Positions 1 to 64,000 of a DNA stretch of 64,000 bases are shown in pieces. The DNA lies in the NCBI GenBank assembly GCA_039679385.1, contig JBDKVB010000165.1, positions 1-64,000 on the forward strand, in the 5' to 3' direction. A program made the translations under genes and the position numbers. Origin of the DNA: Armatimonadia bacterium. GTDB taxonomy: Bacteria > Armatimonadota > Zipacnadia > Zipacnadales > JABUFB01. The stretch's first letter is position 1. The number at the start of each line of letters is the position of its first letter. The notes below the pieces were generated by a model that saw nothing but the letters and a program-made list of their open reading frames with translations, was not told where the DNA came from and made no database searches.

Positions 1-90
1 CGACTCCTGGGCACCGATGCCCCTGTCACCTACGAGCAACGAGAGGGTGCCCTGGTCGCGCAGCTTCCGCAGGATCTTCCCGCTCCTCAT
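1..90 (-). CDS. Partial CDS, N-terminal 30 residues, possibly an HpcH/HpaI-type aldolase
   Basis: An ATG at 88-90 on the minus strand opens a frame that stays open to the window edge. It follows an AGGAG two bases upstream, which is closer than usual. The 30 visible residues begin MRSGKILRKLRDQG. A short basic start of the form M-R-x-x-K/R-I-L-x-x-L is seen in HpcH/HpaI (2,4-dihydroxyhept-2-ene-dioate type) aldolases, but 30 residues cannot prove it. It lies downstream of the E1/oxidoreductase operon, in the same direction, after a terminator-like hairpin. If it is an aldolase it would fit the sugar-acid catabolic context. The family call is weak; that some gene starts here is more secure. 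Confidence 0.4.
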   Translation of the reverse strand, partial: MRSGKILRKLRDQGTLSLLVGDRGIGAQES

Positions 91-147
91 GTCTCCTGCC
101 TGGCAGCCACTCTCGCTTAGGCCGTCATCCCTCCTTCCCCACAAATG

Positions 148-176
148 CGAAGGGGCGCGATCTACGCGCCCCTTCG
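148..176 (-). terminator. Strong hairpin terminator downstream of the minus-strand oxidoreductase
   Basis: A perfect 12-bp inverted repeat (148-159 and 165-176) encloses a 5-base loop. It lies 35 bases after the stop of the oxidoreductase that ends at 211. On the minus strand the stem is followed by CATTTGTG, a poor U-tract, so it may be only partly efficient. It separates the operon from the partial gene at 1-90. Confidence 0.6.
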
Positions 177-210
177 TCTGTTCGCTGGTCGGCGTAGGCC
201 GCTGGCCTCG

Positions 211-1263
211 CTACTCCTTCAGCACACGCGTCAGGTCCTCGAGCAGCGTATCAGGCGGGTCGAAGGGCAGCTCCACCGGCTTGCGGCTCACCGCACTGGC
301 ATACAGACCCAGGATGGTATTCCACTGCCGCAGGCTGGCCTTGAGGTTCGTCCCGGCAGGCTGAGCGTCATCCTCCAGCCAGCGCAGCATCGCCCGCGTG
401 AGACCAGCCTGCGAGCGATCGTTCTGGTCGCACCAATCCGCCATCGAAGTCCTGTGGTCCGTCTCAACACCCTCGGCGCTGACGATCTCCCACTTCCCGA
501 ACTCCTCGAACAGCACCCGACCTCGCTCGCAGTAGACGGCCACCCGGCAATGCGAGTAGCGGGGCATCGCCTCGTAGACCCACTTGACCCGCGGCGCCGT
601 GGTGCCCAGAGTCCAGGCGCAGTAGACCCCGTTCGCGAAGACCAGTTGCGCGGTCGTATCGTTGGGGCTCGGGTGCTTCGTCTCCAGCTCCTCGCCGCCG
701 CTCGCAGTCCCGAAGACCTGCGTCGCAGGGGCGTCGCCGTTGAGCAGCATGATCCAGTCCAGCACGTGTACGCCCTGGTCGCAGATCGTAGACCCGGCCG
801 TGGCCTCCATGAACAGCGGCGCACCCAGACGACCGGAATCCAGTGCCTCCCGGAGGTGTCCCAGCAGCGGGCTGTATCGCCACTGCGCCCCGACGCCGAT
901 CTTCATCGAGGTGCTCTCCGCGAGCTGATTCAGCGCCCGCCAGTCCTGCACGGCCGTCGCAATCGGCTTCTCCACAATGCAGGCAGGGACGCCCAGTTCG
1001 CTGATCAGCTTGAGCTGCTCGACGCGAGTGCTGGGACGCGTCACCACGTGGATCAGGTCGGGCTTCTCCTTCTCCACCATCTCAGCCAAGTCCGCGTAAC
1101 CTCGCAGCCCGTGCCGGGTCGCGAACTTCCCAAGCTGCTCGGCGTTGCGGTCGCAGCAGGCCACGACCTCGGCCTCCGGCACAAGCCGGTACGCCCGCAG
1201 ATGCTCCTCCGAGCGCGAGGCACACCCCAGGATCACGCTCCGGTATGTCGCCATCCTGACCAT
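211..1263 (-). CDS. Gfo/Idh/MocA-family NAD(P)-dependent oxidoreductase
   Basis: This 350-residue protein is of normal length for cytoplasmic Gfo/Idh/MocA sugar dehydrogenases. An N-terminal Rossmann fold begins near residue 8 (VILGCASRSEEH, a variant of the usual G-x-G-x-x-G). The family motif EKPIA, with the lysine that takes part in catalysis, lies near residues 98-102. The C-terminal alpha/beta substrate domain follows. A GGAGG five bases before the ATG supports this start; a second ATG three codons in is also possible. It is the last gene of a minus-strand run after the E1 subunits and another family member, 45 bases behind its neighbour. The substrate cannot be read from sequence; likely choices are inositol, a sugar or a sugar acid. 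Confidence 0.85.
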   Translation of the reverse strand: MVRMATYRSVILGCASRSEEHLRAYRLVPEAEVVACCDRNAEQLGKFATRHGLRGYADLAEMVEKEKPDLIHVVTRPSTRVEQLKLISELGVPACIVEKPIATAVQDWRALNQLAESTSMKIGVGAQWRYSPLLGHLREALDSGRLGAPLFMEATAGSTICDQGVHVLDWIMLLNGDAPATQVFGTASGGEELETKHPSPNDTTAQLVFANGVYCAWTLGTTAPRVKWVYEAMPRYSHCRVAVYCERGRVLFEEFGKWEIVSAEGVETDHRTSMADWCDQNDRSQAGLTRAMLRWLEDDAQPAGTNLKASLRQWNTILGLYASAVSRKPVELPFDPPDTLLEDLTRVLKE

Positions 1264-1308
1264 CTCCTCCTCCCCTGCCGCAGCCGGGCAGAGGTTGTGC
1301 TCTTCACA

Positions 1309-2358
1309 TCAGCTCTCGTAGGGGACCTGCTCCGTCTGGCCGCTGGCAGAGGACTTCTCCGCCGTCTCGAACACGCCGATGACGCGCCGACCGGCCTCTG
1401 CAGGCACGGGCACCGGTCCGCCTCTCAAGATATGATCGGCAACCTCCTGCCAGTAGCTGTCCCAGTCCGACTCCAGGTACGGCACTTCCTCCTCATGCCG
1501 CCCCTGCTCGTCGCAAGTCACCAGCGTGAGGCTCCCGCCCGAGGGACCGTGGATCTGCTTCTCATAGCCCACATTCCCGCCGCGACCCGTGTCCAGGATT
1601 CCACCCTTGGTGCCGAGGATCCGCCACAGCGGCTTGCCGATCGCCGCCACGTGCGACCAGGTCACGTCCGCCACGGCCCCGCTGGCGAAGCGAATCAGCG
1701 CCCGCGTCTGATCCTCGTTCGTGTTCTCGTGCCATACGAGCTTGTGGAAGTACCCGTTCACGCCGGTGATGCGCTCTGGAATCAGGTTGAGAACCCAGTC
1801 GACAGCATGGGGGCCCCAGTAGAAGAACGCGCCGCCCGAAGTGGCCTTCTCCGAGTACCAGCCGTGCCGGAAGGGCCCGTAGTTGCCTGCCGAGAGCTGC
1901 ACGTCGAAGACGTCGCCGATCCGTCCACTGCGCACGATCTCCACGATGCGACGATAGTTCCCGTCATGCCTTCGGTTGTGGTGGATCGACAGCATCTTGC
2001 CGGCCTTCCGCGAGGCCTCGACCATCTGCGTCGCCTCGGCCACCTTCAGGCACATCGCCTTCTCGACGACAACGTGCTTACCGGCTTCCAAAGCTGCTAC
2101 CACCAGCGGGCAGTGGGTGAAGTGCGGCGTGACAATCGAGACCAGTTCAATGTCCTTATCAGCCCAGACTTGCGTAACATCGTTATATGTTCGCACCTGC
2201 GGGAAGGCTTGCCGGGCAGCTTCCCCTCGCTCCGGGTCACGGTCGCAGATCGCCACCAGGTTGAGCTCGGGCGTTGCATCGATCCAGGCGGAGTGCGCCC
2301 ATCCGAAGTTATGCATCGGCCCGTAGCCGATCACGGCAGCACCAATCTGACGGCTCAT
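1309..2358 (-). CDS. Gfo/Idh/MocA-family oxidoreductase
   Basis: This is a 349-residue cytoplasmic oxidoreductase with an N-terminal Rossmann fold (AAVIGYGPMHNFG) and the C-terminal Gfo/Idh/MocA substrate domain. The start used here is the ATG at 2356-2358, which overlaps the stop codon of the E1 beta gene as ATGA. This implies translational coupling and replaces a longer frame whose first codon is GTG inside E1 beta. The usual EKP motif reads EKA here (VVVEKAMC); the lysine is kept and the proline lost. The substrate is unknown. Coupling to the 2-oxoacid dehydrogenase subunits suggests both act on the same catabolic route. Confidence 0.85.
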   Translation of the reverse strand: MSRQIGAAVIGYGPMHNFGWAHSAWIDATPELNLVAICDRDPERGEAARQAFPQVRTYNDVTQVWADKDIELVSIVTPHFTHCPLVVAALEAGKHVVVEKAMCLKVAEATQMVEASRKAGKMLSIHHNRRHDGNYRRIVEIVRSGRIGDVFDVQLSAGNYGPFRHGWYSEKATSGGAFFYWGPHAVDWVLNLIPERITGVNGYFHKLVWHENTNEDQTRALIRFASGAVADVTWSHVAAIGKPLWRILGTKGGILDTGRGGNVGYEKQIHGPSGGSLTLVTCDEQGRHEEEVPYLESDWDSYWQEVADHILRGGPVPVPAEAGRRVIGVFETAEKSSASGQTEQVPYES

Positions 2359-3314
2359 GCGACCATCTCCCTGATCGCAGCAACGATATCCTGCGTCTGC
2401 GGAATGCACCAGTCTTCCAGCGGCGGGCTGTAGGGCATTGCGATGTTACGCCCGCCGAGAACCCGTGGTGGAGCCTGCAGCAATTCCCATCCGTGCTGCG
2501 CCACGCGTCGCACAATCTCGGCACCGGCGCCGGCGCGTTCCGGGGCATCATGCACCACCAGCAGCCGGCCCGTCTTGCCGACGGAGGCCAGCAGCGCCTT
2601 CAGGTCCAGCGGAACCAGGCTGCGCAGGTCCAGCACCTCCACGTCGATCTCGCCCTCCAGCTCCCTGGCCGCTGCGAGACACTTGATGGTGGCATAGGAG
2701 GCCGCAGCCACCGTGACCTGCGTTCCCGGACGCTGCACCTTCGCCTCACCCAGGGGCACCAGGTGATCACCCTCCGGAACCGGCCCGGTCGTCGGATGCA
2801 GCAGTCGGTGCTGGATGTAGATCACGGGACCGTCGTCGCGAATGGCAGACTTCATGAGCCCCTTCGCATCCGCCGGCGTTGCGGGCATCACGACCTTGAG
2901 CCCCGGCGTGTGCATGAACCAGGCCTCATGACTCCCGCTGTGATGGCCGCCTTCCCGCGTGCCACTTCCCGCCGGCGTCTTGATGACCAGCGGGACCTTC
3001 ACACTCCCGCCGGACATGAGCGCGATCTTCGCCGCCTGGTTGCAGATCTGGTCCATCGCCACAGACACGAAGTCGCAGTACATGATATCGACCACGGGGC
3101 GCAGGCCCTTGGCGGCCGCACCCACGGCAAGCCCGGTGAAGCCCGACTCAGAGATCGGAGTCTGCCAGACGCGGTGCTTCTGGAACTCAGCGAAGAGGTC
3201 GTCGGCCTCTCGGACGCCGCCGATGTCCTCCCCGATGCGGAACACCTTTTCGTCGCGCTCCATCTCCTCGCGGAGCGCCTCCGCCACAGCTGCTGCATAG
3301 GTTAGCTCACGCAT
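2355..3314 (-). CDS. 2-oxoacid/acetoin dehydrogenase E1 component, beta subunit
   Basis: This 319-residue protein is a typical thiamine-diphosphate E1 beta subunit (transketolase pyrimidine-binding plus C-terminal domain). Visible marks are the opening RELTYAAAVAEAL, the cofactor-contacting glutamate in PISESGF (E56), the DQICNQAAKIALMSGG stretch near residues 88-103, and a C-terminal region with LRSLVPLD. It would pair with the alpha subunit encoded 9 bases upstream and decarboxylate a 2-oxo acid or a diketone such as acetoin. The stop overlaps the next gene by 4 bases. No E2 (lipoyl acyltransferase) or E3 (dihydrolipoyl dehydrogenase) gene is present nearby, so the substrate and acceptor are open. 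Confidence 0.9.
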   Translation of the reverse strand: MRELTYAAAVAEALREEMERDEKVFRIGEDIGGVREADDLFAEFQKHRVWQTPISESGFTGLAVGAAAKGLRPVVDIMYCDFVSVAMDQICNQAAKIALMSGGSVKVPLVIKTPAGSGTREGGHHSGSHEAWFMHTPGLKVVMPATPADAKGLMKSAIRDDGPVIYIQHRLLHPTTGPVPEGDHLVPLGEAKVQRPGTQVTVAAASYATIKCLAAARELEGEIDVEVLDLRSLVPLDLKALLASVGKTGRLLVVHDAPERAGAGAEIVRRVAQHGWELLQAPPRVLGGRNIAMPYSPPLEDWCIPQTQDIVAAIREMVA

Positions 3315-3323
3315 GGCTGCCTC

Positions 3324-4346
3324 CTAGAGTACGAGCTCCGCGAGAAGCTCCGGTGTCGGATAGGGACTATGCTTGGCGTAGTTCTCGGCCTCGTCGATCT
3401 CCGCCTCAACTCCCCGTCGCAGTTCCTCCTGCCCGCTCTCGGAGAGCACTCCCTCCTGCGCGAGCCGAGCCCCAAAGAGCACAACAGGATCACGCTGACG
3501 CCACCGGGCACACTCCTCCGGATTCTGGTGTTGTGCCGAGACCCCGCAGTGACCCTCGAAGCGGTAAGTCTTGCACTCAAGCAGCGTCGGTCCTTCTCCC
3601 TCTCGTGCCCGTGACACCGCCGTCGCCGCTGCCTCATGCACCGCCCTTACATCCTGCCCATCCACTACCACGCCGGGCATCCCATAGCCCGCTGCCCGGT
3701 CTGCCACATCGGGCGTTGCCAGCGCAATCCCGACTGGAGTGCTGTTCGCATACAGGTTGTTCTCACACACGAAGACCACCGGGAGCTTCCACAGCGCCGC
3801 CAGGTTCAGCGACTCGTTGAAGGTGCCCTGGTTCGCTCCACCATCGCCGAAGAAGGGAACGCTGACTTCCCGAGTTCCTCGGTACTTCGCTGCGAAGGCC
3901 GGTCCAAGCGCCAGCGCAAGCTGTGCCCCGATGATCCCATTGCCACCCAGCATTCCGTGCTCCGGATCGAACAGGTGCATCGACCCGCCGCACCCGTGGC
4001 AGCATCCACCCTCGCGACCCATCAGCTCGGCCAGGGCCTTCTTCACCGGCACACCCTTGGCGAGCGCATGGCCATGACTGCGGTGGCTGCTGAAGATGGA
4101 GTCCGCGTCGTCAAGCACGGAGCACACGCCAACCGACACAGCCTCCTGCCCGATGGAGAGATGGACGGCCCCGCCGATGAGCCCGTCACTGGCGAAGTCA
4201 TACCCGTCGTCGCCCAACTGGCCGTGCGGACCTGAGCTTAGGTTGGCGTAGGCAGTGTAGTTGTAGAACTGCTTCAGGCGCTCCTCGAACAGCCGGATGC
4301 GCCACATCCGTTGCAGCATCTCTACGCACTCGGCGCTGCTGACCAT
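3324..4346 (-). CDS. 2-oxoacid/acetoin dehydrogenase E1 component, alpha subunit
   Basis: This 340-residue thiamine-diphosphate enzyme carries the ThDP/Mg motif GDGGANQGTFNE (from about residue 167) ending in CENN near 195-197, and the SHRSHGHALAKG loop near residues 87-98. It is the first gene of the minus-strand operon, 9 bases ahead of E1 beta. The N-terminus, between the RLFEERL helix and VHLSIGQEA, is about 25-30 residues longer than in usual acetoin or branched-chain E1 alpha proteins (residues ~28-60, rich in Gly, Asp and Tyr). This could change substrate access or the interface. A GGGAG lies about 13 bases before the ATG, a loose ribosome-binding site. Confidence 0.9.
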   Translation of the reverse strand: MVSSAECVEMLQRMWRIRLFEERLKQFYNYTAYANLSSGPHGQLGDDGYDFASDGLIGGAVHLSIGQEAVSVGVCSVLDDADSIFSSHRSHGHALAKGVPVKKALAELMGREGGCCHGCGGSMHLFDPEHGMLGGNGIIGAQLALALGPAFAAKYRGTREVSVPFFGDGGANQGTFNESLNLAALWKLPVVFVCENNLYANSTPVGIALATPDVADRAAGYGMPGVVVDGQDVRAVHEAAATAVSRAREGEGPTLLECKTYRFEGHCGVSAQHQNPEECARWRQRDPVVLFGARLAQEGVLSESGQEELRRGVEAEIDEAENYAKHSPYPTPELLAELVL

Positions 4347-4583
4347 GGGTCGCTTGTCACTCCCTTGCGGGTTCCCGGGGCCTTCTCCCTGGCTCAGACA
4401 CCGGAGGGCCCTATTCGGCGCAACGTCGCGACCTTTCCTCAGCCACCCTCAGGCACCTGCCTCCCGACAGAGCCAATCCGCCCCGGCACACAGGGGGAAG
4501 GCCCTCCGACGCGGAAATGCCCCGCACCTGGGGCGCGAGATCGGGCCACAGGCAGACGACCTTGACCCATGACGGAGGCGCAC
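4347..4583. promoter_or_regulatory. Divergent intergenic region
   Basis: These 237 bases separate the E1 alpha gene (minus) from the giant secreted heparinase-like gene (plus), so promoters for both should lie here. I see no convincing -35/-10 pair. A GGAGG at 4574-4578 serves the plus-strand gene. Short complementary GGAGGGCC and GGCCCTCC words occur about 100 bases apart and are not compelling. Confidence 0.35.
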
Positions 4584-7500
4584 ATGACCAGCTCCACGCC
4601 GAAGCCCAGTCACCCTTACTCAGCAACGATCCGGCGCAGGCTGCCCTGGCTGCCCCTTGCGCTGGCCGCCCTGGTTCTCACTCTTTCATGGAGGTGCCTA
4701 CCGGTGGAGGCCCAACCGTCCCCCGAAGTGCTGGCCGCCGAGAAGGCCACGCTGGCGCAGTTGGAGATCAAGCCGTCGCAGCTCATGCCCCTCGCCACCA
4801 ACACTCCCCTGGTCGAGGGCAACCAGGCAAAGGCAGTGCTGTGCCATGCCGACTCTCCCGCCTGGCGTGAGGCCGCACTGACGATCCAGGCGGCCATCGC
4901 CAAGGCCACCGGTGTCGAGTTGCCCCTCCTTACCGACAAGGAGTACGAGGCCAGGCGCCCTGCCCAGCCTCACGCGATCCTTATCGGTCACCTGGACAAC
5001 CACCGCGTGGTGTCGCAGCTCTACCGGAGCTTCTTCGTCTGCCTGGACACCGGGACGCCCGGCACGGACGGTTACGAGATCCGCACCGTCCACAACCCCT
5101 TCGGTGATGGCCGCAACTTCCTGCTGGTGGGCGGTAGCAGCCCCGCAAGCACGAAGGCCGCTGCGGAGGACTTCGCCGGGGAGGTCGCCAAGGCCGGCAA
5201 GCCGGGTGAGCTGACCTTCGACCGCCTCCTTGAGGTCCGTCGCCTCGACCGCGAGGGCCAGTGGGTACGCCCCTCCTGGATGAGCGCCGAGGATCGTGAC
5301 CGCGCTATCGCCGAGGGACGCCGCCTGATGTTCAGCCCGGGTCAGGGCCGTGCCGGAATCGCCCAGCTCGTCAAGTATGGCACCGTCTACCACCACACCG
5401 GCGATCCCAGGGCGCTGGAGGCCTACCGGGCGCTCATGCAGGCGCTGGTTGAGTACTACCAGACGGACACCTACATCACCCAGGAGGGCATGCACCGGTA
5501 CGACCGCGACTTCCGCGATGCCTGGACGCATACAGTGGGTATCCTCTGGGACCTCAACGAAGAGAGCGGCGCCTTCTCAGACTCCGAGCGTCTGACCTAC
5601 ACGAACTTCATCCTGCGCCTGGCGCTCGAGTGCGTCTTCTACCAGGGCTATGACAACCCCGACGCCTTCCGCAACTGGGCCGCGAATCAGGACATCGTCC
5701 ACAACCACAACACCTTCCCGGCGCTGGGCATCTACTTCGTGGGCCGTTACCTCAAGTGGCACTACGGCCTGAAGGCCGCCGACGACTGGCTCACCGTCGC
5801 CAACGGGATCTTCAACGGCCAAAAGCACAGCAGCAAGCCCCTGGAAGACGCCGCAGGCTACCAGTGGCTGCCTATCGCCCACGTCATGATCTGGTCGCTG
5901 GCCCAGGGCGACTACACCTTCTTCGAGGAGGGGCATGCCCGCGAGGCCGCTCGCGTGGCGATGATGGTCACCGACAATGCAGGCTATCAGGCTGCCTACG
6001 GCGACCATGCCGAGGAGAAGTCCACAAGCGGAATGCCCGAAATCCTGCAGATGATCGCCTGGTACTACCGCTCACCCGAAATACTCTGGGCAGCCCGGAA
6101 GGTATCACCCGAACCCGTCGGGACTCTGCAGCAGACCTATGCCGTCAACCTTGAGCCCCGTGCCCCGACCGACCTGACCGGGGTCTGCCTCTCCAAGCTC
6201 CCGCCGCTGTGCTACAACTACATCTCTCACAGCCCGCAGTACCCCGTGGAGCCGAACCTGCCGCTCGATCAGATCTTCGACAAGCTCTCCCTTCGCGACG
6301 GCCTTGATCGAGACGACGCCTACTTGCTTCTCGATGGCTTCGGCCGCGGCACTCACATGCACTTCGACGCCAACGCGATCCTCCGCTACTCCTCCGGTGG
6401 CGAGCCACTCCTCGTCGATGGCGAGTACATCCGCAACGCGCCCAAGCACCACAGCAGTCTCGTGATCCTCCGCGACGGCCAGTCGGAGCTCACGCCTGCC
6501 GTTACCGGTCTTGGTGCCGCCGAGGACCTGGGCTCCCTTTGCTACACGCGCACCTGGCTGCACAACTACAACGGCGCCGACTGGCACCGCCGAATCCTGT
6601 GGCGTCGCGGCGGCTACTTCGTCGTCGCGGATGAGGTCCAGGCGCTCCAGGCCGGCGACTACACACTTCGGTGCTGCTGGCGCCCCTGGGGCGACCTGAC
6701 CCTGGACAAGGGCGTCGCCACCGCGCTCCATGGCCCGCGACGCTTGGTCATCGCGAACCTCGACGGCGCGAACTGCAGCAACGAGATTCAGAAGGTCGCC
6801 GAGCTGTGGCCCGTCAACCGGCTCTCCCAGCAAGTCAGCAAGACCCTGACACCTGGTGACAGGTACTTATTTCTCAATCTGGTCCACGCCGACCCTCTGG
6901 AGGGCCCCTCTCAGGTAAGCGCACGCAGGATCGGTCCGGCAGCCCTGGTGGTCGAAACCGCCCATGGACCCGAGGTTCTCAGCCTGGCGCCCACCACTGA
7001 CGACCTCGCCGGCCTGCACTCTGACGGCGAGATGCTGCTTCTGACCGGGACTGAACTTGCCGTCGCCCAAGCCACGAATCTTGGCGCTGCAGGTTACCTC
7101 CTGCGGTCCTCTGCCCCGGTATCCCTGGAGCTTGACTTCGCCGCCGGGACAGGGGCCCTGACCGCCTCCGCCGACGTGCAGGTCTCCCTGCAGTTGGGTG
7201 CCGCAAGTAAGCTCCAGATGGATGGCAAGCCCTGCACGACCGAGCCCGACGGCACGGTTCGCCTCAGCGTGCCGACCGGCAAGCACAAGCTCACCTTCAC
7301 CCCATCGGCCCTGCCAACGGCCTTCGCCGAGGCCTTCCAGGGCTTGTCGACGCGTCCCGCAGTGGCCCCGGTCGCGGCAGAATCAGCGAAGGCTGCGACG
7401 GCTGCACCCGCCTGGACTCAGGAGCCCTTCGAGCCCTCTCCGGAGACGCTGGCTCTAGAGCAGGTGACCTGCACGGAGCCGACTTCCCGCACCCATGGCC

Positions 7501-8936
7501 CGGTGGACAAGCTCAAGGACGGCCGCTATTCCTCCTCCGCCTTCTCCGCGCTGTGGCCCGCGGGCGTCTCGCCCACCCTCACCCTTGAGCTCAAGCAGCC
7601 CGGCGTGGTCCATCGGCTGGTGCTGCGAGAGTGGCACATGAACACGGTCTGGGATGTGAGCGACCGGCGCGTCGAGGTCAGCAGCGACGGCTTCGACAAA
7701 GACATCAGGCCGGTCAAAGCGACCTTCGAGCAAGTCGGCACGCAAGAGTGGGGCGCCAACGTCAACACCCTCATGGCGGCGGTGATTGACCAGCCCGCTA
7801 CCCACCTGCGCGTCACCCTCACCCCGTCCCGCCCGGAATGCAGTGTGTACCTCGCCGAGGCAGAGGTCGAAGGCGTTGGGGCCGGCAAACACCCCGATGT
7901 CCGAGCCATCGCTGCCGCTGACCTGAACGGGGACGGCCGCCTGGAGACCGTTGTCACGGGTGACTCGGGTGGCGTCTGCGCCCTCACCGACTCGGGCCAG
8001 ACACTGTGGAGCTATCGGCGGTCGAAGCTTGCATCCATCGATGCCGTCGTCTGTGCCGATGTGAACGGTGACGGCAAGTGCGAGGTGATCTGTGGCGGGA
8101 CAGGCGCGTGGCTGGCACTGCTGTCCTCCGAGGGCAAGCTCCTGTGGGAGACCTCCCTCCCCGCCTTCCGAGGGATCAACGCCGACGTCAAGACCGTCGT
8201 CGGCGCGGACGTGAACGGCGACGGCAAGCCCGAGGTTCTCGCCGGTACCGCAAGCTGGATGTTCTTCGCCTTCGACGCCACCGGCAAGAAGCTGTGGGAG
8301 AACGTCTTCTACGCCCATTCGGCAACGGTCTCCTGCGCAGCCGACTTCGACGGTGACGGCCGGGACGAGGTAGTCGCCGGGAACGCCTACTACCGCGCAC
8401 AGGTGATCGACGACAACGGGCGCCTGCTCTTCGGCGGCAGCGGCAACATCGGCCCGGAGCAGACCGCGGTCGCCGCCGCAGACGTGAACGGTGATGGCCT
8501 GCCCGAGGTGATCATCGGCACCGACGGCGGCTGGACGCACTGCTTCCAGCGCGACGGCACACAACTCTGGGCCGCGAACCTTGGCGACAAGGTCACGCGC
8601 ATCCTGCCTCTCGACCTCAACGGTGACGGCAAGCTCGAACTCGCCTGCGCGGCAGAGAGCGCCCATGTCTTCGCCCTCGGCCTGGACGGTACAGTGCTGT
8701 GGCGAAGAGCGCTGCCCGACGGCGTCTCCGACCTCGCAGCGACCAGGGACGCGCAAGGCCCGGTGCTTGCCGCAGCAGCAGGCTCCGCCGGTGTGATGTT
8801 CCTGGATGCGCAGGGCAAGGTTCTGGCCACCGTGCCCGTGAGTGGCTCTGCCCGCAACCTCGTGGCAACAACGACGGCCGTCACTGCAACAACCCGCGAC
8901 GGCAGGGTCGTGGGAGTTGCGCTCCCGGAGCGCTGA
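4584..8936 (+). CDS. Giant secreted heparinase II/III-like protein with F5/8-type and FG-GAP repeat domains
   Basis: GGAGG at 4574-4578 sits five bases before the ATG at 4584, giving 1450 residues; a frame starting five codons earlier lacks this spacing. A signal peptide (basic residues, then a hydrophobic run ending VEAQP) predicts export. Next comes an alpha/beta domain like the N-terminal domains of GH20/GH67 enzymes (to ~220), an alpha-helical toroid-like region (to ~510), and a heparinase II/III-like beta domain (HMHFDANAILRYSSGGEP near 585-605). A discoidin (F5/8 C)-like sugar-binding domain spans about 955-1100. Six calcium-type repeats of the pattern D-x-N/D-G-D-G-x-x-E occur at roughly residues 1113, 1159, 1209, 1254, 1300 and 1344, making a C-terminal propeller. 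It probably cleaves or binds an acidic polysaccharide. The substrate is unknown, and the catalytic residues are less clear than in the second heparinase gene at 60627. Confidence 0.75.
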   Translation: MTSSTPKPSHPYSATIRRRLPWLPLALAALVLTLSWRCLPVEAQPSPEVLAAEKATLAQLEIKPSQLMPLATNTPLVEGNQAKAVLCHADSPAWREAALTIQAAIAKATGVELPLLTDKEYEARRPAQPHAILIGHLDNHRVVSQLYRSFFVCLDTGTPGTDGYEIRTVHNPFGDGRNFLLVGGSSPASTKAAAEDFAGEVAKAGKPGELTFDRLLEVRRLDREGQWVRPSWMSAEDRDRAIAEGRRLMFSPGQGRAGIAQLVKYGTVYHHTGDPRALEAYRALMQALVEYYQTDTYITQEGMHRYDRDFRDAWTHTVGILWDLNEESGAFSDSERLTYTNFILRLALECVFYQGYDNPDAFRNWAANQDIVHNHNTFPALGIYFVGRYLKWHYGLKAADDWLTVANGIFNGQKHSSKPLEDAAGYQWLPIAHVMIWSLAQGDYTFFEEGHAREAARVAMMVTDNAGYQAAYGDHAEEKSTSGMPEILQMIAWYYRSPEILWAARKVSPEPVGTLQQTYAVNLEPRAPTDLTGVCLSKLPPLCYNYISHSPQYPVEPNLPLDQIFDKLSLRDGLDRDDAYLLLDGFGRGTHMHFDANAILRYSSGGEPLLVDGEYIRNAPKHHSSLVILRDGQSELTPAVTGLGAAEDLGSLCYTRTWLHNYNGADWHRRILWRRGGYFVVADEVQALQAGDYTLRCCWRPWGDLTLDKGVATALHGPRRLVIANLDGANCSNEIQKVAELWPVNRLSQQVSKTLTPGDRYLFLNLVHADPLEGPSQVSARRIGPAALVVETAHGPEVLSLAPTTDDLAGLHSDGEMLLLTGTELAVAQATNLGAAGYLLRSSAPVSLELDFAAGTGALTASADVQVSLQLGAASKLQMDGKPCTTEPDGTVRLSVPTGKHKLTFTPSALPTAFAEAFQGLSTRPAVAPVAAESAKAATAAPAWTQEPFEPSPETLALEQVTCTEPTSRTHGPVDKLKDGRYSSSAFSALWPAGVSPTLTLELKQPGVVHRLVLREWHMNTVWDVSDRRVEVSSDGFDKDIRPVKATFEQVGTQEWGANVNTLMAAVIDQPATHLRVTLTPSRPECSVYLAEAEVEGVGAGKHPDVRAIAAADLNGDGRLETVVTGDSGGVCALTDSGQTLWSYRRSKLASIDAVVCADVNGDGKCEVICGGTGAWLALLSSEGKLLWETSLPAFRGINADVKTVVGADVNGDGKPEVLAGTASWMFFAFDATGKKLWENVFYAHSATVSCAADFDGDGRDEVVAGNAYYRAQVIDDNGRLLFGGSGNIGPEQTAVAAADVNGDGLPEVIIGTDGGWTHCFQRDGTQLWAANLGDKVTRILPLDLNGDGKLELACAAESAHVFALGLDGTVLWRRALPDGVSDLAATRDAQGPVLAAAAGSAGVMFLDAQGKVLATVPVSGSARNLVATTTAVTATTRDGRVVGVALPER

Positions 8937-8967
8937 GTGCCGCAGGCCCAACAACACCCACAAACAC

Positions 8968-8998
8968 AACGGAGCCCCTCCTCAGGAGGGGCTCCGTT
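8968..8998. terminator. Bidirectional terminator between convergent genes
   Basis: A perfect 14-bp inverted repeat (8968-8981 and 8985-8998) with a 3-base loop lies between the stops of the heparinase-like gene (8936) and the GH2 gene (9022). The minus-strand side continues GTGTTTGTG and the plus-strand side GTTACTGCTC; U-tracts are short in both directions, but the stem is very strong. Confidence 0.85.
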
Positions 8999-9021
8999 GT
9001 TACTGCTCTCCGTCTCTGTGA

Positions 9022-12183
<3,162 letters not shown>

Positions 12184-12190
12184 AGCCGCG

Positions 12191-12218
12191 AGTCTACACC
12201 CCGGCACGCAGGGGTCAA
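12191..12218 (-). promoter_or_regulatory. Candidate sigma70-type promoter for the GH2 beta-galactosidase gene
   Basis: On the minus strand, TTGACC (12213-12218, 5 of 6 to consensus) and TAGACT (12191-12196, 4 of 6) are separated by 16 bases. It lies between the stop of the GH28-like gene and the GH2 start, giving a short leader of about 30 bases. Confidence 0.5.
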
Positions 12219-12226
12219 GGGGCGGC

Positions 12227-13654
12227 CTACTGAGTGGTGGGCACTTGCAGCGCTTTGCCCTCGTGCAGCACGCTCTCATAGGTCACGTTCTCAAGGGTCC
12301 CGCCGTCGTTGATGATGAAGGAGTGCGGCGGCACTTGCTCCAGAAGCTGGATGTCCTTGAGGCGCACGTTGCGGATGGCTCCGCGCCGCTGGCGTGAGAC
12401 GGCTTGCTCCTCCTCGGTCAGCAGCGAGAAGGGCACCCATGGACCTGCGCCCGTCGGCTTGCGCTGTGGATTGCGCCGGTGGTAGCGCTCCGGGCAGTCG
12501 TCGCTGTAGATCGACAGCCCAACATGCAGATCGAGGAGCTTATCGCGCGCATCTTCCACACGGATGTTGTCGAAGAGCACGTCCTGCACCGTCGCCACGC
12601 CGCCGTTGTGGATGCTGAAGACCGCTCCGGTCTCCACGCGGATGATGTCGCAGTCGCGCCATACGATTCCGCTGATCTTCGGGGTCTGAAGCTCGAAGCC
12701 GATCTCCATCGCGTTACCCCACTCGGCATTCCAAAACACCGACCGCTGCACAAGGACGTCCGCCACGTCGTTCTTGCCGGAGGGGTCAAACTGCGGCGAC
12801 TTGATCGAGATGCAGTCGTCCTTGGTGCGGAAGAAGCAGCGGTCGACCACCACGTCACGGCAGCCGCAGATGTCCAGACCGTCGTCGTTGTCTCGCCAAC
12901 TGAACACCTTCACGTTGGTGAAGCGCACGTTACGGCACCGCCAGGGCACCAGGGTCCAGCCGAAGCTGCCCACCACGGTCACGTCGCTCATCTGCACACC
13001 GTCGCAGTCGCGCAGGTCAACAAACTTGGTCTTGGTGGTCCGGGTTCGCGCGTCGAGAATCCCACGGCCGAGGATGCGCACGTTCTTGGCGCCCGTCGCA
13101 CGAACCACCCCACGCACCACGGCACCCGGCTCCAGGTACAGAGTCTCGTTGTCCTTGAGCACGATCTCGCCGACCTCATGCACCTTGTTGCCGGCGAACC
13201 GAACTACGCCCGGAGCACCAACTGCCGGGGCGTTCTCCTCCGGCGGGTCGATGAACAGGTGCAGCGCCGGGCGGATCTTGCCGTTGACCTCCAGCGTCAG
13301 CGGACCAGGGCCGTCGACGGTGAAGCTCACGGTCTTGCCTGCAATCCTCGTCTCGATCTTCCGCGAGCGAGGCCGCACCAGTGCGCTGGTTACCTCCTCG
13401 TTGCAGGTGACCGAGACCGTCACCGGGCCGCCAATCGCGAAACAAGCGAAGTCTGCGACTTCGGCTGCATGGACGAACACCGGCTGGTCGTTCACCTGCA
13501 AACGGTAGTGAGTGGAGCCGGGCAGCTCCGGTGCAAAGGGATACACTTGGACGGGCGATGTTGCACCCATGGCAACCTCCGTGGTCAGTACGAGTAGGAC
13601 AAGCCAACTGCTGAGCAGCACGGCCCAGACCTGTCGGTGCGCGGATGGTCTCAC
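12227..13654 (-). CDS. Secreted GH28-like polygalacturonase / right-handed beta-helix protein
   Basis: I take the start at a GTG (13652-13654) because AAAGAGG lies about five bases upstream and the resulting N-terminus is a clean signal peptide (VWAVLLSSWLVLLVLTTEVAMGA). The longer upstream frame runs into the neighbouring gene. The 475-residue product has a short N-terminal beta domain, then a parallel beta-helix with GRGILDAR, DNDDGLDI (~255) and TKDDCISIKS (~280). These are the Asp-containing signatures of GH28 polygalacturonases and rhamnogalacturonases. It probably hydrolyses pectin-like galacturonans outside the cytoplasm. Its nearness to GH2, GH42-like and DUF4091 enzymes supports a polysaccharide-degradation cluster. 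Confidence 0.8.
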   Translation of the reverse strand: MRPSAHRQVWAVLLSSWLVLLVLTTEVAMGATSPVQVYPFAPELPGSTHYRLQVNDQPVFVHAAEVADFACFAIGGPVTVSVTCNEEVTSALVRPRSRKIETRIAGKTVSFTVDGPGPLTLEVNGKIRPALHLFIDPPEENAPAVGAPGVVRFAGNKVHEVGEIVLKDNETLYLEPGAVVRGVVRATGAKNVRILGRGILDARTRTTKTKFVDLRDCDGVQMSDVTVVGSFGWTLVPWRCRNVRFTNVKVFSWRDNDDGLDICGCRDVVVDRCFFRTKDDCISIKSPQFDPSGKNDVADVLVQRSVFWNAEWGNAMEIGFELQTPKISGIVWRDCDIIRVETGAVFSIHNGGVATVQDVLFDNIRVEDARDKLLDLHVGLSIYSDDCPERYHRRNPQRKPTGAGPWVPFSLLTEEEQAVSRQRRGAIRNVRLKDIQLLEQVPPHSFIINDGGTLENVTYESVLHEGKALQVPTTQ

Positions 13655-13721
13655 AGGAACCTCTTTCGACGAGACAGGCACCGGCACCCGCCGCCGGGCG
13701 CTGTCGTCCCTGAAGATGGTA

Positions 13722-13758
13722 GGGCCGGAAGCCCCCTCGTGCAAGCAGCCTCCGGCCC
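13722..13758 (-). terminator. Hairpin between the DUF4091 gene and the GH28-like gene
   Basis: Two 11-base arms (13722-13732 and 13748-13758) pair with one G-U wobble around a 15-base loop, 36 bases after the DUF4091 stop on the minus strand. There is no U-tract, so it may be a weak terminator or an mRNA-stabilising hairpin. Confidence 0.45.
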
Positions 13759-13794
13759 AGTGTATCACTGCTGACCAAGTGGTCTTGGTTTGCC

Positions 13795-16359
13795 CTAGTG
13801 ACGCGGCGAGCCGTCGGCCCAGAGTTCTGGTGCGGGCATACCGGCCGCCTCGATGGCCGCAGCCAGCCGCGTGCGGTACCGGTAGATCGCCGCCGGATCG
13901 CGGGTGTAGACCGCCATGCTCTTGGTCACGCTGTCCGGAACCTGCAGGGCCTGCTTGGCCTTCGTCAGCCACTCCGACTTCTCCGCCTTCAGCTCGGACG
14001 AAGCCTCCACCTGCGCCACCATCGCTTCGAGGGTCCGGTAGTAGGCGTAGTCCTCCAGACCGTCGCGGAAGTTCTCCAGCCGGATCGTGGGCAGGGGAGT
14101 TCCGTCCGGTCCGGCGCAAGTCCAGGAGCCGTCACCGTGGTAGGTCGTCCAGCTTCGCGGATCCCAGTCGGTGAAGGGGCCGCTGTCGATGCACTTGGAC
14201 GAGTTCCAGATGCTGATCTGGTAGTAGAGGAACCCATCCGGCCGGAACTTGGCGGTCTGCGCACCCATCAGAACGCGCCCCTCGGTCGCCGGGTACTCGA
14301 CGAACATGTTGCAGTAGGGGTGATGCGGGCCGCAGCAGATGTACCACCAGACCTCGCGACCGAGCTTGCGCACTTCGGCAGCCCTGGTCGCGTCGAAGCG
14401 CGGGGTCAGCGGGCACCAGGCGTCCATCGACTTGATCTCGGTCTCCTGGCCGTAGGTGTTGTCGTAGGTGGTGGTCATGATCGGCACGCCGGGGAAGTGT
14501 TCCTTCAGGGACTTCGCAGCGCGCTGAACGCCCGGGAAGGCATCCTTGGGGTTCTCATCGCAGCCATAGATATAGGCGTGATCGAGGATCCCCAGCTCCT
14601 TGGCCTTCTCATACCGGGGCTTCAGCCGGTCAATCGTGCCGGTCTGCCAGGACTTGGCTGCGGCCTCGCCCTCACCGAGCGTGCCATAGTAGCCAAGGTT
14701 GAAGGTGCCCAGGCGTCCCTCGTCATGCAGCCGCTTCAGCTCGACGAAGTCCGGAGCCCAGTCCGTGTACCCATAGAGGCTGTCGTAGGTGATGTAGTAG
14801 TCGGCCAGCATGTCGGCCCACTCCGACTTGTGCCTGCGCCAGGCGTTGATCGGGTAGTCGGGCGACTTGCGGTACTCGGCCTGCTGCGCCTGGGTGTCGG
14901 GCATCGGGTGGTCGCCGGGCTTGAAGGTGATCGCCATCGGCAGCGGCGACACCTCCGGCGTGGCGAAGCCGTACACCTGCACGGACAGATCAAAGGCGAA
15001 GGCGGTCGTCGTCCCCGTCATGACCTTCAACTTGCCCCGGTAGACGCCGGGAGCCTGGTTTTTCGGGGCATGCACGCGCACCCAGAAGGCCTGGGCGTCA
15101 CCACGAGCCACGTCGGCTTCGTGCAGGAAGTTCAGGATCGGATCGGGCCACCAGCCCACGTGTGACGAACCGTAGGGCGGCACCGCCTTGGTCTGCACAT
15201 AGCCCACCAGGACCGTGTCGATGTTGGAGGCCGAGAAGGTTTGTCCGTCGCCTCGCCTCAGGTCGGTCACTTGCACGCTAACCTGCTTGAGGTCCCGCTC
15301 GAAGGGCAGCACGACGACCTGCAAGCTCTCCTTCTCGTTCTGGGCGAGAGCCAGCCGTGCCGACCGGCGGGTCTTCAGTGCGGGCACACCGGCACGGGGC
15401 AGTATCTTCTCCATGGAAGTTGCGAAGCCGACGGCAACTTCGGCACCGGCGGAGGGGTCGACCTGAACAGCCGGCCTGACCTTGTCGAAGCTCAGGTGCA
15501 GACCAAGCAGAGACTCCGCGTGCGCCACCTCGGTGTTGACCGCGGCGACCTCCTGGCTGACCCCGAGGACTGACTCATCCCCACGCGCCAGGAGAGTGCG
15601 GACGGCGGCGACGCGGCCTTCAGCCTTCGCCTGCTCGTCGGCAAGCCACTTCAGGGCTGCCGGCGAATCCTTGGCCGTCTGTCGCATCCGGGCAAAGGAG
15701 TCGCTCACCGTCTGGCCGAGCTGCAGCGCAGCATCCTTCTGCAGGTCCCCAATCTGCCGGTAGTAGGCGGTCGGCAGCGGCGGGACCGCCTCGTCGGGCT
15801 GCAGGAGGAGTAGCCGGTCGATATGGATCGCCATGTCCTCCGGTGGGTCCTCCGTGAAGAAGTGCATGGTCTTGATGTCGCGCGCATCGAGCTTTTGGTC
15901 AGCGAAGGCCTTGCGGATGCTCATGACCGCCTGCGCCTGCGAGCGTGGCCCAAGGTCGACGCGGAAGCTGGCCCCGCTACGAGTGGGGTGCTTCGAGTCG
16001 GTGATGAACAGCATGAGCTTCTGCGGGGCGTCGGTGACGTTCACGAGGCTCATGACCAGCCGGTCATACTTCGACCAGTCCGTGATCGGGGGCGTACCCT
16101 CGAAGGCAGGCCACCGCTGGGCTCCACCGTGCTCCTGAGGACGCCAGGCCGGAGTCTGGAGCAGCATTGAGTACCTGCCCGAGGCGGCGAAGAGCTCCGA
16201 CTGCGTGAGCTGCTTGTCCGCGCCCAGGACTGTGCTCCCCTCGTTGTGCCAGATCGACAGGTCTGCCGGCTTCTCGAAGTCAAACAGCACGGTCGATGCC
16301 GACACCTGAAGCCCTCCCATCGCCAGGAGACAGATGACGAGTGCCACGCGTACCTTCAT
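13795..16359 (-). CDS. Secreted DUF4091 (GH123-like) protein with N-terminal carbohydrate-binding-like domain
   Basis: This 854-residue protein begins with a signal peptide (MKVRVALVICLLAMGGLQVSA). It continues with a jelly-roll domain of carbohydrate-binding type (to ~190), a helical linker (~200-290) and a TIM-barrel body. The C-terminal part carries the DUF4091 signature, with FLYYQISIWN and NFRDGLEDYAYY near residue 760. Proteins with this domain are relatives of GH123 N-acetyl-galactosaminidases; most are uncharacterised. GGAGAGGAG lies upstream of the ATG. The neighbouring secreted glycosidases on the same strand suggest a shared substrate. The exact bond cleaved is unknown. Confidence 0.8.
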   Translation of the reverse strand: MKVRVALVICLLAMGGLQVSASTVLFDFEKPADLSIWHNEGSTVLGADKQLTQSELFAASGRYSMLLQTPAWRPQEHGGAQRWPAFEGTPPITDWSKYDRLVMSLVNVTDAPQKLMLFITDSKHPTRSGASFRVDLGPRSQAQAVMSIRKAFADQKLDARDIKTMHFFTEDPPEDMAIHIDRLLLLQPDEAVPPLPTAYYRQIGDLQKDAALQLGQTVSDSFARMRQTAKDSPAALKWLADEQAKAEGRVAAVRTLLARGDESVLGVSQEVAAVNTEVAHAESLLGLHLSFDKVRPAVQVDPSAGAEVAVGFATSMEKILPRAGVPALKTRRSARLALAQNEKESLQVVVLPFERDLKQVSVQVTDLRRGDGQTFSASNIDTVLVGYVQTKAVPPYGSSHVGWWPDPILNFLHEADVARGDAQAFWVRVHAPKNQAPGVYRGKLKVMTGTTTAFAFDLSVQVYGFATPEVSPLPMAITFKPGDHPMPDTQAQQAEYRKSPDYPINAWRRHKSEWADMLADYYITYDSLYGYTDWAPDFVELKRLHDEGRLGTFNLGYYGTLGEGEAAAKSWQTGTIDRLKPRYEKAKELGILDHAYIYGCDENPKDAFPGVQRAAKSLKEHFPGVPIMTTTYDNTYGQETEIKSMDAWCPLTPRFDATRAAEVRKLGREVWWYICCGPHHPYCNMFVEYPATEGRVLMGAQTAKFRPDGFLYYQISIWNSSKCIDSGPFTDWDPRSWTTYHGDGSWTCAGPDGTPLPTIRLENFRDGLEDYAYYRTLEAMVAQVEASSELKAEKSEWLTKAKQALQVPDSVTKSMAVYTRDPAAIYRYRTRLAAAIEAAGMPAPELWADGSPRH

Positions 16360-16487
16360 ACCTGCAGGCTCCTCTCCTACATTCCCGGCCCAGGACGGCG
16401 CCGAGGCCTTTCAGTTATCCCTGCTTGTGTCTGGAGCGGGTCCTTCGCCGGTTCTGCGCGAGTCCCTCCCCGGTAGCGACGCACGTC

Positions 16488-19400
16488 CTACTTGCCGACG
16501 CGCAACAGCACCGGCTCCAGCGGCGCCAGGTCAATCGTGCTGCCGGTCGCATCGCCGGTGAGCAGGTTGACCGGGGTGCCCTGCAGGCCCTCCAGACGGA
16601 CGGTCTGCGACTTTTGCGTGTAGTTCACCAGGTTCACCAGGAACCCGTCTGCTGTCGGCACCGTCTGCCACTCGACTCCCCAGGCCACCTGGCCCGTCGC
16701 CGAGTCGCGTACCGTCACCGTCGGCGTTACCCCGGCCTGCTCCAGCAGCGGGAGCAGAGCGTCTCGCAGTTCGACGGCAGAAAGGCTGGGCAGGACCTGG
16801 AGGCGCTTCGGCATCCCGACGGTCTGCGGCCGGTCGAAGTCGTCTCGACTCAGGCACTTCGCACTCGTGGTGAGCACCAGCCCGTCGTAGGCTGCCAGAC
16901 CCCGCAGGGCCTCCTCGGGCAGATGGGTGACGCCGGGAGCGAGGATGACCTGGTACTGCTTCGCCTTGCCCGCCGCCAACTGCCGCTCGGTGATGAAGTC
17001 GATCTTCTCGCCACAGAAGTTGAGCGCGTGGTACGCCCGCAGCAGTTCAGAAGCGCTCTCCTGGGTGCCGTAGATCAGCGAGGCGATAGAGTAGACGACC
17101 GCCACTCGTGCCGGAGCCTGCTGGAAGGCGGTCACCTCGGGCGCCAGGCGCATGAGGTCGAGCGCCACACGTCCATGGGCCTCGGCGCACTCCGGCCGGT
17201 GCATGATGCTCCCGGCGAAGTCGCTCTGATTGTCGAAGGTGCGCTCCCAAACCCACATCGTCGAGGCGCTCTCACCGTGGATCGACCCTTGCCACAGCAC
17301 GTTGCGGAGGTGTACGCCGGAAACGTAAAGCAGGTCGCGGTCGATGATCACATGGTTCTCGGAGTTGAAGATGGGCTGGCCGCGCAGGGAGCGCTGCAGA
17401 TCGAAGTGCATGTTCTGCGCCTGCCAGCTATTCGCCCAGTCCCCGCTCCCATGGTTGAACCACTTCGCGGAGTCATTTCCGGCGATCTGCGACAGGTCGC
17501 AGAACTGTTCGGCGTCCACACCGTTGTTCATCTGGGTGTAGGAGAAGTGGGTGTTCATGGTCTTGGCATGCACGGGCATCGCCGGGTCCACTTCATGGAC
17601 TACCGAGGCCATCCAGCTATGCCACTCGGCGAAGCGCTGCATGTTGAACCGGCACCAGTCGTAGTAGAGCCGGTTCGGCTGCGACATCCCCGGCGGCACG
17701 ACCGGCACACTGTCGAAGGAGTCGTAGGTGGAGCCGTAGGCCGCGTTCATGGCCTGCACAGTCTGGTACCGGTCCTTCAGCCAGGCCGCCCACTTCGCCT
17801 TGTTGCACGGGTCCGCCGAGGGGTCGAGGTAGATGGGCTCATTCGAGAGGCAATAGCTGTGCAGCGCGGGCTTGCCCTTGAGCAGCGCCGAAGTCAGCCG
17901 CAGGTGCCGCTCGATGACGGACCGCGCTTCCGGCGCGTCCACAGAGAAGTGCAGGAAGCCGCCCTTCACGCCACCCACTTGCGGCCATTTGGCGTAGGCC
18001 CATTGTGGGAAGTAGTGCGGCGACAGAAGCAAGTTCTCGGCCACGTTGGCGTCCGCCCCGCGCTGCAATAGCCGTGCGAAGTCTTCTATCGCCTGCGGGT
18101 CGTCCTTGTCTTCGGTGCGCACCGTAGACGAGGGGCCGACCTCGACCTGCAGGAAGTTGAGGCCATAGGCGGGCAGCTTCTCCAGATCACGTTTGACCGA
18201 AGCGAAATGCCCGTAGCCGGTGAAGAACACCGGCCGGCGCTCCTCGCGTCCGTCCGGCCAGCGCACCGTTGCCACAAAGGAAGTGCCCTGAATCTCGATG
18301 GGGCTCGTGACGTAGCGCGGTGCCACAAGCTCCTTCCTGCGGCCGCTCAGGAGGTCTCCCAGTTCCCGCTCAACGCGGCCGAGGATCCCTGCCATCGAGG
18401 CAAGTTGCTCCTCGGCGCGCAGCACTTCCCGATGAGCCAGATCCTCGGCGACGAAGTCGCAGAAGTTCTCCGCGACGGTCAGACCCACCAGTGGGTAGGC
18501 TCCGTCAAAGCCCTTCGCGCGAGCCTGGGCGAGCAGGTCCTTGCCTGCAGCGGTCCGCTTGCGCAAGGCCTCGAGTTGTTGCTGTGCGCCGGCGACGGTA
18601 TGGATCGTCATCGGCGAAGTCCCCGAGGCAAGGGTCTCACCGCCTGACTTGAGGGTGACGGTAAGGGAGCAGTTACCTACCTGACCCCTGGTCACCCCCC
18701 AGCGAAGAGCAGCGTAAGCGACGCCCTTATCCAGAGCGCCCTCCCAGGTCGTGCTTGCCAGCGGTGTGCCGGTCTGACTGCGCAGTTCGGCCTGCACAGA
18801 GCCCCTGTCCAGGGCCCGCGGCACGAAAAGCCAGGTACCGAACTCCGCCGACTGGTCCGCGATTACCTCTCCCTGCGCAACCGGCACCACCTGTGCCGCC
18901 TCAGCCTGTTGGTCGGCGATGTACAGCGTCGGCTCGCTGCCCTGCTCGAACTTGACGTCATCAATCCAGACGCCCTGCGTCGGGCTTTCCGTGATGACCA
19001 GCAGCGGGAATCCCTCGGCACTCTCTTCGGCTCGGAAGCTGATGCTGACCCGCGTCCAGGACTTGGTGGTCCGCGGGAAGGTCTTGCGGATCCGCCAGCC
19101 GGGACCGCCGCCGATCCAGGCCGTTCCGGGGCCGTCGCTGCGGACGTAGCAGCTGATCGTGTAGTCCTTGTCGGGCTTGACCTGCACTCCGCCGACGTAG
19201 CTCAGCATCCCGTAGACATGCGCGCCGAAGGCCGTGCCGTTGGTCAGCCGCAAGGACCGCTTGCCCGAGTGCGCAACCGTCTCGTCGATGGTCATGGTGG
19301 CGTCGGTGTTGCGCCGATCGAAGCTCCAGCCTTTGGGCCTTCCGCCCTCCAGAGTCTCGAAGCTGGAGTTGGCGACCATGTTCGGCGCGAGGGATACCCA

Positions 19401-19985
19401 GTCGCCCTGCAGGACCTTCAGCTCGCTTTGGCCTGGCTGCAGCGTCGCGGGAAACAGGTAGGGAGTCGCCTGGTCGCCGGGCTCGAGCTGCACGTCATCC
19501 ACCCACAGTCCGGCCGTCGGACTCTCACTGACAACCATGACGTCCTGCTGGGCGGTGTCGGCGACGAAGGTGCCACTGACTCGCGTCCACTCCGTTGCCT
19601 TGGGGAAGGCGAAGCGGAACTGCCACTTGCTGCCTGCACCGATCCAGGCCTGCCCAGGGTCGGCACTCTTGACGTAGCAGCTCAGGGTGTACGTCCGCCC
19701 CACGGTCAGGCGCACACTCGCGTTCATGCGCCCGTAGACGTTGTCCTGCCTCGCCGTCGGGTTCACGATCTTCGCACTGCGCGACCCGGAGTGAGCGGTA
19801 CCTTCGTCAGGGGTCAGCGTCGCATGGGCCGCACCGGGAGACCATTGCCATCCGGAGGGCAAGGCTCCCTGGACGGCCTCGAAGGACGAGTTGTCGAGCA
19901 TGTTCCGGTCAGTCGGCACCGTCTGCCCCAGGGCGGGTATACACAGGGCCAGCGCCATCAGGGCGGCCCAGATAGTCGCTTTCAT
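16488..19985 (-). CDS. Secreted GH42/GH-A clan beta-galactosidase-like enzyme with two family 4/9-type CBMs
   Basis: This 1165-residue protein has a signal peptide (ends PALGQT) and two tandem carbohydrate-binding modules (about 30-180 and 200-350). Each contains the N-S-S-F-E start, S-G-x-R-S/S-G-K-R-S and a V/I-D-D-V segment of the CBM_4_9 fold; they look like an internal duplication. A linker domain leads to a TIM barrel. LSNEP gives the probable acid/base E716, and FNSENH the probable nucleophile E876. A trimerisation-like Rossmann domain follows. The ATG has AAAGGA five bases upstream. It is probably an exported beta-galactosidase or related GH-A glycosidase. Confidence 0.8.
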   Translation of the reverse strand: MKATIWAALMALALCIPALGQTVPTDRNMLDNSSFEAVQGALPSGWQWSPGAAHATLTPDEGTAHSGSRSAKIVNPTARQDNVYGRMNASVRLTVGRTYTLSCYVKSADPGQAWIGAGSKWQFRFAFPKATEWTRVSGTFVADTAQQDVMVVSESPTAGLWVDDVQLEPGDQATPYLFPATLQPGQSELKVLQGDWVSLAPNMVANSSFETLEGGRPKGWSFDRRNTDATMTIDETVAHSGKRSLRLTNGTAFGAHVYGMLSYVGGVQVKPDKDYTISCYVRSDGPGTAWIGGGPGWRIRKTFPRTTKSWTRVSISFRAEESAEGFPLLVITESPTQGVWIDDVKFEQGSEPTLYIADQQAEAAQVVPVAQGEVIADQSAEFGTWLFVPRALDRGSVQAELRSQTGTPLASTTWEGALDKGVAYAALRWGVTRGQVGNCSLTVTLKSGGETLASGTSPMTIHTVAGAQQQLEALRKRTAAGKDLLAQARAKGFDGAYPLVGLTVAENFCDFVAEDLAHREVLRAEEQLASMAGILGRVERELGDLLSGRRKELVAPRYVTSPIEIQGTSFVATVRWPDGREERRPVFFTGYGHFASVKRDLEKLPAYGLNFLQVEVGPSSTVRTEDKDDPQAIEDFARLLQRGADANVAENLLLSPHYFPQWAYAKWPQVGGVKGGFLHFSVDAPEARSVIERHLRLTSALLKGKPALHSYCLSNEPIYLDPSADPCNKAKWAAWLKDRYQTVQAMNAAYGSTYDSFDSVPVVPPGMSQPNRLYYDWCRFNMQRFAEWHSWMASVVHEVDPAMPVHAKTMNTHFSYTQMNNGVDAEQFCDLSQIAGNDSAKWFNHGSGDWANSWQAQNMHFDLQRSLRGQPIFNSENHVIIDRDLLYVSGVHLRNVLWQGSIHGESASTMWVWERTFDNQSDFAGSIMHRPECAEAHGRVALDLMRLAPEVTAFQQAPARVAVVYSIASLIYGTQESASELLRAYHALNFCGEKIDFITERQLAAGKAKQYQVILAPGVTHLPEEALRGLAAYDGLVLTTSAKCLSRDDFDRPQTVGMPKRLQVLPSLSAVELRDALLPLLEQAGVTPTVTVRDSATGQVAWGVEWQTVPTADGFLVNLVNYTQKSQTVRLEGLQGTPVNLLTGDATGSTIDLAPLEPVLLRVGK

Positions 19986-20057
19986 GTGCGTCCTTTCTTG
20001 TGCTCACAGCCGGTTCGGTCAGTACCTGGTGTGCATCACGGAGCCAGAGGGCTTCGG

Positions 20058-21071
20058 CTAGCAGGAGGCGTAGAGAGCATCCAGCGTGGTGAAGGCTTGG
20101 TCGTTCCCGCAGCCCCAGCGGTTGGTCAGGAACACGAAGACCAACTCGGCCTCGGGATCGAGCCAGAGCAGAGTCCCCGTCGCACCACCATGGAAGAACC
20201 CGGAGGCAGGCTGGTGCAGGAAAGCGCCGATGTTCTCACGGTTCCAGCCCAGTGTCCGACGACTGAGCACCTCCGGATTGCCTCCCACAGGCAGCCCCGG
20301 AAGCGTGGCCGTCACCTTCGCGAACACTTCGGGCGAGACCAGCTTGTTCGGAGTGAGCCAGGCCCGCCCAAGGGCCAGGAGGTCATCCACCGTGCTCCAC
20401 ATCCCTCCGCCGGACATCTCCATCCGCTCGAAGAGACTGCGCAGCGCGCCCTCGGGTACCGGGTGATCGACTACCGGCAGGGCGCGAGCCGAATCCGGGT
20501 AGAAGCCGGTCGCCGTCATGCCGCAGGGCTCGCACACGTAGCGCTGCAACGCCTCCTCCATGCTCAGTCCCAGGCGCCGCTGGATGGCCGCGTTGAGAAG
20601 CTGATAGGTGTGCGTGCTGTAGCAAGACTGAGTGCCCGGCTCGTACACCAGGTCTTGGGTGCAGAGCAGCCCGAGGACCTTCTCGCCACTGAAGTCGGAC
20701 GCGCCGGAGGCGTCCACGAAGGCTGAGGGAAGGCCCGTCGAGTGGTTGAAGATCTGCGATACCAGGATGCCCTTGCGCACCTCCGAGGTGCCGAACTCCG
20801 GGACGTACTCGGCGATGGGCGTGTCGTAGTCCAGGATGCCCTGCTGGTACAGGCGTGCAACTACCGTGCCCGCTATGCTCTTCGAGATCGAGGCCAGGGC
20901 GAAGACGCCATTGCCCAGCGAATCGTCCTCACGGGCACCCTCGCCATACCCCACTCTCACGCGTAGACCGGTTGCGTCGGAAACGCCCACGACGACCAGG
21001 GGCAGGTTCCCGCTCTCGACATACCCGCGCGCTCGGCGCAGAGACTCGTCAATCTGTGCTTGCGATATCAT
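20058..21071 (-). CDS. Serine hydrolase, class C beta-lactamase / esterase family
   Basis: The ATG at 21069-21071 is preceded by GGAG at nine bases and gives 337 residues. A longer frame starting at 21281 would add 70 low-complexity residues and is rejected. The SxxK catalytic motif is S61-I-S-K64, and Y151-S-T is the probable YxN-type motif. HGGATGT near the C-terminus replaces the KTG box, as in esterase-like members. There is no signal peptide, so it is probably a cytoplasmic esterase or amidase rather than a resistance enzyme. A possible role is removal of acyl groups from sugars, given the surrounding glycosidases. Confidence 0.85.
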   Translation of the reverse strand: MISQAQIDESLRRARGYVESGNLPLVVVGVSDATGLRVRVGYGEGAREDDSLGNGVFALASISKSIAGTVVARLYQQGILDYDTPIAEYVPEFGTSEVRKGILVSQIFNHSTGLPSAFVDASGASDFSGEKVLGLLCTQDLVYEPGTQSCYSTHTYQLLNAAIQRRLGLSMEEALQRYVCEPCGMTATGFYPDSARALPVVDHPVPEGALRSLFERMEMSGGGMWSTVDDLLALGRAWLTPNKLVSPEVFAKVTATLPGLPVGGNPEVLSRRTLGWNRENIGAFLHQPASGFFHGGATGTLLWLDPEAELVFVFLTNRWGCGNDQAFTTLDALYASC

Positions 21072-21360
21072 GGTGTGGTTCTCCAGGGAAGCGTCGTTAG
21101 GGGCGTGGAGGTTGTTTCGCTTCGCCCCGGGACGCACCTTCAAGCTCCGGGCGGCCGCGCGCAGAACCACAACGAGTACCTGCCGAGGGTGGACTGGTGG
21201 GCCTTGCGGGGGGGCTGTGCAGCGACAACAGTTGATGACGGGGACTCCGCGAACGAGTGGAGGCTGGGACCTTCGGCTCAAGCGGACAACAGCACTTGGC
21301 CCGGACTAGCGTCAGGCCGGGCCTTCTCAGACGGTCCCGATGCGGGATTGCACGCACCCG
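21072..21360. other. Intergenic region with terminator, otherwise featureless
   Basis: These 289 bases lie between the 63-residue gene and the serine hydrolase gene. The only structure I see is the hairpin at 21298-21323. Open frames here look like chance translations of GC-rich DNA. A promoter for the serine hydrolase is expected but not recognisable. Confidence 0.5.
21298..21323 (-). terminator. Hairpin downstream of the 63-residue gene
   Basis: A perfect 7-bp GC stem (21298-21304 and 21317-21323) with a 12-base loop lies 38 bases after the stop of the small gene on the minus strand. It is followed by AAGTGCTGTTGTC, so the U-tract is weak. Confidence 0.5.
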
Positions 21361-21552
21361 CTAGGCGGCCACTGCCGTTGCGTGCAGTCGTGCGATCAAC
21401 TCGGTGACCAGCTTCTCGCGCTCGTGCAGCTCTAGCCGCCCCTGGTGAGTGTCGCAGCGATGGATTGCGGAGACCAACTCACGGCGCTCCGTCTCCAACA
21501 GCTGCTGAAGCAGATGCCACTCCTGATCGCTGAGATATACCTGCGGGCTCAT
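21361..21552 (-). CDS. Small conserved helical protein, 63 residues
   Basis: I judge this short frame to be real. It has a GGAGGGG seven bases before the ATG, a perfect TATAAT about 54 bases upstream, and a hairpin terminator after the stop. The sequence is acidic/basic helical (LSDQEWHLLQQLLETE, then a second helix ELHEREKLVTELIARL), with a central I-H-R-C-D-T-H segment. Short proteins of this L-x-L-x-D/S-x-E-W/E-x-x-L-L pattern, with an I-x-H-T/C-D middle, are widespread in bacteria with no assigned function. It may be a small two-helix cytoplasmic protein. It forms its own transcription unit. Confidence 0.7.
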   Translation of the reverse strand: MSPQVYLSDQEWHLLQQLLETERRELVSAIHRCDTHQGRLELHEREKLVTELIARLHATAVAA

Positions 21553-21605
21553 CGCGCACCCCTCCTCTCCCCTGAGCCAACTCTGACCCCCACGTCGCCG
21601 CCTTC

Positions 21606-21611
21606 ATTATA
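21606..21611 (-). promoter_or_regulatory. -10 element TATAAT of the 63-residue gene
   Basis: Reading the minus strand gives a perfect TATAAT, placing the transcription start about 47 bases ahead of the ATG. The -35 is poor (CGGTTG at 17 bases), so the promoter may need an activator or rely on the -10. Confidence 0.5.
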
Positions 21612-21681
21612 CCCACCGGAGCGGGCACCAACCGCGGCAGCAAGGCCCTTCTGGCTTCTTCAGTCGCTCTTGAGGCTGCAC

Positions 21682-23400
21682 CTACTCGCCCTTGATCCAG
21701 GCGATCTCTACCTTCGTTCCGGGCTCCGCTCCGCCGGTCGTCGGGTCGAGGCGCAGGCCACGGATGGCCTGACCTCGCCACTTGGCATGGGTTCCCACCG
21801 GAATCTCATACTCGTGCCATTCGCCGTCGGGCTTAACCGCGAAGTTGAGGTACTTGTTGTCGGCGAAGCCAGGCTCCTCACTGGTGGTCCAGAACACCTG
21901 CCCCTCTGCGTTGCAGGCGGGGAGCTTCATTCGCACCCTCAGCTTCGTGTACTGGTCCGGATTGAGCCGCAGCATGGGGCGGACCATGAAGGGGTCCTGG
22001 CCGGTGAAGGTGAGCTGAAGGGCCCCGTCGACCCACCTGGGCTCCGCCAGGGAGTTCATGCCCTGCCAGCCTTGCATATCGTTCTCGCGGTCGAAGCGGA
22101 AGTCGATCGTGGTCGCAGGCTCCGCCGGCTTCGGGTACGCGAACCGGGTCTGCAGCCGCAGGAGCTTGCCGTCGCCTGCGGCCAGGGACAGCTTGATCCG
22201 GTTCTTGACCATCTCCAGCGGCTTGTCTTGCCCGTCAGCCGCGCTGACCTCGGTCACTCCCACCACGTGCGGCATGAGGGTTGCCTCGAACTCCACTGGC
22301 TGGTCATGGTCGCGGTTGACCACGAAGGCGTAGTCGGCCCCGGCGTCGTCACGGAGGAACCCGATCACCAGCGGAACCTCGGAGGGCACCTGCAGGATCG
22401 CGTCGCGACTCAGCCGGCGAGCGCCTGTCGGGATCGGGCCGGTGTGGAACACCCCCGTGGAGGTGCAGCGCAGCAGCGTCGGCCCCAGGGCCAGCATCTC
22501 ACCGTTGAGCTGCTTGACGATCGGGTACAGCCGTCCCGGCTTGCCCGTGTTGTCAACGATTCCCGCGGAGGCGTAGTCGTCGTTGTTCCAGCTCCAGTAC
22601 ACGAAGTACAGGATGCCCTTGAAGCCGTAGGCGAGGGAGGTGTAGACCTGCCACCGCATCTCCGAATCGGAGGGCTGGCGAACTGCGGGCGTCCAGGAGC
22701 AGGCCTGTATGATGTTCCAGGTCGGGACGTTGTGCCGCAGGCCTGCCTCACGAATCAGCTCCATGTTCTCGAAGAAGTCGGGCTTGTCGACCCCACCGGC
22801 CATGAGGCAGTAGTGGTCATAGCTGAGGATGAGTGGCCGGGAGGTGGTGAGGAACCGCTCGAGGTGGTCGGCATAGGTCGGTGTCCCGAGCTGCTGCACT
22901 GAGGCGTAGGTCGGAAAGAGGTTGATGTAGGGCGGATGGACCGGGTCCTCGCGCTGCAACTCCTCCCCGAGAGCTCCCAGGCCCTCGAACTGCTCCAGAT
23001 TCGGCTCGTCCTGGAGGAAGTACCCAAAGAGCGCCGGATGGGAGCCGTAGTCGGCAACAACCTGCGCCACCTTGTCCTTCCAGTTGTCCTCCTGCGGCAG
23101 CGTCCAGGCCAGGCGACCGTCGATGACGATGGCCTTGAGGCCCATTTGCCCGCACAGGTCCAGCATCTTTCGGTTCTCGGCCACGAGGTCAGCCGGGCGC
23201 TTGCTCCAGCAGGCTGGACCGGCCACGGTGAAGTTGCAGTCCTTCACCGTCTGCCAGGCCTCCAGGTTGTTGTAGTCCACCTGCGGCCCCACCCAGTAGC
23301 TGATGGGGAAGACTTCCGGCTGCCAGCGCGACTGAGCCATCGAAGGTCCCTGGAGAGCCGCCACAGCCAGACAAGTCAGGACGCGTGCCGAGCAGTTCAT
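21682..23400 (-). CDS. Secreted TIM-barrel glycoside hydrolase-like protein, family not assigned
   Basis: This 572-residue protein has a signal peptide (LAVAALQGPSMAQS) and GGAGG six bases before the ATG. The first ~330 residues form a TIM-barrel-like body containing FLQDEPN near residue 135; an acidic D-E-P at a strand end is typical of a catalytic acid/base in clan GH-A-like barrels. The VYWSWNNDDY segment follows. A central beta domain and a C-terminal jelly roll (~425-570, with DNKYLNFAVKPDGEWHEYE) resemble carbohydrate-binding modules. I do not recognise a numbered GH family. The context suggests an exported polysaccharide-active enzyme. Confidence 0.7.
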   Translation of the reverse strand: MNCSARVLTCLAVAALQGPSMAQSRWQPEVFPISYWVGPQVDYNNLEAWQTVKDCNFTVAGPACWSKRPADLVAENRKMLDLCGQMGLKAIVIDGRLAWTLPQEDNWKDKVAQVVADYGSHPALFGYFLQDEPNLEQFEGLGALGEELQREDPVHPPYINLFPTYASVQQLGTPTYADHLERFLTTSRPLILSYDHYCLMAGGVDKPDFFENMELIREAGLRHNVPTWNIIQACSWTPAVRQPSDSEMRWQVYTSLAYGFKGILYFVYWSWNNDDYASAGIVDNTGKPGRLYPIVKQLNGEMLALGPTLLRCTSTGVFHTGPIPTGARRLSRDAILQVPSEVPLVIGFLRDDAGADYAFVVNRDHDQPVEFEATLMPHVVGVTEVSAADGQDKPLEMVKNRIKLSLAAGDGKLLRLQTRFAYPKPAEPATTIDFRFDRENDMQGWQGMNSLAEPRWVDGALQLTFTGQDPFMVRPMLRLNPDQYTKLRVRMKLPACNAEGQVFWTTSEEPGFADNKYLNFAVKPDGEWHEYEIPVGTHAKWRGQAIRGLRLDPTTGGAEPGTKVEIAWIKGE

Positions 23401-23555
23401 GGACTACCTCCCGGACTGTGAGAGCAACTCGAGTTTCACGGTGCGCAAGGCCTCACTTCTCCATCGGCCGCCCGGTCTCCTGTCGACAAGGATCGGCTGC
23501 AGGCTGGCAGGGAGGGCTTGGTTCTTGCCTGACTTCGGCGGAGGGGGTAACCTGT

Positions 23556-23579
23556 GGGGCTTGGGGTTCACAAGTCCCC
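23556..23579. other. Small hairpin upstream of the SGNH hydrolase gene
   Basis: GGGGCTTG (23556-23563) pairs with CAAGTCCCC (23571-23579) with one bulged T, in the 220-base divergent region between genes starting at 23400 (minus) and 23621 (plus). It may be regulatory or incidental. No clear promoter was found in this region. Confidence 0.3.
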
Positions 23580-23620
23580 AGTCCGCTTAGCCTTCCTGTA
23601 ACGAAAGGTACGACCGTCTC

Positions 23621-24250
23621 ATGTCTGACCAGAAGGATCTCTGCACCAAGACTTGCACCTCGGAGTACCCGGTCCGTGTTGCCTGCGTCGGCGACAGCAT
23701 CACCTACGGCTCGGGCATCGCAGACCGTGACCACGACAGCTACCCGGCACAACTGGGTCGCAAGCTCGGTGAGGGCTGGGAGGTGCGCAACTTCGGTGTC
23801 GGCGGAACAACGGCCCTCCGGCGTGGTGACTTCCCCTACTCGCGTGAAGCCGCCTATGCGGAGGCGCTGGCCTGGCAGCCGCAGGTCGTTGTGATCGCTC
23901 TCGGGACCAACGACACCAAGCCCCAGAACTGGGTGTTTGCGGACAGCTTCGCCCGGGATCTGGAGTCTCTTGCTGACGCCTTCCTCGAGGTGAACCCCGC
24001 GGCAGAGGTGTACCTGTGCCTGCCCGTTCCGGCCTTTCCCGGCGAATGGGGCATCCGTGACGACGTGGTGCGCGAGGAGGTCGTGCCACAGATTCGCCAA
24101 CTGGCGGCCCGTCGCTGCCTGCCGACGATTGACCTATACTCCGCCCTCTCAGGTCACCCCGAACTGTTCCCCGATACCGTCCATCCAAGCGCCGAAGGAG
24201 CGGGCTGGATCGCAGCGGAGGTCCATCGGGCGCTCACCTGCGGGGAATAG
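23621..24250 (+). CDS. SGNH/GDSL-family hydrolase (esterase/acetyl-esterase)
   Basis: This 209-residue enzyme shows the four SGNH blocks: GDSIT with nucleophile S26, the oxyanion glycine in VGG (60-62), GTND with N97, and D185-T-V-H188 completing the triad. The length is normal for single-domain bacterial GDSL esterases. No signal peptide is visible, so it probably acts in the cytoplasm, for example deacetylating sugars or oligosaccharides. The ribosome-binding site is weak (GAAAGG about 14 bases upstream). It is followed 147 bases later by a membrane glycosyltransferase on the same strand. Confidence 0.88.
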   Translation: MSDQKDLCTKTCTSEYPVRVACVGDSITYGSGIADRDHDSYPAQLGRKLGEGWEVRNFGVGGTTALRRGDFPYSREAAYAEALAWQPQVVVIALGTNDTKPQNWVFADSFARDLESLADAFLEVNPAAEVYLCLPVPAFPGEWGIRDDVVREEVVPQIRQLAARRCLPTIDLYSALSGHPELFPDTVHPSAEGAGWIAAEVHRALTCGE

Positions 24251-24397
24251 CTGACCGGTGGTTGCGTTGGGCACGGAGCTTGCTGCGAGCGCAGAAGGGC
24301 GCTAACGTACGAGGTGACCGACGAAGCCAGGGAGAGCCGCCGCCTGGAGGGCTCGGGGCGGGTCGCCCGGTTCCGCAACACCGATCGGGGGAGACGG

Positions 24398-26005
24398 ATG
24401 GCGAACGACTCGCACCAGGAGGAAACCACGCTGGTAAGGCTGTGGCCCTATGTGCCGGTTGGGGTCGCCGCCCTGGTCTTTGCAGCCCTCACGGCCGCCT
24501 TCTGGGACTATACGGTTGACGACGCCTTCATCAGCTTCAGGTATGCACGGAACCTGGCGCAAGGCTACGGCCTCACCTACAATGCAGGCGGACCTCCTAT
24601 AGAGGGCTACACGGGCCTTCTGTGGGTGCTGCTGATGGCGGTCCCCGCACGCCTGGGGCTGGACGTCGAGGTCTTTGCGAAGGTCGTCGGAGTCCTCGCC
24701 ACCCTGGCCTGCATGGCCGTCACTTTCCGGCTGTCCCTGCGGCTGATCGGGCCGGGAGAGCGAGGTCAAACCACCTTCGCGGCCGGAATGGCGATCCTCC
24801 TTCTGGCCGCGCAGGCTGAGACCGCGATCCACACCGTGGCAGGTCTGGAGACTGCGCTCTACTCCCTGCTCCTGACCGCCTTCCTCTACCAGTGCCTCTG
24901 CAGCGCCGAAGAGCAGACGAACCGGTGCCTCGGTGCCCTGGCCTTCACCGGGCTTCTCCTTGGGCTAACCCGGCCGGAAGGCAACCTGCCAGTCCTGGTC
25001 GGCCTGCTGACGCTGCTGCCGATGCTCCAGGGCCGCCGCAGGTCGGCGCTCGTCTGGTCTGCGCTGCTTCTCTACGTCCTGCCCGGGCTAGCCTACTTCC
25101 TGTGGCGTTTCCACTACTACGGGCAACTCCTGCCGCTGCCCTTCTACCTCAAGGCTGCGAACCAGCAGACCCTCGCTGGCCTCCGTGGAGTGGTGGGTTT
25201 CCTGGCCACCTACGGCACTTCGGCTCTCGGCGTGTTGATGTGCGTCGCGGCAATCCGGTTCAAACGCACACACGCGCCCGGCCTCCTCGCCTCTCTCTCG
25301 CTGCTGGTGTTCTTTCTGTTCCCGGCCCACATCATGGGCTACTGCTTCCGGTTCCTATACCCACTTGTACCGGCCATCTGTGCCCTGGGCGGCGCCGGGC
25401 TGGCCCTGCTCCTTACCCTTCCACTCTCATCCCAGAAGGAAGGAAGGCCCTGGGCGCGCCATCTCCCTGCCATCGCCCTGTGCCTCCTCCTTGCCGTCAG
25501 CCAGGTGCCTCGCCTCCCCGGCGCATACACCACGCAAGTGAGGTACTACGCGGCAGGACTTCAGAGGGCGCACATCGCCCTGGGCAAGTGCCTCGCGGAG
25601 TTCAAGCCGGCAGGCCGGCAACCGGTGCTGGCGATAGGCGACGCCGGTGCAGTGCCCTACTACTCCGGTTGGCGAACGATCGACATCTTTGGTCTCAACG
25701 AGCCCCATATCGCCCTATCACGCGAGCACGATCCGGAGTATGTGCTGTCTCAGCACCCGGATGTTCTGGTCCTCATATCGTCCAGCGCAACCGTCTTCGT
25801 CCCGCACCTGGATCGCGAGGCAGACCTGTACCACGCAAGCCTCGCGCGAGGCATGAGGCCGCTGAGGGCCATGGAGTTCGACCCACACAGGTACTACCTG
25901 TGGGTGCTGGCCTTCCCAGGTAGCGACGTCTGGGAGCACCTCAAAGGCGCCACCTGCGGCATGCCCCTGACGCCCGGCGAGACTCCCGGCGGGCCGGCCA
26001 GTTAG
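24398..26005 (+). CDS. Polytopic membrane glycosyltransferase (GT-C fold, ArnT/PMT/arabinofuranosyltransferase-like)
   Basis: The ATG at 24398 has GGGGGAG four bases upstream; a GTG-initiated extension of 28 residues is rejected. The 535-residue product has roughly ten hydrophobic segments. After the first membrane helix comes D41-D42 in DDAFISFRYARNLAQG, the acidic pair typical of GT-C enzymes in the first external loop, and then IEGYTG. The C-terminal soluble part has GDAGAVPYYSGWRTIDIFGLN, seen in related lipid-linked-sugar transferases. It probably moves a sugar from a polyprenyl-phosphate donor onto a cell-surface glycan on the outer face of the membrane. Acceptor and donor are unknown. 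Confidence 0.8.
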   Translation: MANDSHQEETTLVRLWPYVPVGVAALVFAALTAAFWDYTVDDAFISFRYARNLAQGYGLTYNAGGPPIEGYTGLLWVLLMAVPARLGLDVEVFAKVVGVLATLACMAVTFRLSLRLIGPGERGQTTFAAGMAILLLAAQAETAIHTVAGLETALYSLLLTAFLYQCLCSAEEQTNRCLGALAFTGLLLGLTRPEGNLPVLVGLLTLLPMLQGRRRSALVWSALLLYVLPGLAYFLWRFHYYGQLLPLPFYLKAANQQTLAGLRGVVGFLATYGTSALGVLMCVAAIRFKRTHAPGLLASLSLLVFFLFPAHIMGYCFRFLYPLVPAICALGGAGLALLLTLPLSSQKEGRPWARHLPAIALCLLLAVSQVPRLPGAYTTQVRYYAAGLQRAHIALGKCLAEFKPAGRQPVLAIGDAGAVPYYSGWRTIDIFGLNEPHIALSREHDPEYVLSQHPDVLVLISSSATVFVPHLDREADLYHASLARGMRPLRAMEFDPHRYYLWVLAFPGSDVWEHLKGATCGMPLTPGETPGGPAS

Positions 26006-26051
26006 GGTCTACTCACCGACTGCAAGAAGTCCCACACTGCGCCCGAGCTTC

Positions 26052-28424
26052 TCAAGGACGAGGCGTCCCCTTCGTAACCCGGTACTCCCCCGGAAGGGCA
26101 TCGAAGGTCATGCCGGGTCCTCGGCTCTCGATCCTGGTCTCTCGGCCATCGTCGAGGCGCCACACTGTGACCTCGCCCTCCCAGCCGGCCAGGCGCAAGG
26201 TAAGAGCATGGGGCGTGTCGCGGTCCAGGCGGCAGGTCAGGGTCCAGGGCCTGGTCCTCTGACGGTCCCAGGGCGGCTGCACGAAAGTCGCATCGGGATT
26301 CAGCGTCACGTGGATCTGGTCGCTGCCGACCTCCACGAAGTACGCCCCGGTTCCCCCGTAGGTCACTACCGGCGAGCTTCCACACCCGACGATCCGCTTC
26401 ACTTTCGGGCTTGCGGCGAAGGGCTGCCAGTCCTGCCATCCGCGGGAGTACATGAGCAGCTCGGGCGTCTGCAAGGCGCTGAGGTTGTGCTCGAAGGAGA
26501 CCACGCAGTTGCCGAAGGTGAGGTTGTCGTCGCCGACCGCCTCATAGGGCGTGTAGCGTGGCGTCTCGGCGAACAGTTCCGAAGCGATGGCGAAGCTGAC
26601 GGCCTTCTCGGGCGTGCAGTACAGGTTCAGGTAGTGCGAGCCCCGCAGGTACTCCGCAGAAGGGGTCAGCGAGTAGGTCCACATGTTTGCCACCTGTGCC
26701 CCGAGAGCGCGGAAGAGACGGGCCATCGCCGGGTACAGGTAACTGGTCTGGTTGTAGAAGGTCTCGAACTCGTAGACCGCCTTGGCCTTGTTCGCGAATC
26801 TGGTCCCCAGAAGCCAGCGTAGCCGACTGTAGTCCTGCCAGTGCTCACGCAGGTAGGGCAGGTAGTTCTTCCCACTCAAGTCCACCGGGTGGTCCCAAAA
26901 CGGGCTCGCCACGTCTGACTGACCGGGGTACAGGCAGAAGGACACCACGTCCACCGGGCTCTCGGCGACCGCCTGGTAGACCTCCTCATGGCCCTGAATC
27001 ATCCGCGGCCAGTTCAGGTTCCACGCGACCGGCTTCTGGCACCCGGTGTCGCGAATCGCCGTGCACATCTGCGCCAGGAACCGACTGACCCACTCGTAGC
27101 GGAAGGTCGCGTAGCACACCTCGCGGTCGGTCTCGATCCCCTTGTCCTTGCACCACTTGTCAAAGGCCGCCCGAAGAGGGGCGTAGCGATCGTCGGAGAC
27201 CATCGTTGGGTAGTCCACGTAGCCGGGCTCATTGGCGATCTCGACCACTGCGATGGTCTCGTCGTCGGCATAGCGCAGACCGGAGTAGCGGTTCACGTGG
27301 GACAGCAACCCTTGCATGTACCGAGCGATCTTGGCACTCAGCGCCGGATCGGCAATCCACTCCTTGCGGTCACGCCCCGCCAGGAAGGAATCCGGCAGGA
27401 AGGACGCACCCATCTCGTTCACGAGGGTCAGGTAGACATAGATCCCGCGCTTGCGGCACCCGGCGAGGGTGTAGTCGAGGACATCGAGGAACACGCTGTC
27501 CTTCAGGTTGCCCTCGGCATCGCTGAAGTCGGCCGGGAGCAGGTGCATCCGTATGACACCGGCACCCATCGGCGGCAGCTCAGCAAGGTTCGTGTCCGCG
27601 ACACGCTTGAGGGCCTCGGCCTCCAGCGGGATACCAACGGACTTCAGCCGCCCGCTGTACTCCCACGAGAGCGCAGTCTGGAAGTTGACACCCCACAGGG
27701 CGACTTCGGTGCCGTCATCGTACACCAGAGCGCCCTTGCGGCAACTGATCGGTCGCGGAGCCTGATGACGGCCTACGGGCTGCACCCCCATAGTCTTGGG
27801 GGCGATCTCCTCGCCGGTCTTCGGCCGCAGCAGGTCGAAGGCCCGTAGCAGCGCCTCTGGAGGAGAGGCTACCGGCACGACCGAGACGTTATCGAGGTAG
27901 GTGGTGCCCGGGGCGCCGGTGTAGAGCTTACCCTCAGCCCCGCCAAACCACTCGAGCCGCACCTGCTTGCTGTCGTAGGTGTTGAAGCTGAACCGGATCT
28001 GGCTCCACTCTTTCGAGGTGGGCGCGATGACCGTCACCAAGGGACGCCAGTCCATGGTCATCACGGCGAAGAGCGGCTGGAGGTGCCCGTCGCTGCGGAC
28101 CCAGGCCGACACCTGGTAGACTGTCCCGGGCTGCACCGTGAGGATCTGGTCCAGGTGGGCGTTGTCGCTGCCCGGGGTCGTGCGCTGGAAGCGAACCGCT
28201 CGCGATCCGCCACGTCCTTCACCCTCCACCAGAGTGAAGGCCGCATCGGACTGGCCATGCAGGTAGCCCATCCACGGTCCCTTCTGGGCCGGAGGAACAA
28301 CCTGGAGACCTTCTGTCTCGAAGTCACCGTCGGTAAGCACCGAACCTGCTCCAGGCGCTGTCTCAGCGCCCGAGGCCAGGGCCAGGCCGAGCAGTAGCGA
28401 GCCAACGAGAAGGCCGGGATGCAT
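26052..28424 (-). CDS. Secreted GH5-like (clan GH-A) glycoside hydrolase with N-terminal CBM
   Basis: The ATG at 28422-28424 follows GGAGGGG at six bases; an upstream start seven codons earlier is less likely. The 790-residue protein has a signal peptide (LLVGSLLLGLALASGAE). A CBM_4_9-type jelly roll (about 30-185) ends in YLDNVSVVP. The TIM barrel follows, with IRMHLLP and the acid/base in ANEPGYVDYP (E399). The nucleophile is probably E552 or E554 in VYEFETF. A beta-sandwich tail completes it. It is convergent with the glycosyltransferase gene, 46 bases away, without an evident terminator. Likely substrates are beta-glucans, mannans or beta-galactans. Confidence 0.8.
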   Translation of the reverse strand: MHPGLLVGSLLLGLALASGAETAPGAGSVLTDGDFETEGLQVVPPAQKGPWMGYLHGQSDAAFTLVEGEGRGGSRAVRFQRTTPGSDNAHLDQILTVQPGTVYQVSAWVRSDGHLQPLFAVMTMDWRPLVTVIAPTSKEWSQIRFSFNTYDSKQVRLEWFGGAEGKLYTGAPGTTYLDNVSVVPVASPPEALLRAFDLLRPKTGEEIAPKTMGVQPVGRHQAPRPISCRKGALVYDDGTEVALWGVNFQTALSWEYSGRLKSVGIPLEAEALKRVADTNLAELPPMGAGVIRMHLLPADFSDAEGNLKDSVFLDVLDYTLAGCRKRGIYVYLTLVNEMGASFLPDSFLAGRDRKEWIADPALSAKIARYMQGLLSHVNRYSGLRYADDETIAVVEIANEPGYVDYPTMVSDDRYAPLRAAFDKWCKDKGIETDREVCYATFRYEWVSRFLAQMCTAIRDTGCQKPVAWNLNWPRMIQGHEEVYQAVAESPVDVVSFCLYPGQSDVASPFWDHPVDLSGKNYLPYLREHWQDYSRLRWLLGTRFANKAKAVYEFETFYNQTSYLYPAMARLFRALGAQVANMWTYSLTPSAEYLRGSHYLNLYCTPEKAVSFAIASELFAETPRYTPYEAVGDDNLTFGNCVVSFEHNLSALQTPELLMYSRGWQDWQPFAASPKVKRIVGCGSSPVVTYGGTGAYFVEVGSDQIHVTLNPDATFVQPPWDRQRTRPWTLTCRLDRDTPHALTLRLAGWEGEVTVWRLDDGRETRIESRGPGMTFDALPGEYRVTKGTPRP

Positions 28425-28537
28425 GGGCAGCCCCTCCAGGTCCATCAGGTTCGAGGTGTGCCGACTCGCTTCGCCCAGGGCGCGGGAGTGACCTGCCCCG
28501 GACTCACGGATAGGGCCTTGCAGCAGCCACTTTGGGG

Positions 28538-28543
28538 TATAAT
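28538..28543 (+). promoter_or_regulatory. -10 element TATAAT upstream of the PDZ/SHOCT gene
   Basis: A perfect TATAAT lies 50 bases before the ATG at 28593, in the 168-base divergent region. No good -35 exists at 17 bases; TTGCAG at 28518-28523 is at 14 bases. Confidence 0.45.
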
Positions 28544-28592
28544 TCTTGACTAAGGCGACCAGTCGTCACATTGCCGGTGTGGAGGTGCGACC

Positions 28593-30224
28593 ATGGGAAA
28601 CCGGGGGATGCTTTGGGCCGCTTGCGTTGTGGTGCTGGTCTTGATGTCGTGGTCCATCGTCTGGGCACAGACGGGTCCTGCCACACAAGCCGTCGGGTTG
28701 ACACTACAGGCGCTCTCCGAGGAGGACCTGAACACGATCCAGGCCTCCTCCGGTTACCGAGTAGGGGTCGTCGTGATCGGTGTTGCACCGGGCTCAGCCG
28801 CAGCAGCGGCCGATCTGAGGGCCAAGGACATTCTGCTGACGGTTGCTGCCCGGGGCGTGGACTCCCCGCAGGCCGTCGAGGCGGCCCTGGCCTCTGCCAC
28901 AGGGACCGCCCAGATCCTGGCGATGCGCGCCGGTGAAGGCGGCAAGTGGCAGCCGGTGACGATCAACCTGCCCTTGGGAGCCGCCACTACCGCTCCCACT
29001 CCCTTGCCGACAGTTCCAGCAACTCCCACTGTTCCTACTCCCGCTCCCCCTGCAACCGGCGGCGACGTGAACGCCAAGCTCCGGGCGCTGGACACGGCGC
29101 TACAGGCCGGTGTGATCACGCAGGAGGAGTACGACCGCAAGCGAGCGGAGCTGCAACCCCAGGCAGGGGCAACACCTACTCTCGATGCCGCCGCTCGTCA
29201 GAAACTGGCTGCCCTGGATACCGCGCTGGCGGCCGGAGTCCTGGATCAGCAGGAGTACGCCCGCAAACGCGCAGAGATCCTGGGCGGAGCACCGGCCACT
29301 CCTCTGGCCACGCCTGCGACGACCCCAACAACGACTGCCGCACAGACCCCGCAGGCCGCGCCTGCGGTTCACGGTGGGCAACTGTACAACCACCCGATGG
29401 GGTTCCGATTCTGGTACCCGACCGGTTGGAAGGTGCAGACCCAGGAGGAAGGCTTGCAGCTCGTGCCGCCTGATCAGGCGACCACGGCCAGCGGTCCTGC
29501 CGAGTATTACGCGCTGACGGCTGTCAGTGTTGCCGGTGAGGGGATCGCCTCGGCCGACGATCCGCGAGTCTTGCAGTTCGTTGAGGAGCAGGTGCGCCAG
29601 TTCCTCCCAACCCTGACGCGAAGCGGCGAGGCCCTGCGTCTGGCCCTGGACAACGGCCGAGCCGTCTGCGTCGACTGGACGGCCCAGAACGCCCAGGGAC
29701 AGCCGGTCAAGGCTCGAGTCTACGCCACCATCCTGCGCGACTTCGGCGTCGCCCTCTTCGCGCTGGGGGCAAAGGACCGTGTCGAGGGTCGTGACGCTGA
29801 GCTGCGGCGCGTCTTCTCCTCTGTCAGTCTTGAGGCGGGCAAGGTGGACCCGCAGCTCGTGGGGCAGTGGGCCTTCCGCTCAACCTACGCCCTCTCGAAC
29901 GACATGGGGGAGCGTGTCGGGTACTACGACTCCTACTCCAAGGCCAAGATGGTGTCGGAGAGTCAGCGCACCATGGAGCTTCTGGCCGACGGCACCGTCA
30001 CGCGAACCACGAAGCGAGAGATGCTCGCAGGCGCCGCAGGGATCTGGATCGAGGACAAGAGCACCAACACCAAGCGTGGACACTGGAACGCCGCCGAAGG
30101 ACACCTGTACCTGACCTGGGAGGACGGGGACGTCGAGCACTTCCGCTACCAACTCCAGGCGGGAGCCGGCGGTAGGGAACTCAGACTCGAGAGTGGCGGC
30201 AACGGCGAGGTCTGGTCCGGATAG
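28593..30224 (+). CDS. Exported PDZ protein with two SHOCT motifs and a PsbP-like domain
   Basis: GGAGG seven bases before the ATG supports the start. The 543-residue product begins with a signal peptide or anchor (LWAACVVVLVLMSWSIVWAQ). A PDZ-like domain spans about 35-125 (V-G-V-V-V-I-G-V-A-P-G-S-A-A). A Pro/Thr-rich linker leads to two SHOCT-type helical hairpins, LDTALQAGVITQEEYDRKRAEL (about 166-187) and LDTALAAGVLDQQEYARKRAEIL (about 208-230). A second Pro/Thr linker precedes a PsbP/Mog1-like alpha-beta domain (about 265-415, YNHPMGFRFWYPTGWK) and a C-terminal beta-barrel-like domain. Such proteins have no known reaction. The double SHOCT suggests oligomerisation or membrane-near assembly. 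Confidence 0.75.
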   Translation: MGNRGMLWAACVVVLVLMSWSIVWAQTGPATQAVGLTLQALSEEDLNTIQASSGYRVGVVVIGVAPGSAAAAADLRAKDILLTVAARGVDSPQAVEAALASATGTAQILAMRAGEGGKWQPVTINLPLGAATTAPTPLPTVPATPTVPTPAPPATGGDVNAKLRALDTALQAGVITQEEYDRKRAELQPQAGATPTLDAAARQKLAALDTALAAGVLDQQEYARKRAEILGGAPATPLATPATTPTTTAAQTPQAAPAVHGGQLYNHPMGFRFWYPTGWKVQTQEEGLQLVPPDQATTASGPAEYYALTAVSVAGEGIASADDPRVLQFVEEQVRQFLPTLTRSGEALRLALDNGRAVCVDWTAQNAQGQPVKARVYATILRDFGVALFALGAKDRVEGRDAELRRVFSSVSLEAGKVDPQLVGQWAFRSTYALSNDMGERVGYYDSYSKAKMVSESQRTMELLADGTVTRTTKREMLAGAAGIWIEDKSTNTKRGHWNAAEGHLYLTWEDGDVEHFRYQLQAGAGGRELRLESGGNGEVWSG

Positions 30225-30301
30225 CTCGGAACCCGTCCATCGCCCAAGAGGCGGACGTCGGAAGGTAGGCGTGCCTGCCAAGGAATCGCCCGGTGCGTGG
30301 C

Positions 30302-30319
30302 GAAGGGCCTCTGCCCTTC
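30302..30319. other. Hairpin in the gap before the amidohydrolase gene
   Basis: A perfect 7-bp stem (30302-30308 and 30313-30319) with a CTCT loop lies between the PDZ/SHOCT gene (stop 30224) and the amidohydrolase start (30349). It lacks a U-tract, so it is probably a weak terminator or leader hairpin. Confidence 0.35.
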
Positions 30320-30348
30320 CACCTCTTCGCAACCGGGGGTCCAGCGCT

Positions 30349-31530
30349 ATGAACCGGACGACGGCCATCCTTGGCGGCAACCTCCTTGATGGTACCGGCG
30401 TACCCGTGCTCTTCGACGGCGTGCTGCTCCTTGAGGGCGAGCGCATTGCAGCCGTCGGTACGCGGGACGAAGTCGATGTGCCCCCGGATGCCTACATCAT
30501 CGACGCGTCGGGATGCACTGTGTTGCCGGGCCTCATCGAGGGCCACGCGCATGTCGGCGGCGACTGGCCTTCCGTGCGGACCCTGCGCCTCTCCTTGCAG
30601 CGCGGCATCACCACCCTCTGCAGCGTCTCGGCCAACCTCAAGGGCATCGCCCTGCGCGACGCCATCGCCGCCGGACAGGTGCGTGGCTGCTCGCGGATGA
30701 TCGCCGGGTGCGTTGTGACGCCCACCCATGGGCACGTGAAGTTCCGCACTGCCGACGGCCCCTGGGAAGTTCGCAAGGCGGTCCGGGAGATGGTGGAGGC
30801 CGGTGCGGACTTCATCAAGACCGCGGCCTCCGGCGGATTCTGGGCCAAGAACGAGAAGTGCGCATCCCCGAATTACACCCCCGAGGAACTCCAGGCACTC
30901 ACCCAGGAGGCCCATGCCTGGGGTGTACCGGTGGCTGTCCACGTCCACACGCAGCCGGGCCTGTCCTACTGTGTCGAGGCCGGGACCGACATGATCCACC
31001 ACGGCGCCTTCATCGATGAGGCGGCCGTCCGCGGAATCGCCGCCAGGAACCTCTTCTATATCCCCACGCTGTCCGTCACTTGCCGGCGCAATATCGACTC
31101 GCTCTACGACCAGCCCTGGCAGACGGAGGAGATGGCGCTGGCTCAGCCGATCCACCGCGCCGGAGTCCGCCTGGCCTACCAACTCGGGGTGAGGATCGGT
31201 GTCGGCTGCGACTACCCCGGCAACCCACGAGGCTGGGAGGTCGGCGACCGGACGCTGTACGAGCTGCAGGAGTTGGTGCGCTGTGGCCTGAGCCCGATGG
31301 AGGCGCTCCTGGGGGCTACTCGCATCAACGCCGAAGCCTACGCGAAGGACGACGACCTGGGAACCCTGACGCCGGGGAAGCGTGCCGACGTGCTCGTCGT
31401 CGCCGGGGACCCGCTGCAGGACATCAGCGTCCTCTACGACCAGGCCAACCTGTGCCTGGTCCTGAAGGACGGCTCGGTGGAGTACGCGCGCGAGGACTAC
31501 AAGAACCACTACTGCATGTCCGACCGGTAG
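30349..31530 (+). CDS. Amidohydrolase-superfamily metal-dependent hydrolase (imidazolonepropionase-like)
   Basis: The ATG at 30349 begins MNRTTAILGGNLLDG, the normal opening beta strand of the family; the longer frame adds 52 unrelated residues. The 393-residue enzyme has all binuclear metal ligands: H66-A-H68, the bridging lysine K157 in DFIKTAASGG, H198/H200 in AVHVHTQP, H217 or H218 in MIHHGAF, and D288 in GCDYPGN. Relatives include Xaa-Pro dipeptidase-like amidohydrolases and imidazolonepropionase. There is no signal peptide, so it acts in the cytoplasm. It probably hydrolyses a cyclic amide, dipeptide or organophosphate-like ester; the substrate cannot be told. Confidence 0.88.
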   Translation: MNRTTAILGGNLLDGTGVPVLFDGVLLLEGERIAAVGTRDEVDVPPDAYIIDASGCTVLPGLIEGHAHVGGDWPSVRTLRLSLQRGITTLCSVSANLKGIALRDAIAAGQVRGCSRMIAGCVVTPTHGHVKFRTADGPWEVRKAVREMVEAGADFIKTAASGGFWAKNEKCASPNYTPEELQALTQEAHAWGVPVAVHVHTQPGLSYCVEAGTDMIHHGAFIDEAAVRGIAARNLFYIPTLSVTCRRNIDSLYDQPWQTEEMALAQPIHRAGVRLAYQLGVRIGVGCDYPGNPRGWEVGDRTLYELQELVRCGLSPMEALLGATRINAEAYAKDDDLGTLTPGKRADVLVVAGDPLQDISVLYDQANLCLVLKDGSVEYAREDYKNHYCMSDR

Positions 31531-31617
31531 CTGCCCTTTTCGGGCCCTAGGGAGGCCGACGTGGTCTCCATGTCGAAGGGGCCTCGCCTCAGATGACTAA
31601 GACTCACGAGGATGCCT

Positions 31618-33192
31618 ATGAGCTATGCTTTGCTGTTCTTGGGGATTGCGGCGATCCTTCCCGGGGCTCAGGCCCAACCGACGGCGATCACCTCGGGACC
31701 CGGAAGTGACACCGAACCTGCCTGGTCTCCCGACGGACGCCGGGTAGTCTTTCAGCGGGAGCAGGAGGGCAACGTCGAACTGTTCCTCCTGGACGCGGCT
31801 AACGGCGCCGTATCACCCTTGGTCACCGGCCGGGGAGTAGCGACCTTCCCTGCCTGGTCGCCGGACGGTCGCTCGATCGTGTACACCTACGCGAGGTTCG
31901 ACGGGACTGCTGCCTCCGGACTGGAGAACGGCTACAACCTCATGCTGGTGCCCGCCGAGGGCGGCACACCCAAGAGACTGACCTCCGGGCGCTGGCGCGA
32001 CTACACACCGACCTTCAGCCCCGATGGTCAGTGGGTGTACTTCTCCTCGAACCGGGGCCTGAAGCGAGACGGCATGGGGCTGTTCCGAGTCGCCGTGCAA
32101 GGTGGCGAACCGGAGCCGGTCTTCGTGCGTGATGGCGACCAGATCGGGGTCCTCGAACCTACCTGGTCACCAGACGGCCGTCTCTTGGCCTGCGGGTACC
32201 TCGGCGGCTTCCGTGCCAACTGGACGCTGCGCCTGCTTCGCCTGCAGCCCGAGGTTAGCGACCTCGCACTCAGCGAGAGCAACCACCCGACCTACTCACC
32301 CGCCTGGCGTCCCGACGGCAAGGTCTTGGCCTGCACGGGCTTCCGCACCGGCGATCCCGGCTGGGGCATCTACCTCGTCGAAGTCGCGACCGGGGCCGGC
32401 AGCCGGATTGACACCGGTCCGGGCAACTCGCGCTCGCCCGTATGGTCACCCGACGGCCGCGAGCTGATCTTCGAGAACAACCGCACCGGCGTCTACAAGC
32501 TCTACCGGATGCAGGTGCCGGCCGTCACCTTCACGGTCGCCTCTCGTTCAAGAGCCGTGCCGCCGAAGCCGGTGGTGAAGCTCGACTTCAGCCGCCTCGA
32601 GGGTCCCTCGGCGCCTGATCTGAGTGGGCAGGGCAATGCCGCGACGGTGACCGGTCCGATCGACGTGGCGGAGGGTGGACTGCTGTGCGGTCCGGGGCAC
32701 TCCGTGGCCGTTTCACAACCCAGCGGCTTCGACTTCGGCGTCGACGGGTTCAGCGTGCAGGCGACGGTTCGCGTCGACCAACACATCAACAAGCTGCAGA
32801 TGATCGCTGTCGGTGACTACCCCGATAACCACTACGGGTGGCAGCTATACCTCAACGACACCAACAGTGTGTGCTTCAACTCGCGAACGCCGGACATGAT
32901 CTACGTCGGCGCCACTTCCGATGTGCCGCTGCCTGTCGGACGGAAGGTGACCCTGACCGGCGTGCGCCGCCCGGGTGGTGGCGTGCAGCTGTACGTTGAC
33001 GGGGTGCCGCAGGGAAGCACCGGCACCGGGGCCACCATACCCTACCCCGGTGCTCTGCAGCTTCGTGTCGGCACGCACTACAACGGCAGCGCCCCCTTCG
33101 TCGGGAGGATCTACGACGTGACGGTCTACCAGGGGGCGCTATCACCAGAAGACCTGGGCGGACCCACCCTGGAGGAGTTCCTGAAACCATGA
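31618..33192 (+). CDS. Exported PD40/TolB-like beta-propeller with C-terminal LamG domain
   Basis: GAGG six bases before the second ATG (31618) decides the start over the one at 31612. The 524-residue protein has a signal peptide (SYALLFLGIAAILPGAQAQ). Six PD40 repeats follow, each with P-x-W/F-S/R-P-D-G: EPAWSPDG, FPAWSPDG, TPTFSPDG, EPTWSPDG, SPAWRPDG and SPVWSPDG, spanning about 35-300. A LamG/concanavalin-like jelly roll spans ~320-520 (LDFSRLEGPSAPDLSGQGN). It has no visible catalytic residues and is probably a sugar- or protein-binding scaffold. Its stop overlaps the next gene's start as ATGA, so the two are translated together. Confidence 0.85.
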   Translation: MSYALLFLGIAAILPGAQAQPTAITSGPGSDTEPAWSPDGRRVVFQREQEGNVELFLLDAANGAVSPLVTGRGVATFPAWSPDGRSIVYTYARFDGTAASGLENGYNLMLVPAEGGTPKRLTSGRWRDYTPTFSPDGQWVYFSSNRGLKRDGMGLFRVAVQGGEPEPVFVRDGDQIGVLEPTWSPDGRLLACGYLGGFRANWTLRLLRLQPEVSDLALSESNHPTYSPAWRPDGKVLACTGFRTGDPGWGIYLVEVATGAGSRIDTGPGNSRSPVWSPDGRELIFENNRTGVYKLYRMQVPAVTFTVASRSRAVPPKPVVKLDFSRLEGPSAPDLSGQGNAATVTGPIDVAEGGLLCGPGHSVAVSQPSGFDFGVDGFSVQATVRVDQHINKLQMIAVGDYPDNHYGWQLYLNDTNSVCFNSRTPDMIYVGATSDVPLPVGRKVTLTGVRRPGGGVQLYVDGVPQGSTGTGATIPYPGALQLRVGTHYNGSAPFVGRIYDVTVYQGALSPEDLGGPTLEEFLKP

Positions 33193-34439
33193 CCTGCCGA
33201 CTCGCAGCTTCCACAATACTGGCCCTGATGGGCCTTGCTTCAGGCGCCCTGGCGGCACCTCGCTTTGAGGTTGCGTCCTGGGTAGACCACTACGACTTCA
33301 CGGGCGTGAAGGCCGAGGGCAAGTACGTATTCGACACGGAGACCCCGGAGGGGTGCGCCAAGATCCTCGACCACGTGCAGGAGGTCGGCACGACCACGAT
33401 CCTGTGGCGCAACTGCGGTGGAGCGACGATGCGCTACCAGAGTCGCGAAGACGTCGGGCACCATGCGACGATCCCCGACAAGCGTCGGCTGCCGAACAAC
33501 GTAGACCCCGGTGGCTGGGTGCGGTACGGCGAGGCAGACCCGGACATCCTGCGCACAGCCCTCCAGATGTGTCGCGAGCGTGGGCTGAAGCCCGGTGTGC
33601 ACTGGCCCTTCGAGGAGACCCACTGGGCAAGCTGGACGTCAGGCGGCTTCAATCTCGACCACCCGCAGTTCTGGGCGCAAGACGTCTCGGGCCAGCCCTG
33701 GTGGGGACGAACCAGCCTGGCCTTCCCGGAGGTCATGGCCCACAAACTGCGGTTGGTCGACGAGCTGATCGATCGCGGGATCGAGACCCTCTTCATCGAC
33801 TTCTTCCGCACGGGCGGCTGGGGTGCGGCCTATGAGTACGTGACCCCGATGAGGGAGGCCTTCGAGAAGCGCTACGGCGAGCCGGCACCGATCAGCTCCG
33901 CCGACCCACGCTGGCGTGCTCTCGTTTCCGACCAGGTGACCGACTTCCTGAAGGCCATCCGACAGCGCTTCGACGCCTCCGGGCGGAAGATCGACCTGAT
34001 GGTCGGTATCCCGGGGATCGCACCGCTGGACAACCAGTGGGCCGCAGCGCAGCCCACCGACTGGCGGCGCTGGATCGACGAGGGGATCATCGACGGTCTG
34101 GTCATCAACTACGTATCCTGGGACGCCGCCGATCCCATGGGCAGCACGAAGAAGCTCTGCAACGATGTGATGAAGGTCGCCCGAGGCCGCTGCCGTGTGT
34201 ACTGGCCGATCCGCGCCTACGACTACAGCGGCTACGGCCTGCCCTCCTACCAGAAGGCCACCAAGCGCTCGCAGGCCGACCTGGCCGCCGAGTTGATGGA
34301 GATGGCCTGGGAGCAAGGGGCCGCCGGTGTGAGCCTGGAGTGCGTCGACTACAACAACTACGTCCCCGCGACCCGGCAGGCAATGAAGGCTCTAGCCGAG
34401 GGCAAGTGCAAGTACGTTCACGAGCCGGCAACTCAGTAA
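33189..34439 (+). CDS. Secreted TIM-barrel glycoside hydrolase-like protein (GHL10/DUF4015-like)
   Basis: The start overlaps the preceding PD40-LamG gene by 4 bases (ATGA), implying coupling. The 416-residue product has a signal peptide (LAASTILALMGLASGALAA). The single barrel has W-R-N-C-G-G near the first strands, the GLKPGVHWPFEE segment, F-I-D-F-F-R-T-G-G as a probable catalytic-strand motif, and VINYVSWDAADP at a later strand. This is the layout of hypothetical glycoside hydrolase-like barrels in which an Asp after a beta strand is catalytic. The substrate is unknown. Pairing with a LamG-propeller protein suggests the two act on the same surface polymer. Confidence 0.7.
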   Translation: MTCRLAASTILALMGLASGALAAPRFEVASWVDHYDFTGVKAEGKYVFDTETPEGCAKILDHVQEVGTTTILWRNCGGATMRYQSREDVGHHATIPDKRRLPNNVDPGGWVRYGEADPDILRTALQMCRERGLKPGVHWPFEETHWASWTSGGFNLDHPQFWAQDVSGQPWWGRTSLAFPEVMAHKLRLVDELIDRGIETLFIDFFRTGGWGAAYEYVTPMREAFEKRYGEPAPISSADPRWRALVSDQVTDFLKAIRQRFDASGRKIDLMVGIPGIAPLDNQWAAAQPTDWRRWIDEGIIDGLVINYVSWDAADPMGSTKKLCNDVMKVARGRCRVYWPIRAYDYSGYGLPSYQKATKRSQADLAAELMEMAWEQGAAGVSLECVDYNNYVPATRQAMKALAEGKCKYVHEPATQ

Positions 34440-34448
34440 GCCGGGGCT

Positions 34449-35081
34449 CTACCCTACCTGCGCTTTGACGCGGGCCGCCAGGGCAGTCAGGCCTTCCCAG
34501 TCGCCCTGCTCGACGAGCTTCGGGTTGACGAGTGCTCCGCCAAGACCGGCTCCCACGCACCCGGCCTTGAGAAAGTCTGCCACGTTCTCAGCGGTGACTC
34601 CGCCTACGGCCACGAAGTCCATGTCCTTGATGGGCCCGCGAAGCTGCTTGATGTACCCGCAGCCCAGGGGCTCCGCAGGGAAGATCTTGACGGTCGGCGC
34701 TCCCAGACGCTGGGCCGTCAGGATCTCCGTCGCCGTTGCGGCACCAGGAATCACCGGCAGGCCGTGATCGACGCAGTAGCCGATGACTTCGGGGTTCACA
34801 TCCGGCGCAACGATGTAGCGAGCTCCGGCGGCATGCACGGCCTCGGCCAGTTGGCGACTGATGACCGTCCCGGCGCCGAAGACCATGCGGTCGCCCATGG
34901 CCCCTGTTACCTCGCGAAGCATGTCAGTCACGCCAGGCGTATTGCAGGTGATCTCCATCAGTCGTATCCCCCCGGCGTACAGGGACTCGGCGATGGACAG
35001 AATAGTGGAGGCCGACACCCCGCGCACGATGGCGATGATCTTCTCCTGGCGGAGGTCCTGGTAGAACTGCTCAGCGGCCAT
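34449..35081 (-). CDS. eda: 2-keto-3-deoxy-6-phosphogluconate (KDPG) aldolase
   Basis: This 210-residue class I aldolase has IAIVRG (R20), the general base in MEITCNTPG (E43), GAGTV, and the Schiff-base lysine in VKIFPAE (K132), all at the usual spacing of bacterial KDPG/KHG aldolases. It splits KDPG to pyruvate and glyceraldehyde-3-phosphate in the cytoplasm. GGGGAG six bases before the ATG at 35079-35081 gives the start. It lies 65 bases downstream of the KDG kinase on the same strand, making a two-gene unit that ends uronate or Entner-Doudoroff degradation. A hairpin sits just ahead of its ribosome-binding site. Confidence 0.92.
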   Translation of the reverse strand: MAAEQFYQDLRQEKIIAIVRGVSASTILSIAESLYAGGIRLMEITCNTPGVTDMLREVTGAMGDRMVFGAGTVISRQLAEAVHAAGARYIVAPDVNPEVIGYCVDHGLPVIPGAATATEILTAQRLGAPTVKIFPAEPLGCGYIKQLRGPIKDMDFVAVGGVTAENVADFLKAGCVGAGLGGALVNPKLVEQGDWEGLTALAARVKAQVG

Positions 35082-35095
35082 GATCTTCTCCCCTA

Positions 35096-35120
35096 TCGGC
35101 GGCAAGTCTGTGGCCGCCGA
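35096..35120 (-). other. Intercistronic hairpin next to the eda ribosome-binding site
   Basis: An 8-bp perfect stem (35096-35103 and 35113-35120) with a 9-base loop lies between kdgK and eda. Its base ends three to eight bases before the GGGGAG of eda. It could tune eda translation or protect a processed transcript. Confidence 0.4.
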
Positions 35121-35146
35121 GTACTTGGTGATGGATTCGCGAGGCC

Positions 35147-36112
35147 CTAACGCCCGACCTCACGGCCTGGTGCGCTGTCCAGCAGTCGCAGCACCTCGGC
35201 GCGATCCGAGACAAAGTAGTCGCCCCGGATACCCAGCTTGAGTGCTGCCATGGCGGCCCCGAAGGCCATGCCCTGTGACACCGAGCCCTCGAGCACGCCG
35301 CAGAGGACTCCGGCTGCGAAACAATCCCCGGCTCCGAGCCGATCCTGGGCCTCGACCGGGTACCCCGAGCACTTGTGCAGGTCGTGACCGTCCCAGGCCA
35401 CTCCACCCTCTCCGCCGAGAGTCACCACGCACAGTCCCGCGCCGAAGCGATCCGAACAGGACCGCACGAGCTGCTCCGGCTCGCCCTGCAGACCGAACAC
35501 CTGCCCGGCATCCTCGCGGGTGAGGAACAGGTAGTCAGCGCCCTGCATGAGTGGCTCAAGGCTCCGGGCGGCCTGCTGGGGCGACCACAGCTTCGCCCGG
35601 TAGTTGACATCAAAGGAGACCGGCACGTGCGCCGACCGGGCAGCCTGGACCAGGTCGCGAGTCACCTGCAGGCACTGCTCGGAGAGTGCAGGGAGGATCC
35701 CTGACAGATGCAGAATCCGGGTGTCGAGCAGGAAGTCGAGGTCAAGCTCTGCGGTCTGCATCGACGCGACGGCCGAGTGGCTGCGGTCGTAGATCACCTG
35801 CGTCGGTCGCGGGCTCGCGCCCGCCTCGACGAAGAACACCTCGTTGCGGGCTTCGGTGGTCCAGACTACTCTTGAGACGTCGACGCCGTGGTGGCCAATC
35901 TCCCGTGCCACGCGCCGCCCGAGGGCGTTGTCGGTGAGTCGCGAGACCCAGGCCGTCTGTCGTCCCATCCGCGCCAGGGCCACCATGGTATTGGACTCGG
36001 TCCCGGCAGTGCGCACCTCGTACATCGGCGCGGTCTCCAGCCTCTCCCCCGGCTGGACCGACAGGCGCAGCATGGTGGAGCCAACGGTCGTTACATCGAA
36101 ACGCTTCGACAT
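35147..36112 (-). CDS. kdgK: 2-keto-3-deoxygluconate kinase, PfkB family
   Basis: The ATG at 36110-36112 opens FDVTTVGSTMLRLSV, the normal first strand of PfkB kinases; a longer frame adds 38 unlikely residues. The 321-residue enzyme has the N-terminal substrate region with G-T-E-S-N-T-M-V-A-L-A-R-M-G (PfkB box 1-like), FDVNYRAKLW near 167-176, typical of KDG kinases, and the catalytic GAGD in DRLGAGDCFAAG (D263). It phosphorylates KDG to KDPG, the substrate of the adjacent eda product. The ribosome-binding site is poor. It is divergent from tex across 236 bases. Confidence 0.88.
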   Translation of the reverse strand: MSKRFDVTTVGSTMLRLSVQPGERLETAPMYEVRTAGTESNTMVALARMGRQTAWVSRLTDNALGRRVAREIGHHGVDVSRVVWTTEARNEVFFVEAGASPRPTQVIYDRSHSAVASMQTAELDLDFLLDTRILHLSGILPALSEQCLQVTRDLVQAARSAHVPVSFDVNYRAKLWSPQQAARSLEPLMQGADYLFLTREDAGQVFGLQGEPEQLVRSCSDRFGAGLCVVTLGGEGGVAWDGHDLHKCSGYPVEAQDRLGAGDCFAAGVLCGVLEGSVSQGMAFGAAMAALKLGIRGDYFVSDRAEVLRLLDSAPGREVGR

Positions 36113-36228
36113 GGTGGGCAGCTCTGTCCTTCCCCTGGTAACGTGGACGCAAGCCCTCCGGCGTCCCAGAGTTCTGTTCGCAAGGGTCGGCGCAATCCCC
36201 TCCACGACCTCCGACGGGACGCCCACCC

Positions 36229-36257
36229 TTGTCGTCGCCGGTATTCCGGGCTATCAT
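36229..36257 (+). promoter_or_regulatory. Sigma70-type promoter of tex
   Basis: TTGTCG (36229-36234, 4 of 6) and TATCAT (36252-36257, 5 of 6) are separated by exactly 17 bases. The predicted start near 36264 leaves an 85-base leader before the tex ATG, containing a terminator-like hairpin. Confidence 0.65.
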
Positions 36258-36280
36258 AGAGCCAAGCCCAGCCGTCTGCA

Positions 36281-36313
36281 ACGCCCGGGATGCTGACGGG
36301 CGTTTATCTTTTT
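36281..36313 (+). terminator. Terminator-like hairpin in the tex leader (possible attenuator)
   Basis: ACGCCCG (36281-36287) pairs with CGGGCGT (36297-36303) around a 9-base loop and is followed by TTATCTTTTT. This is a textbook intrinsic terminator shape, but it sits between the tex promoter and the tex start codon, and no plus-strand gene ends here. It should cut some tex transcripts short. Confidence 0.65.
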
Positions 36314-36348
36314 CTCCATCACGCTCCAGGCCGATATAGAGGGATTGC

Positions 36349-38661
36349 ATGAACGAAGCCCATTTGACCAAGATCGCGGCGGAGTTGTCCCTGCGCCAGA
36401 CTCAGGTGGCAGCGACCGCCAAACTGCTCTCCGAGGGCGCCACAGTGCCCTTCATCTCACGCTACCGCAAGGAGGCCACCGACAGCCTCGACGAGGTCGC
36501 CGTGACCGCCATCCGTGATCGGCTGACCCAACTGGCCGAGCTCGATGAGCGTCGGGAGGCCATCCTGCAGTCACTCACGGAGCGCGAGTTACTGACCGAT
36601 GAGCTGCAGCAACAGCTTGAGGCCGCAGAGACCCTGGCAGTGCTCGAAGACATCTACCTGCCCTACCGACCCAAGCGGCGAACGCGAGCCATGATCGCTC
36701 GGGAGAAGGGTCTCGAGCCCCTGGCTGAGCTCATCTTCGCCCAGGGCGATGACGACATCCTCGTCGCCGCAGCCGAGTACGTAGACGCTGAGAAGGGCGT
36801 CGAGACGGTCGAGGACGCTCTCGCCGGAGCCCGCGACATCATCGCCGAGCAGGTCAACGAGGACACCGACACCCGCGCCGTCATGCGCGAGCTGTTCATG
36901 CAGAAGGCAACGCTGCGGTCCAAGGTCGTTACCGACAAGGAAGAGGAAGCCGCCAAGTACCGCGACTACTTCGACTGGGAGGAGCCGCTGGCCACAGCAC
37001 CTTCGCACCGCATCCTGGCCGTCCGCCGGGGCGAGAACGAGGGTCTGCTGACCATGCGCATCCTGCCCGACGAGGAGGAAGCGCTGGCCCTGCTGCAAGC
37101 ACGCTTCGTCAAGGGTCAGAACGCTGCCTCGGAGCAGGTCGGGATGGCCGTGCAGGATGGTTACCACAGACTCCTGGGCCCCTCGATGGAGTCCGAGGCA
37201 CGACTGGCAGCGAAGCAGCGGGCCGACGAAGAGGCCATCCAGGTCTTCGCCGAGAACCTGCGGCAACTGCTCTTGGCCGCTCCGCTCGGCCAAAAGAACG
37301 TCCTGGCACTCGACCCGGGCTTCCGCACCGGCTGCAAGCTGGTGTGCCTGGACCGCCAGGGCAAGCTCGTGTACAACGACACCCTCTACCCGCACGGCTC
37401 CGAGCATCAGGCCACCGAGGCAGCCGACAAGCTGCGCAAGATCGCTGCGCAGATGCACACCGAAGTCATCGCCATCGGCAATGGCACGGCCAGTCGCGAG
37501 ACTGAGAGCTTCGTGCGCAAGTCCGGCCTGACGCAGGAAATCACCGTGGTCATGGTCAACGAGAGCGGCGCCTCGATCTACTCCGCCTCCGACGTCGCCC
37601 GCGAGGAGTTCCCGGATTACGACATCACCGTGCGCGGTTCCGTCTCGATTGGCCGGCGGCTCATGGACCCGCTGGCCGAGCTGGTGAAGATCGACCCGAA
37701 GTCCATCGGGGTCGGCCAGTATCAGCACGATGTCGAGCAGGGCTCGCTGCGGCGGTCGCTGGATGACGTGGTGGTCAGTTGCGTGAACGCCGTCGGAGTT
37801 GAGGTCAACACTGCCAGCAAGCAACTGCTGACCTATGTCTCCGGGTTCGGTCCGAAACTGGCCGAGTCCGTCGTGACCTACCGCGACGAGAAGGGTCCCT
37901 TCCGCTCCCGCAAGGAGCTGCTCAAGGTGCCGCGTCTCGGGCCTAAGGCCTTCGAGCAGGCAGCAGGCTTCCTGCGCATTCGTGACGGCGAGAACCCGCT
38001 GGACGCCAGCGCGGTTCACCCCGAAAGCTACGCCGTGGTGGATGCCATGGCCTCCGATCTCGGCTGCAAGGTAAGTGACCTGCTCCGCGACGAGGACCTG
38101 CGCAAGCGAATCGCGCTCGATCACTACGTCACGGACACCGTCGGTCTGCCGACGCTCCAGGACATCCTCCAGGAGCTCGCAAAGCCCGGACGGGATCCCC
38201 GCGAGCAGTTCGAGGTGTTCCAGTTCGCCGAGGGCGTCGAGAAGATCGCGGACCTCACTCCGGGAATGCGCCTGCCCGGCATCGTGACCAACATCACCAA
38301 GTTCGGCGTCTTCGTCGACGTGGGCGTGCATCAGGACGGCCTGGTCCACATCAGCCAGTTGGCCGACCACTACGTCAAGGACCCCACCGAGGTGGTCAAG
38401 GTCCATCAGAAGGTCATGGTGACGGTAGTCGAGGTCGACCTCGAACGAGGTCGCATCGCGCTGACCATGCGCACCGGTGAGAGGCCCGCACGGCAGCAGG
38501 CCGAGAGCAAGCCGACCGGCGACAGGCAAAGCCGGAAGCGGCCGGAGCGTCCCGCCAGGGCCAAGCGTCAGGAGTCCAGGCCTCAGCCAAAGCCGACCAC
38601 GGCCCTCGGTGCAGCTTTCTTCGAGGCCCAGCAACGCGGTCAGGACAAGCACGACAAGTAA
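36349..38661 (+). CDS. tex: Tex, S1-domain RNA-binding transcription accessory protein
   Basis: This 770-residue protein matches Tex over its full length. It has an N-terminal helical domain (VPFISRYRKEATDSLDE), then LEDIYLPYRPKRRTRA, and a YqgF/RNase H-like domain (VLALDPGFRTGCKLV). Helix-hairpin-helix segments are LLTYVSGFGPKLAESVV and LLKVPRLGPKAFEQAAGFLRI. The C-terminal S1 domain has LPGIVTNITKFGVFVDVG. A basic tail (~700-770) rich in Arg, Pro and Lys follows. Tex binds nucleic acid and RNA polymerase and affects transcription elongation. AGAGGG five bases before the ATG supports the start. It is a housekeeping gene inside an otherwise catabolic window. Confidence 0.95.
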   Translation: MNEAHLTKIAAELSLRQTQVAATAKLLSEGATVPFISRYRKEATDSLDEVAVTAIRDRLTQLAELDERREAILQSLTERELLTDELQQQLEAAETLAVLEDIYLPYRPKRRTRAMIAREKGLEPLAELIFAQGDDDILVAAAEYVDAEKGVETVEDALAGARDIIAEQVNEDTDTRAVMRELFMQKATLRSKVVTDKEEEAAKYRDYFDWEEPLATAPSHRILAVRRGENEGLLTMRILPDEEEALALLQARFVKGQNAASEQVGMAVQDGYHRLLGPSMESEARLAAKQRADEEAIQVFAENLRQLLLAAPLGQKNVLALDPGFRTGCKLVCLDRQGKLVYNDTLYPHGSEHQATEAADKLRKIAAQMHTEVIAIGNGTASRETESFVRKSGLTQEITVVMVNESGASIYSASDVAREEFPDYDITVRGSVSIGRRLMDPLAELVKIDPKSIGVGQYQHDVEQGSLRRSLDDVVVSCVNAVGVEVNTASKQLLTYVSGFGPKLAESVVTYRDEKGPFRSRKELLKVPRLGPKAFEQAAGFLRIRDGENPLDASAVHPESYAVVDAMASDLGCKVSDLLRDEDLRKRIALDHYVTDTVGLPTLQDILQELAKPGRDPREQFEVFQFAEGVEKIADLTPGMRLPGIVTNITKFGVFVDVGVHQDGLVHISQLADHYVKDPTEVVKVHQKVMVTVVEVDLERGRIALTMRTGERPARQQAESKPTGDRQSRKRPERPARAKRQESRPQPKPTTALGAAFFEAQQRGQDKHDK

Positions 38662-38714
38662 CGCCAAGGGCGCCGGGAGGCGTCGACCTGGCTCGACTAC
38701 TCAGGGAGAGAAAC

Positions 38715-39992
38715 ATGTCCAAACTCGTCACCGCGGTCATTGTGGGAGCCGGACACCGTGGCGTCGGCTACGGTTCGTACAGCCTGTCACACCCCGAGGA
38801 ACTCAAGATCGTCGGCGTCGCCGACCCGGACGACGTGCGCCGGGAAAAGACGCGGGCCAAGTTCGACCTCCCGGCGGATCGCTGCTACCGGACTGCCGAG
38901 GAACTGGCTGCTGCACCACGCTTCGCCGATGCGGTGATCAACGGCACGATGGATCTACAGCATGTGCCGACGACACTCCCGCTGCTCGACGCCGGCTACG
39001 ACGTGCTGCTCGAGAAGCCGATCTGCCCCACGCGTGAGGAACTGCTGACGCTTCTTGCCAAGGCACGAAGCACCGGCTGCAAGCTCATGATCGGGCACGT
39101 GCTTCGCTATGCGCCCTTCTACGTTGGGGTCAAGAAGCGCGTCCTAACGGGTGACATCGGCGACATCATCAGCATCAACACTACCGAGCGGGTGAGCTAC
39201 CACCACATGGCGGTCGCCTTTGTGCGGGGCAAGTGGAACCGGCGCGAGGTCAACCCCATGCTGCTGGCCAAGTGCTGCCACGACCTCGACCTCATCTCCT
39301 GGTTCAAGAGCGGCGTGGCGCCGACGCAGGTAGCGAGCTTCGGACACCAGAGCTACTTCAAGCCGGAGTGCGCACCTGAGGGCGCAGGAAAGCGCTGCCT
39401 GGTGGACTGCAAGATCGAGGAGCAGTGCCGCTACTCCTGCCGCAAGCACTACATCGAACAGCGCCGCTGGGGTGCCTACGCCTGGGAGAGTATCGAGCAC
39501 ATCGCTAACCCGACGGACGAGGACAAGCTCGAGTCTCTGCGCACCGACAACCCCTATGGCCGCTGCGTGTGGCACTGCGACAACGATGTCGTCGACCACC
39601 AGTCGGTCATCGTCGACTTCGAGGACGGTACGACCGCAGCGCACACGATGGTCTGCGGCACGGCCAAGCCCTGTCGGACGCTACATGTGGTCGGGACGCG
39701 CGGGGAGATCGAGGGCGAGATGGAGGCGGGCAAATTCGTCGTGCGCCACCCGGATGCTCGGGCCGGTCACGAGTACAGCGAGGAACTGGTGGACCTGAGC
39801 GTGACGGGCGATGGCCACGGAGGCGGCGACATGCGTCTGGTCGGCGACTTCGTGAGCGTCGTGCGGGGAGACGAGCCTTCCATCTCCACCACGTCGGTCG
39901 AGGATTCGGTCTACGGCCACCTGATTGCCTTCGCCGCCGACGATGCGATGGTGCAGAGCCGCGTCGTACCGATCGAGAACCTCAAACAGTAG
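38715..39992 (+). CDS. Gfo/Idh/MocA-family oxidoreductase with cysteine-rich insert
   Basis: This 425-residue cytoplasmic oxidoreductase has an N-terminal Rossmann fold (VIVGAGHRGVGYG) and the catalytic lysine in LLEKPICP (K101). The probable active-site H189 is in AKCCHDLDLISW. An insert of about 70 residues carries cysteines at 219, 228, 232, 238, 242, 284 and 288, spaced like a metal-binding cluster. Comparable inserts occur in a recognised Gfo/Idh subgroup, so this is a subgroup mark rather than a new fold. GGGAGAG four bases before the ATG gives a good start. It follows tex by 53 bases and converges on the amidotransferase operon through a terminator. Confidence 0.88.
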   Translation: MSKLVTAVIVGAGHRGVGYGSYSLSHPEELKIVGVADPDDVRREKTRAKFDLPADRCYRTAEELAAAPRFADAVINGTMDLQHVPTTLPLLDAGYDVLLEKPICPTREELLTLLAKARSTGCKLMIGHVLRYAPFYVGVKKRVLTGDIGDIISINTTERVSYHHMAVAFVRGKWNRREVNPMLLAKCCHDLDLISWFKSGVAPTQVASFGHQSYFKPECAPEGAGKRCLVDCKIEEQCRYSCRKHYIEQRRWGAYAWESIEHIANPTDEDKLESLRTDNPYGRCVWHCDNDVVDHQSVIVDFEDGTTAAHTMVCGTAKPCRTLHVVGTRGEIEGEMEAGKFVVRHPDARAGHEYSEELVDLSVTGDGHGGGDMRLVGDFVSVVRGDEPSISTTSVEDSVYGHLIAFAADDAMVQSRVVPIENLKQ

Positions 39993-40000
39993 AAACGATA

Positions 40001-40044
40001 CAGGGCGGGTTCTCCACCTTCACTACGGTCGAGAGCCCGCCCTG
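40001..40044. terminator. Bidirectional hairpin between convergent genes
   Basis: Two 14-base arms (40001-40014 and 40031-40044) pair with a single G-U wobble around a 16-base loop, between stops at 39992 (plus) and 40067 (minus). The minus-strand side continues TATCGTTTCTACTGTTT, a fair U-tract. Confidence 0.7.
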
Positions 40045-40066
40045 CAGCAATCCTCGCAAGGCCTCG

Positions 40067-41098
40067 TCAGTTCTCCGCGATCCACTTCACCCGGGTGCGC
40101 GGCACGGTTCCCTCGCCGAACATGCCCGGCACCCTCTCGGTCACCAGTTCGACCTTTCCCTGCTGCAGCAGACGGTGGATGGCCTGGTAGGCTACCAGCG
40201 CCTCCTGCCCAAGATGGCCCTCCGACCGCAGCGCCGTCGCAGCCTTGCACAGGTTTCCCAGGCCGCAGATGCCCTGCTCCTGCAGGACCGGCGTAACGGC
40301 CTCCACCACCGCTGCCAGGGCTGGTGGCGGACCGGCAGGTATGCGGATCTCTGTAAGCGGGTGCAAGGTGAAGCTCGAGAGCGAGAACCTGCCGGCGCAG
40401 TTCCCCGGCATCACCATGCGCCACTGCGTGCCCTCCGGGAAGGCGATCTCAGTGGTCGCTCCGTAGATGGCGCTGTCGCTATGCCCGAGGACCAGCGGCT
40501 GGTTGATGCGCAGGCCCACGAAGCTGTCCGGCACGTCAGCGCTGATCGTCAGCCCGACGATCTCCGAAGGCCAGTCCTGGAAGGTCCGTGCGCCGGCCTC
40601 CAGGAGGTCAGACCCCTCGCGCAGGTACTCCTCGATCTGCAGGCACATGACCTCGCTCACGTGGACCGAGTTGCCGTCCTGCAGCATCGGGTAGTTGCCG
40701 ACCGTCTCAGGGACTCCTGAGCGGAAGCGATATCCGCGATCCAGCAGCAAGTTGCCGGCACGCACGTAGTCGGTGGTGTCGGAGAAGACGCCCACAGCGC
40801 CGTTGGCTACGTAGGCCATGGTCTCCGCGTTGCCGACGAAGGGGTGAGCCCACTCTCTGCCGCCGCCACTCGGGGTGCGACTGTGGGCAATCCCCAGCGT
40901 GCCGGGAAGGTCCATGGCGTCCGTCTGCTCACGCAGTGCCTTGACGTCGCCAACAACCTTGGCGTAGTGCAGCTTTCCCTCGTGAACCGTGGCGACGCCG
41001 GTGTAGAAGCCGCCACCAAGTCCCTCTTCACGCTCCAGCATCTCCAAGAGCATCGGGGCTGCCGGCTTGTCTCCCAGGTATGCAGCGATGACGCACAT
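40067..41098 (-). CDS. Stand-alone class II glutamine amidotransferase (GATase2, Ntn-hydrolase)
   Basis: This 343-residue protein begins M-C-V-I-A-A-Y; after removal of Met, Cys2 would be the N-terminal nucleophile of class II amidotransferases. Further family features are GIAHSRTPSGGGREWAHPF (residues 69-87, the H-x-R-x-x-x-x-G loop) and A-N-G-A-V-G near 98-103 for the oxyanion site. No sugar isomerase (SIS), asparagine synthetase or phosphoribosyltransferase domain follows; the C-terminal 150 residues end in a small helical segment. It may release ammonia for a separate partner or act as a plain amidase or glutaminase-like enzyme. It is the last gene of the 40067-45976 operon. The ribosome-binding site is not evident. 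Confidence 0.8.
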   Translation of the reverse strand: MCVIAAYLGDKPAAPMLLEMLEREEGLGGGFYTGVATVHEGKLHYAKVVGDVKALREQTDAMDLPGTLGIAHSRTPSGGGREWAHPFVGNAETMAYVANGAVGVFSDTTDYVRAGNLLLDRGYRFRSGVPETVGNYPMLQDGNSVHVSEVMCLQIEEYLREGSDLLEAGARTFQDWPSEIVGLTISADVPDSFVGLRINQPLVLGHSDSAIYGATTEIAFPEGTQWRMVMPGNCAGRFSLSSFTLHPLTEIRIPAGPPPALAAVVEAVTPVLQEQGICGLGNLCKAATALRSEGHLGQEALVAYQAIHRLLQQGKVELVTERVPGMFGEGTVPRTRVKWIAEN

Positions 41099-41131
41099 CG
41101 GCGAGTTCGACCTTTCTGCGCTGTACTTACT

Positions 41132-43402
41132 CTAGGCCCGGAGGGCAGCCCTCTCTTGCGGCAGACGTTCCTTCAGCAACTGCTCCAGCCGTCCCAGCTT
41201 CTCCTCCACCAGCCGCCGGTCGATCATATACCCGTAGGCCTCGCCATGCCAGCCAAGCCGGGAATCGGCGTCGAGCAAGGGCAAGGCCGACGCAGCGCTC
41301 TCGGCCTCGGCACGACAGATCGCCTCGATCTTGTCGAGAAGCTTCCGCTTCGTCGCAGCCTCCTCGGCGGCGCAGAAGGCGTTCCTGGTGAGCAGGAAGT
41401 CGACCACGTTGGCGGCGCTGAGGGTTTGCACGACATGGAACCGAGCGACGGCTGTTTCCCGCGCCAGGCGTCGATGGTCGTCGCCCTCGATCTTCGCCAG
41501 GGCGGCGTCAAGCAGGGCGATCGCCTCCGTGGCCTTGGCCGCCTCGGAGCGGAAGCACTCCAGCACCTGCTCGGGCGTGAAGGGCGAGACCCAGTTCAGC
41601 AGGTCACCCTCGATGTTCTTGTCCAGAAGCCAGGAGTGCGGGAAGGCGCGGTTGATCTGGTCGAAGATCAGCAGGAAGGCAGGGCCCCGACTGACCGGCC
41701 CGGTGTACATGACGGGGATGCTGCTGGGGAAGTCCTCATGGGCCTCCGAGAGCTTCTGCCAGGCGGCGACCACCTCGTCGGCGACCTTCGGCCCGAAGTT
41801 CCGCAGGGCCACACGCCGCAGACCCTCAGCCACTTCCGCAGGCTGAGGGGACCAGGTGAACTCGCCGGCGGTCTCTGTGCCCAGCGAGGGCATGTTGCCG
41901 AAGTTCCAGCAGGTCATCATCCCGCTTACGCCCGTGTCGCGCAGGGCGACGTACTTCCGGGCGATCTTGGGCAGGTCCGGCAGGTAGGGCACGTCCGGGT
42001 TCTCGTGGGTCGTGCCGATCTGTATCTTGGCGTACACGGGCAGGTCGCGTCCGCGCTGGAAGTCGGCAACGCCCTGGAATCGCGGCGAGGGCCCGACGAC
42101 CTTGATGCTGTACTCGTCGTTCGTGTAGGCATACCCGCAGGCCTGCGTGGGCTGGCCGCGCTCGAAGTCACCCATGGCGATCACGCCCTCAGGCAGAGCC
42201 TCAAGCACACCGCGCTGCGGGTCGGGCTCCCACATCGCCCAACTCCAGTTCCACACGATGATCTCCGCCTCGGGCTTCACTGCCCAGGCTCCATCCCGCA
42301 CCAGTCGCACGATCTCGCCGACGACTTCCTGAGGGGTCCGCTGTGAGCAGCGAGGACAGGTGGCGACCTCGCCGGTGCGCTCCTCGGGCTTTTGCGGGTT
42401 CACTCGCGACCGGCACCAGCAGTGGCTGGGGAACTCGGAGGCGGTGATCATCATCATCCCGGCCAGTTCGGGCACATGCCGGAGGATGTACTCGGTCGAC
42501 TCACGCAGATAGGTCTTGACCTCGTCGGTGCTGGTGCAGAGCTGAACCAGCGGCTTGTAGCTGGAGGCCGCACCTCGACACTGCGGGTGATTGCGGAAGA
42601 ACTCATCGGTCTCCGGAATCGCCATGGGCTCGTTGATGTACAGGAAGACGTCGATCCCATAGCGGGCGGCCCTCCGGCACAGGTCCTTGAGGCGGGCAAG
42701 GACCTCTTCGGCCTGCTGCCCGAACTCTGGGAAGACACTCACTTTGGCGAAGTGACGGAAGGCGGCTCGCAGCCAGATTCCATTGAACCCGTGCTGAGCC
42801 AGCCGCATCAAGAGGCTGTCGTGGTAGAAGAGGTCGGGACCGGCGTCCTCCTCCTGATAGGCCGGGTAGGCCATGCCGGGCGAGAGCCACTCCGCATTGA
42901 AGGGGTCGCCACCAAAGCCCGTCAGTTCGTCCACATAGAAGGGCGACAGCGGCGAGCGATGGATGCGACGCCGGAACTGTGGCCGCCGTGTCTCCTCACC
43001 CAGCGGGGCAATCGGTCCACCTCGCTCGCGCATCAGGTTCTCCAGGCGGAAGACTCCCTGCAGCACGCCGGTCGGACCGGCACCAGTCACCTCGATGCCC
43101 TCACCACTCACACACACTCGGTGCGTCTCCGGATTGGCGTCCAGCGACGGGTCGATCCCCAGCCGGATCTGGTGCGCAGCGCTCTGACAGCCCAGCGTGC
43201 CGCCCACGGACTGGGTGATGAAGTCCGTCAGGTGGTCGGCCGCCACGCGGGCCAACTCCGCATCACACTCGACGCGGATCGCCCAGGTCTGGTCGATCGT
43301 CACCTCACCAGCACCGGCAACCGCACCCGCACGACAGAAGGACTCCTCATAGGTCGGCGTCAGAAGCTCCGCTGCGAAGGGCATCGAGTCGATGATCTTC
43401 AT
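41132..43402 (-). CDS. TIM-barrel glycosidase-like protein with GH20/GH67-type N-terminal domain
   Basis: This 756-residue protein starts with an alpha/beta domain (to ~125) that ends in GPTGVLQGVFRLENLMRERG, the hallmark helix of helper domains in GH20, GH67 and GH84. A large barrel follows, with FNGIWLRA, GIDVFLYINEP, MMMITASEFPSHCWCR and a C-P-R-C pair nearby. A C-terminal helical domain ends the chain. The glutamate in TASEF is a candidate catalytic acid. No signal peptide is seen, so it may act on imported oligosaccharides. It starts 3 bases after the ASRT-family gene's stop, so the two are very probably coupled. The exact family is unassigned. Confidence 0.72.
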   Translation of the reverse strand: MKIIDSMPFAAELLTPTYEESFCRAGAVAGAGEVTIDQTWAIRVECDAELARVAADHLTDFITQSVGGTLGCQSAAHQIRLGIDPSLDANPETHRVCVSGEGIEVTGAGPTGVLQGVFRLENLMRERGGPIAPLGEETRRPQFRRRIHRSPLSPFYVDELTGFGGDPFNAEWLSPGMAYPAYQEEDAGPDLFYHDSLLMRLAQHGFNGIWLRAAFRHFAKVSVFPEFGQQAEEVLARLKDLCRRAARYGIDVFLYINEPMAIPETDEFFRNHPQCRGAASSYKPLVQLCTSTDEVKTYLRESTEYILRHVPELAGMMMITASEFPSHCWCRSRVNPQKPEERTGEVATCPRCSQRTPQEVVGEIVRLVRDGAWAVKPEAEIIVWNWSWAMWEPDPQRGVLEALPEGVIAMGDFERGQPTQACGYAYTNDEYSIKVVGPSPRFQGVADFQRGRDLPVYAKIQIGTTHENPDVPYLPDLPKIARKYVALRDTGVSGMMTCWNFGNMPSLGTETAGEFTWSPQPAEVAEGLRRVALRNFGPKVADEVVAAWQKLSEAHEDFPSSIPVMYTGPVSRGPAFLLIFDQINRAFPHSWLLDKNIEGDLLNWVSPFTPEQVLECFRSEAAKATEAIALLDAALAKIEGDDHRRLARETAVARFHVVQTLSAANVVDFLLTRNAFCAAEEAATKRKLLDKIEAICRAEAESAASALPLLDADSRLGWHGEAYGYMIDRRLVEEKLGRLEQLLKERLPQERAALRA

Positions 43403-43405
43403 GCC

Positions 43406-43780
43406 TTACTCACCGTAGCCCAGGGTGGTGTAGTAGGCCAGGTTCGGCTGGCGCACATCGGCCCGTCCCATCTGCACCACAATCGGAACCGAGGAGCGCA
43501 GACGCAGGGCGTACTGGCCGAAGGGAACCTGGAAGTTGCGGTCGCCCACGGGCTTGTCCATGCGGAAGCAGGTGACCCGCCGTGCCGGAGCGAGGAGCTT
43601 GATGCCGGCCTCGGGCTCGCGGTCGGAGAAGTACACGTCCATCTCGATGTGCGCGTCCTCGTCGCCGGTATTCAGTACGACCAGCGACTCGTGGCCCTCC
43701 AGCGGCAGTCCCTCTTCACCCGCCGGGGGCAGGTCGCCATCGGGGAAGATCCACGTCTTGCGGCCGTCCGGTGTGTTCAT
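43406..43780 (-). CDS. ASRT-family (sensory rhodopsin transducer-like) beta-sandwich protein
   Basis: The 124-residue sequence aligns end to end with the Anabaena sensory rhodopsin transducer family (PF07100 type). It has W-I-F-P-D-G near the start, H-E-S-L-V-V-L-N-T-G-D-E-D-A-H, Y-F-S-D-R-E-P, A-P-A-R-R, and S-V-P-I-V-V-Q near the end. The family folds as a small beta-sandwich tetramer. Genomic studies proposed that most members bind small molecules, probably sugars, and do not partner rhodopsins. There is no rhodopsin in the window, and the next gene, 3 bases on, is a glycosidase, which favours a sugar-binding or regulatory role. GGAAGG lies upstream of the ATG. Confidence 0.85.
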   Translation of the reverse strand: MNTPDGRKTWIFPDGDLPPAGEEGLPLEGHESLVVLNTGDEDAHIEMDVYFSDREPEAGIKLLAPARRVTCFRMDKPVGDRNFQVPFGQYALRLRSSVPIVVQMGRADVRQPNLAYYTTLGYGE

Positions 43781-43826
43781 GTTTCCTTCCTTCGCTTCTC
43801 ACAGACGGCGACCAGGCGCCGTGTAC

Positions 43827-44711
43827 TCACGCCCACTGACCCGCAAGTTTCTGTGCCGTCCTGAAGGTAGCACCGCGCTCCAGCAGGCGGTCGACCAGCA
43901 CCGTGAACTGCTCCATTGCATAGTCGCCGCAGTTCTCCACCAGGAAGTAGTCGGGCTCGACGGCGCCCTCACCGTAGTGCAGTCGCGTGGGCATCGGCAT
44001 GAACTCCCAGGGGTGGAAGTAGAAGCACAGCACTGCCGGCAGACTCCGCTCAGCGATGTAGCCGAGGAAGTTGTCGATGTGCACCATTAGCTCGTCGGCG
44101 CTCTTGTTGCGGAACAGCGGCCATTGGTCACGGTCACGGTGATAGGGGTCGTCGCTCTCGACCGTCATGTCGCAGAAGATGGGGATCTCGACCAGCTTCA
44201 GATCTCCGGTCTCCCGCCAGTCCTCGCGGCTCGGGTGGTAGGGCACAAGCTGCTTCTCATAGCAGTAGAGCGGATAGGAGGCGTCGGCCACGTAGCCCAG
44301 ATCGTCCAGGGCGTTGCATACGGCAGTGCTTCCCCACAGACGCGGGCAGCGGAAGGAGACAGGCCTCTCGCCGAGTGCCTCGGTTACCCAGTCCGTCGCG
44401 ACCTTCAGGCGGAAGGGCACTTCCTCGGGCAGCAGCGGCTTGACGCCGGGGATCTCGAAGATGGGGTCGCCGACGGTCTCGTGGTACAGCGAATGGCAGC
44501 CGACCTCGTGTCCGGCTTCCTTGACGCTGCGCACCACTTCGGGGTGCAGCCGCGCGCTCTCGCCGGTGAAGAAGAAGGTGCCGGTGATGCCCCGGCTCCG
44601 GTACAGGTCCAGGATCTTGGGGGTGCCGTCGGTCACACCGGTGTAGTCGATTCCCCAACTGCCCACATCGGTCTCCATGTCGAAACCGAAGACGACGGTG
44701 ATGTCGCTCAT
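43827..44711 (-). CDS. Polysaccharide deacetylase family protein (NodB homology, CE4)
   Basis: The ATG at 44709-44711 gives MSDITVVFGFDMETD; a TTG-led extension of 14 residues is unlikely. The 294-residue protein shows NodB motif 1 (F-D-M-E-T-D, with D11 as catalytic base or D15), motif 2 (H73-S-L-Y-H77, zinc ligands) and motif 3 (FRCPRLWG). There is no signal peptide, so it could act on a soluble acetylated sugar or oligosaccharide, or on another N-acyl or imide compound as some family members do. It lies downstream of the M24 homologue after a strong hairpin, and 46 bases before the ASRT-family gene. Confidence 0.85.
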   Translation of the reverse strand: MSDITVVFGFDMETDVGSWGIDYTGVTDGTPKILDLYRSRGITGTFFFTGESARLHPEVVRSVKEAGHEVGCHSLYHETVGDPIFEIPGVKPLLPEEVPFRLKVATDWVTEALGERPVSFRCPRLWGSTAVCNALDDLGYVADASYPLYCYEKQLVPYHPSREDWRETGDLKLVEIPIFCDMTVESDDPYHRDRDQWPLFRNKSADELMVHIDNFLGYIAERSLPAVLCFYFHPWEFMPMPTRLHYGEGAVEPDYFLVENCGDYAMEQFTVLVDRLLERGATFRTAQKLAGQWA

Positions 44712-44754
44712 GGTCTGCTCACTTGCCTTCGTATAGGTCTGGGTGATACCCAAC

Positions 44755-44778
44755 GGGTCGCCGACGAATCGGCGACCC
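44755..44778 (-). terminator. Perfect 10-bp UUCG-loop hairpin between the M24 and deacetylase genes
   Basis: Arms 44755-44764 and 44769-44778 pair perfectly; read on the minus strand the tetraloop is UUCG, an exceptionally stable loop. It lies between the stop at 44813 and the next start at 44711. No U-tract follows (GTTGGGTATC), so it may be a transcript-stability or partial-termination element. Confidence 0.55.
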
Positions 44779-44812
44779 CCGTCGATCGGTCACAAGGCAG
44801 ACTTGCCCCGAC

Positions 44813-45976
44813 CTAGAGCTCGATGACTTCGAGGTGCTTCTCGGACAGCCACTCGACGCCGGACTTGGTGACCCGCACGCCGTCTTCCCAGCGCATTCCG
44901 AAGCCCTTGGTGTACAGGAAGGTGTCCACCTGGAAGGTCATGTTCTCGGCCAGCGGGTACTTGGAGCTGGACTCCATCCACGGGCGCTCGACTTCCATCA
45001 AGCCGATGGAGTGGCAGGGGCCGTAGAGCAGGTAGTCGCCGTAGCCACGGGCCTTGACGAACTCCTCGAACTTGATGACGACCTCGGCCGCGGGCACGCC
45101 GGCCTTCATCATTTCGGCGGTCTTGAAGTGCGCCTCCAGGCCGAACTCCGCCAGCTCGCGCATCTTCGCCGGCATCTTGCCAAAGCACACCGGGCGGCCG
45201 ACGCTGGAGGAGTAGCCGTTGACCAGCGCGCCGATGTTGAGCTGAATCAGCTCGCCCTCCTTGAGGACCTTGGGGCTCGGGCGGCCGATGGCATGGGTGC
45301 TGTTGCGGCCCGAGAGCACGTAGGTCGGATGGCCCTCGTACTCGGCGCCGTTCGCATACATTGCTGCCTGCGCAAGACCGACAACCTGCTGCTCGGTCAT
45401 GCCCGGCTTCATGTTGTTGAGGACGTACTCGGTGGCGACTTCGCTGATGCGGAAGGCCTCACGCATGCACTTGAGTTCGTTGGCGCTCTTGACGGTGCGC
45501 ATATCGACGATGAGATCGTCGGCGCGGACGATCTTCGCCTTGCCGACGCCCTTCTTCAGTGCGTCGTGGAGGGTGACCGGCATGACGGGAAGGCCGGCGA
45601 TGCCAAGGCGCTTGACTTCCTTGCCACCAGCGGCGGCCGCGATCACGTCGGCGAAGGTGTCGAGGACGACGCCGGGATACTCAGGCTCGGCCGACTCACG
45701 GTACTCGAGAAGCTGCATGATGCGGCCGGTTTTGGCCCGGTCCTGGGCGAAGGTGAGGGTCTCGGGGCCGATGAGCAGGATCGGGTCTCCCTCCCGACCC
45801 AGGGCTACGCCGCCGGTCTCAAAGAGCGGCCAGTAGTCGGCCAGGTACCGCACGTTGGACGGATCGGCTTCGTCCCCGTGGGCGATGAGGACATCGATAT
45901 CGGCCTGCGCCATCTTCTCCTGCAGTGTCGCCCAACGCTTGGCGAACTCGGACTTGGGGATGCTAGGCGTTGCCAT
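44813..45976 (-). CDS. M24 (pita-bread fold) creatinase/prolidase homologue with altered metal ligands
   Basis: This 387-residue protein has an N-terminal creatinase domain (to ~150) and a C-terminal pita-bread domain with DMRTVKSANELKCMREA. Of the five metal ligands of M24 aminopeptidases, the two aspartates are replaced (N247 in LNIGA, S258 in GYSSSVGR) and the EPG glutamate is D351. H322 in CHSIG and E364 in RWEDG remain. The substrate-contacting H of HExP is V329. It may therefore be metal-independent, as creatinase is, or a non-peptidase. The ATG at 45974-45976 has GGGAG 11 bases away; a GTG two codons upstream has better spacing. It is the first gene of the operon. Confidence 0.82.
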   Translation of the reverse strand: MATPSIPKSEFAKRWATLQEKMAQADIDVLIAHGDEADPSNVRYLADYWPLFETGGVALGREGDPILLIGPETLTFAQDRAKTGRIMQLLEYRESAEPEYPGVVLDTFADVIAAAAGGKEVKRLGIAGLPVMPVTLHDALKKGVGKAKIVRADDLIVDMRTVKSANELKCMREAFRISEVATEYVLNNMKPGMTEQQVVGLAQAAMYANGAEYEGHPTYVLSGRNSTHAIGRPSPKVLKEGELIQLNIGALVNGYSSSVGRPVCFGKMPAKMRELAEFGLEAHFKTAEMMKAGVPAAEVVIKFEEFVKARGYGDYLLYGPCHSIGLMEVERPWMESSSKYPLAENMTFQVDTFLYTKGFGMRWEDGVRVTKSGVEWLSEKHLEVIEL

Positions 45977-46235
45977 CAGCACGTTCACTCCCGTTGGTGA
46001 TCTGTGAAGTCGCCCAGGGGCCACAGTGGCTCGGGTACGACCAGTCACTCTCTCGATCAAAGGTACGTGCAGGTTCGCCGAGCTGGCCGGGCTCCCCTTC
46101 ATCGATACGCCCACTTTGTCCAGCCTGCCTCAGGTCGAGGTGAAGGGCAAAGGATTCAGTCCGCGCCCGGGGAAGTGGGTCGCCTTGTCGCTCAGTATCC
46201 ATCGCGAACCAAGGACGCAGGGAGGCCAGTGCTCC
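45977..46235. promoter_or_regulatory. Divergent intergenic region between M24 operon and barrel-glycosidase pair
   Basis: These 259 bases must hold promoters for the minus-strand operon (40067-45976) and the plus-strand pair (46236-50378). I find no -35/-10 pair that meets consensus well. TTGATC with a 17-base spacer reaches only TACCCG on the minus strand. Confidence 0.35.
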
Positions 46236-48221
46236 ATGCATGACCCCAAGTGGTGTATCTTCTTTGACTTCCATACGATGCCGGCGTGCCCTGACGTCGG
46301 CGCCGGGTTCGACTTCGACGCCATCACCGGCCAACTCGCCGACTGCGGCGTGGACTACATGGTATTCCCGGCCCGCTGCAATCTCGGCGTGGCCTACTAC
46401 AACACCAAGGTCGGCATCCGCCATCCCTCGCTGCAGTACGACCTCATCGGCAAGCTCTCCGAGGCCTGCCAGAAGCGCGGCATCGCGCTGTCGTGCTACA
46501 TCAACACCGGCCTCAGCCACGAGGAGGCCCTCCTCCACCGCGAATGGTGCGTGCTCAATCCCGAGGGGTACACCTATCGCCCCAACCGTCTCGACCACTT
46601 CTTCCGCCAGATGTGCTACAACACCGGCTACACCGAACACCTGGAGGAGATGATCCGCGAGCTCGTCTCCGGGTATCCGATCTCCGGCCTGTTCTTTGAC
46701 TGCATGCACACCCAGCCCTGCGTGGGCGTCGAGTGCATCCGCGAGATGAAGGAACTGGGCGTGAACTGGCAGTGCGACGAGGAACTGCACCAGTACAACT
46801 ACATGAAGATGAACCGCTTCGCACGGCGGATTGCCGATACCGCGAAGGCCGTCAACCCGAACCTTCTGCTCTACTGCAACGGGGTCGACTACGAGGCGCA
46901 GAGCGACATCGGCACCTACCTGGAGTTCGAGTGCCTCCCCACCGGCGGCTGGGGCTATGAGACCCTTCCGGTCGGTGCTCGCTACCTGCGGACCCTGGGC
47001 AAGCCGGTCCTGAACATGAGCGGACGGTTCCACAAGTCCTGGGGCGACTTCGGCGGCATCCGCACCGAGGCCAGTCTCGAGTACGACTGCGTGTACGGTA
47101 TGGCCAACGCCATGCGCACCACCATCGGCGACCACTTCCACCCGCGCGGCGACATCAACAAGGCGGTCTTCGACCTCTACAAGCGTCTCTACGACCGGCT
47201 CCAGCGCTATGAGCCCTGGCTGGACAAGGCTACCGCCGAGGTCGACACCGCGATCGTGTGGCCCTATCCCTACCCCGGCTACAAGTACATGGCACCGGCA
47301 GCCCGCGAGACCTTCTCGCAGTACTACACGGCCCTGAAGGGCGCTTGCCGACTGCTGTGCGAGCTCAAGTGGCAGTTCGACATCGTCACCGACTTCTCGG
47401 ACTGGGACAAGTACGAGCTGCTCGTGCTGCCCGACCGCACTCCCCTCAACGAGGAATGGGCAGGGCGAATCCGCAAGCACCTCGACAAGGGTGGTGCGAT
47501 CCTCTCGAGCGCCTGGTCGGGTCTGGATCCCGAGGGCAAGGACTTCGTCTTCGAGGATTGGGGCCTGCACTTCGCCGGCGAGGACCCCTATGACCCGGCG
47601 TTCTTCCGCCCCTCTGCCGAGGTCGCCGAGAAGATGCCGGACATGCCCGTCACGCTCTACCAGAAGGGCACCTGCATCGAACCGCTGCCGGGAACGGAGG
47701 TTCTTGCGGAGATCATCGCCCCCTACTACAACCGCCATTGGGACGGCGAGCACGGGTTCGTGTATCTGCCGCCGGACAAGCCAACTGGACGAGCGGCACT
47801 CACCCAGAAGGGTCGTCTCGGGCACTTCAGCCACCCGGTGTTCAGCAGCTACAACCTCGATGCGCAGGTGCCCATCAAGCAGATCGTAGCGAACCTGCTG
47901 GGCCGCATCATGCCGAATCCGCTGGTGAAGGCGCCCGGTCTTCCTTCCTTTGCCCGTGCCAACGTCACGGCTCAGCCCGGTCGCCGGATGCTGCACCTGA
48001 TGTCCTATGTGCCGGAGCGCCGTGGCGGCACCGTGGACATGATCGAGGAGCGTATCGAACTGCGGGACGTCGCCGTCGCGCTGCGTGCGGACGGCCATGA
48101 GGTCAAGTCCGTATACCTGGCGCCCGATCGGCAGGCACTGCCCTTCGAGGTCCGCGACGGCTATATCCACACCACCGTGCCGGAGGTGGACGGTTACGCG
48201 ATGGTGGTATTCGAGGACTAG
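46236..48221 (+). CDS. Glycoside hydrolase-like barrel with beta-galactosidase trimerisation domain
   Basis: The ATG at 46236 has GGAGG ten bases upstream; a longer frame adds 70 residues that overlap the divergent region and is not supported. The 661-residue product has a barrel with GLFFDCMHTQPC near residue 150 and CNGVDYEAQSDIGTYLEFEC near 210-230. A Rossmann-like trimerisation domain (~365-470, YELLVLPDRTPL) of the GH42 type follows, then a beta domain. It lacks a signal peptide, so it is likely cytoplasmic. Specificity is unknown. It is followed 60 bases later by a protein of the same architecture, suggesting a tandem pair with related substrates. Confidence 0.72.
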   Translation: MHDPKWCIFFDFHTMPACPDVGAGFDFDAITGQLADCGVDYMVFPARCNLGVAYYNTKVGIRHPSLQYDLIGKLSEACQKRGIALSCYINTGLSHEEALLHREWCVLNPEGYTYRPNRLDHFFRQMCYNTGYTEHLEEMIRELVSGYPISGLFFDCMHTQPCVGVECIREMKELGVNWQCDEELHQYNYMKMNRFARRIADTAKAVNPNLLLYCNGVDYEAQSDIGTYLEFECLPTGGWGYETLPVGARYLRTLGKPVLNMSGRFHKSWGDFGGIRTEASLEYDCVYGMANAMRTTIGDHFHPRGDINKAVFDLYKRLYDRLQRYEPWLDKATAEVDTAIVWPYPYPGYKYMAPAARETFSQYYTALKGACRLLCELKWQFDIVTDFSDWDKYELLVLPDRTPLNEEWAGRIRKHLDKGGAILSSAWSGLDPEGKDFVFEDWGLHFAGEDPYDPAFFRPSAEVAEKMPDMPVTLYQKGTCIEPLPGTEVLAEIIAPYYNRHWDGEHGFVYLPPDKPTGRAALTQKGRLGHFSHPVFSSYNLDAQVPIKQIVANLLGRIMPNPLVKAPGLPSFARANVTAQPGRRMLHLMSYVPERRGGTVDMIEERIELRDVAVALRADGHEVKSVYLAPDRQALPFEVRDGYIHTTVPEVDGYAMVVFED

Positions 48222-48281
48222 CAGGGGCCTGGCTCAGCGATTACCAGACCGCCACAACCTCCCTGGAGAGGGGACGAGACA

Positions 48282-50378
48282 ATGGCGTTCAAGCTCAGCA
48301 CTCGCATGCTCTTTTGCGACTGGCACATGCCCAACTTCCTGCCCGAGATCAAGATCGACTACGACGAGTACTTCGAGGGGGTCAAGCGCACCGGGGCGCA
48401 GAGCATGATCTTCATGTCCAAGACCGCCCACGGGACCTGCCTGTTCCCCAGCAGTGTCGGCATCACGAACCGGACGATGCACGGCGACCTGTTCGGCGAG
48501 ATCGCCACGCGGGCCAAGGCGGCCGGGCTGGAGTTCATCGCCTACTACAACATGATCCTGAGCTGGGAGCTCGCGCGGCTGCACCCGGAGTGGACCCAAC
48601 TCGACCGAGAAGGCAAGCCGCTGCGGATGTTCCTGTACCCGTGCTCGTGCATGAGCAACGAGGAGTTCGCCGATCACGTCTCCAGCCACATGGCGGAGGC
48701 GACTGCCCGCTATCCGATCGACGGCTGGTTCCTTGACCTGCAGTACTTCGCGCCGCAAGGATGCTTCTGCCCCTCCTGTCGTCGCCGGTTCAAGGAGCAG
48801 TTCGGTTACGAACTCGACCCCGAGCACTTCGGGGTCGCCCAGTGGCTCGACCTGTACACTTACCAGGTCAAGACGCGCGAGGCCTTCATTCACCAGGCCC
48901 TTGACCGCTGCAATGCCGAGAAGCCCGGCCTGAGCTGGTCCTGGAACGGCTGCGGGAACCCGAGCTCCATCTCGGCCACCCTCGATGAGGGCGCCCACTA
49001 TCTGTCCACGGAGGCCCATCCTCCCTCCTACCTCCACGCGAGTCATGCCACCCGGTACTGCGAGGGGCTGGGCAAGCCCTTCACCCTGTTCATGCCCGAG
49101 AGTCAGGGCTCCTGGGGCGACTGGACGGTCACGACCCCGGCGACCATCAAGGGGCTGTCCGCAATCGCCCTGGCGCACGGCGGTGCGCTCAACATCAACC
49201 ACATCCCGTACCCCTGCGGTGACCACGGAGGCAAGGTCCCACAGAAGGTGTGGGACACCATCGCTGAGACCTTCCGCTTCGTCGCCGAGCGTGAGGAGTT
49301 CTGCTCGGGCAAGCGCCCGGTGCCCTCAGTGGCCGTCTTGCACTCCGCCTACAACTCCCGGCTTCTGCAGTCGATGGCCCGTGCCGGCAAGGGAGGCCAC
49401 TTCGGCTCCGCCACTTACAGCAACGAGTCCGCGCTGTCCCAGTTGCTGCTCGAGACTCACCTCTCCTGGGAGATCTGTCCGGAGACGATGACCCTGGAGC
49501 AGATGCGCAGCTACGAGCTGATCATCCTGCCCTACATGCCCTATGTGTCCGAGGAGCTTGCGACCAAACTGCGGGCCTACGTGGAGGGGGGCGGCCGTCT
49601 CCTGGCCGGCTACCACACCTCGCTGTTCGGTGAGAAGGGCGAGAAGCTGGAGAACTTCAGCCTGGCCGACCTCTTCGGGAGCGACTACCAGGAGGACTCC
49701 GCCTACAGCATCAGCTACCTGGACAACTTCGACGAGGCGCTCGTCGGAGAGCTGCCCGACATGCCGCTGCTCATCAAGGACGTCTCAAGCGGGCTGATGA
49801 ACCCGGCGAACCACGCTCTCTACTGCCGTCCGCGACCGATGACGAGGACGCTGGCGCTGATCACCGACCCGATCATTGAGAGCGACTTCGAGATCGGGCA
49901 CTATGTGTACCACGACCACGCGCCTCCGGGATACGCGACCGACTACCCCGGCATCACACTAAGCAGCTACGGCAAGGGCCAGGTCCTCTACTTCGCGGTT
50001 CCCTTCCTGCAGGGATACGCGACGAAGAAGTCGCCCTTCCTGCAGCGGCTCTTTGCCCTGCTGCTGACGGACCTGCTCGGGGTGTCAGGCAAGGCTCGCG
50101 TCGAGGCTCCGAGGTCTGTGAAGACCTCGCTGATGCAGGACGAGGAAGGCTGGCTGCTGCACTTGGTGCATCTGCAGCAAGGCACCGACGACATGTACCT
50201 GGACAGCTTCTACCGGCCCGACCCGATCACCGTGCGGGTGAATCCGGGCTGGAAGGTGAGCAGCGCCCAGGAGTGCGTGACCAAAGAGACCTACGAGCTG
50301 CGCCAGTCGGAGGAGTGGACGGAGTTCACGATCCCAGGCATCCGGGACCATCTGGTCGTGCGTATCGCGCGAGGATAG
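48282..50378 (+). CDS. Glycoside hydrolase-like barrel with trimerisation domain, relative of the preceding gene
   Basis: This 698-residue protein has the same domain order as the upstream gene: a barrel with WFLDLQYFAPQGCFCPSCRRRFKEQFG-type elements near 150-175 (a C-x-C-x-x-C cluster), a Rossmann-like trimerisation domain (YELIILPYMPYV, ~410) and a beta-sandwich tail. A purine-rich GGAGAGGGGACG lies before the ATG. The Cys cluster is a common mark of this uncharacterised family and may bind zinc. There is no signal peptide. It is probably co-transcribed with the 46236-48221 gene, and converges on the MFS transporter gene with only 18 bases between stops and no terminator. Confidence 0.72.
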   Translation: MAFKLSTRMLFCDWHMPNFLPEIKIDYDEYFEGVKRTGAQSMIFMSKTAHGTCLFPSSVGITNRTMHGDLFGEIATRAKAAGLEFIAYYNMILSWELARLHPEWTQLDREGKPLRMFLYPCSCMSNEEFADHVSSHMAEATARYPIDGWFLDLQYFAPQGCFCPSCRRRFKEQFGYELDPEHFGVAQWLDLYTYQVKTREAFIHQALDRCNAEKPGLSWSWNGCGNPSSISATLDEGAHYLSTEAHPPSYLHASHATRYCEGLGKPFTLFMPESQGSWGDWTVTTPATIKGLSAIALAHGGALNINHIPYPCGDHGGKVPQKVWDTIAETFRFVAEREEFCSGKRPVPSVAVLHSAYNSRLLQSMARAGKGGHFGSATYSNESALSQLLLETHLSWEICPETMTLEQMRSYELIILPYMPYVSEELATKLRAYVEGGGRLLAGYHTSLFGEKGEKLENFSLADLFGSDYQEDSAYSISYLDNFDEALVGELPDMPLLIKDVSSGLMNPANHALYCRPRPMTRTLALITDPIIESDFEIGHYVYHDHAPPGYATDYPGITLSSYGKGQVLYFAVPFLQGYATKKSPFLQRLFALLLTDLLGVSGKARVEAPRSVKTSLMQDEEGWLLHLVHLQQGTDDMYLDSFYRPDPITVRVNPGWKVSSAQECVTKETYELRQSEEWTEFTIPGIRDHLVVRIARG

Positions 50379-50396
50379 AGGCGAGGCAGCCGGCTA

Positions 50397-51650
50397 TCAG
50401 TGGGGCTGCACTACTTCGGCGCGATGACGGTGCGGGCGTACCAGTCGTGCCGCCGGGACCATCAGCGCCAGTAGTACCACCATCGACGCCGGCAGCACCA
50501 GTACGGCGGAACGCAGGCCGAAATCGTCGCCCAGGGCGCCAATCGTCCAGGGGAAGATCACGCAGCCCAGGACTCCCGCCGCCGAGAGTAGCGCGAAGAG
50601 CCACGTGGAGGCGGTGCTGATGTGATCCGAGGCCACGGACAGCATCGTGGGCCAGAAGCAGGCGACGAAGAGCCCGCTGAGGGCGAACAGGCACCAGGCC
50701 GCCCACGGAGACTGTACACCGGCGAGGCCCACCGTGGTCAGCCCACAGCACACCGCTGAGGCCGTCATCAGTCCGACCGGGCCCACGCGGGTTACCAGAA
50801 AGCCGCTGGCGAACCGACCCAGGGCCATGAAGCTGCCGTAGACGATCGTTGCCAGGGCGCCGCCACGTGCCGAGGCGCCCAGGATCTTCACCATGTAGTT
50901 GGGGGCCCAGGAGGTAATCCCGGCCTCACAGCCCCCACCCATGACCATCGCCACAAACAGCACCCAGAAGAGGGGCAAGCCGAGGAAGCGTCGCAGCTCC
51001 GACGCGCCGGAGCTTGCCCCTTCGGTTTCCTCCCTGTGCCTTGGGTAGTGCGGGGTCAGGAAGAGCACGGCGCAGACCGCGCAGGGCAACAGCCAGATCA
51101 GGAAGGCCATCCGCCACGAGTGCCCCGAGTCAAGCAGCCCCCCGGTGGTGAAGGCTCCCACCACCAGCCCCAGCGAGAACAGCCCGTTGAGGATGTTGAG
51201 AGCCCGGGCGGAGTGTCGTGGGTTGAGCTGCGCCGCCAGTGGGTTGACAAGAGCCTCAACCACGCCCAGCCCAAGGCCGGTGATCCCCATCGCACCCAGA
51301 ATCGAGGAGTAGCCGCTGGACTGCGCCCCCAGGAGTTTCCCGGCAGCGATGGCCAGGAAGCCCCAGAACAGGAAATGCTGCTTGCCGCGTCGCTGGCCAA
51401 GGTATCCGACCAGCAGGAGCGACACGACCAGTCCCACCATCCGCAGCGATATCACCGCACCACGGTGCTCGAGGTTCAGACCCAGGTCAGTGCCGATCGC
51501 GTCCAGGGACACCGCCGGGACCACCTGGACGGCACCGAAGACGGTCATGCCGAGCGTGGAAGCGACCATCAGGCGCAGATAGGCCACTGGCTCCCGGGGC
51601 GCGATTGGCGAGTTTGTGGAGGTATGCCGGGGTGCGTCCTGCGTCTCCAT
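50397..51650 (-). CDS. Major facilitator superfamily transporter
   Basis: The ATG at 51648-51650 with AGGAG nine bases upstream gives 417 residues; an upstream frame adds 81 non-membrane residues and is rejected. About twelve hydrophobic helices are visible, with the loop 2-3 motif G-Y-L-G-Q-R-R-G-K and a central cytoplasmic loop (HYPRHREETEG). The family type resembles FucP/sugar-phosphate-like and NNP porters; the substrate is probably a sugar or sugar acid. It is the only obvious transporter in the window. A near-consensus promoter stands 39 bases upstream of the start codon. Confidence 0.88.
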   Translation of the reverse strand: METQDAPRHTSTNSPIAPREPVAYLRLMVASTLGMTVFGAVQVVPAVSLDAIGTDLGLNLEHRGAVISLRMVGLVVSLLLVGYLGQRRGKQHFLFWGFLAIAAGKLLGAQSSGYSSILGAMGITGLGLGVVEALVNPLAAQLNPRHSARALNILNGLFSLGLVVGAFTTGGLLDSGHSWRMAFLIWLLPCAVCAVLFLTPHYPRHREETEGASSGASELRRFLGLPLFWVLFVAMVMGGGCEAGITSWAPNYMVKILGASARGGALATIVYGSFMALGRFASGFLVTRVGPVGLMTASAVCCGLTTVGLAGVQSPWAAWCLFALSGLFVACFWPTMLSVASDHISTASTWLFALLSAAGVLGCVIFPWTIGALGDDFGLRSAVLVLPASMVVLLALMVPAARLVRPHRHRAEVVQPH

Positions 51651-51688
51651 GCCTGCTTGCTCCTGCGGTGATGGTGCGAGACTGGTAG

Positions 51689-51717
51689 ATTGTAGGCGAG
51701 ACTCGAGGCGCTGGCAA
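51689..51717 (-). promoter_or_regulatory. Near-consensus sigma70 promoter of the MFS transporter gene
   Basis: On the minus strand, TTGCCA (51712-51717, 5 of 6) and TACAAT (51689-51694, 5 of 6) are separated by 17 bases. The start near 51682 gives a leader of about 32 bases. Confidence 0.7.
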
Positions 51718-51893
51718 CCCGACCGGTACTGACCAGCCTCGCCACCGGCGCAGGCGGTGTGCTGTGACCGACCGGGAGGACCCCTGCGAGCGGCGGCGAA
51801 CTGGGCACGCAGCAAGCCCCGCGTCCCTGGCCGGAAGTCCGGGGGCCTCGCCCGCGACACCTTGCCCTCATAAGTGCACGGAGGTGCCGACAC

Positions 51894-54320
51894 ATGCGAC
51901 GACGTCTGCTTCCCCTGCTCACCCTTCTGCTGGTGGCAGCCTCATGCCTGACCCAGGCTGCGGAACCAGTTACCGCTCCCCCAAAGGAGACCCTTCCGGT
52001 GACGAGCCCGACCTATCCGCTCTTTGGCGGCTGTGGTGGAGTGTATCTGTATGCAGAATCAGGCCCCCTCGTAGTGGACCTCTTCAAGCGCGACCGCAAC
52101 ACTCGCGATACCACGGCCGAGCTGCGGGCGATTCTCGTCGGTCCGGATCGCCAGGTGCTCCAGGAGGTCTCGATCCCGGATGACCGCAAGCCCACGGGCA
52201 GTGGGCTTGGTCCGATGGAGCAGGTTACGCTGAGCACCACCGTTGAGCGCGCGGGCGTGTATGCAGTCAACATCACAGTCTCGCAGGACCGCTACGGTGA
52301 CAACCTGCTCTGGGGCTTCAAGACCAACTGCCGACGCTTCCTGGTAGAGACGGCACGAGGGCACAGGGATCGGCGACATGAGGAGCCCATCGTCCTGGGC
52401 AGCCCGGAGCAACCCGGTGATGTGTGCTTCCTCCCCCGCAAGGGCGAGATGAACCTTGACGCGAGCGGTCTGCTGGCTTCCGCCGGTCCGCTGCAGCTCT
52501 TCGACGGCGCAGGGAAGCTGGTCAAGGAGCTGCCGGTCGACAACACCGGCAAGACGGAGGCAAGCTTCCCTGCCGACCCCTCACGCGGAGACAAGCCCTG
52601 GCGCCTGCATTTCCCCGCCGCCAAGGGTGTCCTCAACCTCGACGGCCTCACGCGCTGGGAGACGAAGGATGCAGCCCCCGACCTTTGCTACTGGTCACCT
52701 GATCTGACTTCCTGGTTCCCCTTCCTGCGCAGCCGCTGGCTGCTCTCGCCCTACAGCACCACGGTCTACGGCGATGCTGGGGAACCGCAGCAAGTGACCT
52801 TCCAGGTGCACAACAACGCCGACGAGGAGCGCGGGGTGCAGTTGGCCCTGGAGTTCGACGGGGCACCCTGGCCGGTGCAGCTCTCCACCCAGGAGGTCCG
52901 CGTCAAGGGTCGCTCGGCGGTCCCGGTCTCCCTGCAGTTCAGCTTCCCGACCGACGGGAAGCCACATCAGCTCCGCCTGCGCGCCACCACGGAGGACGAC
53001 GGGTTCTCGACCTACTCGACGGTGCTGCTCAAGCCAGGCAACGCACCGGCGACGCAAGCCCTCAAGATGCCCATCCTGCTGAAGCCCTATCAGCACGAGA
53101 ACGAGCAGTTCGGCTACAGGCCCGACTACCCGCTGCAGAACCAGATGTACTTTGACCCCTCGAACCACGCCGTCACGGAGGTTGCCGGCGGCATCTCGAT
53201 GCTGGTCGATGGGCGCTGGACCACCATCGACCTGAGTCGCGCAGTGACCGCACGCGTGCCGGACTTCAAGGGCGAGACCTTCTCCCTGTCGACCACGAAG
53301 GTCGGCTTTGACCGTGAGGGCGGCCTGTACCTGCTGGCGACCTGCGCAGGTACTCCTGTGCTCCTGCACTCGGCGGACCGAGGCAAGACCTTCACCGCCT
53401 ATGTGATCCCCGGCCGTCGCGGCGCCCTGGACCTCGAGCAGTGCTCCGGCCACAATCTACCGGACGGGCCGATGCCCTTTGTGCGGTTCGTCGCGACGGC
53501 CTCCGACCCCAAGCTCATCTGGCGGCGTATCAACGACCTCGAGCTGTTCGTACCGCGCAAGGTCGGTGACCGTCTGGATCTCGGTCAGCCGATCCTGATC
53601 TCGCGCGAATGTATCGGCTTTTCCGGGCACTCCGGGATGCCGTCCTCCGTGGTATCGCGGGGCTCGAAGGTCCACGTCATCTGGGGCGAAGCGACCGACC
53701 CGGAGGCGAAGGCTCCTGGTGTTCCGACCTACGTGGTGACCTATGACCGCGAGACGGGCAAGCTCACAACACCGGCCCTGGTCGGATACGGGCCGCCCGC
53801 CAATGACATTCACAACACCCCCAGCATGACGATGGACGCTGACGGGTATCTGCACATCCTGGTGGGCACTCACGGCAGGCCCTTCCAGTACGCCCGCTCG
53901 TTGAAGCCCAACGATTCCAGCGCGGGCTGGACAGAGCCTCAAGCACCGGGCGCTGACCTGAGCCAGACCTACGTGGGTCTGGTCTGTGGCGCCGACAACA
54001 CGCTCCACACCACCTTCCGTCTCTGGCGGAGCGGCGAGCCCTTCCCGGCGAGCTCCTACGCCACCCTGGCCTATCAGCGCAAGCGTCCCGGCCAGCCCTG
54101 GGAGGAGCCCCGCATCCTCATCCTTGCGCCCTTCTCCGAGTACAGCGTGTTCTACCACCGACTCACCATCGATCAGCGCGGGCGGCTGTTCCTGTCCTAC
54201 GACTACTGGTCGACCTACTGGTTCTACCGCAACGATCATTTCGGTTCGCGTCGCGCGCTGCTCATGTCGCCCGACGGAGGCGATACCTGGAAGCTGGTGC
54301 AGACCTCCGACCTGCAGTGA
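51894..54320 (+). CDS. Exported BNR-repeat (BNR_4-type) beta-propeller protein
   Basis: This 808-residue product has a signal peptide (LLPLLTLLLVAASCLTQAAE). A cysteine in AASC makes a lipoprotein possible but not likely. The N-terminal half is beta-sandwich. From about residue 395 a propeller carries Asp-box-like elements (SADRGKTFTAY; SPDGGDTWKLV at the C-terminus) and a HSGMPSSVVSRGSKVHVIWGEA blade, as in BNR_4 proteins related to ulvan and rhamnogalacturonan lyases or sialidases. GGAGG nine bases before the ATG supports the start. It is followed 34 bases later by an FAD oxidoreductase. It is likely a polysaccharide-active or -binding protein outside the cytoplasm. Confidence 0.75.
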   Translation: MRRRLLPLLTLLLVAASCLTQAAEPVTAPPKETLPVTSPTYPLFGGCGGVYLYAESGPLVVDLFKRDRNTRDTTAELRAILVGPDRQVLQEVSIPDDRKPTGSGLGPMEQVTLSTTVERAGVYAVNITVSQDRYGDNLLWGFKTNCRRFLVETARGHRDRRHEEPIVLGSPEQPGDVCFLPRKGEMNLDASGLLASAGPLQLFDGAGKLVKELPVDNTGKTEASFPADPSRGDKPWRLHFPAAKGVLNLDGLTRWETKDAAPDLCYWSPDLTSWFPFLRSRWLLSPYSTTVYGDAGEPQQVTFQVHNNADEERGVQLALEFDGAPWPVQLSTQEVRVKGRSAVPVSLQFSFPTDGKPHQLRLRATTEDDGFSTYSTVLLKPGNAPATQALKMPILLKPYQHENEQFGYRPDYPLQNQMYFDPSNHAVTEVAGGISMLVDGRWTTIDLSRAVTARVPDFKGETFSLSTTKVGFDREGGLYLLATCAGTPVLLHSADRGKTFTAYVIPGRRGALDLEQCSGHNLPDGPMPFVRFVATASDPKLIWRRINDLELFVPRKVGDRLDLGQPILISRECIGFSGHSGMPSSVVSRGSKVHVIWGEATDPEAKAPGVPTYVVTYDRETGKLTTPALVGYGPPANDIHNTPSMTMDADGYLHILVGTHGRPFQYARSLKPNDSSAGWTEPQAPGADLSQTYVGLVCGADNTLHTTFRLWRSGEPFPASSYATLAYQRKRPGQPWEEPRILILAPFSEYSVFYHRLTIDQRGRLFLSYDYWSTYWFYRNDHFGSRRALLMSPDGGDTWKLVQTSDLQ

Positions 54321-54354
54321 CCCAAGGAGGCGACCGCAGAAGAGGGAGCCCGCG

Positions 54355-55716
54355 ATGCTGTCGTACGCAAGAGACCTGCCCGAGCTTGAACCCGTGGACC
54401 TGATCGTCTGTGGCGCCGGACCGGCGGGCTGTGCTGCAGCGCTGAGTGCCGCACGCTCAGGACTGTCGGTCCTGCTGGTCGAGGCCCTCGGGCAGTGCGG
54501 TGGCATGGGCACCAGTGGCCTGGTGTCACACTGGCTGGGTGGACGGAGCTTCGATGGACGCCGGTGGGTAGTCGGTGGAATCTTTCGGGAGCTGAGTGAG
54601 GAGGCGGCTGCAGCCGGTGCGGCCCTGCTTCCCGTCGATGACCCGGAGGAGAGGTTCACTCCCCATGGCTGGCTCAAGGGCCTGCAGCATGGTGTGCCCT
54701 TCGATCCCTTCGCCATGGCACGACTGCTGGACCGCAAGCTGGCCGAGGCATCGGTCGACGTCCTCTACTTCACCCGCGCCGTGGACGTGACGTGCGAAGG
54801 TGACGAGATCCGTCACGTGATCCTCGCCAACAAGCAGGGGCTTTCGGCGGTGCGGGCACGGGCTATCGTGGACGCCACTGGTGACGCAGACGTGGCAGCC
54901 GCCTCTGGCTGTGAGGTCCAGTGCGGACGCGAGGGCGATGGACTGATGGCGCCCGCCACGCTGATGTTCCACGTGGACAACGTGGATCAGCGCATGCTCT
55001 CGGACTACCTCCACGAGCACGACTCGCCGCGCTTCCGGCTGGAGATCACAAGGTGGCGTGAACAGGGCGACTGGCCCTTCCCCTACGAGATCCTCATCAC
55101 TGTGCAGCTTGTGGAGCCCGGCGTGATGATGATCAACACCTCGCGCCTGGTGGGAGTGGACGGCACCGACCCGCGTTCGGTCAGTGATGGAATGTGCGCG
55201 GGCCGCGAGGAGACCGAAGCGCTGCTGCTCGTCCTGCGCAAGCACGTTCCCGGCTTCTCGCAGGCCCGGCTGAAGGCCGTGGCGCCGCTGCTGGGAGTGC
55301 GAGAGACACGCCGGATCGTGGGTGACCTGGTGATGACCGTCGAGGACGTGGTGACCGGCCGAACCTTCGAGGACACCATCGGCCTGAGCAGCTACGGCTG
55401 GGACCTCCCGGACCCGCATCGTCCGAGCCACCAACCCATGCACGAGCGGGCCCAGGCGAAGCCGCCGGTAACTCCTCTTCCCTACCGGATCATGGTGCCG
55501 CGACCTGTGGGGAACCTGATCTGCCCCGGTCGGGCCGTGAGCGTGGAGCGCGAGGTCCTGGGGCCGCTACGTGTCATGGCGCCCTGCATGGCGATGGGCG
55601 AAGCAGCCGGACTTGCTGCCCATCAGGTCTGCCGCGCAGGCATAGCCTTCAACCAAGTGGACACGGCGCTCCTGCGCCAGGAGCTCACTGAGCGTGGCGC
55701 AATCCTCGAGCTCTGA
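54355..55716 (+). CDS. FAD-dependent oxidoreductase (FAD_oxidored / thiazole-synthase-like Rossmann fold)
   Basis: The ATG at 54355 with GGGAG six bases upstream gives 453 residues; a longer frame overlaps the preceding gene by 123 codons. The dinucleotide motif G20-A-G-P-A-G25 ends at an acidic E43, and DATGDADVAAASG near 178-190 completes the FAD-binding signature of the FAD_oxidored family. ICPGRAVSVEREVLGPLRVMAPCMAMGEAAG near the C-terminus is also typical. Such enzymes often occur in polysaccharide loci with unknown substrates. No signal peptide is visible. It is co-transcribed with the BNR propeller gene. Confidence 0.85.
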   Translation: MLSYARDLPELEPVDLIVCGAGPAGCAAALSAARSGLSVLLVEALGQCGGMGTSGLVSHWLGGRSFDGRRWVVGGIFRELSEEAAAAGAALLPVDDPEERFTPHGWLKGLQHGVPFDPFAMARLLDRKLAEASVDVLYFTRAVDVTCEGDEIRHVILANKQGLSAVRARAIVDATGDADVAAASGCEVQCGREGDGLMAPATLMFHVDNVDQRMLSDYLHEHDSPRFRLEITRWREQGDWPFPYEILITVQLVEPGVMMINTSRLVGVDGTDPRSVSDGMCAGREETEALLLVLRKHVPGFSQARLKAVAPLLGVRETRRIVGDLVMTVEDVVTGRTFEDTIGLSSYGWDLPDPHRPSHQPMHERAQAKPPVTPLPYRIMVPRPVGNLICPGRAVSVEREVLGPLRVMAPCMAMGEAAGLAAHQVCRAGIAFNQVDTALLRQELTERGAILEL

Positions 55717-55732
55717 CGCCTACCGCCGCAGC

Positions 55733-56518
55733 TCACTCGTACTTGAGCACAACCACGCGCACGGTCTCACCGGGCAGGTCAGAAGGATGCACCTGGAAGG
55801 CGGCAGCAGCCGGCTTCTCGACCTTCCACGTCGGCGGGACCGCCGCGAGCAAGGCGTCGATCGAGGCCACCGGTGACTTCGGGATCGCAGGCGTCTTGTA
55901 GTGCATGGGCAGCACTATCCGTGCTTCGAGCCGGCGGATCACCTGCACCGCCTGCGGCGCGTCGATGGTGTAGAAGCCGCCGACAGGAACCATGAGCACG
56001 TCGACGCGGCCAAGGGCCTCCATCTGCTCCTCCGTCAGCACGTGACCCAGGTCGCCCAGATGCGCGATCCTCAGGCCGCCCATCTGCCAGACGAAAACGG
56101 TGTTCGGTCCCCGAGCAGCGCCCTGCTGCGCATCGTGATAGGTTGCCACTCCCTTGAAGCGCAAGCCCGCTGTCTCATGCATGCCCGTTCCGCGCAAAGC
56201 GATAGGATGGCCCAGCACGTTCTCGATCCCGTTGTGGTCGCGGTGTTCGTGGGTGATCAGGCAGACCTGCGGCTCCGCTCCTGGACGAGGGTATCCGTAC
56301 CCTTCCGGAAAGGGGTCGGTCATGACGCACGTGCCTTCTCGATCGGTGATCGAGAAGCAAGCGTGACCCCACCAGCGTATCGTGACGCCATCGTCCTGAG
56401 CTTGCCCCTGCTCGGCCGGTGCTTCCTTCGTCTGAGACGCTGCGACTCCGGGCAGGGCTGCGGCGATCAGCACCACACCTGACAGCAAGAGCAACTGCGC
56501 ACCTGCTGCAGCTACCAT
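55733..56518 (-). CDS. Exported metallo-beta-lactamase-fold hydrolase (UlaG-like)
   Basis: GGAGG eight bases before the ATG at 56516-56518 sets the start and exposes a signal peptide (AQLLLLSGVVLIAAALPGVAAS). The 261-residue enzyme has the metal motif H90-E-H92-R-D94-H95, an HLGDLGH segment, and a late LPMHYKTP histidine, the layout of UlaG-type MBL hydrolases. UlaG relatives cleave lactones such as ascorbate-6-phosphate, but exported members have unknown substrates. It is convergent with the FAD oxidoreductase (17 bases apart) and divergent from the AraC regulator. Confidence 0.85.
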   Translation of the reverse strand: MVAAAGAQLLLLSGVVLIAAALPGVAASQTKEAPAEQGQAQDDGVTIRWWGHACFSITDREGTCVMTDPFPEGYGYPRPGAEPQVCLITHEHRDHNGIENVLGHPIALRGTGMHETAGLRFKGVATYHDAQQGAARGPNTVFVWQMGGLRIAHLGDLGHVLTEEQMEALGRVDVLMVPVGGFYTIDAPQAVQVIRRLEARIVLPMHYKTPAIPKSPVASIDALLAAVPPTWKVEKPAAAAFQVHPSDLPGETVRVVVLKYE

Positions 56519-56652
56519 CGTCACCACCTCCGGGTCCTGAACTTCGACGGTCACGAGACCAGTCCCTGCAACCTCTGTCGCGTGGTCACGAAGGAGGAAG
56601 GGAGGCCTGGTGTACGCCACAGGCCGCTGGTGGAGACGAAGGTCGGCACCAG

Positions 56653-56696
56653 TCCCTCCTGACAAGGCCGGCCTTCCGGGGCCTTGGCAGGGAGGA
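56653..56696. promoter_or_regulatory. Large dyad overlapping the -35 of the AraC-type gene
   Basis: Two 17-base arms (56653-56669 and 56680-56696) form 14 Watson-Crick pairs plus one wobble across a 10-base centre. A perfect 12-bp palindrome AAGGCCGGCCTT (56664-56675) is nested inside. The right arm covers the -35 hexamer, as expected for an operator. Confidence 0.5.
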
Positions 56697-56712
56697 GCGC
56701 TTCAGGTATCAT
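56684..56712 (+). promoter_or_regulatory. Sigma70-type promoter of the PocR-AraC regulator gene
   Basis: TTGGCA (56684-56689, 5 of 6) and TATCAT (56707-56712, 5 of 6) are separated by 17 bases. The start near 56719 lies 48 bases before the ATG. Confidence 0.65.
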
Positions 56713-56766
56713 CGCCCCAGGCCGCCTGCGGGCGCTGTTCACTCATCACCTACGCACGGTTAGCGC

Positions 56767-57969
56767 ATGACCGCTCCACCGGTGCCACGATCACCTCTGA
56801 CGCCCCTGCCCACAGCGGAGAACCTCCGCAGCCGCTTCGAGTCGCTGGGGCGCGGATACTCCCAGAGCTGGGGTCTGTGCTGCCTGCTGACAGACGCCAA
56901 TGGCCTCGTGCTGGCCCAGGTTGGCGACTGCAAGTCTGGCTGCGACCGTGAGAGCGAGTGCAACCGCGAGCGGCGACGGGCACTTCGTGAGGCCCTGCGT
57001 TGGGGCGAGCCGACGATGATGCTGTGTCAGCATGGCATGATCCTGTGGGCCGTGCCGGTGATGTACAATGCCGATCTCCTGGGCGGGCTGATGTCTGCAG
57101 CGCCCGATCCCAGTCTCCCTGAGGAGTCGCCGCAACTCACCCCGACGCAGATCCGCCAGGCTGCCCTGGACCTGCTCGCGAAGGCCGAGGAGGCCAACCT
57201 CACCAACGGTGCGCTGCTCGAGCTCCGGCGTGCGGCCGCGCAGCGTGAGTCACGGCGGGCGGAGGCGATTCATGCTCTCAAGGAGCGCGGGCATCATACC
57301 CTTCGCGACGTGTACTTGGTCGAGGAGCCTGCACTGATCGCGGCGATCAAGCGGGGCGATCGTGCGTCGGCAAGGGAGAGCATCAACCGCGTCCTCGTCG
57401 GCCTGTACTTCCTCGGCCGCGAGCGACCCGAGTTGCTCAAGAGCCTGCTGCTGGAGCTTGTGGTGATGATGTCGCGCAGCGCCGTGGAGGCCGGTGGCGA
57501 TCCGGCAGCGCTCCTCGGCGCGAACTACTCTTCCTTCGCCGAACTGGCAAGCCTTGAAGGTGAGGAGGAGCTCTGCGCCTGGCTGGTGGGGATGCTGGAG
57601 CGCATCATGGACGCCATCCACACTCACCACAGCTACCCCATCAGCGCCCTCGTCGGTGCGGCTGTGCAGTACATGGAGGAGCATCTGGGTGAAGACCTCA
57701 ACCGAGACGAGGTCGCCCGAAGGGCCTGCCTTTCGCCCGCCCACTTCAGCCGCGTGGTGAAGCAGACCTACGGCCAGTCCTTCACCGACCTGCTGACCCA
57801 GATGCGCGTGGACAAGGCTCGCGAACGCCTTACTCTCAGCGAAGACAGCATCATCCAGATCGCGCTCGACTGCGGCTTCAGCGACCAGAGCTACTTCACC
57901 AAGGTGTTCAAGAAGCTCGCGGGGCAGACCCCTGGCGAGTACCGCCGCAGTCAGCAGACCATGCGATAG
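56767..57969 (+). CDS. AraC-family transcriptional regulator with PocR-like sensory domain
   Basis: This 400-residue protein has an N-terminal PocR-type domain (~15-110). It shows LLTDANGLVL, cysteines 55, 59 and 65 in GDCKSGCDRESEC, and LCQHGMILWAVPVMYNADLLGG, where C87 and H89 match the C-x-x-G-L/M strand of PocR domains. A helical linker (~130-290) leads to the double helix-turn-helix (~300-395, ARRACLSPAHFSRVVKQTYGQSF and IALDCGFSDQSYFTKVFKK). PocR domains sense small hydrocarbon or polyol ligands. A promoter and dyad lie directly upstream, suggesting autoregulation. No Shine-Dalgarno is evident. Confidence 0.88.
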   Translation: MTAPPVPRSPLTPLPTAENLRSRFESLGRGYSQSWGLCCLLTDANGLVLAQVGDCKSGCDRESECNRERRRALREALRWGEPTMMLCQHGMILWAVPVMYNADLLGGLMSAAPDPSLPEESPQLTPTQIRQAALDLLAKAEEANLTNGALLELRRAAAQRESRRAEAIHALKERGHHTLRDVYLVEEPALIAAIKRGDRASARESINRVLVGLYFLGRERPELLKSLLLELVVMMSRSAVEAGGDPAALLGANYSSFAELASLEGEEELCAWLVGMLERIMDAIHTHHSYPISALVGAAVQYMEEHLGEDLNRDEVARRACLSPAHFSRVVKQTYGQSFTDLLTQMRVDKARERLTLSEDSIIQIALDCGFSDQSYFTKVFKKLAGQTPGEYRRSQQTMR

Positions 57970-58011
57970 CTCCTCTCTCCCCGTTGGCACCTTTCCACAG
58001 CTTTGCGTTGT

Positions 58012-58043
58012 CTCGTGCGCACCAGATTCCCAAAGCGCACGAG
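58012..58043. other. Inverted repeat in the AraC to URO-D gap
   Basis: Perfect 9-bp arms CTCGTGCGC (58012-58020) and GCGCACGAG (58035-58043) surround a 14-base A/C-rich centre, 43 bases after the AraC stop. No U-tract follows. It could be a terminator hairpin or a binding site for a dimer, for example the adjacent regulator, upstream of the URO-D gene. Confidence 0.45.
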
Positions 58044-58133
58044 GCTACCAGAGGATGGTCTCATTCCACCAGGAATCGCGCACCACATCACCACTCTCCT
58101 ATCCCCCAGCGCGGTAGACTCCCACTGTGAGAA

Positions 58134-59303
58134 GTGAACAGAGACGTCGGGACGCAGCCGGCGCACCGATCCGCAGACGGCCTGGCCCTCACTGATATGC
58201 TTCGAGCCGCCCCGGGTCTTCACGGGAGCATCAACTTCATGGGACGCACTCTCTGTCAGCAACTCGCCGAACAGGGGGCCATCCTCCCCATCGGCACCGA
58301 CCTCGTTCTGCGCGAGAAGCCCGATCCTGAGGCCCTTCTGCTCGACGGCACTGAGTTGGGCGCCGTCCTTGTCGAGGCGGCAGCGCGCTACCATACACCG
58401 CTGGCGATGCCGCTCATGGACCTGGAACTGGAGAAGCAATACCTGCTGAAGATGCTCGGGGTTCCGATCCACGAGAGGGCAACCTACCACTTCAGCGAGT
58501 GCCCCGGCGCTGAGGCCCTGGAAACCGTCAAGGCCGCCGTCAACGATCCGCTGACCCCACGCATGCAGGCCACCGTCGAGGCCGTTGCCCGCGTCGCCCA
58601 GGAACCCGACCTCATCCCGGTGGGAATGTGCATCGGCCCCTTCTCGCTCATGACCAAGCTGCTCAGCGACCCGATCCTCCCGATTGCCATGGCTGCGAGT
58701 GGAGTCACTGCCGAGGAAGACGCCGAGATCCGCAGGGTCGAGGAGTGCCTTGAACTGGCGACGCGGGTAGTCCTGCGCTACGCCGACGCCCAGATCAAGG
58801 CCGGTGCGCGACTGATGTTCGTTGCCGAACCGGCCGCCAACAAGGTCTACCTCTCGCCCCGAATGATCGAGGCAGGTTCGGACATCTTCGAGCGCTATGT
58901 GATGCGCTACAACCTGCGACTGCGCTCCCTGCTCGCCGCCTGGGATGTGGGCCTGGTGTTCCACTGCTGCGGCGAGCTGACCGACTATATGGTCGATCAG
59001 TTCACCAAGATCGAGCCGGAGATGCTGAGCCTGGGAAGCTCCCGGTGCCTGTGGGAGGATGCGCAGATCGTCCCGGAGCACATCGTCCTGTTCGGCAACC
59101 TGCCCTCCAAACGCTTCTACTCTGATGCCGACATGCCGGTCGATCAGGTCTCCGCGATGGCTGCGGAGCTCCAGCAGAAGATGCACGCGACGGGGCACCC
59201 CTTCATCCTTGGGACGGAGTGCGACGTCCTCAGCGTTCCCGGTTGCCATGACACCATCGTCTCGAAGGTCGAGGCAATGATGCAGGTCCCGGCAGCCGTC
59301 TAG
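58134..59303 (+). CDS. Uroporphyrinogen decarboxylase-family methyltransferase (MtaA/CmuA-like)
   Basis: This 389-residue barrel protein has the URO-D superfamily layout but zinc-methyltransferase features: H277-C-C279 in VFHCCGELTDYM and a late cysteine (C363 in GTECDVLS or C371). These fit the H-x-C-x(n)-C site of methylcobamide:CoM-type methyltransferases. It is therefore not expected to be HemE. It may move methyl groups from an O- or N-methylated compound to a corrinoid, but no corrinoid protein gene is adjacent. The start is a GTG at 58134 without a good ribosome-binding site; an ATG at 58197 is an alternative. Confidence 0.82.
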   Translation: MNRDVGTQPAHRSADGLALTDMLRAAPGLHGSINFMGRTLCQQLAEQGAILPIGTDLVLREKPDPEALLLDGTELGAVLVEAAARYHTPLAMPLMDLELEKQYLLKMLGVPIHERATYHFSECPGAEALETVKAAVNDPLTPRMQATVEAVARVAQEPDLIPVGMCIGPFSLMTKLLSDPILPIAMAASGVTAEEDAEIRRVEECLELATRVVLRYADAQIKAGARLMFVAEPAANKVYLSPRMIEAGSDIFERYVMRYNLRLRSLLAAWDVGLVFHCCGELTDYMVDQFTKIEPEMLSLGSSRCLWEDAQIVPEHIVLFGNLPSKRFYSDADMPVDQVSAMAAELQQKMHATGHPFILGTECDVLSVPGCHDTIVSKVEAMMQVPAAV

Positions 59304-59339
59304 CCACCCGACCCCATCATCAGCTAGTTCGGTTCGTCT

Positions 59340-59371
59340 CGCCCTCGGCAGCTTTCCGCCGGGGGCGTTTT
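59340..59371 (+). terminator. Intrinsic terminator after the URO-D gene
   Basis: A 10-bp GC stem with one G-U wobble (59340-59349 and 59358-59367), an 8-base loop, then TTTT. It lies 36 bases after the stop at 59303. Confidence 0.8.
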
Positions 59372-59478
59372 GCCTTGTGGCGAAGCGAGAAGGTCCGTAG
59401 CTGTCTCCGGCGGAAGCTTCATCGCTGAAGGCTCCAGGCATCTTCGTACTCACCTCTCCTCAAGGCAGTGATAGCCCC

Positions 59479-60603
59479 ATGCACTTCGACCTTCCGCCCG
59501 ATCACGTGGAGGAGCCGTCGTCGATCCCCAACTTCTGGGTCAGCGCCTTGGAGGACATCGACCAGTTCTTCCACCAGAACGTGCGCCGAGGTACTGTGGA
59601 GACCCTGGGCACCTCTGCTGGTGGTCGCCCGATACGCGCAATCTCCTATGGCCAGGCTCGCAAGGGCCAGGGCACGACGACCTTCTCCGGTTCGCTCGGG
59701 TACGGTGACGTTCGCGCCTACCTGGGACCCGACCATGACAAGAAGGTATACCTGGCCCTCGGAGCGGTGCACGGTGGTGAGTTCGAGGGCGTCGTGGGCA
59801 TCGTGAACCTGGTCAGCATATTGGAGACCGGCTCTGACCTGCGTGGGAGACCGTACCCCGGAATCGTCGAGGCGGCGGCTGCGGTGGATCGGCTGATCCT
59901 CATCCCGGTGGTCAACGTCGACGGTCGGGCGCGGCTGCCGATGCGGATGGCCAGATTCACCGACCAGGACAACTCCCTTCACCAGTACCTGAACACCGGC
60001 GCGAACCTCGACGGCACGAACCTCGGCTGGCCGCAGTGCAAGGAGTTCATCCCGCTGGACTTTGCGACGATCGGATTCCCGGGCGGCTACCCGAACGACG
60101 CCGGTGTGAACCTCCAGCACGATGACTTCTTCGGCAAGCGGCAGCCGGAGACACAGGCCTTGCTGGACTTGTGTGCCCGCGAGCGGCCGGACCTGATCCT
60201 GAACATGCACACCGGCGCTCCTCCGCGCAACTACTACACGCGCATGCACCGACCCTTCCTCGAGCCACGGCTGCAGGAGACCTTCGAGGCGCTGTACCGA
60301 GCCGTCCACGGCGGGCTGACCGAGGCCGGACTGCAGGGCACTCGCGACATGGCGCTCGAGACCGACGTCTCAGCCATGCCAGTGGGAACCTACAACCTCG
60401 ACACGGCTCTGAACCTGCACTGTGGAGCGCTGGCGGTGCTCATCGAGGCTCCCTCTCATGGGTTCGCCGGCCTCGACCGTGAGGGGAGCGTTGTGGTCCA
60501 GACGCCCGACCTGATCCTCGACGCCCAGCTAGTCTGCCATTGCGAGGCCCTGCGTTTCCTGGGTCAGACCGGCGGTCGCAGTCGCTGGCTACCGGGACGC
60601 TGA
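59479..60603 (+). CDS. M14-family zinc carboxypeptidase-like / deacylase
   Basis: This 374-residue enzyme has the M14 zinc set: H98-G-G-E101 (H-x-x-E), H244 in LILNMHTGAP, and the catalytic glutamate E323 in VLIEAPSHG. PVVNVDG near 144-150 matches the N-P-D-G-like loop. There is no signal peptide, unlike digestive carboxypeptidases, and the length resembles succinylglutamate desuccinylase/aspartoacylase-type relatives. It could trim peptides or remove an acyl or amino-acid group from a sugar derivative. The ribosome-binding site is weak (AAGG about 13 bases upstream). It has its own unit after the terminator, and the heparinase gene begins 23 bases on. Confidence 0.82.
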   Translation: MHFDLPPDHVEEPSSIPNFWVSALEDIDQFFHQNVRRGTVETLGTSAGGRPIRAISYGQARKGQGTTTFSGSLGYGDVRAYLGPDHDKKVYLALGAVHGGEFEGVVGIVNLVSILETGSDLRGRPYPGIVEAAAAVDRLILIPVVNVDGRARLPMRMARFTDQDNSLHQYLNTGANLDGTNLGWPQCKEFIPLDFATIGFPGGYPNDAGVNLQHDDFFGKRQPETQALLDLCARERPDLILNMHTGAPPRNYYTRMHRPFLEPRLQETFEALYRAVHGGLTEAGLQGTRDMALETDVSAMPVGTYNLDTALNLHCGALAVLIEAPSHGFAGLDREGSVVVQTPDLILDAQLVCHCEALRFLGQTGGRSRWLPGR

Positions 60604-60626
60604 AGGCACAAAAGGAGCGTGCACGA

Positions 60627-63600
60627 ATGCGAAGGGCAATCCTGCTGCTTACCGTGCTACTCGCAGCCGCCAGTTCAGTGGCGTTCGCACAGACCGAGAC
60701 GCCGGGCATAGACCTGACGGGGGTGCTCACGAACCCCGGCTTCGAGCAGGCGGACAACCGGCCAGACCCGGTAGGCTGGCGTCCCTTCATCAGTGGGCAG
60801 GGCTTCGAGCTGTCCCGGGATGCCTCGGTCGCCCACAAGGAGCAGGCCTCTGCACGCCTGATCGGACGACAGGGCGCTTCGGACCGCTCCTGCTACGGGC
60901 AGATGACGGCAGCGCTGAAGGCTCCCAGGTACCTGCGCCTGCGACTGTGGTACCGCGGCACGGGGTCGAGCGACGGCTTCGTCAGGTATCGGCCCGTGAC
61001 CGGCGTGAAGGTCCCTAACGACGAGTACGGGACCTACCCCTTCCGCGTCAAGCTTCCCGCCGCCGACTGGCAGGAACTCGTCTTCGACGTCAAGACTCCG
61101 GCGGCGGCGCTTGCGGCTGAGAAGGTGCGGCTCGAGGTCAACTTCTACCAGCGCTCCACTGGGACTCTGTGGGTGGATGACGTCTCGCTGGAGGGCTTCG
61201 AGAAGATGCCCTGGACCCTGGCCCTTCAGGAAGACGTGGACCCGCTGGCCCAGCACCGACGACCGGCTGACGGGCTGGTGGTGCAGCAGAATCCGCCGGA
61301 CTTCAGTTGGAGTCCGCAGACGGAAGCGACCGAGTATACCTTTGAGTTGAGTCAGAACCCGGCCTTCCCCGCCGACAAGATGATCCAGCGCAGGCTCAAG
61401 TACATCTACTACAGCCACTCCGCAACCCTCGCTACGGGCACCTGGTACTGGCGCTGGCGCTATGCGACCGAAGACGGCACGCTGTCGGGCTGGAGCCGCA
61501 CGACCAGCTTCACTGTTCCGGCCGAGGCGGTGCCCTTCCCCGTGCCGACGGTGGAGGAGATGCGGCGAGCCGTCCCCGTAAGCCACCCGCGCATCTACAC
61601 CACGGCGGCGCAATTGAGCGCCTTCCGTGCGCCGCTTCAAACTTCGAGGAAACAGTGGTGGGAGACCTACTTCCGCCCAAACGCCGAGCGACTGTTGAAG
61701 GAACCCGTGGCGACCGAGCCGCCGGCGGACTGGATCGTCGGCGCACGGCCCGGTGGTGGGCCACTCACCGATGAGCTGGTGGCGGTGCTCGGCAAGCTGG
61801 AACAGCACTGCTTCCGCATCGCTGACCGCCTCGAGCAGCTTGGATTCGCGTACCTGATCAGCGGCGATCGACGCTACGCTGACGCGGCGATTGCCCAACT
61901 GATGGAGATCTCCAAGTGGGACCCCGAGGGTGTGACCTCCTACCGAAACACCGATCGGAGCTTCCGGGCTCTCACCTTCGAGCCTGCGCTGGCCTACGAC
62001 TGGTGCTGGGAGGCCATGACCCCGGAGCAGCGCCAGACCATCCGCCAGGCCATCGCCAGACGAGGCGCCCTGTTCATCAGCCACTTCCGCGACGGCGCGC
62101 GCCCGCTGTACAAGTACCCCTATGACTCTCATGCAGTGACCGCGCTGAACTACCTCGTGCTCGTCTCGCTGGCCCTGCTGCATGATGAGCCGGTCGCCAC
62201 CGACTGGTTCGACTTCCTGATGTCCGTGTACCCGGCGATGTACCCGCCCTGGGGTGATGAGGACGGTGGCTGGGCGCAGGGCGTCTCGTACTGGAAGTGG
62301 TCCATGCCCGACGGCTGCTGGGTCTACGATGCCCTCAAGAGCCTGATAGGTCTGGACTTCTACCAGAAGGCACACACCCGGAACAACCCGTGGTTCAAGT
62401 TCTACTTCCAGCCGCCCTGGTGCACCAGCAGCCACTTTGGCGACGGCAATCCAGGCGCAGGGGCCGACAGCACCGACCGCGCGAATCTGGCCCACTATGC
62501 CGCGGTCTACAAGGACCCGTACCTGCAGTGGTATGCGCTCACTCCCAAGCCCTACAACCCCAACACCTACGGGCCGTACAGCTACTGGTGGTATGACGAG
62601 CAACTGGCGCCGCGACCGCCGGCTGATCTGCCCCAGGGCAGATGGTTGCGCGACATCGGCTGGGTGGCGATGCACTCGGACCTGTCCGACCCCGACGACC
62701 TTATGCTGATGTTCAAGAGCAGCTCCTACGGCTCCTGGAACCACTCGCAAGCCGACCAGAACAGCTTCGTGGTGTATGGCTACGGCGAGCCGCTGCTCAT
62801 CGACTCGGGCTACTACGACTGGTATGGGAGCCCCCACGATGTGGGCTACACGCGGCAGACGAAGGCCCACAACGACCTCCTCGTGAACGGCGCCGGGCAG
62901 CCGGTCTGGGACAAGGGTGCCACGGGGAGCATCGCCCGGTACTTCTCCAGCCGGCCCTTCGACTACACCTGCGGCGATGCCACGCCCGCCTACAAGGGCG
63001 CCTTGCAGGGCTTCCAGCGGCACATCCTGTACCTGCGGCCCGATGTCTTCATCCTTCTTGACGAGGTGAAGACCGAGACTCCGAGCGAGTTCACCTGGGC
63101 CCTGCACGCGCTTGAGAAGATGCAACTGGAGGATAGCAGGCAGCAAGTGACCGTTCTGCGGGGTGACAGCAGGTGTCAGGTTCGCTTCCTTTCTCCGGAG
63201 CAACTGAAGTTCGAGCTGACCGACCAGTTCACCCCGCCGCCGACCACTCCGCATGCCAATCAGTGGCACCTGTATGCCACCACCGCGACGAAGGCGACGA
63301 GCGCGGTCTTCGTCACAGTGGTCCACCCGTGGCATCCGGGCGAGACAGGCCCACTGGACCTGCAGACACGTCGTGAGGGCGACCGGGTGCTGATCTCGTG
63401 GCCCGGTGGAAGTGCGAAGCTCTGGACCGGTCCCGCAGACAGGCTCCCCGCAGGCGAGAGCCGATTCTCCCTTAGCGGTGACTGGCAGCCCGGTCGGCTC
63501 GCGACGGCGATGGTGGATGGCACGAAACTGGTCCTGGAGACTGCTGACGGACCACGCACGCTCCTGAGCAGCAGTGTGCAGGCAACGGCCTCGGCAGAGC

Positions 63601-64000
63601 TGTCCGGCAAGGACCCGGCGGCAGCCAGGGTCACCCGGGTCACGGTGCAGCTTCAGGAGACCGGAGAGGTGCGCCTTCCCTTCGCCGCCTCGGGCCTTCC
63701 TGATCTCCTGCTTGATGGCAAGCCCCTTGCAGCAGATCAGGCCCTGCCGGGCCAGGGAGAGAACCTCGCCCTGAGGCTTCCTGCGGGCACGCATGTGGTG
63801 GAGGTGAAGTCGGAGGAGATCCCCGCAGCCGCCTCGATAGAGGTGCTGCGGGATGGTCAGCCGGTGCCCACTTCGCTGGAGGCCCTGCGCAGGTGGGATG
63901 GCTCGGTGCTGCAGTGGGGCACGCTCTCCACGGACGCCACCCCGGTTCGAGTGGAGAGCCTGCAGGTACCGGAGGGCGCCCAGGTGTCCCTGGGCCAGGG
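60627..64000 (+). CDS. Secreted heparinase II/III family protein, 3' end beyond the window
   Basis: The frame opens at ATG 60627 with AAAAGGAG upstream and stays open to the window end (1124 codons so far). The N-terminus is a signal peptide (AILLLTVLLAAASSVAFAQ). A jelly-roll CBM (~30-195) is followed by a fibronectin-like DUF4962-type segment (NPPDFSWSPQTEATEYTFELS) and an alpha/alpha toroid with S-H-A-V-T-A-L-N-Y-L. The heparinase II/III beta domain has SWNHSQADQNSFVVYGYGEP and DSGYYDWYGSPHDVGYTRQT, then H-N-D-L-L-V. These carry the His and Tyr residues used for beta-elimination of uronates. A C-terminal beta domain follows. It probably cleaves an acidic polysaccharide outside the cytoplasm. 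The antisense strand also carries a long open frame, which is a composition artefact. Confidence 0.88.
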   Translation, partial: MRRAILLLTVLLAAASSVAFAQTETPGIDLTGVLTNPGFEQADNRPDPVGWRPFISGQGFELSRDASVAHKEQASARLIGRQGASDRSCYGQMTAALKAPRYLRLRLWYRGTGSSDGFVRYRPVTGVKVPNDEYGTYPFRVKLPAADWQELVFDVKTPAAALAAEKVRLEVNFYQRSTGTLWVDDVSLEGFEKMPWTLALQEDVDPLAQHRRPADGLVVQQNPPDFSWSPQTEATEYTFELSQNPAFPADKMIQRRLKYIYYSHSATLATGTWYWRWRYATEDGTLSGWSRTTSFTVPAEAVPFPVPTVEEMRRAVPVSHPRIYTTAAQLSAFRAPLQTSRKQWWETYFRPNAERLLKEPVATEPPADWIVGARPGGGPLTDELVAVLGKLEQHCFRIADRLEQLGFAYLISGDRRYADAAIAQLMEISKWDPEGVTSYRNTDRSFRALTFEPALAYDWCWEAMTPEQRQTIRQAIARRGALFISHFRDGARPLYKYPYDSHAVTALNYLVLVSLALLHDEPVATDWFDFLMSVYPAMYPPWGDEDGGWAQGVSYWKWSMPDGCWVYDALKSLIGLDFYQKAHTRNNPWFKFYFQPPWCTSSHFGDGNPGAGADSTDRANLAHYAAVYKDPYLQWYALTPKPYNPNTYGPYSYWWYDEQLAPRPPADLPQGRWLRDIGWVAMHSDLSDPDDLMLMFKSSSYGSWNHSQADQNSFVVYGYGEPLLIDSGYYDWYGSPHDVGYTRQTKAHNDLLVNGAGQPVWDKGATGSIARYFSSRPFDYTCGDATPAYKGALQGFQRHILYLRPDVFILLDEVKTETPSEFTWALHALEKMQLEDSRQQVTVLRGDSRCQVRFLSPEQLKFELTDQFTPPPTTPHANQWHLYATTATKATSAVFVTVVHPWHPGETGPLDLQTRREGDRVLISWPGGSAKLWTGPADRLPAGESRFSLSGDWQPGRLATAMVDGTKLVLETADGPRTLLSSSVQATASAELSGKDPAAARVTRVTVQLQETGEVRLPFAASGLPDLLLDGKPLAADQALPGQGENLALRLPAGTHVVEVKSEEIPAAASIEVLRDGQPVPTSLEALRRWDGSVLQWGTLSTDATPVRVESLQVPEGAQVSLGQ

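Follow-up and report, generated by a model that had tools for sequence, protein, structure and literature searches.

Genes for a CE4-fold hydrolase and an M24-fold protein form the conserved core of a gene cassette, which a small partner (ASRT or DUF6786, never both), a GH20/84/138-fold glycosidase and a GHL6 glycosidase join. The grouping of M24, CE4, ASRT and glycosidase genes that we describe here, in a window of 64,000 nucleotides (the whole stretch of DNA that was analyzed), is not due to chance. The distribution of the cassette is patchy and takes in many phyla, with the window carrying the Armatimonadota version. On balance, it probably serves as a cytosolic cassette for sugar catabolism. 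The sugar, derived from a glycan and possibly a 6-deoxyhexose, would be stripped of a group that is acyl or C-N-linked.

The window comes from a 5.6 Mb genome, 97% complete, whose relatives are Armatimonadota labeled WS1 or Zipacnadia in public records. The locus comprises five intact open reading frames on the minus strand, given below with the promoter-proximal gene first, and two GHL6 genes on the plus strand:

44813..45976, minus strand: M24/creatinase-prolidase-fold protein, 387 residues from ATG (PF00557)
43827..44711, minus strand: CE4-fold (polysaccharide deacetylase-like) hydrolase, 294 residues (PF01522), the core marker of the module
43406..43780, minus strand: ASRT-family small β-sandwich protein, 124 residues (PF07100), a predicted sugar binder
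41132..43402, minus strand: TIM-barrel glycosidase with a GH20b-like N-domain, 756 residues, recognized from a weak Pfam match and a fold model
40067..41098, minus strand: GATase2, a GlmS-type class II glutamine amidotransferase domain with a C-terminal extension, 343 residues
46212..48221, plus strand: GHL6 glycosidase, α-L-fucosidase-related, divergent from M24, 669 residues, a module member
48282..50378, plus strand: second GHL6 glycosidase, directly 3' of the first, 698 residues (PF14871, Glyco_hydro_42M)

The minus-strand genes are separated, in the order listed, by gaps of 101, 46, 3 and 33 bases, confirming the coordinates and the head-to-tail arrangement on one strand, with gaps of 3 to 101 bases, given in the initial annotation. 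Its assignments of M24, CE4, ASRT and GATase2 to their families also hold, as judged by Pfam or NCBIfam scores. Visual inspection revealed nothing resembling a signal peptide at the N-terminus of any of the five proteins, which upholds the suggestion that the proteins act inside the cell in the window organism. A scan of the locus for terminators and promoters gave matches at chance level only. The region is flanked by genes for a Gfo/Idh/MocA oxidoreductase (38715-39992, plus strand) and a PfkB sugar kinase (35147-36226, minus strand). Elsewhere in the window, a 1039-residue open reading frame (60675-63794, minus strand) had no Pfam match at E 0.001.

The CE4 protein was searched against 84,980 genome species and 80 loci were kept, of which five, with ~24% identity, were set aside, leaving 75 for analysis. 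An M24 gene, scored as a partner if it lay on the same strand and within 6 kb, was found at 57 of these 75 loci, a relative of the barrel glycosidase at 27, an ASRT gene at 16 and DUF6786 at 38. The loci span 11 phylum-level groups, labeled as in the records: Armatimonadota, Planctomycetota, Lentisphaerota, Kiritimatiellota, Verrucomicrobiota, Hydrogenedentota, Bacteroidota, Bacillota, Spirochaetota, Aerophobota and Actinomycetota. A functional module, as envisaged in the initial annotation, is thus conserved beyond close relatives and in several phyla. Cultured carriers of the core gene set include Paenibacillus, Cohnella, Parapedobacter and Mariniphaga. Where at least 2.5 kb of sequence was available on each side of CE4, M24 was present at 39 of 49 loci; several loci from Lentisphaeria have CE4 and DUF6786 and lack M24.

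Because the entire window genome contains only four M24 genes and one ASRT gene, their adjacency by chance would be expected with a frequency of about 1 percent or less. The order M24-CE4-ASRT-GH is repeated in other genera, and parts of it recur across the 11 phylum-level groups; in the Armatimonadota nearest to the window, which share this order, the CE4, M24 and ASRT proteins are about 66-91% identical to those of the window. Among 151 Armatimonadota genomes, 24 had the CE4 family and 24 had ASRT, with both in 17 (3.8 expected; Fisher p 7e-12, relatedness ignored). Such p-values are inflated because the genomes are related; the phylum spread is independent of them. Pairwise distances between the partners were also correlated (0.83 for CE4-GH, 0.80 for CE4-ASRT and 0.51 for CE4-M24). 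A plasmid search with P0002 yielded no full-length match.

The initial annotation had treated all five minus-strand genes as a unit. Whereas M24, CE4, ASRT and the glycosidase do recur together elsewhere, GATase2 is excluded by its neighborhoods, and its gene is a bystander adjoining the module. The protein has an MCVIAA start, with the Cys of class II amidotransferases directly after the initiator Met, and it matched NCBIfam glmS (1.4e-17, query residues 2-228) and 1xff (2.7e-4). Non-GlmS matches to it were found in about 15 genomes, and the relatives carry them in other contexts; in one family (f6), GATase2 is consistently beside CvpA-like, sigma-factor and glyQS (glycyl-tRNA synthetase) genes. 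None of the 75 CE4 loci had a GATase2 match, and the same-family genome G002, with the full M24-CE4-ASRT-GH set, has no GATase2 ortholog. These unrelated contexts and absences led us to reject it as a pathway partner. That all five genes form one pathway in the window organism would fit the spacing of 33 bases between GATase2 and the glycosidase on the same strand, and the lack of a terminator-like site between them in a low-power scan, but given the neighborhoods just described it is extremely improbable. The "ammonia chemistry" proposed for the locus is dropped as well, because it rested on GATase2, which is not a module member. As a separate observation, a lone GATase2 with a conserved C-terminal extension, outside any synthetase, occurs in a subset of Armatimonadota (L061-L072).

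The original gene set was also incomplete, in that the divergent GHL6 glycosidase upstream lies in the conserved neighborhood too. This protein (46212-48221) matched PF14871 at 5e-19 and PF01120 just over the cut-off. Close orthologs occupy the same divergent position in three other genomes (G001, G002 and G022), while GHL6 genes adjoin the module at eight of the loci and adjoin ASRT at another. The first GHL6 gene belongs to the module. The second, which matched PF14871 (3e-14) and Glyco_hydro_42M (2.5e-10), is a possible member.

The CE4 protein matched PF01522 (Polysacc_deac_1) at 6e-16, with 58.9 bits against a cut-off of 23.1. Residues D11, D15, H73, H77 and H233 are invariant in 33 sequences and a NodB-type Asp-His-His metal triad is present; judged by sequence, the metal site is intact. 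The folds nearest to an AlphaFold model (pLDDT 93.5) were 3rxz, 3qbu/HP0310, 3lm3, PuuE allantoinase and ArnD, over ~220-260 residues with Z of 21-24. The protein shares with the HP0310/PuuE/ArnD branch a full-length fold and an Asp-His-His-type metal site, but it is only 16-20% identical to these proteins, and the invariant blocks DQWP and FYxHPWE are its own. The substrates of characterized enzymes in that branch are small molecules or lipid-linked sugars rather than chitin.

The M24 protein matched PF00557 at 2.5e-39 (135.7 bits, cut-off 23). We took a functional M24 metallopeptidase to have five metal ligands, i.e., D, D, H, E and E. In the window protein both Asp ligands are replaced (N247 and S258) and a Glu has become Asp (D351), with H322 and E364 kept. 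Across 57 sequences of the family, two retain the first Asp ligand and none has the second; at the third ligand Asp takes the place of Glu, and the His and the last Glu persist. Because both metal-binding aspartates are lost, the protein is unlikely to be an ordinary metallopeptidase; it could still bind one metal via H322, D351 and E364. In a profile search prolidases scored highest, with 1chm (creatinase) at 4e-26 and 6twk (ectoine hydrolase DoeA) at 9e-16. The protein resembles these two pita-bread non-peptidases in its incomplete metal site and conserved N-domain, although prolidases are closer by sequence. Three N-domain glutamates (E36, E53 and E72) are invariant and, by analogy, would suit an active site of composite type, like that of creatinase.

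For the barrel glycosidase, the match to GH20b was weak (3e-4) and fell short of the Pfam cut-off, and the catalytic domain was not matched in Pfam. Its fold model (pLDDT 89.3) has a GH20b-like domain and a TIM barrel of the GH20/84/67/138 type. Foldseek ranked GH138 and GH67 first, with the GH138 rhamnogalacturonan II enzyme 6hzg as the top match (E 2e-18), whereas the best VIA-align matches were GH84 and GH20 hexosaminidases (Z about 21). Conservation is at least 90% for S322 and E414 in both alignments and for E323 in the larger one, and E323 (end of β4) and E414 (end of β6) are the putative catalytic residues. The GH20b-like N-domain, the TIM barrel and the Glu at the end of β4 are common to GH138, GH67, GH20 and GH84, but identity to these families is 10-14%, and the acidic pair of GH20 and GH84 is missing. 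In N-acetylhexosaminidases this pair, which follows β4, is Asp-Glu (GH20) or Asp-Asp (GH84); in the window protein its position is occupied by S322-E323, as placed by alignment and strand order rather than by superposed coordinates. Without an Asp preceding E323, the substrate-assisted chemistry of N-acetylhexosaminidases is less likely.

The substrate is unlikely to be an amino sugar that is N-acetylated (of chitin-, peptidoglycan- or glycosaminoglycan-like type), with the barrel enzyme acting as an N-acetylhexosaminidase and CE4 as an N-deacetylase. Although the GH20b-like N-domain, the VIA-align matches and the N-deacetylases among the relatives of CE4 are all consistent with it, the replaced acidic pair and the second conserved Glu at β6 are not, Foldseek favors other families, and the CE4 fold is nearer to HP0310/PuuE/ArnD than to chitin deacetylases. 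Moreover, NagA, NagB and GlcNAc kinase were not recognized among the module neighbors inspected. The acetylated amino sugar suggested in the initial annotation thus found no specific support, the glycosidase lacking the acidic pair and the recurring metabolic neighbors pointing to sugar acids and to sugars of the neutral or 6-deoxy kind. Glycosidase members from different phyla are 23-37% identical, so that substrates may vary. Two relatives (L126:12528-14942 and L147:12850-15252) have Tat-like (RRQF) or hydrophobic signal-like sequences at the N-terminus, suggesting that the enzyme may be exported in other phyla.

Outside the window genome, recurring neighbors of the module are sugar ABC transporters, LacI regulators, RhaT and L-rhamnose mutarotase. 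One Paenibacillus locus has the order LacI, ASRT, sugar-binding protein, DUF4838-like glycosidase, CE4, RbsA, ribose-type permease and M24. Genes for RhaM (L-rhamnose mutarotase-like) lie between CE4 and RhaT/DUF6786 at four loci (L124, L126, L127 and L133); they scored 87 bits with TIGR02625, slightly below the cut-off, and exceeded the cut-off for Pfam rhaM. RhaT was found in eight loci, seven of them within the 6-kb rule, and RhaM and RhaT lie beside CE4 at loci from Bacteroidota and Kiritimatiellota. L133 adds L-fuconolactonase-like and galactarate-dehydratase-like genes, the fuconolactonase being seen only once. Genes for MlrC and SMP-30/gluconolactonase accompany the module in Cohnella and Paenibacillus. 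The setting is sugar catabolism, and some lineages hint at 6-deoxyhexoses. Because RhaM, RhaT and fuconolactonase occur at a minority of loci, none in Armatimonadota, the 6-deoxyhexose part may be lineage-specific.

These last three neighbors, together with the α-L-fucosidase-like score of the GHL6 neighbor and the top Foldseek match to GH138, would also suit a pectin-type or other rhamnose/fucose glycan, with the barrel enzyme as a GH138-like α-uronidase or 6-deoxyhexosidase and CE4 removing O-acetyl groups. However, the identity to GH138 is 12% and the global rmsd 7.8, RhaA/RhaI, RhaB and RhaD were not recognized in the inspected genes that adjoin the module, and a C-N-type M24 enzyme would have no explained role, making such a substrate fairly unlikely.

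The ASRT protein, the only one found in its genome, matched PF07100 at 2e-30 (105.7 bits, cut-off 25). It carries the ASRT signature, with W10, H30 and N37 invariant in the 21 module ASRT proteins. A role for the ASRT/ASRAH superfamily in sugar binding, within sugar operons, was proposed in 2009, as was a ligand-contacting Cys in the motif SHEshChhN (De Souza et al., 2009; PMC2739507). The stand-alone intracellular ASRT gene within a sugar-metabolism operon is common to that proposal and to our module; the parts of that paper concerned with ASRT name no CE4, M24 or DUF6786 partners. In the module proteins His30 and Asn37 of the motif are retained, but the contact Cys is replaced in 21 of 21, position 34 being V, I or M.

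ASRT and DUF6786 were found together at none of the 75 CE4 loci (L074-L152), and hence at none of the 49 complete ones (p 7e-6, uncorrected), although Armatimonadota and Planctomycetota each include loci of both types. A profile search revealed no PDB relative of DUF6786, so that any mutarotase role would be speculative. Because the two never co-occur, we considered whether ASRT might be a mutarotase in the RhaM slot, an idea rejected because DUF6786 coexists with RhaM at L124 and L127. Plasmid-borne ASRT genes (Sinorhizobium, Klebsiella, Caballeronia and Natrononativus) showed no link to M24-CE4; their neighbors are varied and several are sugar-related, i.e., pyruvate oxidase, a sugar porter, the mandelate-racemase family, glucan enzymes and arabinonolactone oxidase. 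A further cluster (L168:6649-12389, minus strand) is without CE4 and contains LacI, an M24 gene (34% to the module's second M24 subfamily), two ASRT genes and a further large protein; it also encodes a 637-residue protein with no Pfam match.

For the cytosolic cassette that we favor, the linkage, the conserved sites and the folds are observed, and the substrate and each catalytic step we infer. An oligosaccharide would enter the cell, where the two types of glycosidase would release a decorated sugar. CE4, with a divalent metal, would then hydrolyze an acyl bond (amide or ester) on the released sugar. M24 would be a creatinase-like pita-bread hydrolase, not a metallopeptidase, that attacks a C-N bond in that intermediate or in the one after it, and its N-domain would complete the active site. 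ASRT may bind the free sugar, as a sensor or carrier, with DUF6786 handling the sugar in other lineages, and the product would feed 6-deoxyhexose metabolism in some lineages (RhaT, RhaM and fuconolactonase). That the cassette represents an undescribed catabolism of C-N-linked or acylated (deoxy)sugars, in which a non-metallopeptidase M24 and a small-molecule CE4 act sequentially and ASRT and DUF6786 are interchangeable sugar handlers, is possible, if somewhat unlikely. If true, it would provide a general biochemical role for ASRT, which is best known from a cyanobacterial rhodopsin.

A literature search of incomplete coverage found no paper on a core of CE4 and metal-poor M24 or on the alternation of ASRT and DUF6786, and nothing useful on DUF6786 or on TM1070 with rhamnose. 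ASRT has been known in sugar operons since 2009; the core and the alternation we could not find described, in agreement with the initial view that the gene combination is undescribed. A core shared by eleven phylum-level groups very probably has one defined job. Annotation by family only would call its proteins "peptidase" and "polysaccharide deacetylase", names that are probably misleading. The cassette offers a tractable route to the role of ASRT without rhodopsin, to the role of DUF6786, and to the chemistry of an M24 protein that lacks its metal site.
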